A DNA stretch of 64,000 nt from Sorangium aterium (GTDB taxonomy: Bacteria > Myxococcota_A > Polyangia > Polyangiales > Polyangiaceae). Every line of letters begins with the position of its first letter. Position 1 is the stretch's first letter. Under the pieces are notes generated by a model that did no database searches, was not told the DNA's origin, and was given only the letters and a program-made list of their open reading frames with translations. The translations under genes and the position numbers were made by a program. Of this stretch, positions 1 to 64,000 are shown piece after piece. The stretch covers positions 2,046,001 to 2,110,000 of the forward strand of contig NZ_JAQNDK010000002.1 of the NCBI RefSeq assembly GCF_028368935.1, written 5' to 3'.

Positions 1-1
1 G

Positions 2-667
2 GCGATCGCTGCCGGCGAGGTGTCGGTGCTCTCGACGTCGTTCGCGCACCGCGAGGAGACGGAGGCGCAGATGATCCGGGAGCAATACAACGAGGCGGCG
101 CGCATGGGCGCGGCGCTCGGGATGACGATCGTCGTCGCGAGCGGCGACTCGAGCAGGCCCGACGTGCCGTCGTCGAGCCCGTATGTGACGTGCGTCGGCG
201 GGACGGTGCTCGAGCTCGGCGACGGCGGCGAGGTCGCGCGCGAGGTGGCGTGGAGCGGCTCCGGCTCGGGCCGATCGCGCGCCTTCGATACGCCGTGGTG
301 GCAGGAGAGCGTCGTCCAGGACGCGCAGGGCACGCGCGCGGTCTCCGATGTCGCGCTGAGCGCGTCGTCGGACTCCCCGTACTGGCTCTACTTCCTGGGC
401 GAGTGGGAGCGGCGCAGCGGCACGTCGTTCGCCGCGCCGGTGTTCGCCGGGCTGATGGCGTCGGTGAACAGCCACCGGATCGCGCAGGGCAAGCCCGTCG
501 CCGGGTGGCTGAACCGGGCGCTGTACACCGATGCGGGCGTGCAGGCCGCCTTCCGCGACATCACCGAGGGCAAGACCCCCGAAGGGTTCAGCGCGGGGCC
601 CGGCTGGGACTATCCGACCGGCTGGGGCGCTCCGCTCGCGGACAAGCTCGCGGAGGCGCTCCCCTAG
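2..667 (+). CDS. Sedolisin-type (S53) serine protease, C-terminal part, 5' end outside window
   Basis: The frame is open to the left edge, so this is the 3' part of a longer gene; the GTG at 20 is probably internal. Visible S53 landmarks are VASGDSS (oxyanion-hole Asp region), the catalytic-Ser signature SGTSFAAPVFAGLMASVN, and a C-terminal calcium-site pattern (FRDITEG, then GPGWDYPTGWGAP). Sedolisins are secreted acid proteases with a Ser-Glu-Asp triad; the Glu and Asp would lie upstream of the window. The translation ends normally at TAG. The family call is strong because the Ser motif and the DIT...GWD..TGWG pattern occur together. Substrate and export signal cannot be judged from this fragment. 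Confidence 0.85.
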   Translation, partial: AIAAGEVSVLSTSFAHREETEAQMIREQYNEAARMGAALGMTIVVASGDSSRPDVPSSSPYVTCVGGTVLELGDGGEVAREVAWSGSGSGRSRAFDTPWWQESVVQDAQGTRAVSDVALSASSDSPYWLYFLGEWERRSGTSFAAPVFAGLMASVNSHRIAQGKPVAGWLNRALYTDAGVQAAFRDITEGKTPEGFSAGPGWDYPTGWGAPLADKLAEALP

Positions 668-672
668 GAAAG

Positions 673-696
673 CGTCATCCTCTGGGTCGGATGACG
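673..696 (+). promoter_or_regulatory. Stem-loop spanning the next gene's start codon
   Basis: CGTCATCC (673-680) and GGATGACG (689-696) form a perfect 8-bp stem with an 8-nt loop. The right arm contains the ATG (691) of the downstream lipoprotein hydrolase. There is no T-run, so it is not a classic terminator. It could occlude initiation or simply end the protease transcript. Confidence 0.4.
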
Positions 697-1611
697 TCCC
701 CCGTCGCGCTCCTCTCGCTCTCGCTCGCTTCGCTCCCGCTCCTCGTGGCGGCGCTCGGCTGTGACCGCCCAGGCCGCTCCGTCGGCCCGACGCCCGCGCC
801 GCCCAGCGTGGCGCCCGCCCCGGCGCGGGAAGGGGCAGCGCAGGCCGCGGACGGCGGCGCGACGCCGGCGACCGCTGCAAGAGACGCCGCGCCCGCTGCC
901 GGCGACGCGGCCGCCGCTGTTGCGGGGGCTTCGCCGCTCCGCGCGGACGCGCCGTTCGTGGAGCTCCCTGTCGAGGGGTTCCCGACCGCCGTGGTGTCGG
1001 TGCCGATCGGCGCCACGGCGTGGCGTCCCGTGCTCATCGCGTCGCACGGCAACTACGATCGGCCCGAGTGGCAGTGCCAGGTGTGGCGCGACATCGTGGG
1101 TGACGGCGCCTTCGTCCTGTGTCCGAGGGGCGTCGCGCGGCCCGATTCGCCGTCGGCGAGCGACGTCCGCTTCACGTACGAGAGCAACGCCCGCCTGGAG
1201 CAGGAGATCGACGCGGGGCTCGCGGCGCTGCGGGCGCGCTTTCCCGAGCACGTGGATCCCGGCGCGGTGCTCTACACGGGCTTCTCGCTGGGGGCGATCA
1301 TGGGCTCTGCGATCGCCGCGCGCCGGGCGGCGCTCTTCCCGCGCCTCGTGCTGGTCGAGGGCGGACATGACAAGTGGACCCCGGCGACGGCCAAGGCGTT
1401 CGCGGACGGCGGCGGGCAGCGGGTCCTCTTCGTTTGCGCGCAAGCCGGGTGCGGCGCCGCCGCTGCCGCGGCCGCCGCGCGCCTCGACAAGGCGGGGGTG
1501 CTCGCCCGCGTGGCGCGCAGCAAGGAGGCCGGCCACCGGTACGACGGGCCGGTCGCGGAGGAGACCCGACGGGCGCTGGACTGGCTGATCGACGGCGACC
1601 CACGCTGGTGA
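691..1611 (+). CDS. Lipoprotein alpha/beta hydrolase
   Basis: 306 residues. ATG 691 is chosen because it gives a clean lipoprotein signal (hydrophobic stretch then AALGC, Cys24); the same frame stays open upstream without a signal. After an Ala/Pro-rich spacer (about 30-85) comes an alpha/beta-hydrolase fold: VLIASHGNYDRPEW (oxyanion/HG turn), VLCPRG, nucleophile elbow GFSLG with Ser199, and a late GHRYDG likely to hold the catalytic His. This matches serine-esterase or dienelactone-hydrolase-like enzymes. Substrate is unknown. It follows the protease by 23 nt and may be co-transcribed. Expected location is the periplasmic face of a membrane. Confidence 0.75.
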   Translation: MTSPVALLSLSLASLPLLVAALGCDRPGRSVGPTPAPPSVAPAPAREGAAQAADGGATPATAARDAAPAAGDAAAAVAGASPLRADAPFVELPVEGFPTAVVSVPIGATAWRPVLIASHGNYDRPEWQCQVWRDIVGDGAFVLCPRGVARPDSPSASDVRFTYESNARLEQEIDAGLAALRARFPEHVDPGAVLYTGFSLGAIMGSAIAARRAALFPRLVLVEGGHDKWTPATAKAFADGGGQRVLFVCAQAGCGAAAAAAAARLDKAGVLARVARSKEAGHRYDGPVAEETRRALDWLIDGDPRW

Positions 1612-1745
1612 GCCGGAGCGGCGCGTGGCGCATGGGGAGCGCGCGCGATGAACTGCCGCGGCTGCTCGGCGGGTCGAGATGTCGCGCCGCGCGGGCGGCC
1701 TGGTCGGCGGGCGGCCTCTGAGCTAGACGAGGCCAGTTGCTCGTC

Positions 1746-3305
1746 ATGGCTTGCTCTTTCCCGGATGCGCGCGCGCGCCGCCGCGGTGGTCGGCTGCGGC
1801 GCGCGTCGGCGCTCGCCGCGGCGGCGCTCGTGGCGGCATGCGGCCCGGGCGAGGAGCCGCCGGGGCGCTCGGCCGCCGCGCAGCCGGCGGCCCTGGAGCC
1901 GGCGCTCGCCGACGCGGGCGTCGTGGAGCCGCTGGACGGCGGCGCGGCCGTCGAGGCCGAGCCCGCGGCGTCCAGGGAGGCGCTGCGGCCCGGGCGCGGC
2001 GACAAGCTCGCGAGCATCGCGATGCGCACGTTCGTGTACGCCGCGCCCGAGCGCGGCGCGCTCAAGCTCGGTTACCTGCGGGCTGGCGCGATCGTCGAGC
2101 GCGCCGCGGCGCCGTCGGGCGACGCGGGGTGCGCCGGCGGGTGGTACGCCATCCATCCCCGCGGCTTCGTGTGCGTCGGCAAGGGCGCCTCGCTCGACCT
2201 GGACCACGAGATCGTCGCCGCGACGCCGGCCGGCCCGCGCCGCGGCGAGCCGTATCCGTACCGTTACGTCGTGTCGCGGAAGCCGCCGCCGCACCTCTAT
2301 GTCCACCTGCCGAGCGAGGCCGAGCAGCGGCGCGTCGAGGGGCGCTCGCGCGCCCAGGGCACCCCTGCGTGGTCCCGCCGCGACGAGGCGCTCCTGGGCG
2401 AGCCGGAGCCGCTCACGCCCTTCTACGCGAGCCGCCGCGACCTGCCCAAGCCGCTCGGCGCTGCCGAGAAGGCGCGCTTCCCCGCGCACCGCGGGCGCGC
2501 GCGGGCCGACTCGGCCTTCGGCTTGATCTCCACCTTCGAGTGGACAGGGCGGCGCTTCGGACTGACGACCGAGCTCGACCTCATCCCGATCGATCGCACC
2601 TCGGCTGTCACCCCCACGGCGATGCGCGGCGTGGAGGTGAAGAGCGAGGGGACCCCCGCGTTCGTCATGCACCACGGGGTGCGCACGCTGAAGCCGGACG
2701 CCTCGGGCGAGCTCAGGCCGGACGGCTGGGCGGCGCACCGCTCCGGCTGGGTGCTCACCGGCAAGACGGCCGCCGGCGGCGCCTACGCGGAGACCGACGC
2801 GGGCGTGTGGATCCCCGCGTCCGCGCTGCGGGTCGCGCGGCTGGGCCGCGACTTCTGGGGGCACGCGGCGCGCGGAAGGAAGTGGATCGACATCTCGATC
2901 GAGCTCCAGACGCTCGTCGCCTACGAGGGCGAGCGCCCCGTCTTCGCGACCCTCGTCTCGACGGGCAGGGGCGAGCTCGGCGATCCCGCGACCACCAGCG
3001 CCACCGTGCAGGGCACGTTCTTCATCCGCGAGAAGCACGTCACGGCGACGATGGACGGCGACGAGCTCAGCGAGTCGTCCATCGACCTGCGGGACGTGCC
3101 CTATGTCCAGTACTTCCACAACAGCTACGCGCTGCACGGCGTCTACTGGCACGACGCGTTCGGCAAGGTGCGGAGCAGCGGCTGCGTGAACCTCGCGCCC
3201 GCCGATGCGGCGTGGCTGTTCGCGTGGACCGATCCCCCCGTCCCCGAGGGCTGGCACGCCGCGTTCAACGACAAGGGCGGGACGCTCGTGTACATCCACG
3301 CCTGA
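1746..3305 (+). CDS. L,D-transpeptidase (YkuD) lipoprotein
   Basis: 519 residues from ATG 1746; a TTG three codons earlier is possible. The N-terminus is Arg-rich followed by ASALAAAALVAAC, a lipobox with Cys32. The C-terminal third carries the YkuD catalytic block: HGVYWHDAFGK, then RSSGCVNL with the nucleophile Cys480, close to the family HG-x(n)-[S/T]-x-GCxN pattern. YkuD enzymes make 3-3 peptidoglycan crosslinks or attach lipoproteins to the wall. The long middle part (about 60-370) has SH3-like, basic, beta-rich character but I cannot assign it. The gene stands alone, with about 130 nt before it and 207 nt after it. The function call rests on the YkuD block. Confidence 0.85.
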   Translation: MACSFPDARARRRGGRLRRASALAAAALVAACGPGEEPPGRSAAAQPAALEPALADAGVVEPLDGGAAVEAEPAASREALRPGRGDKLASIAMRTFVYAAPERGALKLGYLRAGAIVERAAAPSGDAGCAGGWYAIHPRGFVCVGKGASLDLDHEIVAATPAGPRRGEPYPYRYVVSRKPPPHLYVHLPSEAEQRRVEGRSRAQGTPAWSRRDEALLGEPEPLTPFYASRRDLPKPLGAAEKARFPAHRGRARADSAFGLISTFEWTGRRFGLTTELDLIPIDRTSAVTPTAMRGVEVKSEGTPAFVMHHGVRTLKPDASGELRPDGWAAHRSGWVLTGKTAAGGAYAETDAGVWIPASALRVARLGRDFWGHAARGRKWIDISIELQTLVAYEGERPVFATLVSTGRGELGDPATTSATVQGTFFIREKHVTATMDGDELSESSIDLRDVPYVQYFHNSYALHGVYWHDAFGKVRSSGCVNLAPADAAWLFAWTDPPVPEGWHAAFNDKGGTLVYIHA

Positions 3306-3512
3306 CCGCGCGCGGGCCGGTGCGGCGACGTGTAATGCCGCCGGACCGCGCGCGCCGGCCATGCATGCAACCCGGGACGACGCTGTTGGCGATCCAACTT
3401 CCTGCGCTGAGCTCTGGAGCGGTCGAGCTCAAATGCGGCATGAAGCCGCTGCGGGGCGCGGTCGTCCTCGGGCCCCGCACGTGATCGCACTCGCCACGCT
3501 GGAGCGGCTTCC

Positions 3513-3854
3513 ATGAAATCACCTCACCTCGCCGGTCCGAACGCCCTGCTGATGCTCGTCGCTGCGCTCGCCGGCTGCGCGCCGCGCACCCTTCCCGCGA
3601 GCTTCCCCGCGTCCTCTGCTGCCTCACCGCAGGCCGCGGAAGCTCCCTCGCCGCGGATCGGCGTCGCCCTCTCGGAGGAGCCTCCGCTGCCCGGCGAGCC
3701 CGCCGCGGGCTGGGTCGGGCTCGAGCCGGCGGGGGGCGCCGGCGCCGACCCTCACCAGCACCACCACCACCATCATCACGCCCCGGCGCCGGCGACGCCG
3801 CCGGAGGGCGGCCCGGCGGCTGCCAGGCCCGAGGAGCCTGTCCATGCGCACTGA
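3513..3854 (+). CDS. Small His-rich lipoprotein, probable metal binder
   Basis: 113 residues. N-terminal signal LLMLVAALAGC with lipobox Cys22, then low-complexity Ala/Pro sequence and a His tract (HQHHHHHHH, about residues 82-90), ending PVHAH. No folded domain is evident. The last 11 nt overlap the start of the TolC-family gene, which is followed 1 nt later by a multicopper oxidase, so a role as periplasmic copper or other metal buffer is inferred from context and the His tract. No family name is claimed. Confidence 0.7.
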   Translation: MKSPHLAGPNALLMLVAALAGCAPRTLPASFPASSAASPQAAEAPSPRIGVALSEEPPLPGEPAAGWVGLEPAGGAGADPHQHHHHHHHAPAPATPPEGGPAAARPEEPVHAH

Positions 3855-5325
3855 ACGCCGGCGATCGCGCGCGCTCGCCTCGCGCCTCCTGCCGCTCGTG
3901 GCAGGCCTCGCGCTCTCCTCGGCGGCCGCGGCCGGCTGCGCCGCCCCGTCGTCGACCGCCGACATGGCGCGGATCCGCGAGCTCTCCCGCGTCGAGCTCC
4001 CGCCGAGCGCGGCGTCGGAGGAGGTCGATCCGGAGCCGGCCGCCGGCGCGCGCGCCCTCGGCCAGGCGCCGCGGCGGCCGCTCACCGCGGACGCCGCGGT
4101 GCGGATCGCGCTGCTCAACAACCGCGAGCTGCGCGCCGTGCTGAAGGAGGTCGGCGTCGCCCGGGGCAACCTCGAGCAGGCGGGCAAGCTCCCGAACCCG
4201 GAGATCGCGATCGGGGTGACGCCGCTGCAGGAGGGGGTCGAGCACGCGCACCTCGAGCTCGGGGTCGAGATCGACCTCACGTCGGCGCTCCTCTCGCCGC
4301 TCCACGCGAGGGCGGCGCGCTCGGAGCACGAGGCCGCGCGCTACCGCGCCGCGGGCGCGGTCGTCGATCTCGGCTACCAGGTGCGCGCCGCGTTCTACGC
4401 CGTGCAGGCGGCGGAGCAGCGCCTGGGCATCGCGAACCGCGCGCTCGACGCGTTCGCCGCGGCCCGCGACGCCGCCCGCGCGCTCTTCGAGGCGGGCAAC
4501 GTCCCGGAGCTCGACGTGGCGACGCAGGAGGCGGGTTACGAGGAGGCCCGCGTCACGGCCGCGCAGATCGAGCTGGAGCTCCTCTCGCAGCGCGAGCGGC
4601 TCACCCGGCTGCTCGGCCTCTCCGGCGCGGCGACCTCCTGGACGATCGCCGGCGCGGTCCCGGCGGCGCCCGACGCGCTCGCCACGCCGCCGCGCGCGGA
4701 GTCCCTGGCCTTGCGGGCGAGCCTCGAGCTCGCGGAGCTGCGCAGCCGGCTCGAGGCGGCGGCGGGGCGCGCCGGGGCCTTGCGCGCCGAGGGCTGGGTG
4801 CCGGACGTGGCGCTCGGCGTTCACGGCGAGCGGGAGCTCGGCGCGAGCGACGAGGCGCACGAGCACCCGTGGGTCGTCGGCGCCGAGGTCCGCCTCTCGC
4901 TCCCGCTCTTCGATCGGCGGCAGGGCGCCGAGGCCGCGCAGGCGGCGGAGTTCGACGGCCTGCTGGAGCGCTACCACGGGCGCGCCGTCGACGTCCGCTC
5001 GGCGGTCCGCGAGGCGCGCAACCGGCTGGTGTTCGCGCACGCGCGCGCGCAGCACTACGCGCGCGTGATCCTCCCGGCGCGCAAGCGGGTCCTGGAGCAG
5101 ACGTTGCTCCAGTACAACGCGATGCAGGTCGGCGTCTTCCAGCTGCTCTCGGCGCGCCGAGAGCAGCTCGACGCCGAGCTCGCGGCGGTCGAGGCGCTGC
5201 GCGAGCACTGGACGGCGAAGGCTGCGTTCGACGCGCTCCTGGCAGGGCGCCGCGTCGAGGCCGCGGGGGCCGGAGCTCCCGCGGCGATGCCGAGGGCCTC
5301 GGCCACCGGCGAAGGAGGGCATTGA
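3844..5325 (+). CDS. TolC/CzcC-family outer-membrane efflux lipoprotein
   Basis: 493 residues with N-terminal lipobox AAAAGC (Cys32). Two related long helical halves are visible: one around LTADAAVRIALLNNRELRAVLKEVGVARGNLEQAGKLPNPEI (wording typical of the family's first repeat, with the LPNP signature) and a second with RLSLPLFDRRQGAEAAQA. These are features of TolC/OEP proteins that form the outer-membrane channel of tripartite heavy-metal efflux pumps. No membrane-fusion or RND pump gene is adjacent, so the partner must lie elsewhere. Start ATG 3844 overlaps the His-rich gene by 11 nt, and GAAGGAGGG near the 3' end serves the oxidase gene. Confidence 0.85.
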   Translation: MRTERRRSRALASRLLPLVAGLALSSAAAAGCAAPSSTADMARIRELSRVELPPSAASEEVDPEPAAGARALGQAPRRPLTADAAVRIALLNNRELRAVLKEVGVARGNLEQAGKLPNPEIAIGVTPLQEGVEHAHLELGVEIDLTSALLSPLHARAARSEHEAARYRAAGAVVDLGYQVRAAFYAVQAAEQRLGIANRALDAFAAARDAARALFEAGNVPELDVATQEAGYEEARVTAAQIELELLSQRERLTRLLGLSGAATSWTIAGAVPAAPDALATPPRAESLALRASLELAELRSRLEAAAGRAGALRAEGWVPDVALGVHGERELGASDEAHEHPWVVGAEVRLSLPLFDRRQGAEAAQAAEFDGLLERYHGRAVDVRSAVREARNRLVFAHARAQHYARVILPARKRVLEQTLLQYNAMQVGVFQLLSARREQLDAELAAVEALREHWTAKAAFDALLAGRRVEAAGAGAPAAMPRASATGEGGH

Positions 5326-5326
5326 C

Positions 5327-6661
5327 ATGGACCGACGTGCTTTCATCCACGCGGGCGGTCTGGCCGCCGGCGCCGCCATCCTCACGCAAGGGCTCGCCCA
5401 TGCGCAGCAGCGCCCTGGCGCGCCGCCCGCTGCGGGCGCCGCGACGCCCCCGCCTCGCCGGACCGCCGCGCCCGGGGGGCAGCCCGCCGTGGTGACACCG
5501 AACGGCAGCACGCTCCCGCTGCGGGTGGTGGACGGCGTGAAGGTCGGCCACCTCGTGGCGGGCCCCCTCGAGCACGAGATCGCCCCCGGCCTGAAGAGCG
5601 AGGTGTGGGGCTACAACGGGAGCACGCCCGGCCCGACCATCGAGGCGGTCGAGGGCGATCGCCTGCGCATCTACGTGACGAACTCCCTGCCGGAGGCCAC
5701 CACGGTCCACTGGCACGGCCTCGTGCTGCCGAACGGCATGGATGGAGTCGCCGGGCTCACCCAGCCCCCGATCGCGCCCGGCGAGACGTATGTTTACGAG
5801 TTCGTCGTGCGGTATCCGGGGACGTACATGTACCACTCGCATTTCGACGAGATGACCCAGATCGCGCTGGGCGCGGTGGGGATGTTCGTCGTGCACCCGA
5901 GGAGGCCCAGGGGCCCGCGCGTGGACAGGGATTTCGTGCTGATGACGCACGAGTGGAAGATCAACGCGGGGGCGCGCCGGCCCGATCCGAACGCGATGAG
6001 CGACTTCAACGTCCTCACGTTCAATGGCAAGGCGTTCCCCGCGACGGCGCCGCTCCTCGTCGGCCGCGGCGAGCGCGTGCGCGTGCGCCTCGGGAACCTC
6101 GGCCCGATGGATCACCACCCGATCCACCTGCACGGCCTGTCGTTCCAGGTCACGGCGACGGACGGCGGGTTCGTCCCCGAGTCGGCGCAGTACCCGGAGA
6201 CGACGGTCCTTGTCCCGGTCGGCAGCACGCGGGTCATCGAGTTCGTCCCCGAGGAGCCGGGCGACTGGGCGGTGCACTGCCACATGACCCATCACACGAT
6301 GATGCAGATGGGCCATGGCCTGCCGAACATGGTCGGCGCCGCGACCCGCGCGCTCGATCGGCGGATGGGCCGCGTGATGCCCGGCTACATGACGATGGGG
6401 ACCACGGGGATGGGCGGCATGGGCGAGATGCCCATGCCTATCCCCGCGAACAGCCTGCCGATGCGCGGCGGGGCCGGGCCGTTCTCGTACATCGACATGG
6501 GGGGAATGTTCACCGTCCTCAAGGTCCGCGACGAGCCGGACAAGGCGGACCCGGCCGGGTGGTATGTGCACCCGGCCGGCACCGTGGCCGGACCGGCGAG
6601 CGCCGAGCGGATGCGGGCGGACGGCATCGACCCCGCTTCGGGTGGGAAGCCGGGCGGGTGA
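5327..6661 (+). CDS. Two-domain multicopper oxidase, Tat-exported
   Basis: 444 residues. Starts 1 nt after the TolC-family stop with a strong ribosome site (GAAGGAGGG, 5311-5319). N-terminus MDRRAFIHAGGLAAGAA is a twin-arginine signal, fitting a cofactor protein folded before export. All four copper motifs are present: HWHG (128-131), HSH (170-172), HHPIHLHG (263-270) and HCHMTHHTMMQM (317-328), matching HCHx3Hx4M with its type 1 Cys318 and Met328. Only about 95 residues separate motifs 2 and 3, too short for a three-domain laccase, so a compact two-cupredoxin form is likely. A Met-rich segment after residue 350 (MGGMGEMPMPIP) recalls Cu(I)-oxidising enzymes. Role: cuprous oxidase or laccase in copper tolerance (inferred). 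Confidence 0.88.
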   Translation: MDRRAFIHAGGLAAGAAILTQGLAHAQQRPGAPPAAGAATPPPRRTAAPGGQPAVVTPNGSTLPLRVVDGVKVGHLVAGPLEHEIAPGLKSEVWGYNGSTPGPTIEAVEGDRLRIYVTNSLPEATTVHWHGLVLPNGMDGVAGLTQPPIAPGETYVYEFVVRYPGTYMYHSHFDEMTQIALGAVGMFVVHPRRPRGPRVDRDFVLMTHEWKINAGARRPDPNAMSDFNVLTFNGKAFPATAPLLVGRGERVRVRLGNLGPMDHHPIHLHGLSFQVTATDGGFVPESAQYPETTVLVPVGSTRVIEFVPEEPGDWAVHCHMTHHTMMQMGHGLPNMVGAATRALDRRMGRVMPGYMTMGTTGMGGMGEMPMPIPANSLPMRGGAGPFSYIDMGGMFTVLKVRDEPDKADPAGWYVHPAGTVAGPASAERMRADGIDPASGGKPGG

Positions 6662-6902
6662 ACCTTTCGGCGTGAGCGAAAGCTCGCGGCCGGCATCTCG
6701 TCCGCGCATCGAATCGAGAGGGCCGGGGGCTCGGGCTGACTGCGGCGTTGCGGGTCGGCCGTCTCGATGGACACACGGGGCGCGGCCCCGCGACCACAGG
6801 TCAGCCAAAATCTTCAGCGATTTCAATGAGCCAGAAGCGGTCCACGCCTTGCCATATCCGGTGGCGAGGCCGGGACGCCCCGGATCGCGGAGGAGTGCTT
6901 CG

Positions 6903-7514
6903 ATGGCAATGAAGATGGCTCGACGGATGACGTTTCTGGCGCTTTGCACGGTCTCGCTCGCCGGCTGCGGCGAGCGTCACGACGCGCGGCCTCCGGCGCA
7001 GGCCGCTGCCGCGAGCCCCGCGGCGACGCAGTGCCCCGAGCCTGCAGCCGCGACGGCGGCGGCGCCCGCAGGCCCGCCGGCCGCGACGGTGACGGCGCCC
7101 GCGCCGGACGCGAACGTCGTGGCGGACAAGGGGAGCAAGGGGAGCCGCGAGGCCAAGGAGAAGGGGAGGGGGGCGGCGGAGCTGAAGGTGAAGCGGCTGG
7201 TGATCGCGGAGGGGGTGAAGGACCGCGAGCCGGTGGCGCCGGGGACGACGTTCCACGCGCCGGAGACCCCGCGGCTCTATGCGTTCCTGGAGGTCGAGAA
7301 CCGGAGCGACGCGGAGGGCGAGGTGACGGTGGCGTTCGTCCCGCCGGGCGGCGGGGCGCCGGTGGGGAACGTGACGCTCGGGGTCGGGCCGTCGCCGCGG
7401 TGGCGGACGTGGGCGTTCACGCGCGGGGCGCGGCAGGCGGGGGAGTGGACGGCGGTCGTGCGGTCGGAGACGGGCGAAGAGCTCGCGCGCGCGCCGTTCG
7501 AGGTGACGCTGTAG
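6903..7514 (+). CDS. DUF2914-type lipoprotein
   Basis: 203 residues from ATG 6903, chosen because it begins a lipoprotein signal (FLALCTVSLAGC, Cys22) and is preceded by GGAGGAG at about 6890. An Ala/Pro linker and a Lys/Glu-rich stretch lead to a C-terminal beta-rich domain (about 95-203: KVKRLVIAEGVKDREPV, RLYAFLEVENRS, RWRTWAFTRGARQAGEWTA) that resembles the DUF2914 family. Its molecular role is not known. It is separated by 240 nt from the copper operon and converges with the Uma2 gene. Confidence 0.7.
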   Translation: MAMKMARRMTFLALCTVSLAGCGERHDARPPAQAAAASPAATQCPEPAAATAAAPAGPPAATVTAPAPDANVVADKGSKGSREAKEKGRGAAELKVKRLVIAEGVKDREPVAPGTTFHAPETPRLYAFLEVENRSDAEGEVTVAFVPPGGGAPVGNVTLGVGPSPRWRTWAFTRGARQAGEWTAVVRSETGEELARAPFEVTL

Positions 7515-7558
7515 CCGAGGGCGGCGAGGCCCGGGAGGCGCCGGTCGTCGTCAGCGCG

Positions 7559-8179
7559 TCAGGGCGCGTCCTGCGGCGCTTCTCCCATCGCATCCTGCTC
7601 GAAGACGCCCAGGTACACCTGGTCGACGTCGAGCGCGCTGCCGAGGGAGGACAGCGCTGCGTGCTCGCCGGGGCCGTGGATCCGGAGCAGCCAGCTGCCG
7701 TCAGGCTGCCGCGTGAAGACCTCGATTCGCGGCGCCTTCTGCGATGCGAGCACGTACTCCTCGAGCGACGGTAGCGTCCGGTACTGGGCGAACTTGTCCC
7801 CGCGATCATAGGCCTCGCTGGATTCGGAGAGCACCTCGACGATGACACGTGGGTTCAGGAGCGTGTCGCGCTGCTCGTCTTCGAACTCGGGACGCGCGCA
7901 AACGACGGCGCCATCGGGGTACACGTAGCGGCGCGTGGCGGCGATCTTGATGCGCATGTCGGAGGTGAGCACCCGGCACCCCCGACCGCGGATCGCGTTC
8001 CGCAGCTCACCGATGATGTTCGCGGCGATCGCGCTGTGCTCCAGCGTGCCGCCCGCCATGGCGAAGAGCTCACCGTCCGCGTATTCGTGGCGAAGCGGCG
8101 ACGAACGCTCGAAGTCCAGGTATTCCTGCGGCGAAAGGCCGGTGCGGACCGCGGCTTGTGCCATGTCCCGCAGTTTCAC
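7559..8179 (-). CDS. Uma2-family (DUF820) putative restriction-endonuclease-fold protein
   Basis: 206 residues. Recognisable family pattern: LSPQEYLDFERSSPLRHEYADGELFAMAGGT, then HSAIAANIIGELRNAI, YVYPDGAVVC, NPRVIVEVLSESSEAYDRGDKFAQYRTLPSLEEYVLASQ. The Asp of YPDGAVV, the Glu of VIVEVLS and the following polar residue make a PD-(D/E)xK-like site. These proteins are abundant in cyanobacteria and myxobacteria; true activity is uncertain. Full length for the family. It ends tail-to-tail with the DUF2914 gene and lies 70 nt downstream of the phosphoesterase gene. Confidence 0.88.
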   Translation of the reverse strand: MKLRDMAQAAVRTGLSPQEYLDFERSSPLRHEYADGELFAMAGGTLEHSAIAANIIGELRNAIRGRGCRVLTSDMRIKIAATRRYVYPDGAVVCARPEFEDEQRDTLLNPRVIVEVLSESSEAYDRGDKFAQYRTLPSLEEYVLASQKAPRIEVFTRQPDGSWLLRIHGPGEHAALSSLGSALDVDQVYLGVFEQDAMGEAPQDAP

Positions 8180-8249
8180 CCGGGAGACGGAGCGCGTCCA
8201 CGGGCGAGAGCTCCGCCGATGCGCAGCGGGCAGGACCCTTCCTGCGGCG

Positions 8250-9587
8250 TCAGGCGGGCACGAGCTCGACGAGCGTGAGCTCTGGCGGACAGTTGATGCG
8301 GACCGGCAGCCAGCCTCCGGCGCCGGCGTTGACGTGGAGGCGCCGGCCGCGGTGCTCGTAATGCCCGTTGTGGTAGAGCCCGGCGGGCAACATCGGCGTG
8401 AGGGCGTAATCGCCGATGCGGCCGAGCGAGATCTGCCCGCCGTGCGTGTGGCCGGACAGCATCAGATCGAACGGCAGCTCGCGGGCGGTGCGGAACGTGC
8501 CCGGATGGTGGCTGAGGACGACGCGCGGCGCGCCGTCGTCCCGCATCTGGCCTAGCGCTCGATCCAGTCCGTCGCGCGTCGGGCGCCGGGCGGGCTCTCC
8601 CGGGCGCGCGCGGCTCGGGTAGTCGATGGCGCCCATCCACAGGTGATCGCTGCCGATGCGGACCTCCCGCGCCTCGTCGACGAGCACCTGGGCGCCCGCT
8701 TCCTCGAGGCCCTTCACGATCGTCCCCACGTCGGCCGATCGCGCGGCGATGTACTCGTGGTTGCCCATGGAGAAGAAGAGCTGCCCTCGGGCGGGGCGCA
8801 GGCCCCGGAGCAGCCGCGCGGACAGCTCGAGCTGCGAGACGTGGTGATCGAGCAGATCGCCGGTGACGACGTGGATGTCCGCGCGTACCGCGTTCATGGC
8901 GTCGCGGAGCTCGTCGAGCCGCTCCGCGTCCATGAAGCTGCCGACGTGCACGTCGCTGAGCTGCGCGATGGTGACGCCGTGCAGGCTCGTCAGCTCGCGG
9001 CGCACCGGCAGCGCGAGCCTCACCACGACCGGTCGTTGCCGCGACGCGAGCACGCCGCCCATCGAGACCGCGACCGCCGCCGCCGGCAGCGCCCATGTCG
9101 CGCCGACGACGAGGCGGCGGCGGCGCTCGTCGACGGCCTCCGGTCGGGCCGCGATATCCGCTGGCGCGGGGATGTCCTGAGCGGCCGGGTTGGCCTCGGC
9201 GCCGCCGCTGGCCTGGCTGTTCGTGGTGGTCTGGGCATCGAGCGCAATCGGGGCGTTTCGGCGCGGCTGGAGCCGATGGAGCGCCCGGACGGCCGCGCAC
9301 GCGAGCGTGACGAGCCCGAGGAGCAACCCGTAGAGGAGCAGGCCCACCTGCATGCCCATGGCGATCAGCGCCAGCGGCTCCGGCGCGTGGCGCTGGAGCG
9401 CGCGTAACCCCGAGAAGCTCGCTGCGGCCATGAGCAGCGCCGGGAGCGCGGCCAGCAGCAGCCCCGCAGCGCAGAGCGCGCTGATCATCGCTCCATGTCG
9501 AGGGAACGCCGCGCGGAGCCGCCGCCAGAGGATCAGGCCGAGGAGGCCGTTGACGAGCGTGACGACGAGGCCGCCGAGCTGGTACAC
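8250..9587 (-). CDS. Membrane-anchored metallophosphoesterase
   Basis: 445 residues. The first 115 contain about four hydrophobic segments, then a charged linker and a calcineurin-like phosphoesterase domain (about 195-445): QLSDVHVGSFMD, VTGDLLDHH, MGNHEY, VVLSHHPGTF and LSGHTHGGQ, in the canonical order for a dinuclear metal site. The arrangement resembles YkuE/YaeI-type enzymes acting on lipid or envelope phosphates. Substrate is unknown. It lies 57 nt downstream of the next minus-strand gene and may share its transcript. Confidence 0.88.
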   Translation of the reverse strand: MYQLGGLVVTLVNGLLGLILWRRLRAAFPRHGAMISALCAAGLLLAALPALLMAAASFSGLRALQRHAPEPLALIAMGMQVGLLLYGLLLGLVTLACAAVRALHRLQPRRNAPIALDAQTTTNSQASGGAEANPAAQDIPAPADIAARPEAVDERRRRLVVGATWALPAAAVAVSMGGVLASRQRPVVVRLALPVRRELTSLHGVTIAQLSDVHVGSFMDAERLDELRDAMNAVRADIHVVTGDLLDHHVSQLELSARLLRGLRPARGQLFFSMGNHEYIAARSADVGTIVKGLEEAGAQVLVDEAREVRIGSDHLWMGAIDYPSRARPGEPARRPTRDGLDRALGQMRDDGAPRVVLSHHPGTFRTARELPFDLMLSGHTHGGQISLGRIGDYALTPMLPAGLYHNGHYEHRGRRLHVNAGAGGWLPVRINCPPELTLVELVPA

Positions 9588-9644
9588 GCGACGGAAAGTA
9601 GCATCGCGCCGATCGCGCGTCCGGCCGCGGCCCGCCGGCTGCGC

Positions 9645-11774
9645 CTAGGATCCAGCTCCTCCGTCAGGCACCTCGGCGTCGACCGGGATCTCCCTTGCTT
9701 CGAGCCCCTCGAGCGGCGCCTTGCCCGACAGCGCGTCGAGGTCGCCGCGCGCGTCCCGGAGGTAGCCATTGAAGAACGCGGCGAGGTAGCCCATCGCGAT
9801 CGCCTGCTGCTCGCGCCGCGAGAGCCCGGCGTGGCCGTCGAGCGGCTCGACGAGGCCGAGCGACGTCGTGTAGCCGAAGTGGTTCGCGCCGGGCAGGGTC
9901 ACGAGGTGCTTCGGGGCGCGCGCGCGGTCGTAGAGCGCCGCCGGGACGGAGGCGGCGACGGGATCCGCGGTGCCGCGGACGACGAGCGCCGGCCGAGGCG
10001 CGAGCGCGTCGATGGGCAGCGCGCGCTCGGGGGCGCCCGCCGGCGCGAGGAGCGCGAGGGCGCGGACATCGAACGGGCAAGCGGCGTCGAGCGCGAGCGC
10101 GAGCGCCGCCTGCGCGCCGAGCCCGTGGCCGATCAGGCCCACCCGAGCGAAGTCGACCAGGAGGGGGCCCCGGGAGCCGGCGCGGAGGTGCGTGAGCGCG
10201 TCCCGGAGCACCGCGGCGCGGCGCAGCGGCGCGTCGTCGGGCGTGAGCCACGAGAGATCGGGCGCGACGACGACGAAGCCCCAGCGCGCGAGGTGCGCCA
10301 TCACGCCGGCGAGCTGGCGGTAGTCCTGGGCAAGACCCGCGGGGGATCCCGCGGTGGCCGCGCTCGTGGCGAGGCGCCGCTCGTGGGCGATCGCGATGAC
10401 CGGGAACGGGCCTCCCGCCGAGAGCGGCGCCTCCTCGCCGTCCGCGGACGCGGGGTAGTAGAGCAGCGCGGCGCTCCGCGCGGGGCATCGGTAGAGCGCG
10501 CCCTGGAATGGCCACGTGTCGGGGTAGCAGGCGTCCGCCGACAGCGAGAGCGCGCCGATGCGCCGGAATCCCGCCCGATGCGGTCCGGCGCGCAGCCGCG
10601 GCGACGCGCCGGTCGGGAGCGGCGCAGGCGGAGGCGAACTCGTGGAGGGGGGCGGGCGAGAGGGCGTGGCGGCAGGCGGGCGAGAGGTCGTGGCGGCGGG
10701 CGGGCGAGAAGGCGTAGCGGCAGGCGGGCGAGAGGTCGTGGCGGCGGGCGGGCGATTCGTCGTGGTGGCAGGCGGAGGGAGCGTCGCCGGAGAGGGGACA
10801 TCCGCCGGAGAAGGGGGCGCGTTGCCGAGGATCGCGCGCTGCGACCACAGCGCGCCGTCGCGGGTCGCGTGGACGATCCGCCCTTCGGCGCGCACCGCGA
10901 GCTCGATCCGCCCGAGCGGCCAGCTCTCGATCACCGATACCGCCTCGCACCGGCCCAGATCGGTGGCGAACACGGTCGGACCGCGGAAGCGCGCCCCGCG
11001 GGCGCCGTCGTCGCGGCACCACCGAGCGAGCCCCACGCGCGCGAGCGGCGAGAACAGCTCGAGGGTCGCAGGTCCGCCGATCGCGCTCCAGAAGAGCGCC
11101 GGTGTCCCGCGGACCCCCGAAACCACCTCCTCCGGGCCGTGCCACCCAGCCCCGGACCCGGGAGAGCGCCAGAACATCAGCAGGCGATCGCCGACGCGCG
11201 CGACGACCTCGAGGTCGCCGGGCGCGTGCGGTCCGTGCGGCGCGCCGGCCACGCGCTGGATCATCGCGACCGCCTCGAATCGACCGAGCCCCTCGCCGAA
11301 GATCACCGGGCCGCGCCAGCCGAGCTCGGCGGTGTCGTTGTCGCGGTGGTAGTGCGCGATCCCGCCGCTCGCGTGGGGCACCACGAGCTCGAAGTTGCCC
11401 TTGCCCCCGGAGCCGCCCTGGATCAGGGCGGGGTCGCCGGCCGCGCCCTCCGCGAAGAAGCGCGGCTCGCTCCACGACGGCTCGCTCGAGGGCGCGCACC
11501 AGAACGCGGCCAGCCGATCCCCGGCGCGCACCACCGCCTCGAGGTGGCCTGGATCGCCGAAGTTGCTCTGGATGAGCGACACCGCCTCGACCGGCCCGAG
11601 GCCGCTGGCGAACGTCGCCACGTGACGCCACGGCCCGGAAGCCTCCTCGCGGCGGTGGTGCTCGACGCCGAACGGCGTGTCGGCGGCGGGCAGGACGAGC
11701 TCGAGCGTGCCGCGGGAGGCGCATTGCAGGAAGAAGCCGCTGGTCGTGGTGGGCATGGCGCTGACGGCGTCCAA
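9645..11774 (-). CDS. Repeat protein fused to an alpha/beta-hydrolase fold lacking the nucleophile Ser
   Basis: 709 residues; ATG 11756 is an alternative start (MPTTTSGFF). Part 1 (about 1-320) holds repeats of the type GNFELVVP...HYHRDN...W.GP..FG.GLG.FEAVAMIQ, a beta-propeller or lectin-like pattern. Part 2 (about 325-385) is a Pro/Thr linker made of repeated SRPPAAT units. Part 3 (about 390-690) is an alpha/beta hydrolase of the chlorophyllase or polyester-hydrolase-like kind: VIAIAHER, VVAPDLSWL, GLIGHGLGAQAALAL, VVRGTADPV, LPGANHFGY. The elbow reads GHGLG where GxSxG is expected, while the Asp and His regions remain. No signal peptide is visible. A binding or regulatory role is possible. 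Confidence 0.7.
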   Translation of the reverse strand: MDAVSAMPTTTSGFFLQCASRGTLELVLPAADTPFGVEHHRREEASGPWRHVATFASGLGPVEAVSLIQSNFGDPGHLEAVVRAGDRLAAFWCAPSSEPSWSEPRFFAEGAAGDPALIQGGSGGKGNFELVVPHASGGIAHYHRDNDTAELGWRGPVIFGEGLGRFEAVAMIQRVAGAPHGPHAPGDLEVVARVGDRLLMFWRSPGSGAGWHGPEEVVSGVRGTPALFWSAIGGPATLELFSPLARVGLARWCRDDGARGARFRGPTVFATDLGRCEAVSVIESWPLGRIELAVRAEGRIVHATRDGALWSQRAILGNAPPSPADVPSPATLPPPATTTNRPPAATTSRPPAATPSRPPAATTSRPPAATPSRPPPSTSSPPPAPLPTGASPRLRAGPHRAGFRRIGALSLSADACYPDTWPFQGALYRCPARSAALLYYPASADGEEAPLSAGGPFPVIAIAHERRLATSAATAGSPAGLAQDYRQLAGVMAHLARWGFVVVAPDLSWLTPDDAPLRRAAVLRDALTHLRAGSRGPLLVDFARVGLIGHGLGAQAALALALDAACPFDVRALALLAPAGAPERALPIDALAPRPALVVRGTADPVAASVPAALYDRARAPKHLVTLPGANHFGYTTSLGLVEPLDGHAGLSRREQQAIAMGYLAAFFNGYLRDARGDLDALSGKAPLEGLEAREIPVDAEVPDGGAGS

Positions 11775-11798
11775 TTTACCGGCGAGGCGCCGCCGCGC

Positions 11799-12845
11799 CT
11801 ACCGCAGCATCTCGGCGAGCCGCTCGCCGGTCGCCGCCGCGAGCCCCCGGGCGAGCGCCCGCGGGTTCAGCTCGACCGCGACGGCCACCGCGTCCGGCGC
11901 GTGGGTGGCGAGCGGCCGCTCGACCGGCGCGTCCAGCCCGAGCAGGTGGCCGAACGAGCCGCCCGCGAGCTCGTTCCAGGCCGCGAGCAGCTCCTCCGAG
12001 GCGGCCTCCCCGCTCGTCGAGAAGTCGCCCGCCACCGCGATCGCGAGCGCGATCCCCTCGCGCGCGCTCGGCCTCGCGGCCGCGCCCACGGCGGTGGCCG
12101 CCGCGAGCAGCCCCCGCGCGCCGCGGGCGAGCTCCCCGTCGAACGGCCCCGGCGCGAACGCGCGCACGGGCGCCGGGCCGAGGCGGGCCTCGAGCGCGCG
12201 CAGCGGGCCGCCCGAGAGCGCGGCGGGCGAGCGCTTGAGGCGCCCGAGCGCGTACAGCGACGCGACGCGCGCCGGCCCGCGCAGCGGGCTGCCGCCGTCC
12301 TGCACGCAGGCCACGTCCTCGCCGAGCAGCACGAGCGCGCGCGGCGTCGTGCCGATGTCGCCCGTCACGCGCACGACGTCCGGGCGATCGAGCGCGCGCC
12401 GCTCCTTGCCCGTGAGCCTCCGCCGGAAGAGGCGCTCGATGGCGCGCGGGTCGCCGCTGTGGCGCGCCACGTAGAGCGTGGCGCCGCCCGCCGGCCCCGC
12501 GCCCGCGTACGACGCGATCGCGGCCTCGCGGACCTGCCGCAGATCGACGCCGGTCGCGCGGGCGTGCCGGGCCAGGTTCTCCTCGGGCGCCACGAGCGCG
12601 ATCGACGGGATGAGCCACGGCACCGCCGCGACCTCGCGGGGCCGGACGAGGATCAGCCACCTGAGCCCCGCCTGCGGCAGCAGGCGCGTCAGGTCCGCCG
12701 TGGCGAGCGGCGGCAGCGGCGGGCTCGGCCGGGCGTGCGGCCGCGGCGCGCCGCCGCACGAGGGCAGCGCGAGGCCGAGGGCGCAGCCCAGGGCGCCGCC
12801 GAGCACGGCGCGCCGGCGAGGCGCTCGCCCGGGCGCGTCAGCCAA
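11799..12845 (-). CDS. Lipoprotein of unknown function with Arg-rich (Tat-like) signal
   Basis: 348 residues from TTG 12845, which overlaps the tyrS stop by 8 nt and yields APRRRAVLGGALGCALGLALPSC (lipobox Cys30). A longer frame from 12905 would bury the signal. The rest is Ala/Arg/Leu-rich with alternating beta and helix patterns (LRWLILVRPREVAAVPWLIPSI, TLYVARHSG, ALVLLGEDVACVQDGG); I do not recognise a family. The tight coupling to tyrS and the 24-nt gap to the following gene suggest one transcript tyrS-lipoprotein-repeat/hydrolase. Confidence 0.6.
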   Translation of the reverse strand: MADAPGRAPRRRAVLGGALGCALGLALPSCGGAPRPHARPSPPLPPLATADLTRLLPQAGLRWLILVRPREVAAVPWLIPSIALVAPEENLARHARATGVDLRQVREAAIASYAGAGPAGGATLYVARHSGDPRAIERLFRRRLTGKERRALDRPDVVRVTGDIGTTPRALVLLGEDVACVQDGGSPLRGPARVASLYALGRLKRSPAALSGGPLRALEARLGPAPVRAFAPGPFDGELARGARGLLAAATAVGAAARPSAREGIALAIAVAGDFSTSGEAASEELLAAWNELAGGSFGHLLGLDAPVERPLATHAPDAVAVAVELNPRALARGLAAATGERLAEMLR

Positions 12846-14067
12846 CGACGAGGTGGGCGAAGCGGCGGTTCTTCGAGCCGACGCGGACCAGGTAGCGCTT
12901 CCCACGCTCGAGCTTGAGCTGCTCGTCCTTGACCACCTCGCCGTCGAGGTGCACCGCGCCGCCCTTCACGAGGCGCCGCGCCGCGGAGGTCGACTCGGCG
13001 AGCCCCGCCAGCGCCAGCGCGTTGCCGATCGGGATCGTGTCGCGGTCGCTCGCCACGTGGAGCTCCTCGATATTCTCCGGCAGGCCGCCGGCCGCGACGC
13101 TGCGGCGCCGCTCGAGGGCCGCGCGCGCGTCCTCCGCCGAGTGGAAGCGGGTGACGATCTCCTGCGCGAAGAGCTCCTTCACCGCGATGACGCCCTGCTC
13201 GCCGCGGAGGACCGCCTCCCGCAGGGCGGCGATCTCCTCGGGCGGGCGCGACGACAGGAGCTCCATGTACCGCCAGATCACGCCGTCATCGACGAGCATC
13301 AGCTTCTGCAGCATGTCGAACGGCGGCTCGGTGATGCCGACGTAGTTGTCCGCGCTCTTCGACATCTTGGCGCCCACGACCTTCCCGTCCTCGACGCGCG
13401 CGTTCGTGCCCTCGAGGAGCGGCATCGTCATCACCATCTGGGCGCGCTTTCCGTAGCGGGGCATCAGGTCGCGCGCCACGAGCAGGTTGAAGAGCTGATC
13501 GGTGCCGCCGAGCTCGATGTCGGCCTCGAGCTCGACCGAGTCGTAGGCCTGGAGGAGCGGGTACATGAACTCGTGCACGTAGATGGGCCGCGCCTCCTCG
13601 TAGCGCTTCTTGAAGTCGTCGCGCTCCAGCATGCGGGCGACTGTGTACTTCGCGCAGAGCTCGATCATCTGCGTCGGATCGAGCTTGTTCAGCCACTCGG
13701 AGTTGTAGCGGACCTCGGTCCTGTTCTTGTCGAGGACCTTGAACGCCTGCGCCTGGTAGGTCTCCGCCGCGGCGACGACCTCCTCGCGCGAGAGCCGCGG
13801 GCGCAGCTCGTTCTTGCCGGTCGGATCGCCGACCATCGCCGTGAAGTCGCCGACCACGAAGACCACGTGGTGCCCGAGCTCCTGGAACTCCCGCATCTTC
13901 TGCATCACCACCGTGTGGCCGAGGTGGAGATCGGGGCGGGTCGGGTCGAAGCCGGCCTTCACGCGCAGCGGCTTGCCCTCGCGGATCCGCTCCTCGAGCT
14001 CGGCTCGGACGTGGAGGTCGACGACACCCTTGCAGAGGATCTGGAGCTGACGTTCGGCGGGGACCAT
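12838..14067 (-). CDS. tyrS: Tyrosyl-tRNA synthetase
   Basis: 409 residues. Class I signatures: DLHLGHTVVM (HIGH motif) near residue 47 and AKMSKSADN (KMSKS loop) near 233; DQLF and the Tyr-site residues lie between. The C-terminal S4 RNA-binding domain is visible (SAARRLVKGGAVHLDGEVVKD). The FDPTRPDLHLGHTV and GDFTAMVGDPTGK wording fits the TyrRS subgroup with long HIGH-proximal segments common in proteobacteria. It charges tRNA-Tyr in the cytoplasm. Full length. The upstream gap to the HU/IHF gene is 163 nt. Confidence 0.97.
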   Translation of the reverse strand: MVPAERQLQILCKGVVDLHVRAELEERIREGKPLRVKAGFDPTRPDLHLGHTVVMQKMREFQELGHHVVFVVGDFTAMVGDPTGKNELRPRLSREEVVAAAETYQAQAFKVLDKNRTEVRYNSEWLNKLDPTQMIELCAKYTVARMLERDDFKKRYEEARPIYVHEFMYPLLQAYDSVELEADIELGGTDQLFNLLVARDLMPRYGKRAQMVMTMPLLEGTNARVEDGKVVGAKMSKSADNYVGITEPPFDMLQKLMLVDDGVIWRYMELLSSRPPEEIAALREAVLRGEQGVIAVKELFAQEIVTRFHSAEDARAALERRRSVAAGGLPENIEELHVASDRDTIPIGNALALAGLAESTSAARRLVKGGAVHLDGEVVKDEQLKLERGKRYLVRVGSKNRRFAHLVVG

Positions 14068-14131
14068 GGGGGCCCGCTTCTACCGCGCAGCGGAACGGCC
14101 CGCCAGGGGGGCGACGCGCCTCCGCGTGCGC

Positions 14132-14194
14132 GAGCGAAGAGGGCGCAGGAGCGAAGAGGGCGCCGCGAGCGACGAGGTCACGTCGTCACCTCGT
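14132..14194 (-). promoter_or_regulatory. tyrS leader: direct repeats and a stem-loop
   Basis: In the 163-nt gap before tyrS the 15-mer GAGCGAAGAGGGCGC occurs twice (14132-14146 and 14149-14163, period 17). Next to it ACGAGGT (14172-14178) and ACCTCGT (14188-14194) form a 7-bp stem with a 9-nt loop. There is no T-run. The sites may end the HU/IHF transcript or control tyrS; neither is proven. Confidence 0.35.
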
Positions 14195-14230
14195 GCGGCG
14201 CGTCACGTCACGCACGCGCCGCGGGCCGCC

Positions 14231-14575
14231 TCATTCGTCGTCGGTCTCCTCGTCGTCCTCGTCGTCGTCGTCGTCGTCGCCCGAGATCGCGTACGCGCGG
14301 CTCGCGTTGACGAGCTCCTTGAGCTCCTTGCCGACCTTGAAGAACGGAAGGCGCTTGGCGGGCACGGGCACCGGCTGGCCCGTGCGCGGGTTCCTGCCGC
14401 TGTAGGGCTTGTACGGCCTGACCGTGAAGCTGCCGAACCCGCGGATCTCGATGCCTTCGTTGCGCTGGAGCGCCTGCGTCATCGCGTCGAAGACGCAGTT
14501 CACGACGAGCTCCGCTCGAGCCTTGGTGAGCTCCCCCCGTCCCGCGATCGCGTCGATGAGCTCGCTTTTCGTCAT
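14231..14575 (-). CDS. HU/IHF-family DNA-bending protein with polyacidic tail
   Basis: 114 residues from ATG 14575, which follows a strong ribosome site (GGGGGAGGTGG). The first 92 residues are a normal HU/IHF unit: MTKSELIDAIA, FDAMTQALQRNEGIEIRGFGSF, and the DNA-binding beta arm YSGRNPRTGQPV, then KRLPFFKVGKELKELVN. The wording is closest to IHF-beta. The C-terminus adds ISG followed by 15 residues of which 14 are Asp or Glu, coded by a run of GAC/GAG codons. Such a tail is not part of the standard fold and might compete with DNA or bind partners (inference). Location: nucleoid. Confidence 0.93.
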   Translation of the reverse strand: MTKSELIDAIAGRGELTKARAELVVNCVFDAMTQALQRNEGIEIRGFGSFTVRPYKPYSGRNPRTGQPVPVPAKRLPFFKVGKELKELVNASRAYAISGDDDDDDEDDEETDDE

Positions 14576-14709
14576 GGTCCACCTCCCCCACCCCAGCGGA
14601 CCGCCGCCGGCGCTCGACTTGCCGCTTTCCACCGCAGAGCTCCAGGGGATGCGCCGCTCCAGGAGCCGCACGACAACAGAATCCTATGAAAAGCTCGCAT
14701 GTTACGGGA

Positions 14710-17112
14710 CTAGCGGTCAACCGAATTCCCGCCCACAACGGAGAGCGCGTCGAGCGCGAAGAGGCCTTCGGTTCGGCTCGTTTCGCTCGTTTCGTACGTT
14801 CCCCTGGCCTCGCGGGCGAGGGCGAGCTCGATTTCGACGGCATCCTCGGGGATCGGGTGCGGCGGGAGATCGGCGCAGGCGAGCGGCGCGCCGGGGGTGC
14901 TCGGCGCGGCGGGCTCGACCCGCCAGGCGTGGAGCAGGGCGCCGTCGACGAGGAGGCGCACCTCGCCGGCGCCGTCGCCCGAGAGCGCCACGCGCGGGCT
15001 GATCCGGGCGCCGCGGAGCCAGGGGGCGGGCAGGCCGACCCGGACGACGGCCTCGCCGCGCCCCGCCGCGTGCACCGCGAGGAGGCGCCCGCCAGACGCG
15101 CACGTGCCGCCGGCGTGCTCGGGCAGCGCGAAGGCGCCGCGCTGCGCGCGGGGCGGCCACAGCGACTCGCCCTCGATGCGGGCCTCGCCGGGCGGCTCGG
15201 CGTCGAAGACGAGCGGCGTTATCGAGACCGTGGCGAGGCCGCCGCCGTCCGGGATCGCGAAGCGGTAGCGGTACGCGGGGGGGCGACCACGGGCCTCCCA
15301 CGCCATGCGGTCGATCGCGTCGCCCCGGTAGCGCAGCACCGCGACGTCCTCCGGGGCGGGATCGAAGCCGAGGTTGAAGCCGTGATCTGTGTCGACGAAC
15401 ACGAGGCCGCGCGAGACGCCCGCGCGCGTGACTGCGGCGGGGTCGAACATGGGCAGGCCGCCCTCGCGATCGCGGAGCGCGGCGTGGTCGAAGCCCGCGC
15501 GGAAGGCGAAGCCGGCGAGCGGGAGCGCCGCCGCGAGGAGCGCCGCCGGGAGGAGCGCGCCACGCCGGCGCGCGGGGCCGCGCTCCGCGTCCGCCGCCGT
15601 CGCAGCGCGCCCCGCGTGCGCCGCCATCGCAGCGTGCTCCGCGAGCGCGAGGGCGGCCATGGCGGCGAGGACGTGCTCCACCGGCAGCACATCGGCGAAG
15701 AAGCGCGCGCCGCCTCCCGGGTAGTTGCCATCGAAATAGAAGGGGGCGTAAGCGGCGATCTGGAGGAGCGGGGCGATCGCGAGGGCGCGCGAGCGCGGCC
15801 GACGCCAGGCGATCACGGCGCCGGCGAGCACGAGCAGCGCGAGCGGCTCGGCGTTCAGCGCGTCCACGAGGTGGAGCTTCAGGCGGCGCAGCGTCGTGCC
15901 GGTAGCAGCCAGAAAGCCGTATCCTTCCGTGAGGTTGTGACGGACGAAGTCGCCGTGCTCGCCGACGCAGCCGACGCCGGCGCCGAAGCCGTAGCGGAAG
16001 CAGCCGGGCGGGCCGTCCGAGACCGCGTAGTACGCGGCCTGCGACGAGGCGAAGGCGCCCGTCGCGGCGTGCTGGTGGGCCGCGAGTAGCGCGAGGCCGG
16101 GGAGGGCGCCGAGCGCCATCGCCGCGGCGAGCCGCACGAGCCGCGGCGAGGGGCGCGGCGGCGGCTCGCCCTCGCGCGGACCGGCCGCCGCGCTCCCCGG
16201 CGCGATCGCCGGCAGGAGCACGAAGGGCAGCGTCGCGGCGAGGGCGAGCGCGCTCGGCGGGCGCGTCGCCGCGAGCCAGCCGGCGGCAAGCCCGGCGAGC
16301 GCGGCGGCGCGGACCGCCGGACCGAGGGGCCCCGTCGCGGCGCCCGTCGCCGCGGCGGCGCGGGCCTCATCGAGCGCGCGCCGCGCCGACGCGAGCGCGA
16401 CCGTGAAGCAGAGGGCCGCGAGCCCGTGCGACATCGTGTCGGCCGTGTGGTAGCGGAGCGCGGCGCAGAGCGCCGAGAAGAGCGCGGCGACGAGCGGAAC
16501 GAAGCGGATCGGCGCGGCGCTCCCGGCCGGGGCCGGGCCCTCCGGCGCGAAGCGCCCGGCCAGGTCGTAGGTGGCGATCGCGAGCGCCGCGGCGAGCGCG
16601 GGGCCGACCGCGAGCGGCGCGCCCGCGAGGAAGCCCAGCGCGAGCAGGGCGGGGTAGCCCGGAGGAAAGAGGACCGCGACCTCGGCCGCGCGGTTCGCGC
16701 CGGAGGGCCCGGCCATCGCGTCGCCCACCGCGTCGCTGCGGACGAGGAAGCGACCGAGCACGGAGGCCGCGGGCTCGTCGAGCGGCCACGCGAGGTGGCC
16801 GGCCGCCATCGCGCGCGCCTCGAGCCAGTAGCTCGTCGCGTCGATGATGCGGGGGCCGCCCCGCAGGTAGACCGCGACGTACGCGGCCGAGAGGAGCGCC
16901 GCGACGACCGAGAGGGCCGCGGCGATCGCGGCGCCCAGGGCCGCGCCGGAGGGGGGCGCGGGGTCGGGGCCCGAGCGCGCGGCGCCGGGGCCGGCCCGTG
17001 CGATGGTGGACGAGCGGCCACGGCGGAGGAGCCAGGCGCTGCCGAGCACCGCGGCGAGGGCGAGCGCGAGCGCGATCCATTGCGCGGGGTCGCGGGGCAG
17101 GCCGGCGCGCAC
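14710..17112 (-). CDS. Large polytopic membrane protein, probable GT-C type glycosyltransferase
   Basis: 800 residues starting at GTG 17112, one nucleotide after the stop of the upstream gene (TGA-C-GTG), so translation is probably coupled. About ten or more hydrophobic segments fill residues 10-500. An acidic residue sits in an early extracytoplasmic loop (GGPRIIDATSYWLEARAMAAG), as in ArnT/PMT-like GT-C enzymes. The last 250 residues are soluble and beta-rich (RIEGESLWPPRAQ, RGARISPRVALSGDGAGEVRL split by loops), perhaps carbohydrate-binding. The family call is from topology and the D-x(n)-A-x(n)-G loop only. Donor and acceptor are unknown. Confidence 0.6.
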   Translation of the reverse strand: MRAGLPRDPAQWIALALALAAVLGSAWLLRRGRSSTIARAGPGAARSGPDPAPPSGAALGAAIAAALSVVAALLSAAYVAVYLRGGPRIIDATSYWLEARAMAAGHLAWPLDEPAASVLGRFLVRSDAVGDAMAGPSGANRAAEVAVLFPPGYPALLALGFLAGAPLAVGPALAAALAIATYDLAGRFAPEGPAPAGSAAPIRFVPLVAALFSALCAALRYHTADTMSHGLAALCFTVALASARRALDEARAAAATGAATGPLGPAVRAAALAGLAAGWLAATRPPSALALAATLPFVLLPAIAPGSAAAGPREGEPPPRPSPRLVRLAAAMALGALPGLALLAAHQHAATGAFASSQAAYYAVSDGPPGCFRYGFGAGVGCVGEHGDFVRHNLTEGYGFLAATGTTLRRLKLHLVDALNAEPLALLVLAGAVIAWRRPRSRALAIAPLLQIAAYAPFYFDGNYPGGGARFFADVLPVEHVLAAMAALALAEHAAMAAHAGRAATAADAERGPARRRGALLPAALLAAALPLAGFAFRAGFDHAALRDREGGLPMFDPAAVTRAGVSRGLVFVDTDHGFNLGFDPAPEDVAVLRYRGDAIDRMAWEARGRPPAYRYRFAIPDGGGLATVSITPLVFDAEPPGEARIEGESLWPPRAQRGAFALPEHAGGTCASGGRLLAVHAAGRGEAVVRVGLPAPWLRGARISPRVALSGDGAGEVRLLVDGALLHAWRVEPAAPSTPGAPLACADLPPHPIPEDAVEIELALAREARGTYETSETSRTEGLFALDALSVVGGNSVDR

Positions 17113-17113
17113 G

Positions 17114-19531
17114 TCACTGTCCGGCGAGCGGGCGCGCGCCGGCGCCCTGCGCGGGGCGATGGAGGATCCAGACGTGGTGATCGACCCACTCCCCGTCGAC
17201 CGGCGTGAGCGTGAGCGTGAACGTCTCGGGCAGGCCCTCGGGGAGGTCGAGCGAGGCCTCGGTCCAGCCGTCGCCCTTCTTGAGCGCGAGGTGGCCGATC
17301 TCCCGGCCGTCCGCCGTCGCGCGGATCGTCGCGGCGCGGGGCGCGGCGGTGCGGACCACGAGCCTGCCGTGGCCCTCGCGAGGGGCGTGCAGGCGGGCCG
17401 CCTCGCTCCGGCCGCCCGGGATGACGCGCCCGGCGTCGAAGCGATCGTGCCCCGATCCGCGCGGATCCGGCAGGACGCTGAAGCCGACGAAGCCTGCCTG
17501 GGGCCGCGGGAACGCGTAGCCGTGCTCCCGCTCGCTCACGAGGTCGGCGACGTCGAGCTCGTCGACGATCCGCTCGTCCGCGCGCATCGACGCGGGCGCC
17601 TCGCCGTACGCGAGCGGGCTCCAGTCGGCCTGGTAGATGACCTTCTCCGCGCCGCCGCAGATCACGTTGCCGACGACGGGGATCGCGGCGATCCGCCTGC
17701 CGAAGATGGCCGGGAGGTCGCCCCACCAGCCCGGGTAGATGGCCAGCGTGTCGGGGCGGTCGTCGGCGGGGATGCGCTCGATGAGCTCCAGCGAGGCGCC
17801 GAGGCCGTGGACGCCCGCGCGCGCGAACGGGAGATCGTGGTAGCCGCCGAGCCCGATGAGGTCGAGGCCGGGCCGGTCCGACGCGTAGAGGAGCGCGCCC
17901 GCGTCGCCGACGAGGACGCGGCGCACGTCGAGCTGGGCGAGGAGCTTGCCGGCGACGAGGTGCTGATCGCGGATGTTGCGGCTGGCGCGGCCGAAGAACC
18001 AGATCTGGTCGCGCATCCTTGGCAGCTGGTGGGCCCAGAAGAGCGCGGCCACGGCGAGGGCGAGCGCGACGCGCGCGCACCAGAGGCCGCGCGCCAGGGC
18101 GCCGCCGCGGGCCGCGGCCGCGACGCCGCCGAGGGCCCCGAGCCGCGCCCTGAGCCCGGCCGGGGCGCTCCCTTGCCGCTCCTGGCGCTCGTCGCCGCTG
18201 GCCCATGCGGCGCGCGCGACCAGCAACGCGAGACCCATCGCCGCGAGCACCAGCAGCCAGGCGACCGCGGGCATGGTGTAGCGCTCGTTCTGCCAGCGGA
18301 CCTGACCGTTCAGGGACACGAGCGCGAGCCACCCGACGACCTGGACCCAGAGCAGCGCCGCGGCCCCGCGGGTCTTGCGCGAGGCGAGGGGGACGAGCGC
18401 GAGGGCGGGAACGAGCCAGCCCCAGGGGAGGGCGTCCGAGAAGTGGTGGTTGGTGTTGCGGGCGACGACGTACGTCGCGAGGAACTCGTAGGTGTCCCAC
18501 TTCTCGGAGGACGTCATGTACGGGTTGTTCAGCGCCAGCTTGGCGATGGCGCCGCTCGCCGCCCACTCGCCTGTGAACACGCGGTTGGCGACCGCCTGGG
18601 CGAGGCACGCGAGCGCGCCGGGCACCGACGTTCGCAGCAAGGTCGCGATCGCCGCGCGCGCGCCGTGCGCCCGCTTCACGGCGATGGCCGCGTAGACGCT
18701 CAGCGCCGCCACGCAGACGACCGACTCCGGCCGGGTGGCGTAGAGGAGCGCGCCGGCGAGGCCGGCGGCCCAGCCGAGGTGGGCGAGGCGCTTCGGCGGC
18801 GCTGCGGCGCGCGCGTCGTCAGTCGCCCGCGCCGTCGGCTCGCGCGGCGTGTCGGCCGCGCGGGCGACCGAGAGCGCGGCGAGGGTGGCGAGGGCCCAGA
18901 CGCCGAGGTGGAAGGCGTTCTCCATCCCGCTGAACAGCGACCAGTCGAGCGCGCCGATGGAGAGCGCCACGGGCGGCAGCAGGTACTTCGCCCAGCGCCC
19001 GACAGGCTCGAGGAGCCGCGCGCCGACGAGCAGGAAGCCGAGCGTCGAGGTGCACGCGACGATCGCCGCCCACTCCATCAGCAGGACGCCGCGGAAGCCG
19101 ACGAGGTAGCCGAGGGCGAGGACGAACGGGTAGCTCAGGCTCGTGTTCCCGCTCGAGAAGCCGTTGCCCTCGGACCACTCGAACGGGTACCCGCGCGCGG
19201 TGGCGCGGGCGTAGTCGAAGTGGATGAAGACGTCGTCGAGCGGCGCCGACCACATGCCGCCCGTCTGCTGGTGCATCGCGCTGTAGAACGCGACGGCGGC
19301 GTAGAGCACGCACGCGCCCGCGTAGGCGGCGAACAGGACCGGATCGACGCGCGGCCACGCCGCGACCAGGCGATCGAGCCAACCTGGGGGCGCCGCCGGG
19401 CCGGCGTCCCGGGAGACGGTGGTCTCGGTTTCGCCGGTTCCGTCCGTTCCGTCGGGGGAGGCGCTGCTCGGTCGGGGCGCTGCGCTTCCGGGCGGCGAGG
19501 AGGATGCGGGGTCGGCGCTGGACGGTGACAC
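17114..19531 (-). CDS. Large polytopic membrane protein, GT-C-like, partner of the downstream gene
   Basis: 805 residues from GTG 19531. A 60-residue Ser/Pro-rich cytoplasmic N-terminus precedes about ten hydrophobic segments. The first large loop reads APLDDVFIHFDYARATARG, then NTSLSYPFVLALGYL; a DD pair in this place is usual for GT-C glycosyltransferases that use polyprenyl-phosphate sugars. After residue 530 a soluble part follows (VRRVLVGDAGALLYASDRPG, LGGYHDLPFARAGVHGLG, TLAIYPGWWGDLPAIFGRR), ending in a beta-rich domain. It begins the two-gene unit with the next membrane protein. The exact reaction is unknown. Confidence 0.6.
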   Translation of the reverse strand: MSPSSADPASSSPPGSAAPRPSSASPDGTDGTGETETTVSRDAGPAAPPGWLDRLVAAWPRVDPVLFAAYAGACVLYAAVAFYSAMHQQTGGMWSAPLDDVFIHFDYARATARGYPFEWSEGNGFSSGNTSLSYPFVLALGYLVGFRGVLLMEWAAIVACTSTLGFLLVGARLLEPVGRWAKYLLPPVALSIGALDWSLFSGMENAFHLGVWALATLAALSVARAADTPREPTARATDDARAAAPPKRLAHLGWAAGLAGALLYATRPESVVCVAALSVYAAIAVKRAHGARAAIATLLRTSVPGALACLAQAVANRVFTGEWAASGAIAKLALNNPYMTSSEKWDTYEFLATYVVARNTNHHFSDALPWGWLVPALALVPLASRKTRGAAALLWVQVVGWLALVSLNGQVRWQNERYTMPAVAWLLVLAAMGLALLVARAAWASGDERQERQGSAPAGLRARLGALGGVAAAARGGALARGLWCARVALALAVAALFWAHQLPRMRDQIWFFGRASRNIRDQHLVAGKLLAQLDVRRVLVGDAGALLYASDRPGLDLIGLGGYHDLPFARAGVHGLGASLELIERIPADDRPDTLAIYPGWWGDLPAIFGRRIAAIPVVGNVICGGAEKVIYQADWSPLAYGEAPASMRADERIVDELDVADLVSEREHGYAFPRPQAGFVGFSVLPDPRGSGHDRFDAGRVIPGGRSEAARLHAPREGHGRLVVRTAAPRAATIRATADGREIGHLALKKGDGWTEASLDLPEGLPETFTLTLTPVDGEWVDHHVWILHRPAQGAGARPLAGQ

Positions 19532-19756
19532 GCGGCTCTTTTACACGACTTTCACGCGGCCCGAGCCGTGGAGCCCGTCCGCGAAGGCGTGCGGGGAGTG
19601 GCTGGATGCATCCGGGGAAGAGCCCGTCGGACCGTGCTCGGGCCTCGCGGTCCAGTCCTCCGGGAGCACGGGCCTGTGGCTCAGGGAAGTGTCACCGCGG
19701 CTCCCGGTCAGAAGGGGTACCAGGGCTGCAGAGGCGGCCAGCTCTGCCCAGCACGT

Positions 19757-19917
19757 TTGCAAGCGGCTGATTCAGGATTGAAATAGGCAAGGCATTTTAC
19801 TAGCGAAAGTCCCTGAATTCGGAAGGGAATCTCTTGGCCCGCATCCTGCTCAGTGAGCAGGCTCAGAGCGCCCGTGACGGTTTCCCCCCCCACCGTCGAG
19901 CGGGCGCTCTTTTTTTG
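19757..19917 (+). ncRNA. Candidate small RNA with C8-loop terminator (copy A)
   Basis: The upstream gene runs on the minus strand, so no plus-strand gene precedes this terminator. Possible promoter: TTGCAA (19757-19762) and TGAAAT (19779-19784), spacer 16, giving a transcript of about 125 nt from about 19791. Possible stems: TCCCT/AGGGA (19810-19828), CCTGCTCA/TGAGCAGG (19845-19861), and the terminator hairpin at 19865-19910. The sequence is clearly less GC-rich than its neighbours. It ends 180 nt before the DsbA/parvulin gene, so a leader or attenuator is the alternative reading. Confidence 0.5.
19865..19916 (+). terminator. Rho-independent terminator with C8 loop (A)
   Basis: Outer stem AGAGCGCCCG (19865-19874) with CGGGCGCTCT (19901-19910), inner stem GACGGT (19876-19881) with ACCGTC (19892-19897), loop TT plus eight C, then a run of T to 19916. 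A near-perfect intrinsic terminator on the plus strand. Confidence 0.85.
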
Positions 19918-20097
19918 TCCGTTGCCTCCGGGCTCTGGCGGACGGACCCACCGCGGTGCCTTGGCGCGCGTTCGCTGTCGTGCCGGCCGCGACGCTCGTC
20001 GTGCGCCTGTTCGTGCTCCGCTGCGCCGTAGCCCAGGCGACGTGAGGGCTGGTTGCCCGTGTAGGATCCTCCCCCGGATCACGACCCACGAGGCCCC

Positions 20098-22554
20098 ATG
20101 CCTGCGTCAGCCCCTGTTTCCCGCCTGCTGTTGCTGCTGTTCCTCTGGAGCCTGCTCGCGGCGTGCGCGCCGGGCTCCGCGGCGGCGCCCGCGATCGAGC
20201 CGCCGAAGATGGTGGTCCTCCTGCCGCCCGCCGCGCCGACCGCTGTCGTGGCGGCCGAGCCGGAGCAGGAGCCGGAGCCGGGCACCGCGGTACCCGTCAC
20301 CCGCGCGGATCCGTGGTGGGGCGAGCCGCTCGCGCCGGTCACCCTCGTGGTGTGGGGCGACTACGAGTGCCCCTTCACCTCCAGGTACATGGCGACGCTG
20401 GAGCAGCTGAAGGAGGCCTACGGGCCGTATCGGCTGCGCATCGTCTGGAAGCACTTCCCGCTCGCGTTCCACAAAAATGCGCGCCCGGCGCACCTGGCGG
20501 CCGAGACGGTGTTCCGGCTCGGCGGGGCCGAGGCGTTCTGGAAATTCCATCAGCTCGCCTTCGCCAACCAGCGCTCGCTCACGCCGGAGTCGTTCGAGGC
20601 CTGGGCCGCCGAGGCGGGCGTCGATCAGGCGGCGTTCCACGCGTCCTTCGAGGAGCAGCGGCACGCGCCGAAGATCGACCGGGACGTCGAGGCCGGCAAG
20701 ACCGCGGGCGTCACGGCCACCCCGGCGACCTTCGTGAACGGGGTGTTGCTCAGCGGGGCGCGGCCCATCGACGACTTCCGGACCGTCGTCGACGAGCAGC
20801 TCCGGGCGGCCGAGGATCTCCGGCGAGCCGGCGTCCCGCAGGAGCGCGTCTACGCGGCCCTGTCCGAGCAGAACAAGGCGCGCGCCCCGGCCCCGAAGCC
20901 GCCCACGCCGCGGGCCCCCGAGGACACGACCGTGTGGAAGGTGCCTGTCGACGGGTCGCCGATCCGGGGCAACCCGGACGCTCTGGTCACGCTGGTCATG
21001 TTCTCGGACTTCGAGTGTCCGTTCTGTCGCAGGGTCGCCCCGACCGTCGAAGGCCTCGAAAAGAAGTACGGCGCTCAGCTGCGCGTCGTCTTCAAGCACT
21101 ACCCGCTCCCCTTCCACAAGCGGGCCGAGCCCGCCGCGGAGCTCGCGCTGGAGGCCAAGGCGCAGAAGGGCGACGCGGCGTTCTGGAAGGCGTACGAGCT
21201 CTTGAAGGCCGGGGGCCTCGAGGACGCGGACCTCGCGGCGCACGCGAAGTCCCTGGGCCTCGACGTGGTCCGCGCGCAGAGGGCCATCGCCGCCCGGCGC
21301 CACGCGGCGCGCATCGAGCGCGATCAGCGCCTCGCCGACGACCTCCAGGCGAGGGGGACGCCCCATTTCTTCATCAACGGCAGGCGGCTCGCCGGCGCCC
21401 AGCCGGCGGAGAAGTTCGAGGCCCTCGTCGACGAGCAGCTCGCGAACGCCGCGAAGCTCGTGGCCGCGGGCACGCCGCCCGCGAAGGTCTACGACGCGCT
21501 TCAGAAGGACGCGAAGGCCGCCAACCCGCCCGAGCGGATCCTCGCCCCCGCGCCGACCAAGGACAACCCCGGCAAGGGGGCGAAGCCCGGCGCGAAGGTG
21601 ACGATCCAGATGTTCGCCGACTTCCAGTGCCCGTTCTGCAAGCGCGTCCAGCCCACGATCGACGAGATCATCGCCGCCTATCCGGGCAAGGTCCGCGTTG
21701 TGTTCAGGCACCTGCCGCTCCCCTTCCACACGCGGGCGCCCCTCGCCGCCGAGGCGTCGATCGAGGCGTTCCGGCAGAAGGGCGAGGCCGGCTTCTGGGC
21801 GATGGCGCAGCGCCTGTGGGAGGACCAGTCCGAGAGCGGGCTCGGCCGGGGGGCGCTCGAGGCCCACGCGGCCGCGATCGGCCTCGACGTGGCGAAGTTC
21901 CGCGCCGCGCTCGACTCGGGAGCGCACCGCGCGGCGGTCGAGGCGGACCTGAAGCTCGCCGAGCGCCTGCGCATCACCGGCACGCCGTCCTTCGCCATCA
22001 ACGACTACTTTCTCAGCGGGGCGCAGCCGACCGCGCACTTCACGCGGCTCGTCAACAGGGCGCTCGGCCCGCACGATCCCCCGACGAAGGAGTCGCTCCA
22101 CGGCGCGGGCAAGCCCGCGGCCCAGCCGGGAGCAGCGCAGCCGACGCCGGCGCAACCGACGCCGGTGCCGCCGACGCCGGCGCAGCCGGGCGCGACGCAA
22201 CCGGCGCCGGCCCAGCCCCCTGCGACGGCCGGCCAGATGGGGGCGAAGCACCTCCTCATCATGTATGCAGGATCACTGCGGGCCCGGGCGCACATCGTTC
22301 GCACGCGGGACGAGGCGCGCGCGCTCGCTGGGCAGCTGCTTGTGAGAGCGCAGCAGGGGGCGAGGTTCGAGGATCTCGCGGCCCAGTACAGCGACGAACC
22401 GGCTGGCCGCGCGCGCGGCGGCGATCTCGGCACGTTCCGCAAGGGCATGATGGTGCCCGAGTTCGAGCAGGCGGTGGAGAACCTCGCTGTCGGCGCGATG
22501 AGCGGGGTCGTGGAGACGCCGTTCGGCTTCCACATCATCCTGCGGACGCAATAG
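20098..22554 (+). CDS. Lipoprotein with three DsbA-like thioredoxin domains and a C-terminal parvulin domain
   Basis: 818 residues. Lipobox LWSLLAAC (Cys23). Three tandem DsbA/DsbG-like domains: domain 1 (about 70-240) has DYECPFTSRY (Cys91, second Cys replaced by Thr) and cis-Pro TPATFVNG; domain 2 (about 285-455) has DFECPFCRRV (Cys307/Cys310) and TPHFFING; domain 3 (about 490-665) has DFQCPFCKRV (Cys511/Cys514) and TPSFAIND. An Ala-Gln-Pro-Thr linker (about 670-715) leads to a PpiC/parvulin domain (about 716-818: AKHLLIMY, FEDLAAQYSDEP, GGDLGTFRKGMMVPEFEQAV, GFHIILRTQ). It should sit at the periplasmic membrane face and combine disulfide chemistry with proline isomerisation. The domain combination is unusual. 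Confidence 0.92.
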   Translation: MPASAPVSRLLLLLFLWSLLAACAPGSAAAPAIEPPKMVVLLPPAAPTAVVAAEPEQEPEPGTAVPVTRADPWWGEPLAPVTLVVWGDYECPFTSRYMATLEQLKEAYGPYRLRIVWKHFPLAFHKNARPAHLAAETVFRLGGAEAFWKFHQLAFANQRSLTPESFEAWAAEAGVDQAAFHASFEEQRHAPKIDRDVEAGKTAGVTATPATFVNGVLLSGARPIDDFRTVVDEQLRAAEDLRRAGVPQERVYAALSEQNKARAPAPKPPTPRAPEDTTVWKVPVDGSPIRGNPDALVTLVMFSDFECPFCRRVAPTVEGLEKKYGAQLRVVFKHYPLPFHKRAEPAAELALEAKAQKGDAAFWKAYELLKAGGLEDADLAAHAKSLGLDVVRAQRAIAARRHAARIERDQRLADDLQARGTPHFFINGRRLAGAQPAEKFEALVDEQLANAAKLVAAGTPPAKVYDALQKDAKAANPPERILAPAPTKDNPGKGAKPGAKVTIQMFADFQCPFCKRVQPTIDEIIAAYPGKVRVVFRHLPLPFHTRAPLAAEASIEAFRQKGEAGFWAMAQRLWEDQSESGLGRGALEAHAAAIGLDVAKFRAALDSGAHRAAVEADLKLAERLRITGTPSFAINDYFLSGAQPTAHFTRLVNRALGPHDPPTKESLHGAGKPAAQPGAAQPTPAQPTPVPPTPAQPGATQPAPAQPPATAGQMGAKHLLIMYAGSLRARAHIVRTRDEARALAGQLLVRAQQGARFEDLAAQYSDEPAGRARGGDLGTFRKGMMVPEFEQAVENLAVGAMSGVVETPFGFHIILRTQ

Positions 22555-23023
22555 CGAGCGCGCGCGGCCCCCGCAGGGGTGGATCAGCGCACGTGGGGAG
22601 TTCCAACGTCGCGCCTCCCGGATCGTCCCCCGGCTGGATTGGATGTAGGACGGGTATCCCGCTCGCGAAGAGAACGGCGGATCGCGCGGCGACGAGCGAC
22701 GGGGAGTGGCCCCTTCAGCGCGATGGCGCGGCTCGACAGCGGGGGACCTCCCGCCACGGGGGACACCCCGCGGCCGTTCAGTGGACGAACGGGTTCGTCC
22801 GCGGCGACTCGCGGCGCGGGGGGCGCGATTTCAGGTCAGGCCCGATTCTTCTTACCGGTCCCGGTTGAGAAGATTTCGCGCCATCCTCCAAAGGCGTCCG
22901 CGCGCTCTCTGCGCGCTTCCATGCGGCCTGCGCGTTGACCCCTCTCGCGCGCGTCGAGTAGAACGATCTTCGCGCCAGAGCGCGCCACCCAGTCAGCGCC
23001 AGCGCGGATTGGAACCGCAAACG
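22555..23023 (+). other. Intergenic stretch, no clear gene
   Basis: 469 nt between the DsbA/parvulin and GAF genes. Frames here have no ribosome site or recognisable product. Short C- and G-runs occur, and an AT-richer patch with TTCTTACC lies near 22850, but I see no convincing promoter, hairpin terminator or RNA gene. Confidence 0.4.
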
Positions 23024-24910
23024 ATGCGTTGGTTCGTCGAGATCTCGTCGTTAGGCCAGAACGCTCCGCCGAGCAGGAAGGTGTGCGTCGAGGCCCCGCA
23101 GTGGCAGCCCGCGCTGCAGAAGGCCCGGGCGCTCCGCGGCGATGGGGGCCCGCTCAACAATTTCTCGGTGGATCTGCTGGAGAGCGGCTACCGAGCGATC
23201 GATCCGGCGACGCGCGTGCGGTACGTCGTGCAGCGCGCCCCGGACGACGCGGCGCTGACGGACGGGACCGACACCCCAGCGGGCGCGTCCCCGGCCGGGG
23301 CGGCTTCTCCCAGGCCGGCCGAGCCTGCGGGGCGCGTCGCAGGGAAGCGTCTGATCGCGCCCACGGTTCCGTTCATCTCGATGGGGACCGCGCTCCTCGT
23401 CTCGGAGCCAGCGGGCGCCCAGGCGCAGCCGGCGAAAGGCGGAGAGGCCGTGCCGGGGCGGGATGCGCCGCCGGAGCGAGCCGCGGCGCCGGAGCGAGGC
23501 GCCGCGCCGGAGCGAGCGCCCGCGGAGCTGCCGCCGTATCAGCTCATCTCGCAGCGCGAGGAGAACCCGTCCGAGCGCTCGCCGCTCACGTACCGAGAGC
23601 TCGTCTATGCGGTCGCGACCGGCACCCCGCGCGATCTCGTCAGCGCGCTGCTGGTCGATCGGCTCGAGCGCGCCCGGCAGCGCATCGACGACGCGCGCCC
23701 GGGCAAGTTCATCCATATCGCCGTGTTCGATCACGTCTTCGACGGTCGGCCTCAGCGCGGCCCGCTCGCGACCCTCGCCTGGAAAGACTGGCGCTCGGCC
23801 GAGCCCGAGATCCAGTTCCGCCCGCGCACCGGCGGCACCGCGCCGCCGCCGGCCATGCCGCCTGCGGACGTGGCGCCGCCGGTTGCCGTGCCGCCGGCCG
23901 CCGCGCCGCCTGCGGGCGCGGCGCCGCCTGCCACGCCGGCGACGGACGTGGCGCCGCCGGTCGCCGCGCCGCCGGCTGCCGCGCCGGCTGCCACGCCGGC
24001 GACGGACGTGGCGCCGCCGGTCGCCGCGCCGCCTGCCACGCCGGCGATGGACGTGGCGCCGCCGGCCGCCGCGCCGCCGGCTGCCGCGCCGGCGACGGAC
24101 GTGGCGCCGCCGGCCGCCGCGCCGCCCGGCACGCCGCCTGCGGCCGCCGCGGCGGCTGTGGACGCGCCGCCGCCGGCCGCCGCGTATCCGGCGGACCTGC
24201 CGCGGCCAGCCCTCACGCCGCCGCCCGATGTGGTGCTGCTCGCCGCGCCGTCCGACGAGCAGAAGGGGCTGCCACGTCTCCAGCTCGTTCCGGAGGCGCC
24301 CGAGGTCGCTGCCGCCACGCCGGCCCCGCCGCGTCGGCGGTCCTCCTTCCCTCCGAAGAACGGGCGCCTCTCCGGCGACGACCTCATCGCGGAGCTGTTC
24401 GAGGCGTGCAGCGACCTGCACTTCCTCCAGGACACCCTCGCGGGCGCCGACTTCATCCTCGCGCTCACGCTCGACAAGATCCCGTGCGCCCTCGGGCTCG
24501 TGTCGCTGTTCGACATCAACCGGCGCGAGTTCGTCGTCGTCCGGCAGTACGGCGGCAAGAGCGCGCTCCTCGCCCGGCTGTCCGAGCGGGCGCCGCTCCC
24601 GCTGGCCGCGATGCGGTCGAGGCGCGCCGTCGTGGTGCCCGACGCGGCCAAGGACGAGCGCGTCATGGACGAGCGGTGGAAGGCGATCGGCGTCGAGCTC
24701 CGGAGCGTCATCTGCGCGCCCGTCGAGCTCGCGGGCCGCTACCTCGGCCTCCTCGAGATCGGAAACCCGCTCGACGGCAAGCCCTTCTCCGAGAGCGACG
24801 GCAACGCGCTCACCTACATCGGCCAGCAGTTCGCCGAGTTCGTCGGCGCGCGCGGCGTCGTCCTCGAGCCCGGCCTCGTGACCGCGGGGGCGAAGAAGGC
24901 CGCCCGCTAG
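23024..24910 (+). CDS. GAF-domain protein with long Ala/Pro repeat region
   Basis: 628 residues from ATG 23024 (MRWFVEISSLGQ); the frame is open upstream but lacks sense there. Residues 1-60 and 165-270 look folded (VCVEAPQWQPALQKARALRG; TYRELVYAVATGTPRDLVSALLVDRLERARQRI). About 272-405 is low complexity made of ATDVAPPVAAPPA-like units. A C-terminal GAF domain (about 445-620) is recognised by LIAELFEACSDLHFL, ACSVGL-like LGLVSLFDINRREFVVV, RRAVVVPDAAKDERV, VICAPVELAGRYLGLLEIGNP. It lies 12 nt before a histidine kinase, so it probably supplies or modulates a signal for it. Confidence 0.75.
   Translation: MRWFVEISSLGQNAPPSRKVCVEAPQWQPALQKARALRGDGGPLNNFSVDLLESGYRAIDPATRVRYVVQRAPDDAALTDGTDTPAGASPAGAASPRPAEPAGRVAGKRLIAPTVPFISMGTALLVSEPAGAQAQPAKGGEAVPGRDAPPERAAAPERGAAPERAPAELPPYQLISQREENPSERSPLTYRELVYAVATGTPRDLVSALLVDRLERARQRIDDARPGKFIHIAVFDHVFDGRPQRGPLATLAWKDWRSAEPEIQFRPRTGGTAPPPAMPPADVAPPVAVPPAAAPPAGAAPPATPATDVAPPVAAPPAAAPAATPATDVAPPVAAPPATPAMDVAPPAAAPPAAAPATDVAPPAAAPPGTPPAAAAAAVDAPPPAAAYPADLPRPALTPPPDVVLLAAPSDEQKGLPRLQLVPEAPEVAAATPAPPRRRSSFPPKNGRLSGDDLIAELFEACSDLHFLQDTLAGADFILALTLDKIPCALGLVSLFDINRREFVVVRQYGGKSALLARLSERAPLPLAAMRSRRAVVVPDAAKDERVMDERWKAIGVELRSVICAPVELAGRYLGLLEIGNPLDGKPFSESDGNALTYIGQQFAEFVGARGVVLEPGLVTAGAKKAAR
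23838..24200 (+). repeat. Degenerate in-frame repeats coding Ala/Pro linker
   Basis: Units around GCGACGGACGTGGCGCCGCC recur several times with GCCGCGCCGCCGG spacers, coding (A/T)(T/M)DVAPP(V/A)AAPPA. Part of the GAF-protein gene; length variation between strains would be expected. Confidence 0.8.
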
Positions 24911-24922
24911 CGGAGCCGAGCG

Positions 24923-26614
24923 ATGGACCTCCTCCCCTCCGCCGGGCAGCGCCATCGCGTCCCGTACTTCGCCCTCGTCCCCGCCATCGTCGTCGCCGTG
25001 CTCGTGCTCGGCGGGATCGCCCTGCGCACGACGCTGCAGATCGAGAAGGCGCGGCAGCAGACCGTCTTCGACGCGACGCTCACCCTCGCCGACGAGCGCG
25101 TCGATCGGCTCGACAAGCTGATCATCGCCCAGGACAACGTCGTCGCCGCGCACGTCGACGTGGCGAACCTCTCGGTCATCGCGCGGCGGTGGCTCCCCAC
25201 GGCGGCCCGCGAGACGCCGACCGTGCGCGCCATCCTGGTCCTCGACATGGACAACGAGGCGCACGACGTGCTCGCGTTCGCCTCGCGCGGCGCGTCCGGG
25301 CGGGAGGACGACGCGTTCCGCAAGCTCCTGCTCGCCCGCCTCCTGCCGCAGATGAACTTCTCCGGCGACACGGGCGAGCTTCGCCACCTCCACCACGTCA
25401 TCGATCAGCAGAGCCTTCTCGTGAGCTACTGGCAGCGCGAGCACGTGGGGCGCAGGTGCCTCATCGTCGCGTGGCACGAGGTGCCGCGCCTGGTCCACGA
25501 GGTGATGCCCCGGCTCTTCCGCGACCTCGATCGCGAGAAGAGCCGGATGAACGTCATCGACGAGGAGGGTCGCATCGTGTTCGGCCCGCCCATCATCGGC
25601 GGCGAGTTCACCGTCGGGCGCCCCTTCCCGACGACGCTCTACAACTGGCGGCTCCAGATGGCGCTCACCACGGCCGAGGAGCTCGGCGAGAAGGTCGAGC
25701 GGCAGCGCCTGATCGAGATCCTGATGGTCGGCTTCTCGGCCCTCGTCGCGCTGGCCGGGCTCGCGATCGTGGTGCTGGCCTCCGTGAACGAGCGGCGGCT
25801 CGCGGCGCTGAAGAGCGACTTCGTCGCGAACGTGTCCCACGAGCTCAAGACGCCGCTCTCGCTGGTCCGCATGTTCGGCGAGCTCCTGCTCGGCGATCGC
25901 GTCCCCAACGACGAGAAGCGCCGCCAGTACCTGCAGATCATCGTGAGCGAGAGCGAGCGGCTCACCGCGCTCATCGAGAACGTCCTCGATTTCGCCCGCG
26001 TCGAGCGGGGCAAGGCCGCCTACGAGTTCGCGCGCGGGAGCGTCGCCGAGGTGGCGACGCGCGCCGTCGACATGTACCGCTACCGCGCCGAGCGCGAGGA
26101 GATGACCGTGGAGCTCACGATCGCCGAGGGCCTGCCCGAGGCGCTCATCGACGCGCGCGCGCTCGAGCTCGCCCTCGTGAACCTGCTCGACAACGCGCTC
26201 AAGTACGCGAAGGACGGCGGCCGCGTCGCCGTCGCGGTGGAGGTCGAGGGCGGGGGCGGGGGGCGCCTCGCCGCGCTGACGCGCCAGGCGAGGCGGGTCG
26301 CCATCCGGGTGAGCGACCGCGGGCCGGGCATCGATCCCGACGAGCAGAAGCACATCTTCGAGCGCTTCGCGCGCGGACGGCGGGCGAGCGAGCGGCAGGT
26401 GCGCGGCAGCGGGATCGGGCTCGCGCTCGTGAAGCACATCGCCGAGAGCCATGGCGGCGCCGTGCGGGTCGAGAGCCCGCTCACCGACGACGGGCGCGGC
26501 AGCGCGTTCGTCGTGTCGCTCCCCGCGCTGGAGCACGACCGGGAGGCGCAAGAGGGCGCGGCGAACGCCGAGCCGGTGGTGGCCGATCCGGCGCCGGACG
26601 CGGGGTCGCCGTGA
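24923..26614 (+). CDS. Sensor histidine kinase
   Basis: 563 residues. TM1 about 15-36 (YFALVPAIVVAVLVLGGIAL), a periplasmic sensor of about 220 residues without a known domain, TM2 about 268-290, then a kinase core: FVANVSHELKTPLSLVRMF with phospho-acceptor His306, N box LVNLLDNALKYA, G1 DRGPGID, F box FERFARG, G2 GSGIGLALV. All ATPase boxes are intact. No response regulator is adjacent. It shares a GTGA overlap with the TIGR02757-type gene downstream and lies close to the GAF gene upstream, so the three may form one transcript. Confidence 0.93.
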   Translation: MDLLPSAGQRHRVPYFALVPAIVVAVLVLGGIALRTTLQIEKARQQTVFDATLTLADERVDRLDKLIIAQDNVVAAHVDVANLSVIARRWLPTAARETPTVRAILVLDMDNEAHDVLAFASRGASGREDDAFRKLLLARLLPQMNFSGDTGELRHLHHVIDQQSLLVSYWQREHVGRRCLIVAWHEVPRLVHEVMPRLFRDLDREKSRMNVIDEEGRIVFGPPIIGGEFTVGRPFPTTLYNWRLQMALTTAEELGEKVERQRLIEILMVGFSALVALAGLAIVVLASVNERRLAALKSDFVANVSHELKTPLSLVRMFGELLLGDRVPNDEKRRQYLQIIVSESERLTALIENVLDFARVERGKAAYEFARGSVAEVATRAVDMYRYRAEREEMTVELTIAEGLPEALIDARALELALVNLLDNALKYAKDGGRVAVAVEVEGGGGGRLAALTRQARRVAIRVSDRGPGIDPDEQKHIFERFARGRRASERQVRGSGIGLALVKHIAESHGGAVRVESPLTDDGRGSAFVVSLPALEHDREAQEGAANAEPVVADPAPDAGSP

Positions 26615-27702
26615 GGGCGCGCAAGCGCGGCGAGGCGGCGCCCCGGGCGGGCGACGCCGCGGTCAAGGCCGCGCCCCGGGCGGGCGGCGCCGCGGTCAAG
26701 GCGGCGCCCCGGGCGGGCGACGCCGCGGTCAAGGCCGCGCCCCGGGCGGGTGACGCCGCGGTCAAGGCCGCGCCCCGGGCGGGCGACGCCGCGGTCAAGG
26801 CCGCGCCCCGGGCGGGCGACGCCGCGGTCAAGGCCGCGCCCCGGCGGACGGACGCCGCGCGGGGCGCCGCGGTCCAGGCGGCGCTCGACGGGGTGCGCGC
26901 GCGGTGCGCCGTCGAGGAGCGCCGCGCGCGAGACCCGGTCTCCTTCGTCCATCGCTACACGGACCCGGCCGATCAGGAACTCGTGGCGCTCATCGCCGCG
27001 TCGCTCGCCTTCGGCAACGTGAAGGCGCTCTACGCCAAGATCGGCGAGGCGCTCGACCGCCTCGGGCCGGAGATCGCCCTCACCGCCGACGACGCCCGCG
27101 CCGTCTCGGCGCGGCTGCGCGGCTTCCGGCACCGGATCTACCGCGATCGCGACCTCGCCGGGCTGATCGTCGGCGCCCGGCGGGTGCAGCGGGCCTCGGG
27201 CTCGCTCGGCGCCGCCTTTGCGGCCGAGCTCTCGCGCACCCGCGACCTGCGCCAGGCCCTCGGGGCGTGGGTGCGGGCGATCCGACGTGCCGGCGGCCTC
27301 GACCGGCGTCCGGACGACCGCGGAGCAGCGCACATCCTCCCCGATCCCGAGAAGGGCAGCGCCGCCAAGCGGCTGATGCTCCTGCTGCGGTGGATGATCC
27401 GCCCCGCCGACGGCGTGGACCTCGGCCTGTGGCCGGTGCCCCCGTCGGCCCTCCTCATCCCGGTCGACACGCACATCGAGAAGCTCGGCTACAACATCGG
27501 GCTCACCGATCGCAGGGGCGCCACCTGGAAGACGGCAGAGGAGATCACCGCGGCCCTCCGCGGCTTCGATCCGGCCGATCCGGTCAAGTACGACTTCGCC
27601 CTCTGCCACCTCGGCATGCTCCAGCAATGCCCGTCGCGGCGCGATCCGGTCCGCTGCGAGGGGTGCGGCGTGAAGCCGGTCTGCCGTCACTGGGACGAGT
27701 GA
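26611..27702 (+). CDS. TIGR02757 (DUF2400) family protein with repetitive N-terminus
   Basis: 363 residues from GTG 26611, overlapping the kinase stop (GTGA). Residues about 10-78 are six copies of an 11-residue unit (APRAGDAAVKA) encoded by a 33-bp tandem repeat; this basic, Ala-rich tail is not part of the family. From about 85 the family core starts: FVHRYTDPADQELVALIAASLAFGNVKALYAKI, GLWPVPPSALLIPVDTHIEKLGYNIG, KYDFALCHLGMLQQCP, then CEGCGVKPVCRHW at the end. The Cys cluster (QCP...CEGCGVKPVC) resembles the iron-sulfur loop of HhH-GPD glycosylases, with which the family shares fold features (established as a resemblance, not proven for this protein). Biochemical function is unknown. Confidence 0.85.
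   Translation: MRARKRGEAAPRAGDAAVKAAPRAGGAAVKAAPRAGDAAVKAAPRAGDAAVKAAPRAGDAAVKAAPRAGDAAVKAAPRRTDAARGAAVQAALDGVRARCAVEERRARDPVSFVHRYTDPADQELVALIAASLAFGNVKALYAKIGEALDRLGPEIALTADDARAVSARLRGFRHRIYRDRDLAGLIVGARRVQRASGSLGAAFAAELSRTRDLRQALGAWVRAIRRAGGLDRRPDDRGAAHILPDPEKGSAAKRLMLLLRWMIRPADGVDLGLWPVPPSALLIPVDTHIEKLGYNIGLTDRRGATWKTAEEITAALRGFDPADPVKYDFALCHLGMLQQCPSRRDPVRCEGCGVKPVCRHWDE
26638..26835 (+). repeat. Six tandem 33-bp repeats
   Basis: Six nearly identical copies beginning GCGCCCCGGGCGGG, followed by a 9-nt partial copy. Copies differ by single bases (for example GGCGGCGCC versus GGCGACGCC). They keep the reading frame and code the Ala-rich N-terminal tail of the TIGR02757-type protein. Likely a minisatellite with copy-number variation. 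Confidence 0.97.
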
Positions 27703-27801
27703 GCACGCCCTGTACGTCGGATTTCCGTCCGGAACAGTTACTTGCCTGATCAGTTCGAGAGCGTGAGGTCCTTCGAATTTGAATCAGATTGCAACCGTGA
27801 T

Positions 27802-27944
27802 TTGCAAGGATGCAATAGTGACTGGTTATCGTTGGTGTAAGTGTTCGAAATTCTAATCTGGATGGGGCGGCACAGAGCCTGCAAAATGGTGGGCGAGCGC
27901 CGTCGCGGAGACCTTCCCCCCCCAGGTCCGCGAGGCGCTTTTTT
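27802..27944 (+). ncRNA. Candidate small RNA with C8-loop terminator (copy B)
   Basis: About 100 nt after the preceding stop begins an AT-rich block, unlike its surroundings, with the same 8-mer TTTGCAAG (27801-27808) found in copy A. It ends in a strong plus-strand terminator. An ATTGCA/TGCAAT stem (27788-27815) is possible. The block may be an independent RNA or only the 3' UTR of the upstream gene, which runs on the same strand, so support is weaker than for copy A. Confidence 0.4.
27896..27944 (+). terminator. Rho-independent terminator with C8 loop (B)
   Basis: AGCGCC (27896-27901)/GGCGCT (27934-27939), TCGCG (27903-27907)/CGCGA (27929-27933) and GACCT (27910-27914)/AGGTC (27924-27928) stack into one hairpin with small bulges. 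The loop is T plus eight C and a T-run follows to 27944. It could serve the TIGR02757-type gene or the candidate RNA. Confidence 0.85.
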
Positions 27945-27989
27945 CATTTTGTCCCCGGCAGGCGCATGAGCGCGGCCGTTCGGCAGACA

Positions 27990-28055
27990 GCACGGCAAGA
28001 AGAGCGCCGCAACGGAGCCCCCCCGAGCTCTGCTGCGACGTTCTTCTTGCCGTGC
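27990..28055. repeat. Long hairpin with 14-bp outer stem and C-rich loop
   Basis: GCACGGCAAGAAGA (27990-28003) is perfectly inverted at 28042-28055. Inside, CGCAACGGAGC pairs with GCTCTGCTGCG except one mismatch and one wobble, leaving a CCCCCCGA loop on the plus strand. No T-run follows. The rest of 28056-28510 holds no gene I can support. Confidence 0.7.
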
Positions 28056-28510
28056 CCCCTTTCCGGGGTGCTTACGGAACCCTTGCCAGCTCTCTCCTCG
28101 CCCTCGTGTATTGCGATCCGCATGCCACGTTCCGGGCTGGTAGATCTGGAACCTTTGTGCACGCCTGTGCTGGAGCTCTCGATCTCGCGCCGCGGTAGGC
28201 CTGGGCACATGGTCATGTCCCTGCGAGACGCGAATCCCAGGGAAAACGAGCCGTTGCCAACGTGCGTTTCCGCCAGGGGCAGTCGCCCCGCGCGCAGTCG
28301 GGTGGAGTCGATTCCGGAGCGCTGTGTGACTTTTTCGCGCGCGCAGGAGATGATCGTGAAACGTGCTGTTCCCATCGATTCATGATCATCCAGAGGAGCG
28401 AACAGGTGAGCGGCCTCGACGAGCGGCTGGTCTGTATTCCGTCCATCTTGGTGAAAAGAATGTCGAGGTTGCTCGCATGCGGAAGCAGCGCCAGCAGGTA
28501 GATTGACCGT

Positions 28511-29704
28511 ATGGTCTGGACATTCGGGGCAACCCTCCTGGTGGCGCTGGCGCTCACGGTGCTGGCGGCGATCGGGCTCTGGGCACACCTCCTTTACTGG
28601 GTCAAGCGGCTGACCCTGCCGCTCGAGTACAGCGTGGAAGAGGTCCTGCGGACCGAGGATGGCGCGCCCATCGAGATCCGCCGCGTCCCACGCCCGGACG
28701 GCGTGGAGGCGCAGCCGGACCTGCCGCCGATCCTGCTGGTCCACGGGATCGCCGCGAACCATAGAAACCAGGACATCCACCCCGATTACTCGCTGGCTCG
28801 CCACCTCGCCACGCTCGGACGCGACGTGTGGTTGTTGACGTTGCGCAGCGGCCGCCTCCTCACCCGCGCCGAGCGCCGCAGCGTCCGGTTCTCCGCCATG
28901 GTCCGGTACGATCTTCCCTGCGCCATCGAGGCGATCCTGGAGCGCACCGGCGCCCGTTCCCTGGATTATGTCGGCTTCTCCATGGGGGGCATGCTCCTCT
29001 ATGCCGCGCTCGGCCGGAGCGTCCCCGGCGATCGGGTCCGCCGCGTCGTCATCGTCGGCTCGCCTGGCCGGCTCACCACGCCGGTGCGCATCATGCGCTT
29101 CCTGCCGGGCCGGCTGCTGCCGGGCGTCCCGCTCCGCCTCATGGCACGCAGCTTCGCGTTCGCGTCGGAGTGGCTGCCGACGCCCATCCATCACGCGGTG
29201 GCCAACCCGCGCAACGTGCCTCCCGGCGTCACGCGGCTCGCGCTCGTCAACTGCATCGAAGACATCCCTGCTGCGCTGAACGCCGATTTCGCCGCCTGGA
29301 TGGCGAGCGACGGGGAGATCCGCGTGGACGGCGAGAGGGTCCTGGACGGCCTCGCCTCGGTCGCGGCGCCGGCCCTGTTCATCGCGGGCAGCGCCGACAG
29401 GATCGCCCCCGCCACGGCGGTGCGCGCGGCCTTCGACGCATGGGGGCGCGATCGCCCGGAGACGCCGAAGCGCTTTCTCGTGCTAGGGCGCGACTTCGGA
29501 GCGCGGGAAGATTACGGTCACGGCGATCTGGCCGTCGGCGCCTATACGGGCGTCGAGCTCTTCGAGCCGATCGCTCGTTTCCTCGGTCCCCAGGCCGAAG
29601 ACGCGTCGGGGCCCGAGACGGGCGCCGTGGCGCTGGAGGCCATCCAGGCGCGTCAGCCGACATCCGACGAGACCGCGCCGGTGCCGGACTTCCCGGCCGC
29701 CTGA
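28511..29704 (+). CDS. Membrane-anchored alpha/beta hydrolase
   Basis: 397 residues. N-terminal membrane segment (FGATLLVALALTVLAAIGLWAHLLYWV) then an alpha/beta-hydrolase domain: PPILLVHGIAANHRN (oxyanion HG), VGFSMGGMLLYAAL with nucleophile Ser157, ALFIAGSADRIAPA (Asp), YGHGDLAVG (His). The layout recalls PHA-synthase-like and lipase-like hydrolases such as lysosomal-acid-lipase relatives. A C-terminal low-complexity tail follows about residue 365. The ATG at 28511 is preceded by a weak site (GGTAGATTGACC). Substrate is unknown. Confidence 0.82.
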   Translation: MVWTFGATLLVALALTVLAAIGLWAHLLYWVKRLTLPLEYSVEEVLRTEDGAPIEIRRVPRPDGVEAQPDLPPILLVHGIAANHRNQDIHPDYSLARHLATLGRDVWLLTLRSGRLLTRAERRSVRFSAMVRYDLPCAIEAILERTGARSLDYVGFSMGGMLLYAALGRSVPGDRVRRVVIVGSPGRLTTPVRIMRFLPGRLLPGVPLRLMARSFAFASEWLPTPIHHAVANPRNVPPGVTRLALVNCIEDIPAALNADFAAWMASDGEIRVDGERVLDGLASVAAPALFIAGSADRIAPATAVRAAFDAWGRDRPETPKRFLVLGRDFGAREDYGHGDLAVGAYTGVELFEPIARFLGPQAEDASGPETGAVALEAIQARQPTSDETAPVPDFPAA

Positions 29705-29711
29705 CGGCCGA

Positions 29712-29741
29712 TTGCAGAGCGAAAGCGAAGAGGCGTATCCT
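29712..29741 (+). promoter_or_regulatory. Promoter of the first Cys-rich lipoprotein
   Basis: TTGCAG (29712-29717), spacer 18, TATCCT (29736-29741) preceded by GCG. The same arrangement occurs before the paralogous gene at 32867-32896 and at nearly the same distance from the start codon, which supports it. Confidence 0.55.
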
Positions 29742-29797
29742 CGACGCCGGATCTCTCGGAGCCACGCGGTGGCCGGCCTGTCCGCCGAAGGATGTTC

Positions 29798-32725
29798 ATG
29801 AGTCACCCCGGATTGCGCGCCAGGTTCGAGCCGTCGTCGATGGCGCTCTGGCTGACGGTCGCGGCCCTCCTCGCCCACGCCGCGTCCTGCGCGGGGGACT
29901 CGTCCGACGGGCCGTGTGATGACGGCCTCACGCTGTGCGGCGGAGCGTGCCTCGACACGCAGGTCGATCCGGACCACTGCGGCGGCTGCGACGGCGCTTG
30001 CGCGAGCGGGAAGCGGTGCGAGGCGGGCGTGTGCGTCGGCGGGGCGGGGGGCGTGGACGGGGTGGACGGGGCGGGGGGCGTGGACGCCTCCTCGACGGGC
30101 GGCGCGGGCGGCGCGCTGTGCGCCCCCGGCCTCGTGGCGTGCAGCGGCGGCTGCGTCGACCTCGAGACAGACCCCGCCCATTGCGGGGGCTGCGGCCAGG
30201 AATGCGCCGCCGAACAGCGGTGCGAGGGCGGCGCCTGCCGCTGCGCCTCCGGCCTCACCGAGTGCGGCGGCGGCTGCGTGGACGTGGAGAGCGATCCGCT
30301 GCATTGCGGGAGCTGCGAGGCCCGCTGCCCCCTCCACGAGACGTGTGTGGAGGGGGCGTGCCTCTGCGATGAGCGCTTCGCGGTCTGCGGCGGCAGGTGC
30401 GTCGATCTGGCCGTCGACCCGGCGCATTGCGGCGCGTGCGGCGCGGCGTGCGCCCCGGGGCTGCTCTGCCAGGGGGGCGCGTGCGCCTGCGCCGTAGGCG
30501 ACTACGAGGACATCGGCTCGACGGTCCCGCAGCGCCTGACAGGCACCACGGTCGGCGCGGAGACCTATTTCTCGCTCGCCTGCATGGCCGCCGGCTCGAC
30601 CGAGTTCGTCTACAGGTTCACGGCGGAGGAGGCCGGCAGGTACAAGTTCGACACCGCCGGATCGAGCTACGACACCGCCATCGGCGTCCTGGACTTCGAT
30701 GCCTGCGAGGAGCTCGCGTGCAATGACGATCGCGGGGGAGCCGCGACCGGCAGCGCCTCGGTGGCCCTCGAGGGAGGGCAGAGCGTCCTCCTCGTCGTCT
30801 CGGGCTACGACGGCGCGCAAGGCGACTTCGCCCTTCACGTCGACCGCGTGGCGCCGCCGGCGTGCCCGCTCGACAGCATCGCGACGGCTCTCCCGCAGAC
30901 GATCACCGGGGACACCTGGGGGCTCGGCGACGCCGTCTCGACCCGCTGCGGTTCAATCGACACCCCCGACGCGAGCTACAGCTTCACCGCGCCGCGCGCT
31001 GGCAGGTACATCTTCGACACGTCCGGCTCCACGTTCGATACCGTCCTCGAGCTGCGCAAGGGGTCCTGCTCAGGGACGCTGATCTCTTGCAACGACAACG
31101 CCATGGAAGCCGAGACGTCGCGCATCGTCGTGAACCTCGCCGAGGGCCAGACGGTGGTCGCGGTCGTCGACGGCATCGACGGCGGATCCGGGCGATTCAC
31201 GCTCAACGTCAGCGAGTACGTGCCGCCTCCATGTCCGGAGTTCACGCTCGGCGCCACGTTTCCTCAGACGGTGACGGGCACCACCGATGTTCCGGATCGC
31301 GTGAGCATCCTCCCGTCGCCCTGCACGAGCGACAGCGGCCCCGAGGTCACCTATGGGTTCACCGCGCCGGCGACCGCGCTCTATACCTTCGACACCTTCG
31401 GCTCCTCCTTCGACACGATCCTGCACGTCCACGAGGGGACATGCAGCGGCGAGAGCGTCGCGTGCAACGACGACACCGCTGGCCGGCAATCGCAGGTGAA
31501 GAGGGTGCTCCGCGAGGGAGAGACCGTCGCCGTCGTCGTGGACGGCTACGCCGCAGTCGCCTCCGGCGCCTTCAAGCTCAACGTGAGCCAGACCTTCGTC
31601 CCTCCGTGCCCGATGCTCGATCTCGGGTCGACGGTGCCTCAGACGGTGACAGGGACCACCGCGGATGCGGCCGACGTCCTGCGCCCGAGCTGCGGCAGCG
31701 GCGGCGCCGGCGAGGTGACCTACAGCTTCACCGCGCCCGCGGCCGGCACCTACGTCGTCGATACGTTCGGATCGAGCCTCGACACCGTCCTCTCCGTCCT
31801 CGACGGCAGCTGCTCCGGGGCCGTGCTCGCGTGCAACGACGACGCGGCGGGAAGTGAGCAGTCGCGGATGACGCTGGAGCTCGCCGAGGGGCAGACGATC
31901 GTCCTCCTGGTCGACGGCAGCGCCGCGGGCGCATCGGGCGATTTCACGCTCAACATTGCGCGGTTCTCGGGCGGCGGCACCTGCTCGACGGCGATCGATC
32001 TCGGCTCCGTCACCCCGCAGGTCGTGACGGGGAGCACCGAGGAGCGGCCCGAGTCCGTTCGCCCGAGCTGCGGCTTCTCGAATGCTCCGGACATGATCTA
32101 CCGCTTCACCGCGCCGGTGGCTGGGCTCTACATCTTCGATACGTTCGGATCGAGCTTCGACACCCTGCTCCAGATCTTGAAGGACAGCTGCACGGGGACG
32201 TCGCTCGGGTGCAACGACAACACGGACGGTCAGCAGTCGCGTGTCGCCCTCAGCCTGGCCGCCGGTCAAACCGTCCTCGCCGTGGTCGACGGCAGCGCCA
32301 CGAGCTCCGGCGACTACGTGCTCCAGGTGGACCGGTTCACCGGCCCGGGGACCTGCGCGACGGCCATCAACCTCGGATCGCCGCTGTCCGTCACCAGGAC
32401 CGGCACCACGCGCGGCCAACCCGACGCGGTGAGGCCGAAATGCGTGTCCGCAGCGCTCGTGTCCTCTCCGGAGGCGGTGTTCACCTACACCGCCCCGATC
32501 CGCGGCACCTATGTCATCGACACGGCCGGCTCGTCGTTCAACACCGTCCTTCACGTCCACACGGGTGGCTGCGGCGGCACCGAGCAACAATGCAACTACG
32601 ATCCGAGCGGCACACGAGCGTCGAAGGTGCAGATCGATCTCGCCCCCAATCAGACCATCACCGTGGTCGTCGATGGGTATAATGGAGCGTCTGGCGACTT
32701 CACGCTGAAGATCTCCAAGCTCTGA
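29798..32725 (+). CDS. Cys-rich lipoprotein with six beta-sandwich (PPC-like) repeats
   Basis: 975 residues from ATG 29798, which has GAAGG at a proper distance; ATG 29792 is possible. Lipobox HAASC (Cys31). Residues about 40-230 hold four Cys-rich units of the form C.GGxCVDxxxDPxHCGxCxxxC, a pattern common in myxobacterial surface proteins. Then six repeats of about 115 residues follow (YxFTAPxAGxYxFDTxGSSFDTxLxVxxGxCxGxxLxCNDDxxGxxSxVxLxLxxGQTVxVVVDGxxGxSGxFTLNV), which resemble bacterial pre-peptidase C-terminal (PPC) domains. Acidic CNDD turns could bind calcium. No enzyme domain is visible, so an adhesin or structural surface role is inferred. Confidence 0.82.
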   Translation: MSHPGLRARFEPSSMALWLTVAALLAHAASCAGDSSDGPCDDGLTLCGGACLDTQVDPDHCGGCDGACASGKRCEAGVCVGGAGGVDGVDGAGGVDASSTGGAGGALCAPGLVACSGGCVDLETDPAHCGGCGQECAAEQRCEGGACRCASGLTECGGGCVDVESDPLHCGSCEARCPLHETCVEGACLCDERFAVCGGRCVDLAVDPAHCGACGAACAPGLLCQGGACACAVGDYEDIGSTVPQRLTGTTVGAETYFSLACMAAGSTEFVYRFTAEEAGRYKFDTAGSSYDTAIGVLDFDACEELACNDDRGGAATGSASVALEGGQSVLLVVSGYDGAQGDFALHVDRVAPPACPLDSIATALPQTITGDTWGLGDAVSTRCGSIDTPDASYSFTAPRAGRYIFDTSGSTFDTVLELRKGSCSGTLISCNDNAMEAETSRIVVNLAEGQTVVAVVDGIDGGSGRFTLNVSEYVPPPCPEFTLGATFPQTVTGTTDVPDRVSILPSPCTSDSGPEVTYGFTAPATALYTFDTFGSSFDTILHVHEGTCSGESVACNDDTAGRQSQVKRVLREGETVAVVVDGYAAVASGAFKLNVSQTFVPPCPMLDLGSTVPQTVTGTTADAADVLRPSCGSGGAGEVTYSFTAPAAGTYVVDTFGSSLDTVLSVLDGSCSGAVLACNDDAAGSEQSRMTLELAEGQTIVLLVDGSAAGASGDFTLNIARFSGGGTCSTAIDLGSVTPQVVTGSTEERPESVRPSCGFSNAPDMIYRFTAPVAGLYIFDTFGSSFDTLLQILKDSCTGTSLGCNDNTDGQQSRVALSLAAGQTVLAVVDGSATSSGDYVLQVDRFTGPGTCATAINLGSPLSVTRTGTTRGQPDAVRPKCVSAALVSSPEAVFTYTAPIRGTYVIDTAGSSFNTVLHVHTGGCGGTEQQCNYDPSGTRASKVQIDLAPNQTITVVVDGYNGASGDFTLKISKL

Positions 32726-32866
32726 GTCAGCGCCGCATGTGCCCTGGAGCCGGCCTGACGACGGCGTCCGTCGCGTCGAGCTGGCGAGGGCGCCTCTCCC
32801 CGGCGCGGCGAGCGCGGTCCGGGCCGCGGATCGGCCTGCGCGCAGCCGGCCGAGCGCCCCCGCCGG

Positions 32867-32896
32867 TTGCGGATGCGTCGGCCGCAGGCGTATCCT
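32867..32896 (+). promoter_or_regulatory. Promoter of the second Cys-rich lipoprotein
   Basis: TTGCGG (32867-32872), spacer 18, TATCCT (32891-32896) preceded by GCG, 58 nt before ATG 32954. Matches the promoter of the upstream paralogue in hexamers, spacer and distance. Confidence 0.55.
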
Positions 32897-32947
32897 GGCG
32901 CGCGCCTCGTTATCCGCTCGCCTCGAACGGCAAGGCACCCCCCAAGG

Positions 32948-35473
32948 ATGGCTATGAACCGATCCGGATTGCGCCCCAGGTCCGCCCTGTCGTCCGCCGC
33001 GCTGCTCCTGGCCGCGGGGGTTGTCCTCGCGGCGTCCTGCGCCGAGAGCCCCGAGGCGTCGGGCGAGTGCGCCGACGGGCTGTCGCGGTGCAATGGCGAG
33101 TGCGTCGAGCTCCAGGCGAACGCCGAGCACTGCGGCGCGTGCGGCGACGCCTGCGAAGAGGGGCAGCGCTGCGTGGAGGGGCGCTGCGGCGAGGGCGGCG
33201 GCGGCGAGGGCGGCGGCGATATAGGATCCGGCGTCGGGGGCGGAGAGGGGTGCCGAGAGGGCCAGACCGACTGCTCGGGCAGGTGCGTGAACGTCGAGAT
33301 CGACCCGCGGAACTGCGGCGATTGCGACGTCGCGTGCGCGGAGGGGCGCGTCTGCGCGGACGGCTCCTGCGCCTGCGCGGGCGACCTCACCGAGTGCGAC
33401 GGCGCCTGCGTGGATGTGCGGAGCGACAGGCTCAACTGCGGCGAGTGCGGATCCAGCTGCGCGCCTGCGCAGCAGTGCGTCGACGGCGCTTGCACCTGCC
33501 CCGACGGTCTCGCGGACTGTGGCGGCTCGTGCGCCGATCTGCAGACGAGCCCGTTCCACTGCGGCGATTGCGGCGTCGCGTGCGAGCGAGGGGCGCTCTG
33601 CCAGGCAGGCGCCTGCACCTGCGTCCTCGGCACGTATGACGAGCTCAGCGACACGTTCCCGCAGACGGTCACGGGGACCACCATCAGCGGCGAGACGAAC
33701 TACGATCTCGCGTGCGTGGCCGCCGGTTCGTCGGAGCGGGTCTATCGCTTCACGCCGTCCGAGGCGGGGACATACACGCTGGACACCGTCGGGTCCGCCT
33801 TCGATACGGCCATCGGGGTGCTGGGAGCGACCACCTGCGCTCAGCTCGCCTGCAACGATGACCTCGCCCCCGGGGTCGGCCAATCGCGGGTCCGCGCGGT
33901 CCTCGAGGCGGGCCAGCCGGTCCTCGTCGTCGTGACCGGCTTCGACGGAGGGGAAGGCGATTTCACGCTCAACATGGCGAAATCCGCGCCGCCGAAGTGC
34001 CCTGGGTGGACGATCGACGCTGCGCTCCCGACGACCGTCACCGGCAACACCGAGCACCTCGGCGACGCGATCAGGCCGAGGTGCGGAGCTGCGGACAGCC
34101 CCGACGCGAGCTATGCCTTCACGGCGCCGGCGGCCGGGAAGTATGTATTCGATACCTTCGGCTCCGGGTTCAATACGATCCTGGAGCTGCACGATGGCGC
34201 GTGTGATGGCGACGTGCTCACCTGCTCCGACGACTCGGGAGGAGGGTCGCAGTCGCGCGCGACGGTGGAGCTCAGCGCCGGCCAGAAGGTCGTGGCGGTC
34301 ATCGACGGCTTCGAGGGCGCGCGTGGGCCCTATACGCTGAACGTCGCCGCGTGGGCTCCGCCCGCGTGCCCCATGGCGGATCTCGGCTCCACCTACCCGC
34401 AGACGGTCACGGGTCACACGTCAGGCCTCGACGGGGTCCTCCAGCCGGCCTGCTCCATGAGCGATTCCCCCGAGGTCAGCTACAGCTTCACGGCGCCCAT
34501 CGCCGGCCGGTATACATTCGATACGCTCGGCTCGACCTTCAACACGGTGCTCCACGTTCACGACGGCAGCTGCACGGGCGCCTCGCTGGGGTGCAACGAC
34601 GACGCGGAGGGCTCGTACCAGTCGCAGGTGTCCACGCCCCTCGCGCAGGGGCAGACGGCGGTTGTGGTCGTGGACGGCGCGAGCGGGAAGCACGGCGCGT
34701 ACACGCTCAACGTGAGCGGCTCCCCGGCCCCTCCGTGCCCGGCGAACGCGCTGGAGCCGGTCGTCCCGCAGACCGTGAGGGGGACGACCTTGGATCGCAG
34801 CGACTTCGCGGCCGCGCCGTGCGGCAAGGTCGGCGGGGCCGAGGTGGCTTACGGCTTCACGGCGCCGTCCGACGGATTGTATGTCTTCGATACGTTCGGA
34901 TCGAGCTTTGACACGCTCGTCCACGTGCACGCCGGCACCTGCGGCGGGGAGGTGCTCGGCTGCAACGACAACACCACGGGCCTCCAGTCGCGGGTCGTGG
35001 TGCCGCTCGTCGCGGGGCAGGAGACCGTCGTCGTGGTGGATGGCTCCGGGCCGGCGGCCACGGGCGCGTTCACGCTCAACATCGGCCTGTTCGAGGGCGA
35101 CGGCACCTGCGAGACCCCCATCGACCTCGGCTCGACGGTCCCGCGGACGGAGATGGGCTCCACCCTGCACCAGCCGAACTCGGGCACGCCGAGCTGCACC
35201 ATGTCGAGCGGCAATGACAGGGTCTATCGCTTCACCGCGCCGGCGGACGGGACCTACGTCATCGACACGCTGTCGTCGACGTTCGACACCGTCCTTCACG
35301 TGCACGACGGCGATAGCTGCGCCGGCCGCGAGCTCGCCTGCAACGACAACACGAACGGGGTCACCTCGCGCGTGACCGTGCCCCTCACCGCGGGGCAGGT
35401 GATCACGATCATCGGCGACAGCAGGCCCTCCTCCTCCGGCACCCTCACCCTCAACATCGCCAAGCTTCCTTGA
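32948..35473 (+). CDS. Cys-rich lipoprotein with five PPC-like repeats, paralogue of the preceding gene
   Basis: 841 residues from ATG 32948 (ATG 32954 equally possible, after AAGGATGG). Signal ends VVLAASC (Cys31). Four Cys-rich units cover about 40-225, split by a Gly/Glu-rich linker (GEGGGGEGGGDIGSG), followed by five PPC-like repeats of about 115 residues, for example VYRFTPSEAGTYTLDTVGSAFDTAIG and CNDDAEG. It has one repeat fewer than its upstream paralogue. The start region (codons for SGLRPRS versus PGLRARF) and the promoter are also alike, so the pair arose by tandem duplication of a complete unit. Confidence 0.82.
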   Translation: MAMNRSGLRPRSALSSAALLLAAGVVLAASCAESPEASGECADGLSRCNGECVELQANAEHCGACGDACEEGQRCVEGRCGEGGGGEGGGDIGSGVGGGEGCREGQTDCSGRCVNVEIDPRNCGDCDVACAEGRVCADGSCACAGDLTECDGACVDVRSDRLNCGECGSSCAPAQQCVDGACTCPDGLADCGGSCADLQTSPFHCGDCGVACERGALCQAGACTCVLGTYDELSDTFPQTVTGTTISGETNYDLACVAAGSSERVYRFTPSEAGTYTLDTVGSAFDTAIGVLGATTCAQLACNDDLAPGVGQSRVRAVLEAGQPVLVVVTGFDGGEGDFTLNMAKSAPPKCPGWTIDAALPTTVTGNTEHLGDAIRPRCGAADSPDASYAFTAPAAGKYVFDTFGSGFNTILELHDGACDGDVLTCSDDSGGGSQSRATVELSAGQKVVAVIDGFEGARGPYTLNVAAWAPPACPMADLGSTYPQTVTGHTSGLDGVLQPACSMSDSPEVSYSFTAPIAGRYTFDTLGSTFNTVLHVHDGSCTGASLGCNDDAEGSYQSQVSTPLAQGQTAVVVVDGASGKHGAYTLNVSGSPAPPCPANALEPVVPQTVRGTTLDRSDFAAAPCGKVGGAEVAYGFTAPSDGLYVFDTFGSSFDTLVHVHAGTCGGEVLGCNDNTTGLQSRVVVPLVAGQETVVVVDGSGPAATGAFTLNIGLFEGDGTCETPIDLGSTVPRTEMGSTLHQPNSGTPSCTMSSGNDRVYRFTAPADGTYVIDTLSSTFDTVLHVHDGDSCAGRELACNDNTNGVTSRVTVPLTAGQVITIIGDSRPSSSGTLTLNIAKLP

Positions 35474-35759
35474 GCGGGCGCGCCCCGCTCGGCGGGGCAT
35501 CTGCGGGCCGGGGGAAGCCTGAGCGCGGGGCGCTGGGGTGGGTCGGCTGCTGCGCGGCTTCGGTCGGGGGGTGGGGATCGCCGCACGTGGGGGCAGGTGG
35601 ACCGGGCGGGAGCGATGGATGGCGGGCGGCCCTGGCAGTGAACGACGCGACGCGCGCCCTAGGAGTTTTCTTGAGAGCGGCGCCCGCCCGTGCGAGTCTC
35701 GGCCCCCTTGGGACTTGCGCCCGTCGTCCGGGACGCGCCCCTGTGATCCGGGTCGAACC

Positions 35760-36881
35760 ATGCCAAAGGAACGCGTGTTCTCCCTCGATGCCGTTAGGAC
35801 CGACGGCTGGTTCGAGCGCATAGGCGACGGCATCGGCAGCTTCCAGGCGCTCTGCGAGATCGTGGGTGAGGCGTTCTTTGCCTTCTCGATGATTACGGGC
35901 GCCCGCATCACGGCGCTCACCGTCGACCGCCGCAACCCGGACAACACCCTGGTCGACTTCGTTATCGCGCCGCCGGGCGAGGAGGACATCGACGGCGACG
36001 TCCAGCGGCTCACGCTCGCGGACTTCCGCCACCGCCTCGTCGGCGCCCTGCTCACGGAGGACACGACGCCGCCCGCGCCCGAGCGGGACACCGACCTCGA
36101 GGGCATCCAGCTCCACATCGGCGTCCGCTACCTGCTGCTCGCCCCGCTCTACGGCTACAGCCTCCGCAAGCTCGCCGTCGAGGGGAAGACGTCGCGCCTC
36201 CTCCTCCTGCGCGACGGCATCGAGGAGACGCACGAGCTCAACGAGTTCCGCGCCCGCATCCGCTCGCACGTGCGCGACGAGCTCGAGCGCGCCTCGGCCG
36301 GCGCGCGCTCCGCCATCGACCTCACGAAGGTCGCCGAGGCCGAGGTCGCCTCGCAGCGCGGCGACTTCCCGAAGGTGATCCAGCTGCTCGGCACCTGGCC
36401 GGCCCCGCTCGCCATCTTCCTGCGCACGCCCGAGGGGCAGATGCTCACCCCGGACGCCCGCAGCCTGATCGCCAAGGGCCTCGGCCTCCTCGGCACCGCG
36501 TGCGTCAAGCTCGGCGAGGAGCACCAGGGCGAGGAGGTCATGCGCCTCGCCGTCCAGTACGCGCACGACGGGGCCGCGGCCGGCGACATCTTCCGCCGGC
36601 TGGGCGAGGCCATGCTCGAGGACGGCCGGGCCGGCGAGGCCATCGGCCCCCTCCGGCGCGCCGCCAACCTCGGGGCCCCGCCGAAGCAGATCTGGCCGCT
36701 GCTCGCGCGGGCGTTCGTGCAGCGCAAAAAGTTCGTCGCCGCCCTCGCCTGCGTCCGCGAGGCGCGGAGCGTGGGCGTGGCGGACGCCGACATGGTGGAG
36801 GAGATCCGGGAGATCGAGGCCACCCTGGGGACGGCGCTCACCGCGTGGCGAGGGCTGGTCCTGGCCGCGAACCGCTCCTAG
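35760..36881 (+). CDS. Unrecognised protein with C-terminal helical (TPR-like) repeats
   Basis: 373 residues from ATG 35760 (MPKERVFSLDAVRTDGWFERIGDG). The first 150 residues are mixed alpha/beta and include ALTVDRRNPDNTLVDFVIAPP and QRLTLADFRHRLVGALL. From about 190 paired helices resembling tetratricopeptide units appear (AEVASQRGDFPKVIQLLGTW, GDIFRRLGEAMLEDGRAGEAIGPLRRAANLG, ARAFVQRKKFVAALACVREA). No signal peptide, so cytoplasmic. I do not know the family; repeats of this kind usually serve protein binding. Confidence 0.65.
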   Translation: MPKERVFSLDAVRTDGWFERIGDGIGSFQALCEIVGEAFFAFSMITGARITALTVDRRNPDNTLVDFVIAPPGEEDIDGDVQRLTLADFRHRLVGALLTEDTTPPAPERDTDLEGIQLHIGVRYLLLAPLYGYSLRKLAVEGKTSRLLLLRDGIEETHELNEFRARIRSHVRDELERASAGARSAIDLTKVAEAEVASQRGDFPKVIQLLGTWPAPLAIFLRTPEGQMLTPDARSLIAKGLGLLGTACVKLGEEHQGEEVMRLAVQYAHDGAAAGDIFRRLGEAMLEDGRAGEAIGPLRRAANLGAPPKQIWPLLARAFVQRKKFVAALACVREARSVGVADADMVEEIREIEATLGTALTAWRGLVLAANRS

Positions 36882-36925
36882 GATCGCGGCCCGCGCGTTG
36901 GTTGACCGACCGCTGACCGCCTCCA

Positions 36926-36954
36926 TTGACACCCCCGCGGCGGCCGACTAGATC
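36926..36954 (+). promoter_or_regulatory. sigma70-type promoter of the nuo operon
   Basis: TTGACA (36926-36931), spacer exactly 17, TAGATC (36949-36954). This is one of the best vegetative promoter matches in the window. The predicted leader before nuoA is about 178 nt and contains a GCTGC/GCAGC hairpin (36989-37003). Confidence 0.7.
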
Positions 36955-37138
36955 CGGCGCGGATTAAGCCGGGATCGCTCGGATTTTTGCTGCTTCAGGC
37001 AGCATCGCCGCGTCGCTCTCACCTTTTTGGACTGCATGGTTCGGGGCCGCGGGCCCCGAGGTCTCGTCCCGAGACGCCGCGCGCCTCGGCGAGGTGGTCG
37101 ACCCCTCCAGGGGCTCGACACGTAGGAGTGCTCTCTCG

Positions 37139-37495
37139 ATGGCCACCTACATCCCCCTGTTCCTGCTGTTTCTCGTCGCCGCGATCATCGCGCTCGCGAT
37201 GTTCACGCTGACGTCGCTGCTCGGCCCGAAGAACCCGACGCCCGAGAAGATGATCCCGTACGAGTGCGGCAGCGAGTCGACGGGCGGGCGATTCGTCAAG
37301 CCGAGCGTGAAGTTCTACCTGACGGCGATCCTCTTTGTCGTGTTCGACATCGAGGCGGTGCTCATCTACCCGTGGACGGTCCAGTTCCGCTCCCTCGGGT
37401 GGACGGGCCTCGCGACGATGAGCTCGTTCATCGCGCTACTCGTCGTGGCGCTCGTGTACGTGTGGAAGAAGGGAGCTCTGGAATGGGAGAAATGA
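37139..37495 (+). CDS. nuoA: NADH-quinone oxidoreductase subunit A
   Basis: 118 residues from ATG 37139, behind TAGGAG. Three membrane helices (IPLFLLFLVAAIIALAMF; FYLTAILFVVFDIEAVLIY; SFIALLVVALVYVWKKG) and the conserved loop EKMIPYECGSEST, where the loop Cys and Glu are family hallmarks. First gene of the complex I cluster. It is a membrane-arm subunit next to NuoH at the quinone site. Confidence 0.96.
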   Translation: MATYIPLFLLFLVAAIIALAMFTLTSLLGPKNPTPEKMIPYECGSESTGGRFVKPSVKFYLTAILFVVFDIEAVLIYPWTVQFRSLGWTGLATMSSFIALLVVALVYVWKKGALEWEK

Positions 37496-38067
37496 AGGCC
37501 GGTGGGCCCTCGACGCGGGTGGTGGAGGGCTCCGAGCACGGCTTCGCGACCACGCGCGTGGACGCGCTGCTGAACTGGGCGAAGAAGTACTCGCTGTTCC
37601 AGTACCCGTTCGTGACGGCGTGCTGCGGCATGGAGTACATGGCGATGGCCAGCCCGCGCTTCGATATGGCGCGGTTCGGCGCCGAGGTGCCGCGCTTCTC
37701 GCCGCGCCAGGCCGACCTGCTCTGGGTGGTGGGGACCATCAGCCAGCGCCAGGCGCCCGCGCTCCGCCGCATCTACGAGCAGATGGCGGACCCGAAGTGG
37801 GTGCTCGCCTTCGGCACGTGCGCCTCGTGCGGCGGCTTCTACGACAACTACACGACCGTCGCCGGCATCGACAAGGTCATCCCCTGCGACGTCTACGTGC
37901 CCGGCTGTCCGCCGCGCCCCGAGGCGGTGCTCGACGGCCTCATGCTGCTCCAGGACAAGATCGCGCGCGGCGATCGCACGCCGGCGATCGTCAAGCCGCG
38001 CGAGGACCCTGCGCAGACGACGGAGCAGCTCATCGCCCTCCAGCGCAAGGAGCGGAGCCTGCCATGA
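37483..38067 (+). CDS. nuoB: NADH-quinone oxidoreductase subunit B
   Basis: 194 residues. ATG 37483 (13-nt overlap with nuoA) has a better ribosome site (GGGAG, spacing 7) than ATG 37492. Ligands of cluster N2 are visible: TACCGMEYM, then FGTCASCGGFYDNY and VPGCPPRPE. Holds the terminal iron-sulfur cluster that reduces quinone. Length and motifs are normal. The stop overlaps nuoC (ATGA). Confidence 0.97.
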   Translation: MGEMKAGGPSTRVVEGSEHGFATTRVDALLNWAKKYSLFQYPFVTACCGMEYMAMASPRFDMARFGAEVPRFSPRQADLLWVVGTISQRQAPALRRIYEQMADPKWVLAFGTCASCGGFYDNYTTVAGIDKVIPCDVYVPGCPPRPEAVLDGLMLLQDKIARGDRTPAIVKPREDPAQTTEQLIALQRKERSLP

Positions 38068-38717
38068 GCAAGAAGGTCCTAGAGCTCCTCACGGCGCAGT
38101 TCCCGGGCGCCGTCCTGGAGACGCACTCGCAGTTCGGCGACGACACGGCGGTGCTCGATCCCGCCGTGTGGCGCGACGCCGCCCTGTTCCTCCGCAACGA
38201 CCCGCGGACCCTGATGAACATGTTCGTCGACCTGACCGCGGTCGACTACCTCTGGCGCGGCGACGTGCCCCGCTTCGAGGTGGTCTGCCACCTGCGGTCG
38301 CTCGAGCGCAACCACCGCGTCCGGATCAAGGCGCGCGTCGGCGACGAGGAGGGCAACGGCGCCGAGATCGACTCGATCGTCCCGGTGTGGAAGGGCGCGA
38401 ACTGGTTCGAGCGCGAGTGCTACGACCTGCTCGGCATCGTCTTCAAGGGGCACCCGGATCTCCGGCGCATCCTGATGTACCCGGAGTTCGAGGGGCACCC
38501 CCTGCGCAAGGACTATCCGGCCAACCGCATCCAGCCGCTCATCCCGTTCCGGGACGTGCCGAACACCGGCAAGCTGCCGCCGTTCGGCCCCGACGAGGGC
38601 ATGAGCTTCGGCCGCCAGTCGCACGACTTCGCGCGGAGTGGCCCCGGGGCGTCGATCGACGGAGACGAGGCCGTGAGCAACGGCAAGCGCGCGGGCGCGC
38701 TGGAGGAGCGGAGCTGA
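38064..38717 (+). CDS. nuoC: NADH-quinone oxidoreductase subunit C
   Basis: 217 residues, ATGA overlap with nuoB. Typical 30-kDa-subunit signature: ANWFERECYDLLGIVFKGHPDLRRILMYPEFEGHPLRKDYP. A C-terminal tail after about 185 is Gly/Ser/Lys-rich and not conserved. Separate from nuoD here (3-nt gap), unlike the NuoCD fusion of enterobacteria. Peripheral-arm subunit supporting the quinone-reducing module. Confidence 0.96.
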   Translation: MSKKVLELLTAQFPGAVLETHSQFGDDTAVLDPAVWRDAALFLRNDPRTLMNMFVDLTAVDYLWRGDVPRFEVVCHLRSLERNHRVRIKARVGDEEGNGAEIDSIVPVWKGANWFERECYDLLGIVFKGHPDLRRILMYPEFEGHPLRKDYPANRIQPLIPFRDVPNTGKLPPFGPDEGMSFGRQSHDFARSGPGASIDGDEAVSNGKRAGALEERS

Positions 38718-38720
38718 CCC

Positions 38721-39935
38721 ATGGAACCCCTGGATCGCGAGCTGGACGAGGCCGAGCTCGACCTACCGAGCGAGCCGATGCTCCTCAACATGGGGCCGTC
38801 TCACCCGGCGATGCACGGCACGGTGCGGATCGTGCTCGAGCTGTCCGGTGAGACGATCAACAAGGCCGACGTGCAGATCGGCTACCTGCACCGCGGCTTC
38901 GAGAAGATGTGCGAGCGCGGCACGTGGTCGCAGGTCTTCCCGTACGTCGACCGGCTCAACTACGTCTCGCCGATGCTCAACAACGTCGGCTTCGCGCTGG
39001 CGGTCGAGAAGATGCTCGGCGTCACGGTGCCCGAGCGCTGCCAGTACTACCGCGTGATCCTCGGCGAGATGGCGCGCATCTGCGATCACATGATCTGCAG
39101 CGGCGCCATGGCCATGGAGCTCGGCGCCTTCACGCCGTTCCTCTACCTGTGCCGCGCGCGCGAGATCTTCTGGGAGATCTTCGAGGAGGAGACGGGGGCG
39201 CGCCTGACGCACAGCTTCGGCCGCGTCGGCGGCATGGCGCGGCCGCCCACGGCCGACTTCAAGGCGATGGTCCGGGTGGGCCTCGCGCGCGTGCTCGCGC
39301 TCATCAACGACGCCGAGAAGCTCATCCTCAAGAACCGCATCTTCCTCGATCGCCTCGACGGCGTCGGGCAGATCTCGCAGGAGGACGCGCTCGCGCTCGG
39401 CTGGACAGGCGTCGTGCTCCGGGCGACCGGCGTGCCGTACGACGTGCGCCGGGCGAACCCGTACATGGTCTACGACCGCTTCGAGTTCGACGTGCCGGTC
39501 GGCACGCGGGGCGACAACTACGACCGGTTCATGTGCCGCCAGGAGGAGATCCGCCAGGCGGGGAGGATCATCGAGCAGGCGCTCGAGCAGATGCCCGACG
39601 AGGGGCCCGTCAACATCGACGATCCGCGCATCGTGCTGCCGCCGAAGGAGGAGGTCTACACGACCATCGAGGCGACCATCCAGCACTTCAAGATCGTCAT
39701 GGAGGGCATCAAGGTGCCCGCGGGCGAGTGCTACTCGTACACCGAGGCCGGCAATGGCGAGCTCGGCTTCTACCTGGTGTCCGACGGCAGCGGCACGCCG
39801 TACCGCGTCCGCATCCGTCCGCCGTGCTTCGCCACGACGCAGGGGCTCTCCCAGCTCATCACCGGGCTGATGATCCCCGACGTCGTGCCGACCTTCGGCT
39901 CCCTCAACATGATCGGCGGGGAGTGCGACCACTAG
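38721..39935 (+). CDS. nuoD: NADH-quinone oxidoreductase subunit D
   Basis: 404 residues. Signatures: NMGPSHPAMHGTVRIVLELSGE, ADVQIGYLHRGFEK, DRLNYVSPMLNN, MARICDHMI, FGRVGGMARPP, and the C-terminus NMIGGECDH. This 49-kDa-type subunit frames the quinone cavity with NuoB and NuoH. Full length. It ends 79 nt before nuoG, with no nuoE or nuoF between. Confidence 0.97.
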   Translation: MEPLDRELDEAELDLPSEPMLLNMGPSHPAMHGTVRIVLELSGETINKADVQIGYLHRGFEKMCERGTWSQVFPYVDRLNYVSPMLNNVGFALAVEKMLGVTVPERCQYYRVILGEMARICDHMICSGAMAMELGAFTPFLYLCRAREIFWEIFEEETGARLTHSFGRVGGMARPPTADFKAMVRVGLARVLALINDAEKLILKNRIFLDRLDGVGQISQEDALALGWTGVVLRATGVPYDVRRANPYMVYDRFEFDVPVGTRGDNYDRFMCRQEEIRQAGRIIEQALEQMPDEGPVNIDDPRIVLPPKEEVYTTIEATIQHFKIVMEGIKVPAGECYSYTEAGNGELGFYLVSDGSGTPYRVRIRPPCFATTQGLSQLITGLMIPDVVPTFGSLNMIGGECDH

Positions 39936-40014
39936 CGACGGCGCGAGGAGCGCTCCCGTCATCGACTTAGGAAAGCAAGGGCCCTCCGCGGCCCCGCCGG
40001 GAATCGAGAGCACG

Positions 40015-41697
40015 ATGCCTACGATCAAGATCGACGGAAGGGAGATCCCCTTCGAGAGCGGTGACACGATCATCCGCGCGGCGCACCGCGCCGGGATCGA
40101 CATCCCCCATTACTGCTGGCACCCGGGCCTCAGCGTCGCCGCCAACTGCCGGATGTGCCTCGTCGAGGTGCTGCCGCCGCCGGGGCGGCCGGCGATGAGC
40201 CTCGACATCCTCCGCTGGGACGCGGCGAAGCAGGACTACGTGCCGGCGGCGAAGCCGAAGCTCCAGCCGGCCTGCCAGATGGCCTGCGCGAGCGGCATGG
40301 AGGTGCTGTCCGACAACAGCGACCACGTGTCCGAGGCGCGCTCGGCGGTGCAGGAGCTCCTGCTCCTGAACCACCCGGTCGACTGCCCGATCTGCGACCA
40401 GGCCGGCGAGTGCCGCCTCCAGGACTACTGGCTGGAGCACCAGCGCAAGGGCAAGCGGATGCGGCAGGAGCCGGTGCACAAGCCGAAGGCGGTCACCTTC
40501 GGCCCGACCATCGTGTACGACGCCGAGCGCTGCATCGTGTGCACGCGGTGCATCCGCGTCTGCAACGAGCTCGCCCGGGATCCGGTGCTCTCCGTCCGCG
40601 AGCGCGGCAACCTCGGGGAGATCACGGTCTCGCCGGGGCGCGAGCTCGACCACAACTACACGCTCATGACCGAGCACGTATGCCCGGTCGGCGCGCTCAC
40701 GTCGCGCGACTTCCGCTTCAAGGCGCGCGTCTGGTTCCTCCGCAGCGCCCGGACCGTCTGCCAGGGCTGCGCGACCGGCTGCAACGCCTACCTCGACTAC
40801 GATCCGCGCAACAACACGCCGTACCGGCACCGCCCCCGCGAGAACATGGCGGTCAACACGTACTGGATGTGCGACGAGGGCATGCTCTCGTACCGGCACG
40901 CGGTCGAGGGGCGGCTGCTCACGGCGCTCGTCGGCAACGACGACGCGAGCCTCGACGACGCGCTCGCCGCGGCCAAGGAGCAGCTCGCCGGCCACGGCGA
41001 CGACCCGTCGAAGGTCGCGATCGTCCTGTCGGCGCAGCACTCGAACGAGGACAACTTCGCGCTCTACCACCTCGCCACGACGTACCTCGGCGCGACCGAC
41101 TTCTTCGTGTCCGGCAAGCCGCTCGGCGAGGGCGACGACATCCTCATCAGCGAGGACAAGAACCCGAACACCCGCGGCGCCGTGCAGATCGCGGCGGCGA
41201 CCCCGCCGCGCCCGGTCGCGGAGCTGCTCCAGGGGATCGCGTCCGGGCACTACGCGTACGTGGTCGCCCTCGGGTCGGACCTCGAGGTCGACGCGGGCGA
41301 GGCGCAGCGGGCGTTCTCGCGGCTGAAGGGGGTGGTGACGATCGCCGCCCACGAGGGGCCGCTCGCGAAGGCCGCGCGCGTCGCGCTGCCGGCGTGCTCC
41401 TGGGCCGAGGCCGAGGGGACGTACGTGAACGGGAAGGGCCTGGCGCAGCGGAGCGAGCGGGCGCTGCTCCCGCACGGCGACGCGCGCCCGGCCTGGGAGC
41501 TCATCGGCCGGCTGGGGCGCGCGCTCGGGTACGAGACCGGGTGGAAGACCCTGGCCGAGCTCCGCCGCGCGATGCCGCCCGGCGCGGCGCTTGGTGGAGC
41601 AGCCGGGGCAGCCGCGCCCGCCGCAGCGCTCGGCGCGGCGCCCGCCGTCGCCGACGGCGCGCGGGTCGAGCCGAAGAAGACGGAGGCCACGGCATGA
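40015..41697 (+). CDS. nuoG: NADH-quinone oxidoreductase subunit G (short form)
   Basis: 560 residues. N-terminal [2Fe-2S] ferredoxin domain (HYCWHPGLSVAANCRMCLVEV, later PACQMAC), His-Cys3 [4Fe-4S] (HPVDCPICDQAGECRLQDY), a two-cluster segment (AERCIVCTRCIRVCNE ... HVCPVGAL) and a further Cys set (CQGCATGCNAY) starting a shortened molybdopterin-oxidoreductase-like region. Shorter than the roughly 700-900 residues of many NuoG proteins, and it ends in an Ala-rich tail. Carries electrons from NuoF to NuoI. ATGA overlap with nuoH. Confidence 0.94.
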   Translation: MPTIKIDGREIPFESGDTIIRAAHRAGIDIPHYCWHPGLSVAANCRMCLVEVLPPPGRPAMSLDILRWDAAKQDYVPAAKPKLQPACQMACASGMEVLSDNSDHVSEARSAVQELLLLNHPVDCPICDQAGECRLQDYWLEHQRKGKRMRQEPVHKPKAVTFGPTIVYDAERCIVCTRCIRVCNELARDPVLSVRERGNLGEITVSPGRELDHNYTLMTEHVCPVGALTSRDFRFKARVWFLRSARTVCQGCATGCNAYLDYDPRNNTPYRHRPRENMAVNTYWMCDEGMLSYRHAVEGRLLTALVGNDDASLDDALAAAKEQLAGHGDDPSKVAIVLSAQHSNEDNFALYHLATTYLGATDFFVSGKPLGEGDDILISEDKNPNTRGAVQIAAATPPRPVAELLQGIASGHYAYVVALGSDLEVDAGEAQRAFSRLKGVVTIAAHEGPLAKAARVALPACSWAEAEGTYVNGKGLAQRSERALLPHGDARPAWELIGRLGRALGYETGWKTLAELRRAMPPGAALGGAAGAAAPAAALGAAPAVADGARVEPKKTEATA

Positions 41698-43460
41698 CCA
41701 GCGTCGAGCTCGCTCTCGCGATCGTCAAGATACTCATCGTCGTCCTGTTCCTGCTGAACATGGCGGCGATCGCCACCTGGGCCGACCGGCGCCAGGGCGC
41801 GATGGTGCAGGACCGCGTCGGCCCGAACCGGGCGGTCGTCTACCTGCCGTCCCTGGTCGTGCGGGGCATCGTGTTCTTCCCCCCGGCGCTGCTCGCGGCG
41901 CTCTCCGTGTTCACGGCGACGCGCCCGGCGTCCGCGCCGGCCGCGGCCGAGACGATGGTGGCCGCCGCGCAGTTCGCGGTGGCCGTGGCCTGGCTCGGGC
42001 TGATCGTGTTCTGCGCGTCGGCCCGCAGCGGCGGCCCGATCAACCCGGCCGAGGAGGCGCTCGCCCGCGTCGAGCCCCGCAGCATCTTCTACGGGGGCGT
42101 CATGGCCCACGTCGCGGTCTTCTTCCTGACGCAGGCGATCCCGCTCTCGGCGGCGCCCGTCGTCGCGCGGATCGCGTGCGTGCTGCTCGGCGCGCTGCTC
42201 CTCGTCACGGGCGCCTACGCGGCCCTGCGCGTGCCCGAGGGTAAGATCCCGCTGCGGCTCCTCGGCACGCTCCACGCCGCGGCCGACGCGATCAAGATGA
42301 TCTGGAAGGAGGACTTCATCCCGAAGAACGCCGACCGGCTCCTCCACTCGCTCGCGCCGCTGCTCGCGATGTTCCCGGCGCTTGTGACGTTCGCGGTCAT
42401 CCCGTTCGGCGACAAGCTCTGCTTCGAGGACAACGGCGACGGGGTCTTCGGCTTCGGGGACCTCCCGCTGCTCAAGCGGACGGTCGACCAGGCGTTCACG
42501 TGCAGCGGCCACGTCGTGAACCTCCAGGTCGCGGACCTCAACGTCGGCATCCTCTACATCTTCGCGATGGCGGGCACCGGCATCATCGGCGCCGCGCTCG
42601 CCGGCTGGGCGAGCGACAACAAGTTCTCGCTGCTCGGCGGCCTCCGCGCCGCGAGCCAGATGGTCAGCTACGAGGTCGCGATGGGCCTCAGCGTCGTCGG
42701 GCTCTTCATCATCTACGGCAGCGTCCGGCTCGGCGACATGGTGCAGTGGCAGGCCGAGCACGCGTGGGGGATCTTCGTCCAGCCGCTCGCGTTCATCCTG
42801 TTCCTCGCGGCCCTCGCGGCCGAGACGAAGCGCATCCCGTTCGATCAGCCCGAGGGCGAGAGCGAGATCGTCGCCGGCTACTTCGTCGAGTACTCCGGGA
42901 TGAAGTTCGGCATGTTCATGACCGGCGAGTACGTGGAGCTCATCACGTCGAGCGCGCTCCTCGTCACGCTCTTCTTCGGCGGCTACCACCTGCCGTTCCT
43001 GGACCGCGACGGCATCAACGTCGCCTTCGGCGACGCGACGCTCTTCCAGTACAAGATGACCCACTTCGCCGTGAGCCTGACGTACGTGCTGGCGTTCTTC
43101 GGCAAGACGATCCTCATGGCGTGGGTGCAGGTCTTCTTCCGCTGGACGCTGCCGCGCTTCCGTTACGACCAGGTGATGCGGCTCGGGTGGACGAAGCTCC
43201 TGCCGCTCACGATCGTCAACATGATGGTCACGGGCATCGTCGTGCTGGCCGTCGACTCGGCGCCCGCGGGGCTCGTCGGCGGTCTCCAGGTCGCGGCCGA
43301 CGTCACCCACGCGATCGTCGCCGTGGGCGGGTTCGCGGCGGTCGTGGCGCTGATCGCCGGCCTCCTCGAGCCGGTCGAGCGCCAGCGCACCGTCAACTCC
43401 ACCTCGTCCCGGTTCGCTGCCGCGGCGGGGGGCACCAAGGCGTCGCCGCAGCAGGCGTAG
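41694..43460 (+). CDS. nuoH: NADH-quinone oxidoreductase subunit H with large extra membrane insertion
   Basis: 588 residues against the usual 320-430. Family core is clear: WADRRQGAMVQDRVGPNRA (31-47), then DAIKMIWKEDFIPKNADR (198-215), LQVADLNVGILYIFAMAG, NNKFSLLGG-like DNKFSLLGGLRAASQMVSYEV, ETKRIPFDQPEGESEIVAGY and GKTILMAWVQVFFRWTLPRFRYDQVM. Between residues 48 and 189 an extra stretch of about 140 residues with three or four hydrophobic segments is inserted in the loop that is normally continuous. A second, smaller insertion (about 235-270) carries Cys and acidic residues. NuoH lines the quinone channel and connects to proton pumping. Ends at TAG, 11 nt before nuoI. Confidence 0.95.
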   Translation: MTSVELALAIVKILIVVLFLLNMAAIATWADRRQGAMVQDRVGPNRAVVYLPSLVVRGIVFFPPALLAALSVFTATRPASAPAAAETMVAAAQFAVAVAWLGLIVFCASARSGGPINPAEEALARVEPRSIFYGGVMAHVAVFFLTQAIPLSAAPVVARIACVLLGALLLVTGAYAALRVPEGKIPLRLLGTLHAAADAIKMIWKEDFIPKNADRLLHSLAPLLAMFPALVTFAVIPFGDKLCFEDNGDGVFGFGDLPLLKRTVDQAFTCSGHVVNLQVADLNVGILYIFAMAGTGIIGAALAGWASDNKFSLLGGLRAASQMVSYEVAMGLSVVGLFIIYGSVRLGDMVQWQAEHAWGIFVQPLAFILFLAALAAETKRIPFDQPEGESEIVAGYFVEYSGMKFGMFMTGEYVELITSSALLVTLFFGGYHLPFLDRDGINVAFGDATLFQYKMTHFAVSLTYVLAFFGKTILMAWVQVFFRWTLPRFRYDQVMRLGWTKLLPLTIVNMMVTGIVVLAVDSAPAGLVGGLQVAADVTHAIVAVGGFAAVVALIAGLLEPVERQRTVNSTSSRFAAAAGGTKASPQQA

Positions 43461-43471
43461 AGGAGGATCTC

Positions 43472-44146
43472 ATGGCGAGAGCTACCCCCAGCAACACGTG
43501 GACGAAGCCGGCCGGCAGGCCGATCGCCGGCAAGCCCATCCCGCGCCCGACCCGGAGCGCCGACGTCCAGGCCTACATCCCCGAGATGGTCAAGGGCCTG
43601 GGGATCACGATGAAGCACTTCTTCAAGAACACGAAGGAGATGGTGCTCGGCCAGAAGCCCGACCCGGTGCTGAACGCGCTCGAGCCGGGCGTCACGACGA
43701 TCAGCTACCCCGAGGAGAAGCGCCCCTACCCGGAGCGCTTCCGGGGCATCCACCGGCTCACGCTGCGCGAGGACAACTCGCCCCGCTGCGTCGCGTGCCT
43801 CTGCTGCTCGACGGCGTGCCCGGCGCAGTGCATCGCGATCGAGCCGGCCGAGTACCCCGACGGCGATCGGCGGAAGGGCTACGAGCGGTACCCGAGCAGC
43901 TTCGTCATCGACGAGCTCCGCTGCGTCTTCTGCGGCTTCTGCGTCGAGGCGTGCCCCGTCGACGCCATCCGGATGGACACCGGCCTCCACGCGGTGCCCT
44001 ACGACTCGCGCGAGCAGTTCATCTACAGGCGCGATCTCCTCATGAGCCTCTCCGATCGTTCGGGCTCGCGGCTGACGGCGAACACGCGCCACGAGCCCGG
44101 CGACCCGACGCACCCTGGCCTGTCGCGCGATCACGCGGATCACTGA
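43472..44146 (+). CDS. nuoI: NADH-quinone oxidoreductase subunit I
   Basis: 224 residues from ATG 43472 behind GAGGAGGA. Two [4Fe-4S] motifs: CVACLCCSTACP and CVFCGFCVEACP, both complete CxxCxxCxxxCP. An extended N-terminus (about 60 residues, Pro/Lys-rich) and a polar C-terminal tail are additions to the minimal subunit. It passes electrons to NuoB. Last nuo gene of this cluster; gatB starts 51 nt later. Confidence 0.96.
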   Translation: MARATPSNTWTKPAGRPIAGKPIPRPTRSADVQAYIPEMVKGLGITMKHFFKNTKEMVLGQKPDPVLNALEPGVTTISYPEEKRPYPERFRGIHRLTLREDNSPRCVACLCCSTACPAQCIAIEPAEYPDGDRRKGYERYPSSFVIDELRCVFCGFCVEACPVDAIRMDTGLHAVPYDSREQFIYRRDLLMSLSDRSGSRLTANTRHEPGDPTHPGLSRDHADH

Positions 44147-44197
44147 GCCGGGCATCTCGCCTCTCGCCCGGCCGAGGTTCTGCTAGAAGGGCGGGTC

Positions 44198-45655
44198 ATG
44201 GCGACGACGTACGGCTCCTTCGAGGCGGTCATCGGGCTCGAGGTCCACGCGCAGCTCCTCACCCGGACCAAGGCGTTCTGTGGCTGCGCGACCAGCTTCG
44301 GCGACCCGCCGAACACGCACACGTGCCCTGTCTGCCTCGGTCTCCCGGGGGCGCTCCCGGTCCTGAACCGCGAGGCGGTCCGGATGGCGGTGAGCGCCGC
44401 GCTCGCGCTCGGCTGCGCCGTCCAGGAGAGCAGCGTCTTCGCGAGGAAGAACTACTTCTACCCGGACCTGCCGAAGGGGTTCCAGATCAGCCAGTTCGAT
44501 CGGCCGCTCGCGCTGCGCGGCCAGCTCGAGATCGAGACCGAGGCGGGCAAGACGCGGGCGGGGATCACGCGCGTCCACATGGAGGAGGACGCCGGCAAGA
44601 ACCTCCACGGCATCGGCGGCCTGTCGGTCGTCGATCTCAACCGCGCCGGCACGCCGCTCATCGAGATCGTCGGCGAGCCCGATCTCCGCTCGGGCGCGGA
44701 GGCGGCCGAGTACCTGAAGCGGCTGCGCGAGATCCTGATGTTCATCGGCGTGAACGACGGCAACCTCGAGCAGGGCAGCTTCCGCTGCGACGCCAACGTC
44801 TCGGTCCGCAAGGCGGGGGAGACGAAGCTCGGCACGCGGACGGAGCTCAAGAACATCAACTCGTTCCGCTTCGTCGCCGAGGCGATCGATCTCGAGATCC
44901 GGCGGCAGATCGCGCTCATCGAGCAGGGCGGCCGCGTCCGGCAGCAGACCCGCGGGTACAACGCCGAGAAGAAGGAGACGTACCTCCTCCGCGACAAGGA
45001 GAACGAGTCCGGCTACCGCTACTTCCCCGAGCCGGATCTGCCGCCGCTCGTCGTGGACGAGGCGTTCCTCGCCGACGTGCGCGGCGCGCTCCAGGAGCCG
45101 CCGGCCGACAAGCGGCGCCGCTTCACCGAGTCGCTCGGCCTCACCCCGTACGCGGCGTCGGTCCTGACCGGCCACCCGCAGATCGCGGCGTTCTTCGAGG
45201 AGGCCGCGCGCCTCCACGGCGACGCCGTCAAGGTCGCGAACTTCGTCCAGGGCGAGGTGCTGCGCGACACCCGGACGGCGGGGCTCACGGCGACGTTCCC
45301 GGTCGCCCCCGGGCAGGTGGCCGCGCTGCTCCGCCTCGTGGACGAGGGCGCGATCAGCGGCAAGCAGGCCAAGGAGGTCTACATGGAGATGGCCGGCACG
45401 GACCGGGCGCCCGGCGACATCGTCCGCGACAAGGGCATGGCCGTGATGAGCGACGCCGCCGCGATCGAGGCCGTGGCCGCGTCGGTCATCGCCGCGAACG
45501 AGAAGCAGGCGGCGGCGTACCGCGCCGGCAAGACCGCGCTGTTCGGCTTCTTCGTCGGTCAGATCATGAAGAAGACGGGGGGCAGCGCGAACCCGGCCGT
45601 CGTGAACGATGTGCTGAAGCGACTGCTCGAGGGAGCTCCCGCCACGGGCGGGTGA
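44198..45655 (+). CDS. gatB: Asp/Glu-tRNA(Asn/Gln) amidotransferase subunit B
   Basis: 485 residues. Family signature VIGLEVHAQLLTRTKAFCGC, zinc Cys pairs (CGC and CPVCLG), HMEEDAGKNLH, RCDANVSVR, TELKNINSFRFVAEAI and a C-terminal YqeY-like tail (SVIAANEKQAAAYRAGKTALFGFFVGQIMKKTGG). Converts Glu-tRNA(Gln) or Asp-tRNA(Asn) to the amide form together with GatA and GatC, which are not in the window. ATG 44198 follows AGAAGG at 7 nt. Confidence 0.97.
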   Translation: MATTYGSFEAVIGLEVHAQLLTRTKAFCGCATSFGDPPNTHTCPVCLGLPGALPVLNREAVRMAVSAALALGCAVQESSVFARKNYFYPDLPKGFQISQFDRPLALRGQLEIETEAGKTRAGITRVHMEEDAGKNLHGIGGLSVVDLNRAGTPLIEIVGEPDLRSGAEAAEYLKRLREILMFIGVNDGNLEQGSFRCDANVSVRKAGETKLGTRTELKNINSFRFVAEAIDLEIRRQIALIEQGGRVRQQTRGYNAEKKETYLLRDKENESGYRYFPEPDLPPLVVDEAFLADVRGALQEPPADKRRRFTESLGLTPYAASVLTGHPQIAAFFEEAARLHGDAVKVANFVQGEVLRDTRTAGLTATFPVAPGQVAALLRLVDEGAISGKQAKEVYMEMAGTDRAPGDIVRDKGMAVMSDAAAIEAVAASVIAANEKQAAAYRAGKTALFGFFVGQIMKKTGGSANPAVVNDVLKRLLEGAPATGG

Positions 45656-45811
45656 CGGCTCTTTCTCCGAGCGCAAGCGTGAAATAGGGTACCGCCGGCA
45701 GGCGCTCTCGCCGCGCGATCCGGGGCGCGCCCGGCGCCTCCGCCTCGCTGAAGCCCTCGTTGAACGATCGCCCCGCCTCCGATCGCCCCGAGCGGGCAGG
45801 ACATCCGACGC

Positions 45812-46645
45812 ATGGTCAGCGCTCGTCCACTCGACGCCCTCCGCTTCCCTCTCCGCACGGCCGGCTTCGTCGGCCTCACCTTCGGCATGTACGGCCTGCT
45901 CGAGGTCGACACAGCGATCTCACCCGCGGCCGACCGCGAAGTGGTCCTCCACACATGGATGCGCCGGTATGGGCGCGCGCTCCTGAAGCTCTACGGGCTC
46001 GACGTGCGTGCGGGCGGCCTCTTCCAGGGTGAGCGCGCCGCCGGCGCGGCCGATCCGGCGGGCGCCGGGTACTGCCCTGGGCGCGACGCCGCCGGGGTCG
46101 GCCGGCTGTTCGTGATGAACCACCGCTCCGCGCTCGACATCATGATCACGCTCGCCTTCTTCGAGGCCACGGTCGTGAGCCGGGCCGACCTCGCCGGATG
46201 GCCGGTCATCGGCATGGCGGCGCGCCGCGTCGGAACACTCTTCGTGGACCGCTCCAGCAAGCGCAGCGGCTCTGCGGTCGTCCAGGCGATGTGCGCCGCG
46301 CTCAAGGGCGGCCGTGGTGTGATGGTCTACCCCGAGGGGACCACGTTCTCCGGAGATGAGGTGCGGCCGTTCCGCGCGGGCGGCTTCACCGCGGCCTGCC
46401 GCGTCGGCGCGGAGATCGTCCCTGTGGGGCTCGTGTACGGCGGCGCCGAGTCCTCCTACGTCGACGAGTCGTTCACGGCGCACATGGCCCGGGTGAGCCG
46501 TGCGCGACGTATCCCGGTGGCGATCGAGGTCGGCGCGCCCATCGCCACGGTAGGCCAGGACGTCGGCGAGGTGCGCGACGAGTCGCACCGCGCCGTCCAG
46601 GCGCTCGTTCACCGCGCCCGCGCGCGGCTCGTCGCCGACGGTTAG
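45812..46645 (+). CDS. PlsC-type 1-acyl-glycerol-3-phosphate acyltransferase
   Basis: 277 residues. A hydrophobic N-terminus (LRTAGFVGLTFGMYGLL) anchors it. Acyltransferase boxes: NHRSALD (HX4D), VDRSSKRSG, YPEGTTFSGD (PEGT) and IVPVGLVYGG. This matches phospholipid acyltransferases, though lipid A or ornithine-lipid enzymes share the boxes. No neighbour narrows the substrate. An Ala/Gly-rich insertion (about 70-95) precedes the first box. Confidence 0.87.
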   Translation: MVSARPLDALRFPLRTAGFVGLTFGMYGLLEVDTAISPAADREVVLHTWMRRYGRALLKLYGLDVRAGGLFQGERAAGAADPAGAGYCPGRDAAGVGRLFVMNHRSALDIMITLAFFEATVVSRADLAGWPVIGMAARRVGTLFVDRSSKRSGSAVVQAMCAALKGGRGVMVYPEGTTFSGDEVRPFRAGGFTAACRVGAEIVPVGLVYGGAESSYVDESFTAHMARVSRARRIPVAIEVGAPIATVGQDVGEVRDESHRAVQALVHRARARLVADG

Positions 46646-46696
46646 CCGCCGCGCTCTCTCCTGCGCCGCTGGCTTCTGCGATCGGCCCTCGCTACG

Positions 46697-49600
46697 ATGC
46701 GGGCCGCCGGCGACCCCATGGAGCGTGAAGGCAACCCTAGCGAGACCGCCATGGCATGGCAGGTCCTGAAGCCGCCCCGCGGAGGGGCGATCCATAATGA
46801 GCTGATGTTCCTGGCGGACGCGAGCGAGCAGCTCACCGGATCGCTTGACCCTCATACGATCCTCGAGCGACTCGCGCGTCTGTCGGTGCCCTACCTGGCG
46901 GACTGGTGCACGGTCGATCTCATCGAGCGTGGCGCCGCGGACGCCATGGGCCTGGTCGGCTCGGTGCCGCCGCCGCCGCCGTCGAACGATCCCACGTTCG
47001 TGGCCGGGGCGGACGGGTTCGACCCCGCGCCCGTGGCGGGCATCTATGCGGCCCGGCGCCAGCGCGCCGCCGCGGACTCCGACAGGGCGGGCGCCGCTCG
47101 GGCGGGCCACGCGGGCGCGACGCGGCAGCGGTTCTGCCGGGTCGCCGCGAAGCACGTGAACCCCGAGCGCGAGGGGCTCCTGCGCGCGATCTCGCCCGAC
47201 GCCGAGGAGCGCCTCGGCATCGCCAAGGTGCTGCACAGCGGCGAGTCCGAGCTCTTGCACGAGCTCGATCGCGACAAGAGCGACGAGGCCGCCGAGCGCG
47301 CCGCGGCGCTGGAGCAGCTCGGCACGCGGTCGGCGATGGCGGTGCCGCTCATCGCGCGCGGCCGCAAGCTCGGCGTGCTGTCGTTCGGCGTGTCCGAGTC
47401 GAACCGCATCTACTCCGCGGACGACCTCGTGCTCGCGGCCGAGCTCGCGCACCGCGTGGCGCTGGCGCTCGACAACGCCTACCTCTACCGGAAGGCGGAG
47501 GAGGCGCGCCACGCGGCGGAGCGGAGCGCGGACCGGGCCGCGTGGCTCTTCGCGGTGACGGCCGCCCTGTCCGACGCGATCACGCCGCCCGCGGTGCTCC
47601 GCGTGCTCGCGAGCGACGTCGTCGCGGCCGCCGGGGCGATGACCGGCGTGGTGGCGCTGCGCGCCGGGCTCGGCGGCGAGCTCGAGACGGTGCGCTCGAC
47701 GGGCTACCTTGAGGCGCAGATCGCGCGCTTCAAGAGCTTCGACCTCGGCGCGGAGCTGCCGCTCGCGCGCGCGGTCCGGGAGCGCCAGCCGATCTTCCTC
47801 GAGTCGGAGGAGCGCTTCGGCGAGTTCGAGCCGGGCTTCGCGTCGTGCTGCGTCGCGACGGGCGAGCGCGCGTACGCCGCGATCCCGCTCTTCCTCGAGG
47901 GGCGCGTGCTCGGCGCCGTGGGGTTCGGCTTCTCGGCGCCGCAGTCGTTCTCCGAGGACGACCGGGCGTTCATGCTCGCGCTGGTCCAGCAGAGCGCGCA
48001 GGCGCTCGAGCGGGCGCGCCTCTCCGCGCTGCAGACGGAGGAGGCCATGCACCTCTCGCACGAGGTGCTGAAGCAGATGCCCGAGGCCATCCTCGTCACG
48101 GACGTCGAGGGCAACATCCGGTACTGGATGGGCGAGGCCGAGTCGATCTTCGGCTACCTGTCCGAGGAGATCGTCGGCAAGAGCATGGCGCTCCTCCACC
48201 GCGAGGACGTCCGTGAGGAGGGCACGGCCCGGATCCTCCAGCAGATCGAGGACGCGCGCACCTTCGTCGGCGAGGTCCCATGCGTCCGGCGCGACGGCTC
48301 CGAGGTGCCGATCGAGATCACGGCGTACGCGGTCCACGACCAGGAGGGTCGCCCGCTGTTCCTCGTCGGCATCCACCGCGACATCACCGATCGCAAGCGG
48401 GCCGAGGAGGAGCGCGCCCGGCTGATCCGGGTGCAGGCGGCGCGGGCCGAGGCGGAGGAGGCGGCGCGGCGGTTCGCGTTCCTGGCCGAGCTCAGCACGG
48501 CGCTGGCCGCGTCGCTGGACTTCACGGCGACGCTCCAGTCGCTCGCGCGGCTCGTCCTGCCGGTGCTCGCCGATTTCTGCCTTGTCGACATCGACGACGG
48601 CCTGGGGCTGCGCCACGTCGCGGCCGCGCACGTGAGCCCGCTGAAGGAGCCGCTGCTCCGGTACTTCCACCCGAGCCGGGTCGACGGCGAGCCGGGCCCC
48701 GTGGCGCGCGTGCTGCGCACGGGCCGCTCGGAGCTCTACGCGGACGTCCGCGGGGACGTGCTGCTGCACGAGGCGATGACGAGCGAGGAGGCCACGGCCA
48801 ACCGGACGCTCGCGCCGCTCTCGTACCTCGTGGTGGCGCTCCGGGCGCGCGGGCGGATCCTCGGCGCGATCTCGCTCGTGTCGTCGGAGTCGGGCCGGTT
48901 CTTCGAGCGGTCCGACGTGGCCTTCGCGGAGGAGGTGGCGCACCGGGCCGCGCTGGCGCTCGACAACGCGCGCCTCTACCGCGAGGTGCAGGACGCCAAC
49001 CGGCTGAAGGACGAGTTCCTCGGGACGGTGTCGCACGAGCTGCGGACGCCGCTCAACGCGATCCTCGGCTGGGCGAGGATGATGCAGGCGGGCTCGCTCG
49101 ATCGGGTCGCGGAGACGCGGGCGCTCTCGGCGGTCGAGCGCAACGCCGAGCACCAGGTGACGCTCATCGACGAGCTGCTCGACGCGTCGCAGGTCGTGAC
49201 GGGCACGCTGAAGATCGAGCGGCTCGCGGTGGAGCTGACGCTGCCGGTGCAGACGGCGGTCGAGTCGATCCTCCCGTCGGCCGCGGGCAAGGGCGTGGCG
49301 ATCGAGACGAGGCTCGATCCGGAGGGCGTGTTCGTCGAGGGCGACCCTGCGCGGCTGCAGCAGGTCGTGTGGCACCTGCTCTCGAACGCGGTGAAATTCG
49401 CCCGCCCCGGCGGGCTCGTGCAGGTACAGCTCTCGCAGGACGAGCGGTTCGCCGAGGTCAGGGTGATCGACGACGGCGAGGGCATCTCGGCGGACTCGCT
49501 CCCGCACGTCTTCGAGCGGTTCCGGCAGGAGGACAACAGCGGCGCGCGCCGGCACGGGGGCCTCGGGCTCGGGCTGTCGATCGTGCGGCACATCGTCGGG

Positions 49601-50149
49601 CTGCACGGCGGCATGGTGCGCGTGACGAGCGCCGGCCCCGGGCGCGGGACGACGTGCACGGTGCAGCTGCCGCTCTCGACGGGCGCGACCGCGACGGCGC
49701 TCACGAACGCGGGGATCGCGCCGGACCCGCGCAACCCGTTCCCTCGGCTGACCGGGGTGCGGGTGCTCATCGCGGACGACGATCCGGATACGCTGGCGAT
49801 GCTCTCGGCGGTGCTGCGGCGCTGCGGGGCCGAGGTCAGCACGGCGACGTCGAGCAACGAGGCGCTCAAGCTGCTGGAGACGTCGGAGCCGGCGCTGCTC
49901 GTCGTCGACATCGGGATGCCGGGGGAGGACGGGTACTCGCTGATCCGGCGGGTGCGGGATCTGCTGCCGCGCAAGGTGGGGCGCACGCCGGCGCTGGCGC
50001 TGACGCCGTACGCGCGGACCGAGGACCGGGTGCGGGCGCTCGCAGCCGGCTACCAGATGCACGTGCCCAAGCCGATCGAGCCGATCGAGCTGGCGGCGGC
50101 GGTGAAGTGCCTGGCGACCGGGTTGATGCCTTGGTCCCGGGACGAGTGA
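46697..50149 (+). CDS. Hybrid sensor histidine kinase/response regulator (GAF-GAF-PAS-GAF-kinase-REC)
   Basis: 1150 residues; ATG 46718 is an alternative start. No membrane segment, so cytoplasmic. Order: GAF about 30-265, GAF about 290-440, PAS about 455-570 (LVTDVEGNIRYWMGEAESIFGY), GAF about 595-765, HisKA GTVSHELRTPLNAILGW with His780, ATPase boxes LLSNAVKFA, DDGEGIS and GGLGLGLSIV, then a receiver domain (about 1020-1140) with VLIADDDPDTLAML, phospho-acceptor VVDIGMPGEDGY Asp1071 and LALTPYA. All catalytic residues are present. GAF1 and GAF3 share wording (AAxHVxPxxExLLR). Signal and output partner are unknown; no transmitter partner is adjacent. Confidence 0.93.
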   Translation: MRAAGDPMEREGNPSETAMAWQVLKPPRGGAIHNELMFLADASEQLTGSLDPHTILERLARLSVPYLADWCTVDLIERGAADAMGLVGSVPPPPPSNDPTFVAGADGFDPAPVAGIYAARRQRAAADSDRAGAARAGHAGATRQRFCRVAAKHVNPEREGLLRAISPDAEERLGIAKVLHSGESELLHELDRDKSDEAAERAAALEQLGTRSAMAVPLIARGRKLGVLSFGVSESNRIYSADDLVLAAELAHRVALALDNAYLYRKAEEARHAAERSADRAAWLFAVTAALSDAITPPAVLRVLASDVVAAAGAMTGVVALRAGLGGELETVRSTGYLEAQIARFKSFDLGAELPLARAVRERQPIFLESEERFGEFEPGFASCCVATGERAYAAIPLFLEGRVLGAVGFGFSAPQSFSEDDRAFMLALVQQSAQALERARLSALQTEEAMHLSHEVLKQMPEAILVTDVEGNIRYWMGEAESIFGYLSEEIVGKSMALLHREDVREEGTARILQQIEDARTFVGEVPCVRRDGSEVPIEITAYAVHDQEGRPLFLVGIHRDITDRKRAEEERARLIRVQAARAEAEEAARRFAFLAELSTALAASLDFTATLQSLARLVLPVLADFCLVDIDDGLGLRHVAAAHVSPLKEPLLRYFHPSRVDGEPGPVARVLRTGRSELYADVRGDVLLHEAMTSEEATANRTLAPLSYLVVALRARGRILGAISLVSSESGRFFERSDVAFAEEVAHRAALALDNARLYREVQDANRLKDEFLGTVSHELRTPLNAILGWARMMQAGSLDRVAETRALSAVERNAEHQVTLIDELLDASQVVTGTLKIERLAVELTLPVQTAVESILPSAAGKGVAIETRLDPEGVFVEGDPARLQQVVWHLLSNAVKFARPGGLVQVQLSQDERFAEVRVIDDGEGISADSLPHVFERFRQEDNSGARRHGGLGLGLSIVRHIVGLHGGMVRVTSAGPGRGTTCTVQLPLSTGATATALTNAGIAPDPRNPFPRLTGVRVLIADDDPDTLAMLSAVLRRCGAEVSTATSSNEALKLLETSEPALLVVDIGMPGEDGYSLIRRVRDLLPRKVGRTPALALTPYARTEDRVRALAAGYQMHVPKPIEPIELAAAVKCLATGLMPWSRDE

Positions 50150-50175
50150 AGGAGGGACGGGGGATCCGGGGGCAC

Positions 50176-50422
50176 GCGCCGGGGTGGGGGTGTGCGCGGC
50201 AGCGCGCGGGGGGCGCTGGCCATCCGCCAAGACGGGGGCGGGAGAGCTTGCGCATGAGACACCGCCCGGCATGTCTCACTTCGGGCCTTGCCCTCTGAGA
50301 CGTTTCGTTGCGCGCCACATAAGGCGCGCCTGGGACGTGGAGCCTGCTGGGACCTTATGGCACCTCGTTCGGTGCTCCAGCGCGCCCCCCGCGCGCTGCC
50401 GCGCACACCCCCACCCCGGCGC
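50176..50422. repeat. Perfect 41-bp inverted repeat flanking 165 bp
   Basis: Left arm 50176-50216 and right arm 50382-50422 are exact reverse complements over 41 bp (start GCGCCGGGGTGGGGG). Outside and inside the arms the match continues with a two-base slip. I found no exact target duplication. The 165-bp interior contains a smaller GCGCC/GGCGC dyad but no credible gene. MITE-like relic or extrusion-prone element; also a possible strong transcript end for the kinase gene. Confidence 0.9.
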
Positions 50423-50561
50423 TCACGGCCCTGACGCCCACGGCCCCTGGCCAAGGACGCTCTTGATTCGGTAGGGGCCGGTCGGGGAGCGCGGCTGCTT
50501 TCATTCGAGCGCCGACGTCGCCCTCCTCACGTCGGACGTCAATGGTTGTCTCGGGGGCGAG

Positions 50562-50625
50562 GGCAAATTGTTGCCGTGGGCAAAGTGTTGCCTTCAGGGG
50601 AGGGGCCGCCGGGCAAGTCGTTGCC
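50562..50625 (+). promoter_or_regulatory. Three dyads GGCAA-N4-TTGCC, probable activator sites
   Basis: 14-bp dyads at 50562-50575, 50579-50592 and 50612-50625, starts spaced 17 and 33 bp. They lie 67-130 bp before the predicted sigma54 start site, the usual range for enhancer-binding-protein sites. Variation inside the N4 with fixed arms supports a protein site. Confidence 0.7.
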
Positions 50626-50665
50626 ATTGTTTCCGGTCCCGCGTCGGTGAGGCCGCGGTTTCGAT

Positions 50666-50681
50666 TGGCATTCTGGTTGCA
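50666..50681 (+). promoter_or_regulatory. sigma54 (RpoN) promoter
   Basis: TGGCATTCTGGTTGCA: GG at -24 and GC at -12 with the required spacing (TGGCA-N6-TTGCA). Predicted start near 50692, giving a leader of about 93 nt to ATG 50785. Confidence 0.75.
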
Positions 50682-50784
50682 ATTCTGGACACAGCATCGC
50701 CCGGATCCCATGACCTGCGCCGATGCGCGGCGCCGGCGGGTCCAGGCGAATGCACAAGGATTTCTCGGAGAGGAGAGCATCGCC

Positions 50785-51567
50785 ATGGCCACGCCCTATC
50801 AGATCAACATTGCGATGGACCAGAACACCTTCAACGCCCTGGAGGCGGGCGGATTTTATCTGTATGGATTCAAGGGGGTGCAGACGAGCATCCAGGGCGG
50901 CGCGCCGCTCGTGTGGTTCCAGACCAAGACCCTCTCCCTGGATACCACCATCTCGTGGGAGGAGCAGTATCAGGGGTACACCTCGCAGAGCGCCATCATT
51001 CCCGGCGGCAAGATCAAGGCGAGCGCGTCCTACGACATGAACCTCGGCGACATCCTCCAGGTCACGAGCCCGGCGGGCACGGGCACCGTCGTGACCGGTG
51101 GAACGCAGAACGCGATCTCGATCGCGAACCAGACCACGACGCAGATGGTCTGCGGCATCTCGCAGGTGCAGTCGGTGAGCGGCAGCCCGGTGGCGACGCC
51201 CCTCTGCGCCTTCCCGCTTTACGGCAACATGCTGGACGTCTTCGCGCCCATCCAGCTCGTCTTGCTGGAGTTCGCCACGACGGCGGTGAACACGGGGACG
51301 GTCATCTTCCAGGCGTTCAGCCAGGCCGCCCTGATCAACCTCACCAGCGAGCCCGAGGTCTCGTTGAGCTTCGACATCAACACAGGCTGGAACTCCAGCG
51401 GCAACCCGAACGTACAGCTCGTCCCCGCGGGCGCCAACCTCGCGCCGCTCCTGCTCCAGTCGTCCGCCAGCCTGAACCGAAGGATCCTCGCGGCGCAAAG
51501 CGCCCACGCGCCGGCGCAGGAGGCGCGCCACGCCTCCCGCAGCAATGGCGGCCTGATCCAGGCCTGA
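50785..51567 (+). CDS. Protein of unknown family, first gene of sigma54 cluster
   Basis: 260 residues from ATG 50785 behind AGGAGAG. No signal peptide. Predominantly beta, with landmarks FYLYGFKGV, GAPLVWFQTKTLSLDTTISW, KASASYDMNLGDILQV, NAISIANQTTT, CGISQ, FPLYGNMLDVF and DINTGWN. The same landmarks in the same order occur in the next gene's product, so the two define one family. Hydrophobic but without transmembrane helices. The last 25 residues are basic and Ala/His/Ser-rich. I do not recognise a database family. Expression is predicted to be RpoN-dependent. Confidence 0.8.
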   Translation: MATPYQINIAMDQNTFNALEAGGFYLYGFKGVQTSIQGGAPLVWFQTKTLSLDTTISWEEQYQGYTSQSAIIPGGKIKASASYDMNLGDILQVTSPAGTGTVVTGGTQNAISIANQTTTQMVCGISQVQSVSGSPVATPLCAFPLYGNMLDVFAPIQLVLLEFATTAVNTGTVIFQAFSQAALINLTSEPEVSLSFDINTGWNSSGNPNVQLVPAGANLAPLLLQSSASLNRRILAAQSAHAPAQEARHASRSNGGLIQA

Positions 51568-51645
51568 CGTGGCGCCCGCGGGGCGACCGGCTGCCAGTTC
51601 ACCCTCCGCGGTCGGGCGACGAGCGCGACGCGGCAAGGAGGCCTC

Positions 51646-52476
51646 ATGCGACGACCTCTTCGTGGACAGGCAGCGCTCGTCGCCGCGTCGTTGCTGTCCC
51701 TCACGTGCGGCACGGGTCTCAGGACGCCGGACGAGCGGCCAGGCGCGGCGACATCGAAGGCCGCGCGCGTCGACAAAGCCGCTCCGCCCATTTCCCCCTC
51801 AGCGCCGACCGAGAGACGGCTGATCGTCTCCATGAGCGCCGAGACGGCGCGCGCGCTCGCCGCCTCTGCGATTTCGCTGTACGCGTTCAAAGCGGTGGGC
51901 GCGGAGGACGCCGCCGGCGTGCCGCTCGTGTGGTTCCAATCGAGGACCTACTCCCTCACCACGACCCTGTCGTGGGCGGCGCTCTATCGGGCCTACACCG
52001 CGACCCGCACGCTCCTGCCGTCTGCCCGGGTGGACGCCTCGGCCTCGTACGACATCGATCCCGGACAGGTGCTGTACGTGCAGGAGCCGACGGGCACCGG
52101 CGTCGTGCTCCTCGGGGGACCGGCGAACGCCATTTCGATACAGAACGACACGTCGACGCCGTTCACCTGTGGCCTCGCGCAGCGCCTCGGCGAGACCGCC
52201 GCGCCCATCGCCTCCTTTCCGCTCCATGGCAAGAGCCGCCAGGTCTTCTACCCCATGGAGACGGTGCTCCTCGTCGTCGCGGCGTCGAGGCTCCGCCCCG
52301 GCGACCCGGCCACCACGTCGCCGGGGCCAGGCGTGCTCGTGGAGCTGGGCCAGGAGAGCACCCGCCGGCTCGCGTTCGAGATCAATGAGGGGTGGAGCTG
52401 GGGCTCCGAGCCCTGGGCCACGGCCGTGTCGGCCGGCGCGGACATCCTCCCCCTGCTCGTCGTCCGGAGCCCCTGA
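51646..52476 (+). CDS. Lipoprotein paralogue of the preceding protein
   Basis: 276 residues from ATG 51646 behind AAGGAGG. Signal LVAASLLSLTC (Cys21; the -1 Thr is unusual but acceptable), a 30-residue linker, then the same domain as the upstream gene: LYAFKAVG, GVPLVWFQSRTYSLTTTLSW, DASASYDIDPGQVLYV, NAISIQNDTST, CGLAQ, FPLHGKSRQVF, EINEGWSWG. So one copy is predicted on a membrane surface and one without a signal. Gap of 78 nt from the first gene and 98 nt to the third. Function unknown. Confidence 0.8.
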   Translation: MRRPLRGQAALVAASLLSLTCGTGLRTPDERPGAATSKAARVDKAAPPISPSAPTERRLIVSMSAETARALAASAISLYAFKAVGAEDAAGVPLVWFQSRTYSLTTTLSWAALYRAYTATRTLLPSARVDASASYDIDPGQVLYVQEPTGTGVVLLGGPANAISIQNDTSTPFTCGLAQRLGETAAPIASFPLHGKSRQVFYPMETVLLVVAASRLRPGDPATTSPGPGVLVELGQESTRRLAFEINEGWSWGSEPWATAVSAGADILPLLVVRSP

Positions 52477-52574
52477 AGGACGATGTCTTGGCATCGACGT
52501 TGCTATTCACTGCCATCGCGTGTTGCACCCGCACGACCTGTTCGTCGTGCCTTTCTACAAGACAGGAGACAACC

Positions 52575-52898
52575 ATGGCCGTCGTCAATATCCCGCCCAA
52601 TCAGGTCATCTACAAGCTCGGCCCCATCCCCGGGACGATGCACGTCTACAACACCGGCAACCCCGGAGGCGGCGCGACCACCTACAACATCACCATTCTC
52701 AACGTCGGCGTCTGGACCGACGTCGTCATCCAGACGGGCCACACCGACACCTACCAGCCCAACGGCAACGTCGTCTTCGTCCAGAACCTTGGGCCGAGCA
52801 GGCTCCAGGTCCTCTACGTGGAGAGCGAATTGACGGTCGAGCAGGCGGGCGGCCGCTCCGTGAAGGAGTTCCCCGTGCTCGACGCGCCCGCTGGCTAG
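52575..52898 (+). CDS. Small beta-rich protein of unknown function, third gene of the cluster
   Basis: 107 residues from ATG 52575 behind CAGGAGA. No signal peptide or membrane segment. Alternating hydrophobic/polar strands (HVYNTGNPGGGATTYNITILN, VGVWTDVVIQTGHTDTYQ, VVFVQNLGPSRLQVLYVESELTVE) suggest a small beta-sandwich or jelly roll. No family recognised. It ends the cluster, facing the convergent zinc-cluster gene. Confidence 0.72.
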   Translation: MAVVNIPPNQVIYKLGPIPGTMHVYNTGNPGGGATTYNITILNVGVWTDVVIQTGHTDTYQPNGNVVFVQNLGPSRLQVLYVESELTVEQAGGRSVKEFPVLDAPAG

Positions 52899-52974
52899 TC
52901 CGGGGAGCGCCAGGGGACCAAAGCGAAAAGGGCGCCATCGCCAGGGCCACCCGCGATCGGAGCCGGAAAAGGAA

Positions 52975-53013
52975 ACCGCGGAGCGGTTCAGGGCAACCGT
53001 GGAGCGGTTCAGT
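52975..53013. repeat. Two tandem 18-bp hairpin repeats
   Basis: AACCGCGGAGCGGTTCAG (52975-52992) and AACCGTGGAGCGGTTCAG (52996-53013), period 21. Each folds into a short AACCG/CGGTT stem with a GGA-centred loop. They lie between convergent genes and may act as a two-way transcription end. Confidence 0.75.
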
Positions 53014-53033
53014 TATGGCAGCTGGACAGGCCC

Positions 53034-54128
53034 TCAGCGCCGCTTCGCGCACGCCGGGCACGCGATGCGGCCCTGCGCGTTCGGCGCGCACGCCTCGCAG
53101 AGCAGGTGCATCCGATCGTCGCACGCCGCCGGCCGCGCCGTCGCCGCGGCGCACGCCTCGCACGTGAGCCTGTCCAGGCTCGAAGCGCCCGCCGGGAGCC
53201 GCAAGACGATGTCCCGCGCCTCCTTGCGCCGCCGGAGACGCATGTTCACGAGCGCCGTCGGGACCTCGGCGCTCACCAGCGCGGCGACCGAACACGTCAC
53301 CTTCGCCGCGAACCGCGCGGGCAAGGCCTCGAGCTTCGCGTTCCGCTCGGCGACGAGGTGCGCGACCTTGGCCTCGACCGCCTTCGGATCCGCGCGCCGC
53401 CGCGGCGCCCGCGCCTCGGCGATCAGGTCCGCGAAATACGACACAATACGATCGTGATCCCGCGCATGCCTGCGCTCGACCTCGCCGAGCAGCGGTTGCA
53501 CCGCAGCCCGCACCGCCCGCTCGGCGCGGAGCGCGATCCAGTCCGCCGTGCGATCGTCCGTCGAGAGGGAAACGGCGCTCGGCAGCACGAGAGCGCTCGG
53601 CCAGGCGAGATCCAGGCGCGAGCCCACCGCAGCGTCCGGCTCGCCGCCGTCATGCGCGTTCAGCACGACCCGCACGAGCCCCTCGCGCCGGTCGTCGGCC
53701 TCGACACCATAAGCGACGCTGGCAGCGACGTAGACCGCCGTGCCCGTGGAGATCTGGCCGGGCTCACAGAGCCCGTTGCGCAGCACGAAGCGGTCCGCGG
53801 CGGCCCGCACGTGGGCAGGTCGCGGCGGATCCGCGGCGAGCCGCACCGAGGTGGACACGGGCCGCCCACGCGCCCTCGCGATCAACCGCTCTAGCAGCGT
53901 CGAGCCAAGGCCGCATGCGACGTCCCCGTCCCGATCGGGGTAGAGCGCGAGGGCGCACTCCTCCGCAACCTCGATCTCGGCCGCGAGCTGCGCCGGCAGG
54001 AGCGCTACCGCCCGCGCGTCGTCCCGCTCGGCGAGCGCTCCGGCCTCCGCGAGCGCCTCGACCACGAAATCGAGCGGAGAGGGCAGCGCGCCCTCCGCGG
54101 GCGAGAGCATTCCCAGCGCCGCGGTCAC
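53034..54128 (-). CDS. Helicase-partner protein with C-terminal zinc-cluster
   Basis: 364 residues, starting at ATG 54128 with a 4-nt overlap to the helicase stop. The middle (about 210-285) is a charged helical segment (AERAVRAAVQPLLGEVERRHARDHDRIVSYFADLIAEA), like the tail that follows helicase lobe 2 in bacterial RapA/SNF2 proteins. The C-terminus has eight Cys in CxxC-type pairs (LTCEACAAA, PAACDD, LLCEACA, IACPACAKRR), a probable structural zinc cluster. It probably acts as a detached C-terminal part of the helicase. No enzyme motif seen. Confidence 0.75.
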   Translation of the reverse strand: MTAALGMLSPAEGALPSPLDFVVEALAEAGALAERDDARAVALLPAQLAAEIEVAEECALALYPDRDGDVACGLGSTLLERLIARARGRPVSTSVRLAADPPRPAHVRAAADRFVLRNGLCEPGQISTGTAVYVAASVAYGVEADDRREGLVRVVLNAHDGGEPDAAVGSRLDLAWPSALVLPSAVSLSTDDRTADWIALRAERAVRAAVQPLLGEVERRHARDHDRIVSYFADLIAEARAPRRRADPKAVEAKVAHLVAERNAKLEALPARFAAKVTCSVAALVSAEVPTALVNMRLRRRKEARDIVLRLPAGASSLDRLTCEACAAATARPAACDDRMHLLCEACAPNAQGRIACPACAKRR

Positions 54129-56518
54129 GCCTCGTAGTCCTTTCCAAAGAGCTTGGCGTCGAGGCGCTTCACCTGCTCGTAACGCCCGCGCGCCGCGGCG
54201 AGCTCCTCGGCGATGGCGTCGAAGCCGCTCGCGATCTCCTCCTCCGAGCGCGACGTCGCGTAGAGGGAGACAATCCGCTCCTCCAGGTCGCGCTCGTCCG
54301 CCATGTTGCCAAGGACCATATCCATCTCGCCCACGACCAGCTCGAACAGGTGCAGGCGGCGGTCGAGCAGATCGAGGACACGCTCCTCGGCGGTGCCGCG
54401 CGCGCAGAGGTTGTAGACGCGCACCTCCTCTCGCTGGCCCATCCGGTGCAATCGCCCGATCCGCTGCTCGATGAGCATGGGGTTGTAGGGAAGATCGAAG
54501 TTCACGAGGACATGGCAGTGATGGAGGTTATGCCCCTCGCCGCCGGCGTCGGTGGACACGAGCACACGCGCGCGGCCGTCGCGGAACGCCGAGAGCGCCG
54601 CGCGCTTGTCCGCCGCGGAGAGACCGCCGTGGAACGCCACGGGCTCGATGCCTGCACCGCGGAGCGCGGCCTCGATGTACGAGAGAGAGTCGCGAAACCG
54701 GGTGAAGACGAGGATCTGCTCGTGGTGAGCGCGCGCGAGATCGACGAGCGCAACGCCCTTCCGGGACGCGCGGACCGAGGCGGCGAGCTCCGCGATGGCG
54801 GCGAGCGCGGCGCGCAGCGCGGGGGCGCGCCGCTCGCTCGCGCTCATGCGCTCTAGGCTGCCGCGCACCGCGGCGGGGCTCGAGCCGGCGCCGAGCAGGA
54901 GCGTCGAGGCCAGCATCCGGGAGCCGGCGTCGGCCCCGTGCGCGCGCACGAGGGCGAGGACGCGTTCGTAGAGCTCTTGCTCCTCCGGGAGCGGCTCGAC
55001 CATCGCCGTGCTCACGTAACGGGGCGGCAGCGCGAGGCCGCTGTCGGCGCGGGTGTTGCGCACCATCACCTCGGCGAGCAGGGAGCGCAGCCGCTCCCGG
55101 TTCTTCGGCGACAGCGGGTCCTTCGGGTCGACGAACTGCGCGCGGAAGGCCCCCGTGGTCGCGAACTGCCCGGGCTTGAGCAGCGTCACGAGGTTGTAGA
55201 GCTCCTCGAGATCGGTCTCGATCGGCGTCGCCGTGAGCATCAGGAGGAACCGGCTTTGCAGGCCGTCGACCAGCTTGAAGCCGGCGGTCGTGCGGTTCTT
55301 GACGTGATGGGCCTCGTCGACGATCACGAGGTCCCACGAGGCGGCCTGGACGAGCGGCGCGTGCTTCGCGCTCCTCGCGAGGGCGAGCGACGCGACGATC
55401 ACGCCCTCATCGCGCCAGAAGGCCTCGGGATCCGCCGTGCGCGCGGCGTCGTCGGTCGTGCGCGCGGCGATCCCGGCCTTCTCCGCGAGCTCTCCCGTCC
55501 ACTGGCCGACGAGCGCAGGGGGGACGAGGACGAGCGCCCGCCGGACCATCCCGCGGAGCTGGTACTCGCGCAGGATCGTCAGCGCCTCGACCGTCTTGCC
55601 GAGCCCGACCTCGTCGGCGAGCAGCGCGCGCCCACGGAACACGCGGAGGACGCGGCGCGCGGTCTCGATCTGGTAGCGGTGCGGCTCGACCCCGGTGAGC
55701 GCGGCGAGCGCGAGCAGCTCCTCGAACTGCTCGGCCGAGGCGAGCAGGTGCGCGCGCAGCGCGTGGCTCACCGCCGCAAGCGAGGACGGCGGGCCCGCGA
55801 GCCGTTGGAGCAGCTCGGATCGGTCGAGGCCCGATATCAGGAGCGGCGCCGGCTTTCTGGGCGGCGGCGCCGGCAGAGGAGCCGGCTCGGGCGAGAGCGC
55901 CGGCTCCACCACGCCGGAGGGAGCGGGCGGCCGGGAGGCGGCGGGCGGCCGGGAGGCGGCGGGCGGCCGGGAGGCGGCGGGCGCAGCGCGCAGGCCGGCG
56001 GCGCGGGCGCGCGCGGGGCGCTCCGGGGTCGGGGTGGTGGGGGGACTTCGTGGCGGCGCAGCGGGCGCTTCGGTCCGTCGAGCCCGCGCGGGTGAGCGGG
56101 CCTGAGCGCGGGTGACAGGGCGCTCCGGGGGCGGCGGCCGCTCCGCGCGATGAGCCAGGAGGAGCCGCTGGACGTCGTGACGAAAGACGAGCTGCCCCAG
56201 CCGGCGCGGGATACCGATGTTGCGGTCGATGCAGAACGTGCTCGCGTTGTAGGCAAGGAACGCCGGATCCGCGCTCGTCGATTCGCGTATCCGCTCGATG
56301 AGCGCGCTGCCCGCGAGCGCCCGTGGAAGGCCGTGCGCGAGGAGAAGGTCATGCGCCTCGTCGAGCGTCAGCGGCTCCTGGTGCGACCGGCCCGAGAGCG
56401 CGAACGCCAAGGTGAAGAGATCAGCGCCGGAGAGCAGCCGATTGGCCGCCTCCGTGGCGAGCAGCCAGTTCACGTCGCTTGCGGAGATCGACGTGATGGG
56501 CGTCGTCGAGACCTGCAT
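54125..56518 (-). CDS. SNF2/RapA-like DEAD-box-type helicase
   Basis: 797 residues. An N-terminal domain (about 1-120) and a Pro/Arg linker with an 18-bp in-frame repeat (AASRPP units, about 180-200) precede the motor: LLADEVGLGKTVEAL (Walker A Lys308), VIVDEAHHVKN (DEAH), MLTATPIET (motif III), LVFTRFRDSL, LVSTDAGGEGHNLHHC and IEQRIGRLHRMGQ (motifs V and VI). All ATPase motifs are intact. The Q-x-R-x-G-R-x-x-R-x-G-Q motif is typical of SNF2 remodellers and RapA. It probably works on nucleoprotein or stalled polymerase together with the overlapping zinc-cluster partner. No methylase or nuclease is nearby. Confidence 0.9.
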   Translation of the reverse strand: MQVSTTPITSISASDVNWLLATEAANRLLSGADLFTLAFALSGRSHQEPLTLDEAHDLLLAHGLPRALAGSALIERIRESTSADPAFLAYNASTFCIDRNIGIPRRLGQLVFRHDVQRLLLAHRAERPPPPERPVTRAQARSPARARRTEAPAAPPRSPPTTPTPERPARARAAGLRAAPAASRPPAASRPPAASRPPAPSGVVEPALSPEPAPLPAPPPRKPAPLLISGLDRSELLQRLAGPPSSLAAVSHALRAHLLASAEQFEELLALAALTGVEPHRYQIETARRVLRVFRGRALLADEVGLGKTVEALTILREYQLRGMVRRALVLVPPALVGQWTGELAEKAGIAARTTDDAARTADPEAFWRDEGVIVASLALARSAKHAPLVQAASWDLVIVDEAHHVKNRTTAGFKLVDGLQSRFLLMLTATPIETDLEELYNLVTLLKPGQFATTGAFRAQFVDPKDPLSPKNRERLRSLLAEVMVRNTRADSGLALPPRYVSTAMVEPLPEEQELYERVLALVRAHGADAGSRMLASTLLLGAGSSPAAVRGSLERMSASERRAPALRAALAAIAELAASVRASRKGVALVDLARAHHEQILVFTRFRDSLSYIEAALRGAGIEPVAFHGGLSAADKRAALSAFRDGRARVLVSTDAGGEGHNLHHCHVLVNFDLPYNPMLIEQRIGRLHRMGQREEVRVYNLCARGTAEERVLDLLDRRLHLFELVVGEMDMVLGNMADERDLEERIVSLYATSRSEEEIASGFDAIAEELAAARGRYEQVKRLDAKLFGKDYEA

Positions 56519-56581
56519 GACTCGGCCGCGTGTATCCCTCCAGCTCCAGGATGTCGAGGTGCCATGGGCGCGAGAACGGCG

Positions 56582-56600
56582 AAAATAAGACGATTATTTT
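56582..56600. promoter_or_regulatory. AT-rich dyad before the helicase gene
   Basis: AAAATAA (56582-56588) and TTATTTT (56594-56600) form a 7-bp dyad with a 5-nt centre, about 65-80 bp upstream of the helicase start on the minus strand. It is one of few AT-rich spots in the window; promoter or operator is plausible. The remaining gap to 56822 shows nothing else. Confidence 0.4.
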
Positions 56601-56822
56601 TGGAAATTCGACGCCCCTGATCGGAATGCGTCGTTCTCGCCGGTCAGGTCGGGCACCCTGCACCCGGCCTGCCCCCGTCCGGTGGCCGCGACCGGCGCTC
56701 CATGGGCTCAGGGGTATCGCCGCGGAGGTGGGGCACCCGACGAAGCTGCGGACCGGACCCCGCGTGTTCTGCGATCACTCGACCGCACGCCCGAAAGCCT
56801 GAAACCGCTTCCGTACGAGCGC

Positions 56823-58004
56823 TTAGATCTTCCGGCGAAGCCAGCGCGTGAAGGGGTCGAGGAAGGTCCGTTTCCAGTGGACGTTGAAGTACACGTCCGC
56901 TTCACCGAGCTCGGGGTTATGATCGATGGTGACGGACGCGGCACGATCGAAGAGGCCGGCGCTGTCGAACATGGCGGGGCCGAAGCCGGTGCCCTCGACG
57001 TAGATGAGCACGTCGCCGCGGAAGGCGGAGAGGTTCGAATAATGGCTCGCGTCGCGCCCCGAGAGCCCGCACGCGAGATCGCGGATGGCGGCGAGGGAGC
57101 CGTAATTGTCGAAGAGGGGACCTACGAGCTCGAGCCGGGACTGGTCGCTATACACGAGGCTCTGGGTCTCGAAATCGGCGACGGTGCGCACGAACGAGGG
57201 CGTCGGGGCGAGCGCGCCCGGAGGGGGCGGGGCGCCGAAGACGAGCAGCATGGCGAGCTGGTTGGTGGTGCCTGGCGGGAAGATGGGCAGGGGGAACTCG
57301 CCCTGGGGATCGGCGGCGGCGCCGCGCAGCGCGAGCCCGAGGACGGCGAGGCTGGGATCGTAGGTCGAGCCCGCGGCGAGCGCCCCCTCGAGGTTGCTGC
57401 AGATCGCGTCGTTGTGCGCGGCGATCGCCGGATCCTCGGTGTAGAAGGTGCCCTCGTAGAGAAACACGCCCGAGAAGGCGCCGGGTGCGCGGTTGACGGT
57501 GGCCATGGCCGTGTTGGCGCCCGCGGAGAATCCTCCGATGACGGGCCGCGCGCCGGGATGCTGCGAGCGCACGAGGGAGAGCGCGAAGAGCGCGTCGCCC
57601 GAGAGCGTGTCGAAGCTCCAGTCGGCCATCACGCTGCAATCGGCGGCGCCGGACTCGCACGCGCCGGGCGGGAGCTCGGTCCTCCGCTGGTCGACGAGCC
57701 AGACGTCGTGGCCGGCCATGGCGAGCTCGCCGGCCGCGGATTTCGCGTACCTCCCGGTCTCGCTGATCTCGTAGAACTCGCCCGGAAGCGAGAAGGGGCT
57801 CAAGAGGATCACGGGCTCGCTGCAGCCGCGGCCGGCCCCGCGCTTGCTCACGTGGATGATCGAGAATCGATCGAGGGGGCTGTCCCCGGCCTCCACTTCG
57901 TAGACCACCCTCTCGAGCGATGGATGCGGTCGCGTGACCTCGACCGAGGCGATGTCGTACGCGCCGAAGGCGCTGCCCGCGAGAAATCCAAACCATCCCA
58001 GCAT
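56823..58004 (-). CDS. Alpha/beta hydrolase, probably secreted
   Basis: 393 residues from ATG 58004, which has GGAGGGAA at 6 nt; a GTG at 58049 lies farther up without such a site. N-terminus LGWFGFLAGSAFGAYDIA may be a signal or anchor. Fold marks: VILLSPFSLPGEFYEI, HDVWLVDQRR, GGFSAGANTA with nucleophile Ser160, LIYVEGTGFG and NVHWKRTF (late His). The overall form is that of a lipase/esterase-like enzyme; substrate unknown. It is the most distal of the minus-strand run behind two sigma factors. Confidence 0.78.
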   Translation of the reverse strand: MLGWFGFLAGSAFGAYDIASVEVTRPHPSLERVVYEVEAGDSPLDRFSIIHVSKRGAGRGCSEPVILLSPFSLPGEFYEISETGRYAKSAAGELAMAGHDVWLVDQRRTELPPGACESGAADCSVMADWSFDTLSGDALFALSLVRSQHPGARPVIGGFSAGANTAMATVNRAPGAFSGVFLYEGTFYTEDPAIAAHNDAICSNLEGALAAGSTYDPSLAVLGLALRGAAADPQGEFPLPIFPPGTTNQLAMLLVFGAPPPPGALAPTPSFVRTVADFETQSLVYSDQSRLELVGPLFDNYGSLAAIRDLACGLSGRDASHYSNLSAFRGDVLIYVEGTGFGPAMFDSAGLFDRAASVTIDHNPELGEADVYFNVHWKRTFLDPFTRWLRRKI

Positions 58005-58028
58005 AGGCGCTTCCCTCCATGGGAACGG

Positions 58029-58083
58029 GGTGAACACCACGATGTTCACCGTGGTGCTTCGAGCGGCGCTCGCTGCTCGAAGC
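58029..58083 (-). promoter_or_regulatory. Interleaved dyads and a 9-bp hairpin in the hydrolase leader
   Basis: GGTGAAC/GTTCACC (58029-58035, 58044-58050) interlocks with CACCACG/CGTGGTG (58035-58041, 58050-58056), and GCTTCGAGC (58056-58064) pairs with GCTCGAAGC (58075-58083). They cover 25-80 nt before the start. The first two cannot both form in one RNA, a pattern that allows switching, or they are operator half-sites. Confidence 0.45.
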
Positions 58084-58205
58084 GTCCATCTTCTGCTCGC
58101 GCGCGCCCGGACGCTTGGTTGAAATGGACGAAAGCGTGCGGCGTCGCTGGGTGGTGATGCTGGCGGGGTGTGGTGCCGTGTGTGCTGTTCGCCAGTCGTC
58201 GGGCG

Positions 58206-58805
58206 CTACCGTTCAAGGAGACCCCGCAGCCTCCTTCGCGCTCGACCGAGCTGCTGCACCGCCATCGAGGCCGGCATACGGAGCCTGCGCGCGATGTCGC
58301 GGGTGCCATGGCCGACCGCGGCGAGCGCGAGCTCCTTGCGGTCGCGCCGCGGCAGCCTGGATAACGCGAGGCGCACGGCGAGGAGGCGCTCCCGCGCGTC
58401 GACGAGGAGCTCGTCGTCCCGCGGCGGCTCTGGCCAAACGCTCCACGGGTCGGCCACGGGAACCTCCTGGCGCACCCAGGCGCGCTCGCGGTAATGGCTC
58501 GCTTTGCGCCAGGCAATGCCCTGCAGCCAGCCGCGGAGCGCTCGTGTCGGGTGGACCGATGGGCCCGGACGGTACCTGCCTGCCTCGACAGCCATCCAGG
58601 CGGCCATGAGCACGGCCTGAACCAGGTCGTCACGGTCGCGGCGCGGCACGCCGCTGCCCGTGACGAGAGCGGCGAGCCAGCGACGTTCGGCGACGATGCG
58701 CTCGACGGGGAGGCGGACGGCGGGGTTCTTCGCGAACGAGGGGAGGCGGCGTCCAGGCGCGCTGCGCTTGTGGACACCGGAGCTCGTGCGGCGTCGGGTC
58801 TGCAT
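58206..58805 (-). CDS. ECF-type RNA polymerase sigma factor
   Basis: 199 residues from ATG 58805; a GTG at 58826 is possible. Region 2 pattern: RDDLVQAVLMAAWMAVEAGRYRPG, then ALRGWLQGIAWRKASHYRER. Region 4: LALSRLPRRDRKELALAAVGHGTRDIARRLRMPASMAVQQLGRARRRLRGLL, a helix-turn-helix for the -35 element. The region 2 wording departs from housekeeping sigma70, as usual for ECF sigmas. No anti-sigma gene is adjacent unless the hydrolase or the tailed sigma plays that part. Confidence 0.85.
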   Translation of the reverse strand: MQTRRRTSSGVHKRSAPGRRLPSFAKNPAVRLPVERIVAERRWLAALVTGSGVPRRDRDDLVQAVLMAAWMAVEAGRYRPGPSVHPTRALRGWLQGIAWRKASHYRERAWVRQEVPVADPWSVWPEPPRDDELLVDARERLLAVRLALSRLPRRDRKELALAAVGHGTRDIARRLRMPASMAVQQLGRARRRLRGLLER

Positions 58806-59027
58806 ACCAAGATCTCGGCAAGACACGTCGAGGAGCTACCGAGGCCATCGCGCGCCCGCGCGGCCGTCGCATCGGTTGGGCCGCAGGCCGACATCGCCGC
58901 TGCCGGTCGACTCAGCCCGTGTGGGCGCCATTGGGTACCGATGCTCGTGATGATGCGAGCCGATGTGGAGCGGCCCTCTTTGCGCCGATTTATCGGTTCA
59001 TCGATTCGCGGATTCACCGAACGCGTG

Positions 59028-60200
59028 TCACGGGCGCGGGGGAAGCGACGGCCACGTCACGGGCAGGTGCAGGTGCGACGTGCGAGAGGTCGTGATGGCG
59101 CCCGCCAGCAGCGCGCGCGCCAGCGCGTCGTCCCCGATGGCGCGCGCGGCGGCCGCCATCCTTTGGTGCTCCTGCTCATCGCCCTGCGCGCCGGGCCAGC
59201 GCCGCGGCGACCGGGAGGTGTCCCGAGGGCGAGCTGGCGCGGTGTCGCCCCCGTTCGAGGCCGCTGTTTCTCCTGGCGAAGGCGTCTTATCGTCGGCAGG
59301 TGAATACGAGATCTCGCTGGCTTCCGCTGTCGGGTCCACCGTTGAAGACGCGTGAGCTCCCGCGGCGAAGGTGGCGCTCTGCGTCGCAGCGCCGCCGGAG
59401 TGGAGACCGCCGTGCCCGACGCCGTGCCCGGCCACGAAGAGCCCTGATGTCAGGAGAACGCTCCAGGCGCTCGCAGCGAGCGATGCGTAGGCGTGAGCGA
59501 CCGCTCGCGCCCGCGGTGTCCTCGCGCCGGACATCGCGCCGCGGAGCGCGCGCCGCGCGCGGCGGAGCAGGAGCCGCCACGGCGCGGCGCGGCTGGCACG
59601 CTCCTCCGAGCCACCGGCCGGGTGGATCGCCAGCAGGACGGCGAGGCGGCGGTGATGTCGCGCCTGCCAGCGGCGCGCCGCCGCGATGAGGTCCTCGCGC
59701 CCGTGGCGAACACGGCTCTTCGCGGTCGTGGTGGGTATCGAGAGCAGCGCCGCGACATGGCCGATTCCGGCTTCGTCGAGCTCGTGGGCTATCACGGCCT
59801 GGCGGCGCTCGGGCGGCAGATCGAGGAGCAGCGTCGAAAGGATTTGCCGCCGCTCGGCCTCCATCCGGCGCTCCTCGGAGCTCGGCGCCTCGTCGGCGAT
59901 CTCCGGCGGCTCGTCCGGCCACGGCTGCTCGTGCCGCCGGCTGGCGCGGCGCCGGTAGTTGGAGGCGTGGTTGTGGACGATGGCCTTCAGCCAGGCGCGC
60001 AGCTCGCCCCGGGCCGGATCGAAGGTGGGCAGCGCCCGCGAGATGCTGTGCAGCACCTCCTGAAGCACATCCTCCCTGTCGGCCACCGGGATCCGCTCCG
60101 ACACCACGCGACCCTTCAAGTAGCCGAGGTGCTCGCGGAGGAGGGCGTCCCAGGTGGGCGGCGTCGCTCCGGGCGCAGCGGGCGGGTCCTTTGTCTCCAT
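59028..60200 (-). CDS. ECF sigma factor fused to a transmembrane and extracytoplasmic tail
   Basis: 390 residues. Region 2 about 15-85 (DREDVLQEVLHSISRALPTFDPARGELRAWLKAIVHNHASNYRRR), region 4 about 115-175 (LPPERRQAVIAHELDEAGIGHVAALLSIPTTTAKSRVRHGRE). Beyond it come a basic stretch, one membrane helix at about 237-259 (ASLAASAWSVLLTSGLFVAG) and a 130-residue Gly/Ser/His/Asp-rich tail outside the membrane. This layout implies a membrane-held sigma whose tail senses the envelope and whose release might need proteolysis (inference). A few ECF groups have such tails. It lies divergently from the TPR gene. Confidence 0.88.
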   Translation of the reverse strand: METKDPPAAPGATPPTWDALLREHLGYLKGRVVSERIPVADREDVLQEVLHSISRALPTFDPARGELRAWLKAIVHNHASNYRRRASRRHEQPWPDEPPEIADEAPSSEERRMEAERRQILSTLLLDLPPERRQAVIAHELDEAGIGHVAALLSIPTTTAKSRVRHGREDLIAAARRWQARHHRRLAVLLAIHPAGGSEERASRAAPWRLLLRRARRALRGAMSGARTPRARAVAHAYASLAASAWSVLLTSGLFVAGHGVGHGGLHSGGAATQSATFAAGAHASSTVDPTAEASEISYSPADDKTPSPGETAASNGGDTAPARPRDTSRSPRRWPGAQGDEQEHQRMAAAARAIGDDALARALLAGAITTSRTSHLHLPVTWPSLPPRP

Positions 60201-60211
60201 GCCCGATCCAT

Positions 60212-60224
60212 TAACCGCCGGTTA
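60212..60224. promoter_or_regulatory. 13-bp palindrome just upstream of the tailed sigma gene
   Basis: TAACCG-C-CGGTTA, 12 bp upstream of the ATG at 60200. A perfect palindrome with odd centre; possible operator or promoter part for autoregulation. Confidence 0.4.
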
Positions 60225-60391
60225 CCCGGTGGCGCCCGAAATCGTTCGTGCGGGCTTCATCTGCCCGCGGAGCCTCCTGGGTGAGCCTTGCTCGCGGGTG
60301 AGCCTCGCTCTCCCGCGAGCTTTCCCGGCCGCTGAACCGATGGGGAAGGCGCGAGCAGGTGGCCGTGCCGTCGCTGCATTACGTGGATGCC

Positions 60392-60415
60392 TTCTGATTT
60401 GCCATCAGAATTTTT
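60392..60415 (+). terminator. AT-rich hairpin followed by T5
   Basis: TTCTGAT (60392-60398), loop TTGCC, ATCAGAA (60404-60410), then TTTTT (60411-60415). The stem is weak in GC. It lies in the divergent promoter region where no plus-strand gene precedes it; a protein site is also possible. Confidence 0.35.
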
Positions 60416-60440
60416 CAACGTTCAGCGCCGGAGGCCGCGC

Positions 60441-60469
60441 TTGTGAGCGAACGGCCGGCTGACTAGCGT
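60441..60469 (+). promoter_or_regulatory. Promoter for the TPR gene, possibly leaderless
   Basis: TTGTGA (60441-60446), spacer 17, TAGCGT (60464-60469). Transcription would begin about 2 nt before ATG 60478. No purine-rich ribosome site is present in GTCGGCGCCCATG. Confidence 0.45.
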
Positions 60470-60477
60470 CGGCGCCC

Positions 60478-61587
60478 ATGCGCGGGACCAGGTGCTGGGG
60501 CGTTGCGCTCTTGTTGTGCGTTTCAGGCTGGGGCCGCGGCGCAATCGCCGACGTGCCGCGGTCGCCCGGGACGGGTGCGGAGGGCGCTCCGTCGGCGGCT
60601 GCGCCCTCGGGGGTCTCGCCCTCTGCGGCTTCTCCGCCGGCCGTGTCGCCTTCTGCGACATCCTCCGCGTCCCTTGCGGAGACGCTTCGCCGTGCGGAGC
60701 AGGCGCGGCGCGCCGGGCGATGGGACGACGCGGCGGCGGCCTATCGGACGGCGTGGGAGTCGACCGGCGACCCGCGCTGGGCCGGGGAGCTGGGGCTCCT
60801 GGAGCTCTCGCTGCGCCGGTACCGGGACGCCGCGGAGCACCTGCGCCGGGCGCTCGAAGGGGGGGACGCGCTCGCGTCCGGCGCGAGGGCGCGGCTCCGG
60901 GGAGCGCTCCAGCAGGCGGCGCAGGAGGTCGTCGAGGTCGCGATCGTGGTCGGCAAGCCCGAGGCCGAGCTGTTCATGGATGGCCGGCGCGTGGGCCAGG
61001 GGTTCGTCACGTACGTCGTCTATGTCGAGCCCGGAAGCCACGAGGCGCGGGCGACGCTGCAAGGCCACGAGGACGGCGTGGGTCGCTTCGATGCGCAGCG
61101 CGGGGACAAGCTGCCGCTCGGCCTGGCCCTCAAGGAGAAGCCGCCGGCGCCGCGGCCGGCGCAGCCGGCGGTCGCGCCCCGCGCCGCGGCGGCCGGGGAG
61201 ACGGCGATCGGGCCGGCGATCCGGCTCGGGGGGCTCGCGCTCGCGTCGGCGGGCGTCCTGGTCGGCGCGGGGTTCGCGATCGGGTGGACGGTCAAGGATG
61301 GCGAGGCCGAGTCGCTGCGCGAGGACCTGCTCGCCACGGGCGGGGAGCGTGCGTGTCACGAGCTGGCTTCGGTCAACGATGCGCGGTGCCCCGAGCTAGA
61401 GGACGCGATCCGTTCCCGCGACGCCCTGGGCCTGGTCGCGCTGGTGAGCGTCGTGGCGAGCGGCGTGGTCGGCGCGGCGGCGCTCTCGTCGTTCTGGTGG
61501 GCGCCCGCGCCGGAGCGCGGGGGCGTCCGGGTGGTCCCGCAAGCGACGGCGCGCGGCGGCGGTGTCCGGATCGAGGGCGCATGGTGA
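60478..61587 (+). CDS. Exported TPR protein with PEGA-like segment
   Basis: 369 residues. Signal-type N-terminus (CWGVALLLCVSGWGRGAIA), Ser/Pro/Ala linker (25-65), then tetratricopeptide-like helices (LRRAEQARRAGRWDDAAAAYRTAWESTG; ELGLLELSLRRYRDAAEHLRRALEGG), then a PEGA-like beta unit (AELFMDGRRVGQGFVTYVVYVEPGSHEARATLQGHE). Two hydrophobic segments near 250-275 and 315-345 may anchor it. Such TPR/PEGA proteins are frequent in myxobacteria; role unknown. It starts a row of three genes with the two Cys-rich lipoproteins. Confidence 0.75.
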   Translation: MRGTRCWGVALLLCVSGWGRGAIADVPRSPGTGAEGAPSAAAPSGVSPSAASPPAVSPSATSSASLAETLRRAEQARRAGRWDDAAAAYRTAWESTGDPRWAGELGLLELSLRRYRDAAEHLRRALEGGDALASGARARLRGALQQAAQEVVEVAIVVGKPEAELFMDGRRVGQGFVTYVVYVEPGSHEARATLQGHEDGVGRFDAQRGDKLPLGLALKEKPPAPRPAQPAVAPRAAAAGETAIGPAIRLGGLALASAGVLVGAGFAIGWTVKDGEAESLREDLLATGGERACHELASVNDARCPELEDAIRSRDALGLVALVSVVASGVVGAAALSSFWWAPAPERGGVRVVPQATARGGGVRIEGAW

Positions 61588-61622
61588 GGTCGAGGCGCGG
61601 AGGGCGCGGAGGAGGAGCGGCG

Positions 61623-62717
61623 ATGTCGCGGTGCGGTGCGGGGCGAATCCTGGCGGCGCTGGTCGGCCTGAGCGGCGCGGTGGTCGCGACGGCGAGCGGC
61701 TGCGGGGCGGTCGACGGCTACGACTGCGCCGAGCTCCTGGCGTGCGACTTCATCACCGAGGATGGCACCAACAACGGGGCCTGCGACGGGATCTGCGTCG
61801 ATGCCACGTTCGGCAGCTTCGAGCAGACGCCGTTCCTCGTGTGGATGGGGCATGCTGACCTGGCGCCGGGGTGCGGCGAGGTGCTGCGGGGCGAGGAGTC
61901 CGACGACGCCGCGAGGCCCTCCACGTTCGAGCTCCTCCATGCGGAGCCGGCGCCTCATCCAGGATGCGATCCGTGCGTGTGCACGCAGCCTGCGTGCGCC
62001 TTCCCGGCCGGCCTCTCGGTCACCTCGGGCTACATGTGCGACGAGGGTCCTGGCGAGACGGTGACCCCCTTCGAGCCGCCGGCTGGCTGGGACGGGGCGT
62101 GTGTCGCGCCCGGCACGGTGCCCGCCGCCACGTTCGGCTCCTTCGCGATCGCGCCGGTGACGAAGCGCGCCTGCGAGGTCGTGGCGGCCCCGGTGCCGCG
62201 CGACGGCGCGCTGCCGGGGAGCACGGAAATCGCCGTCGTGTGCGAGGACGCCGACTCGAGCCGTTGCCCGCAAACGGATCATCGCTGCGTCGCCGAGGAG
62301 AGGCTCCCCGCAGGCTGGCGCCGCTGCATCCTGTCGGAGATCGAAGCGGACTACATCGAGTGCCCCAACGGCGAGGACATCGAGGGCCCCAGGCACTCGG
62401 AGAAGTTCACGTTCTGGGTGGTGGCAAAGGACGAGCGCAAGTGTACGGAGTGCTCGTGCCACGAGACCGCTCCGAGCGTGTGTGAGGCGATCGTGTCGAC
62501 GTTCGAGGACACCGCGTGCGGCGAGCTGGTAGCCTCTGCCACGGTCCGTGAGAACGGCGTCTGTCACGACGCCGAGCCCGGCTCGACGCTGGGGAGCATG
62601 AGCGCGGCGTGGCGGGTCGACGCGCCGGGGAGCTGTGCGCCGAGCGGCGGGGAGCTCACCGGCGAGCGGCAGGTGGAAGGAAGAAGGACGCTGTGCTGTC
62701 TGCCGGAGGGAACGTGA
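61623..62717 (+). CDS. Cys-rich lipoprotein, member 1 of a pair
   Basis: 364 residues from ATG 61623, behind GGAGGAGCGG; ATG 61581 would also read in frame but spoils the signal. Lipobox ATASGC (Cys27). About 25 Cys follow in pairs such as CDPCVCTQPAC, KCTECSCHETAPSVC and TLCCLPEG, and aromatic/Gly turns (FVVWMGHAD-like FLVWMGHADLAPGC). No family recognised. It shares order and motifs with the next gene. Disulfide-rich surface protein is the likely type. Confidence 0.75.
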   Translation: MSRCGAGRILAALVGLSGAVVATASGCGAVDGYDCAELLACDFITEDGTNNGACDGICVDATFGSFEQTPFLVWMGHADLAPGCGEVLRGEESDDAARPSTFELLHAEPAPHPGCDPCVCTQPACAFPAGLSVTSGYMCDEGPGETVTPFEPPAGWDGACVAPGTVPAATFGSFAIAPVTKRACEVVAAPVPRDGALPGSTEIAVVCEDADSSRCPQTDHRCVAEERLPAGWRRCILSEIEADYIECPNGEDIEGPRHSEKFTFWVVAKDERKCTECSCHETAPSVCEAIVSTFEDTACGELVASATVRENGVCHDAEPGSTLGSMSAAWRVDAPGSCAPSGGELTGERQVEGRRTLCCLPEGT

Positions 62718-63760
62718 TGCGGGCGAGGACGACTGTCTCGGCGCGGGTGGGGTTGAAGGCGGCCGCGCTGCTGGCGCTCGGCGCGAGCGTGACGCTGCTC
62801 GGGGCGTCGTGCTACGAGACCCCCCCTCCCGACCCGTACTACTATGGCTGCCCCTACGAGTGCGTTCCCCGCGGCAGGGACTTCCGAGGCGAGTGGTTGG
62901 ACTCCTATTATGTCTGGTTGGGCAAGGCGAGCGAAGCGCCTGATTGCAGGTCGGTCGGCCTGTTCCCTGAGGAAAACGCAGGCACCTACGCCGATCTGAG
63001 GGACACGGACCGCTGCCCCCAGTGCCTGTGCGAGCCCCGCCCGTGCCTGCCTCCCACGAGCCTCTGGGTGGCGTCGAGGGCGACGCCCAGCGACGAAGCC
63101 TGCGAAGGGACGCTGACTAAGTCTACGTACCCGCCGCCGGCATGGGATGGTGGCTGTTTCGCGCCGCGCAACTCCTTCGCCAGGAAGGCGGAGTACGTGC
63201 TCTCTGTAGAGTCCCACGAGCCATTTCGCGATCGCGATCCTTGCCGCCCGTACCTCGCCCCGAAGGACGTGGAGGCGACATGGGGCACGTTCGCGGTCCT
63301 GTGCTTCAACGATGTCTATGGTGGAAGATGCGATGAACCTGGATACGTGTGTATGCCACCCAAGCCGGAGGGCTTTCGCACCTGCGTGCCGATCCGCGAG
63401 GTGTCCGAGGACTCGTCGGCGGCGTGCCCCCCGGAGTTCCCCGAACGACTCGAGCTCTATGAGGGGCTCGATGGCTGTTACTGCTACTGCGACGAGGTGA
63501 AGCCCCGAGAATGCGAGATGACGGTGTCCCTGTATGCGGACAAGAGCTGCACGCAGCACGTCATCACGCGGCCGCTGCCGGTGTCGTCTGGGGCGTGCGT
63601 GGAGACCCCCGGCGAGGCGGGCACGAAGGCCCTGAGCGTGGAGTTGACGAAGGAGGAGCGCGCCACGTGCGCGCCGGTCAGTGGGACAGCGCAGCCCGGC
63701 GTTCCGCTGCGAGGCGAGGGCCGCCGTGTCCATTGCTGCGAGCCCGCGCCCGGGGGTTGA
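62717..63760 (+). CDS. Cys-rich lipoprotein, member 2 of a pair
   Basis: 347 residues; GTG 62714 or ATG 62717, the latter overlapping the preceding stop by 1 nt. Lipobox LLGASC (Cys32). Same plan as the upstream protein: YVWLGKASEAPDC versus FLVWMGHADLAPGC, CPQCLCEPRPCLPP versus CDPCVCTQPACAFP, PPAWDGGCFAP versus PAGWDGACVAP, CYCYCDEVKPREC versus CTECSCHETAPSVC, and a final VHCCEPAP versus TLCCLPEG. Clear paralogues by duplication. Function unknown. Confidence 0.78.
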   Translation: MRARTTVSARVGLKAAALLALGASVTLLGASCYETPPPDPYYYGCPYECVPRGRDFRGEWLDSYYVWLGKASEAPDCRSVGLFPEENAGTYADLRDTDRCPQCLCEPRPCLPPTSLWVASRATPSDEACEGTLTKSTYPPPAWDGGCFAPRNSFARKAEYVLSVESHEPFRDRDPCRPYLAPKDVEATWGTFAVLCFNDVYGGRCDEPGYVCMPPKPEGFRTCVPIREVSEDSSAACPPEFPERLELYEGLDGCYCYCDEVKPRECEMTVSLYADKSCTQHVITRPLPVSSGACVETPGEAGTKALSVELTKEERATCAPVSGTAQPGVPLRGEGRRVHCCEPAPGG

Positions 63761-63881
63761 GCCTCGCGCTGCCGGATCAGTCCATCACGACGCCCGAGAT
63801 GAAGGACCTGGATCACGGGCCTGACCCGGCGCGGTCCGTGGCATCGAGGAGGTGGTTCAGGAAGGCGCGCGCCTCGACGCG

Positions 63882-64000
63882 TCATCCCGCATCCTGTGTG
63901 GCGGGCTCCCCAAGGCGCTGGAGGCGCTTTTGACCTGCGCGGTCATCCACCACGACCCAAGGAGCCCCTGGGTCGTACGCCGTGACGCCCCACACCGGCA
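63882..64000 (-). CDS. Possible C-terminal end of a minus-strand gene (partial)
   Basis: Reading the minus strand, one frame gives 38 residues (PVWGVTAYDPGAPWVVV... to LGEPATQDAG) before TGA at 63882-63884. The sequence looks protein-like, but the stretch is too short and its third-position GC only moderate. It may be a gene entering from the right. No identity claimed. 63761-63881 shows nothing further. Confidence 0.25.
   Translation of the reverse strand, partial: PVWGVTAYDPGAPWVVVDDRAGQKRLQRLGEPATQDAG

What the first reader, a model, noticed from the sequence alone, without database searches (positions are those of the whole stretch)
50666..52898. sigma54-driven cluster of three unrecognised proteins
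Seen: a near-perfect -24/-12 promoter (TGGCA-N6-TTGCA) is followed by three well-spaced genes with strong ribosome sites (260, 276 and 107 residues) whose families I do not recognise. Known: RpoN promoters in myxobacteria often drive development or surface-stress genes. Inference: a co-regulated secreted or surface system not yet described.
Basis: partly seen in the sequence, partly recalled or inferred. Interest (0 to 1): 0.8.

Follow-up and report, generated by a model that had tools for sequence, protein, structure and literature searches.

The report
σ54-controlled three-gene beta-protein cassette
A soil myxobacterium switches on, from a rare class of bacterial promoter, a set of three genes whose first two encode sister proteins of a widespread family that no database yet names, and the DNA sites and the candidate switch protein that control it can be read from its relatives.

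Summary
An exact −24/−12 (σ54) element lies at 50666-50681, followed by three genes of 260, 276 and 107 codons. It is more than chance: three copies of a dyad, GGCAA-N4-TTGCC, sit just upstream, and the whole promoter (dyads plus −24/−12) recurs in another myxobacterial genus. There the target genes lie beside an FHA-domain σ54 activator and a Ser/Thr kinase. The closest copy of that activator in this genome has the genome's only other close dyad pair just upstream, shared with a divergent mannan-binding (MVL) lectin lipoprotein gene that has its own −24/−12 element.

The first two proteins are paralogues (39% identity) of a family without any Pfam, NCBIfam or PDB match. The tandem pair occurs in 17 of 18 further loci from one genome scan (Pseudomonadota, one actinobacterium). 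In eight loci a ~80-aa gene lies between them, to which the third protein is a probable, divergent relative. The predicted P1 fold is confident (pLDDT 91), all-beta, without a significant match.

Regulation is well supported. A surface or binding function is only inferred: P2 has a signal-peptide-like start, P1 and P3 do not. σ54 control is a myxobacterial feature, not a family trait.

The parts
50562..50575 (.). dyad 1, GGCAAATTGTTGCC: proposed upstream activating site for an FHA-type sigma54 activator
   Evidence: aligned with the G370/G446 promoter
50579..50592 (.). dyad 2, GGCAAAGTGTTGCC: proposed upstream activating site
50612..50625 (.). dyad 3, GGCAAGTCGTTGCC: proposed upstream activating site
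50666..50681 (+). -24/-12 (sigma54) promoter TGGCATTCTGGTTGCA; expected transcript start about 50692 (inferred from the usual 12-nt distance), leader of about 93 nt
50785..51567 (+). P1: 260-aa all-beta protein, first of the paralogue pair, no signal peptide, two conserved cysteines (C123, C141)
51646..52476 (+). P2: 276-aa paralogue of P1 with an N-terminal signal-peptide-like stretch (ALVAASLLSLTC, possible but atypical lipobox)
52575..52898 (+). P3: 107-aa protein, probable divergent relative of the ~80-aa protein encoded between P1 and P2 genes in other bacteria
   Evidence: low-confidence beta model

Best explanation
A sigma54-dependent operon of a three-protein beta cassette. An FHA-domain enhancer-binding protein (in this genome most likely the one encoded at G000 C2:750844-752718), switched by a Ser/Thr kinase, binds the three GGCAA-N4-TTGCC dyads about 73-123 bp upstream of the start and activates sigma54 RNA polymerase at TGGCATTCTGGTTGCA (site architecture shown by comparison; binding, phosphorylation and activation inferred). 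The operon makes P1 and P2, two paralogous beta-sandwich proteins that act as a pair (pairing shown by gene order across three phyla, a physical complex inferred), plus a small beta protein, P3, of the kind that accompanies the pair elsewhere (relation probable). P2 is exported and probably anchored in the envelope while P1 and P3 lack a Sec signal, so I think the trio forms a surface or extracellular binding layer or complex, released or assembled in the way of myxobacterial surface proteins without signal peptides (inferred). It belongs to the same regulon as a mannan-binding (MVL) lectin lipoprotein (inferred from shared sites).
For: Promoter: exact -24/-12 and three exact dyads, not reproduced by shuffling. 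Same promoter, dyads at 17- and 34-35-bp steps then TGGCATGCGGATTGCT, in G370 and G446 of another genus; two dyads and TGGCACGAGCCTTGAT in G008. In G370, G446 and G008 the P1-family genes lie between an FHA-sigma54-activator gene and a kinase-AAA-TPR gene. The best copy of that activator in this genome (63% identity) lies at C2:750844-752718; the only other close dyad pair of the genome (C2:750457 and 750499) lies between it and a divergent lipoprotein gene with three MVL repeats (Pfam E 2.6e-45) that has TGGCACGCAGGCTGCA at the right place. Relatives with the cassette but without a close activator copy (G001, G024) have no dyads there. Trio: pair in tandem in 17 of 18 independent genome-contig loci and in Skermanella plasmids; small gene between the pair in eight loci; P3 is the top outsider of that small-protein profile (E 0.0055 among 1,721 frames, next unrelated 1.1). 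Extracytoplasmic place: C123/C141 co-occur in 27 of 40 proteins (Fisher P 0.0014) and lie opposite each other in a predicted hairpin.
Against: P1 and P3 have no signal peptide and most relatives of P1 and P2 have none. Sigma54 sites and dyads are not found upstream of the family outside myxobacteria, so regulation says little about the family's function. The -12 element in G008 is TTGA, and two of the three G004 promoters are weak. In G370 the first gene behind the same promoter is a different protein, and the P1 relative comes second. In this genome the activator is not next to the cassette, and which of the many (dozens) sigma54 activators acts here is inferred. P3's relation to the small proteins is near the limit of detection, and its model is poor (pLDDT 61). 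No fold match gives a function.
Confidence: 0.6

Rival explanations
1. The promoter reading is right, but the trio works inside the cell: a stress- or conflict-induced complex of beta proteins placed under whatever sensor is at hand (kinase/FHA activator, AAA-ATPase with TPR, cyclase-AAA, AraC, XRE, LuxR-type response regulator), in the manner of inducible defence or stress genes.
For: No Sec signal in P1, P3 and most relatives. The cassette is patchily spread, on plasmids too, and its neighbours are recurrently large signalling ATPases (AAA_16) and AraC regulators of different types. One neighbour has a Pycsar-like cyclase domain.
Against: No PADLOC or significant PHROG match for the three proteins. 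The conserved cysteine pair fits an oxidising compartment better. P2 here, and the second copy in G008, start with a signal-like stretch. The regulon partner in this genome is a lectin lipoprotein.
Confidence: 0.2
2. A multi-component secreted effector used against other organisms: P1, P2 and the small protein combine into a complex that binds a target surface and acts there, with exchangeable N-terminal parts on P1.
For: Conserved paralogue pair; P1 relatives carry different N-terminal domains in different lineages; presence on plasmids of Vibrio coralliilyticus and rhizobia; myxobacteria are predators (general knowledge).
Against: No match of the P1 model to any pore-former or enzyme above background. 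No recurrent secretion genes beside the cassette; the ABC/HlyD pair was seen only in Skermanella rosea. Nothing tested shows an activity.
Confidence: 0.12
3. The dyads bind an ordinary repressor or another activator and the -24/-12 match is coincidental; the real promoter is of another type.
For: The exact -24/-12 pattern is hardly over-represented genome-wide (8 against 5), and the dyad GGCAA-N4-TTGCC looks like a -24/-12 site with the spacing one base short.
Against: -24/-12 and dyads are conserved together in another genus; the dyads sit beside the gene of an FHA-sigma54 activator, and a second -24/-12 element is found on the right side there and downstream of a dyad cluster in G004; no sigma70-type promoter was found.
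Confidence: 0.08

Closest known systems
FHA-domain sigma54 enhancer-binding proteins of Myxococcus xanthus and their regulon (Jelsbak, Givskov and Kaiser 2005, ref. 91 of PMC12288465)
   Same: Activator with FHA, sigma54-interaction and Fis-type HTH domains, beside Ser/Thr kinase genes, with -24/-12 promoters and upstream sites.
   Different: A particular subfamily (57% identity or more) found in 6 of 108 genomes of this family; its dyad GGCAA-N4-TTGCC is, as far as I know, not described. I could read only the citation of the 2005 paper, not its text.
Mannan-binding lectin family MVL (PF12151)
   Same: The MVL lipoprotein gene of this genome carries the same dyads and a -24/-12 element, so it is a likely fellow member of the regulon.
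   Different: P1, P2 and P3 have no MVL match.
Myxobacterial surface proteins without signal peptides (protein S, myxobacterial haemagglutinin) - from general knowledge
   Same: Beta-rich, induced proteins without a signal peptide that are found on the cell surface.
   Different: No Pfam match of any kind was found for P1-P3; the resemblance is one of habit only and was not tested.

Membership tests
sigma54 (RpoN)-dependent promoter | GG and GC (-24/-12) ten bases apart in a TGGCA-N6-TTGCA context | tested here: met
sigma54 (RpoN)-dependent promoter | upstream activating sites for an enhancer-binding protein, conserved between species | tested here: met
   three dyads, conserved in G370/G446 together with the promoter; that an activator binds them is inferred
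sigma54 (RpoN)-dependent promoter | transcription lost without sigma54 or its activator | not testable with these tools
   needs 5'-end mapping in mutants
regulon of the FHA-sigma54 activator at G000 C2:750844-752718 | dyads at the cassette where the activator is present and not where it is absent | tested here: met
   dyads in G000, G008, G370, G446 (activator 57% identity or more), none in G001 and G024 (no copy at the threshold). Few and partly related genomes. G445 has the activator, but no cassette or dyad cluster was seen beside it.
P1/P2 paired beta-protein family (defined here) | two paralogues in tandem, P1-type first, same strand | tested here: met
~80-aa small-protein family of the cassette | significant sequence match of P3 to the family | tested here: inconclusive
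   up to 29% identity; E 0.0055 with the L060 intermediate included, 2 bits without it; position differs (after P2, not between P1 and P2)
MVL lectin (PF12151) | MVL repeat | tested here: not met
   no Pfam family at E up to 10 for P1-P3
known anti-phage defence proteins (PADLOC) | match to a PADLOC model | tested here: not met
any solved fold (PDB) | significant structural match of the P1 model | tested here: inconclusive
   best Foldseek E 0.14, best VIA Z 5.4 over 80 residues

The most novel reading that the evidence does not exclude
P1, P2 and the small protein are a hitherto undescribed, horizontally moving three-part beta-protein complex with its own fold, in which one paralogue carries exchangeable N-terminal parts, used by bacteria of at least three phyla and in myxobacteria driven by a kinase, FHA-activator and sigma54 circuit with a new operator (GGCAA-N4-TTGCC).
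Probability: 0.35. Interest if true: 0.8.

Novelty: new variant of a known kind. Interest (0 to 1): 0.6.

Why it matters
It links a concrete operator, a probable activator with its kinase and a set of target genes in large-genome myxobacteria, where hardly any of the many σ54 activators has known targets, so a regulon becomes directly testable. It also defines a conserved, database-orphan paired protein family in Myxococcota, Pseudomonadota and Actinomycetota (a single member in Bacteroidota) with a confident predicted structure that matches nothing significantly.

Tried and rejected
Single-sequence search of P1 in genome contigs found nothing; a wide alignment had no stretch conserved enough; an alignment of close relatives worked. 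Viral contigs and phages: no relatives. PHROGs: only insignificant matches. Pfam on all 40 family members: only two stray weak matches. P3 in 108 genomes of the family and in plasmids: no credible relative. I looked for −24/−12 sites before the cassette in 26 other loci: none convincing; the best are 9 of 11 in two rhizobial loci, so family-wide σ54 control is rejected. The dyad region is not a repeat element of this genome. In G370 the protein ahead of the P1 relative looked to me like a DNase-I-type hydrolase, but it has no Pfam match, so I do not claim it. G031 has 21-bp arrays of the same dyad but no close activator copy; I treat these as unrelated repeats. A fold search for P3 was not run because the model is poor. 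No PDB fold stood above the background for P1, which does not show that the fold is new.

Full report
WHAT IS THERE. The −24/−12 element TGGCATTCTGGTTGCA is at 50666-50681, and three genes follow on the same strand: P1 50785-51567, P2 51646-52476, P3 52575-52898. The gaps are 78 and 98 bp, no terminator-like site was found between the genes, and no σ70-like promoter was found in the region. The exact −24/−12 pattern alone is no proof: 8 matches in the 13.47-Mb genome against 5 for the control pattern.

UPSTREAM SITES. Three perfect dyads GGCAA-N4-TTGCC begin at 50562, 50579 and 50612. Genome-wide there are 16 exact dyads against 10 for the control, so single dyads are background, but three in 64 bp are not: none of 20,000 dinucleotide shuffles of the intergenic region had two, and the two-dyad pattern has 2 hits here with 0 in the control.

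CONSERVATION OF THE PROMOTER. In G370 and G446 (another genus of the same family) a homologous region has dyads at steps of 17 and 34-35 bp (one exact and two with one mismatch) followed by TGGCATGCGGATTGCT; the window has steps of 17 and 33 bp followed by TGGCATTCTGGTTGCA. G008 has two exact dyads, then TGGCACGAGCCTTGAT, before its P1-family pair.

THE ACTIVATOR. In G370, G446 and G008 the P1-family genes lie between a gene for an FHA-σ54-activator-HTH protein and a gene for a Ser/Thr kinase with AAA_16 and TPR parts. In G445 the same two regulator genes are directly adjacent without the cassette. The best copy of the activator in the window's genome (63% identity) is at C2:750844-752718. The only other close dyad pair of this genome, found beforehand, lies just upstream of it, in the gap to a divergent gene for a lipoprotein with three MVL repeats (PF12151, E 2.6e-45). 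On that side there is a −24/−12 element TGGCACGCAGGCTGCA about 100 bp ahead of the lipoprotein's start codon. The dyads were not used to find the activator, so this is an independent check. Among genomes with the cassette, those with a close activator copy (57% identity or more) have the dyads and those without (G001, G024) do not. In G004, which has the activator (79%) but no P1 relative, three multi-dyad clusters lie ahead of other genes; one has a good −24/−12 (TGGCACGCCCACTGCA, ahead of a phosphatidylserine decarboxylase-like gene), the other two weak ones. The kinase-to-FHA step and the binding itself are inferred from what is known of such proteins (M. xanthus FHA activators, cited in PMC12288465).

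THE PROTEINS. P1 and P2 are paralogues (39%). They have no significant match in Pfam, NCBIfam, PHROGs, PADLOC or the PDB. A search with close relatives found 19 loci: Sorangium cellulosum So ce26, Nitrosomonas, rhizobia, Halomonas and Litchfieldella, Methylobacter, Caulobacterales, an Oxalobacteraceae, Chelatococcus, the actinobacterium Nostocoides and a Roseivirga. The So ce26 record has the length and the match of G001. Of the other 18, all but Roseivirga have the pair in tandem, P1-type first (one has three copies), and so do Skermanella plasmids. A single relative is found on R. etli and V. coralliilyticus plasmids. In seven loci, and in R. rhizoryzae, a 78-80-aa gene lies between the two. 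P3 resembles these small proteins in layout and at up to 29% identity; with the R. rhizoryzae intermediate in the profile P3 is the first outsider (E 0.0055 among 1,721 frames; next unrelated 1.1), and no control frame of similar size scores as high in direct alignment. I call this probable, not shown. P1 relatives have different N-terminal extensions in different lineages.

STRUCTURE. The P1 model is confident (pLDDT 91.4, pTM 0.85): an all-beta fold with two long strands (53-67, 149-164). Foldseek gave no significant PDB or viral match (best E 0.14 and 0.055); the structural aligner's best are generic Ig/CnaB-like domains (Z 5.4 over 80 residues). P3's model is poor. Most P1-type proteins have exactly two cysteines, at the places of C123 and C141; over the 40 proteins 27 have both, 7 one and 6 none (Fisher P 0.0014; the sequences are related, so take it as indicative). 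The two residues face each other across a predicted hairpin, which fits a disulphide and an oxidising place.

HOW IT MOST LIKELY WORKS. Shown by sequence: promoter, dyads, operon order, paralogy, conservation of the pair. Inferred: a kinase phosphorylates or engages the FHA activator; it binds the dyads at about −123, −106 and −73 and contacts σ54 polymerase by looping; P1 and P2 pair, with P3 as a small partner; P2's signal-like start places it in the envelope; the set is a surface or extracellular binding complex, made together with an MVL lectin. I put 0.85 on the σ54/activator part, 0.6 on a physical P1-P2 partnership and about 0.45 on an extracytoplasmic role.

NOVELTY. The circuit is a new example of a known kind (FHA-σ54 activators of myxobacteria) with an operator I have not seen described. 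The protein cassette is, as far as these tools show, an unnamed family. Outside myxobacteria it has other regulators nearby (AraC, XRE, AAA_16-TPR, cyclase-AAA, LuxR-type response regulators), so the σ54 control is a local solution.

Noticed in passing
window 50176-50216 and 50382-50422: Perfect 41-nt inverted repeat with 165 nt between the arms, just after the hybrid histidine kinase gene; possible small mobile element or strong hairpin.
   Followed up: partly
L011 4936-5529 (G000 C1:3234.9-3235.5 kb): A second, broken cassette copy in the same genome: 5'-truncated and frameshifted P2-like gene, preceded by a short element with CTAGTACTACAG-like ends, next to the same 211-aa gene and kinase-FGE gene as in So ce26.
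   Followed up: partly
L010 (G001), upstream of 6393 and 4493 on the minus strand; L011 upstream of 4776 on the minus strand: A shared motif TGAAAT-N4-5-GAAATACCC ahead of the P1 gene and of the 211-aa gene, where dyads and a sigma54 site are missing: perhaps another regulator's site.
   Followed up: no
L106 5111-5752 (minus strand): Lipoprotein with three MVL mannan-binding repeats, divergent from the FHA-sigma54 activator gene and sharing dyads and a -24/-12 element.
   Followed up: yes
G031 contigs C117, C525, C598: Arrays of GGCAACGCCTTGCC-type dyads at 21-bp steps in a related genome without a close activator copy.
   Followed up: no
window 54125-56518 (minus strand): A helicase-like gene downstream of the trio has a relative beside the cassette of Chelatococcus albus (L079 2568-4094, minus strand); probably chance.
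   Followed up: no
L066, L069, L059, L055, L056: Large AAA_16 signalling ATPases (with cyclase, HTH, kinase or TPR parts) recur beside the cassette in unrelated lineages.
   Followed up: partly
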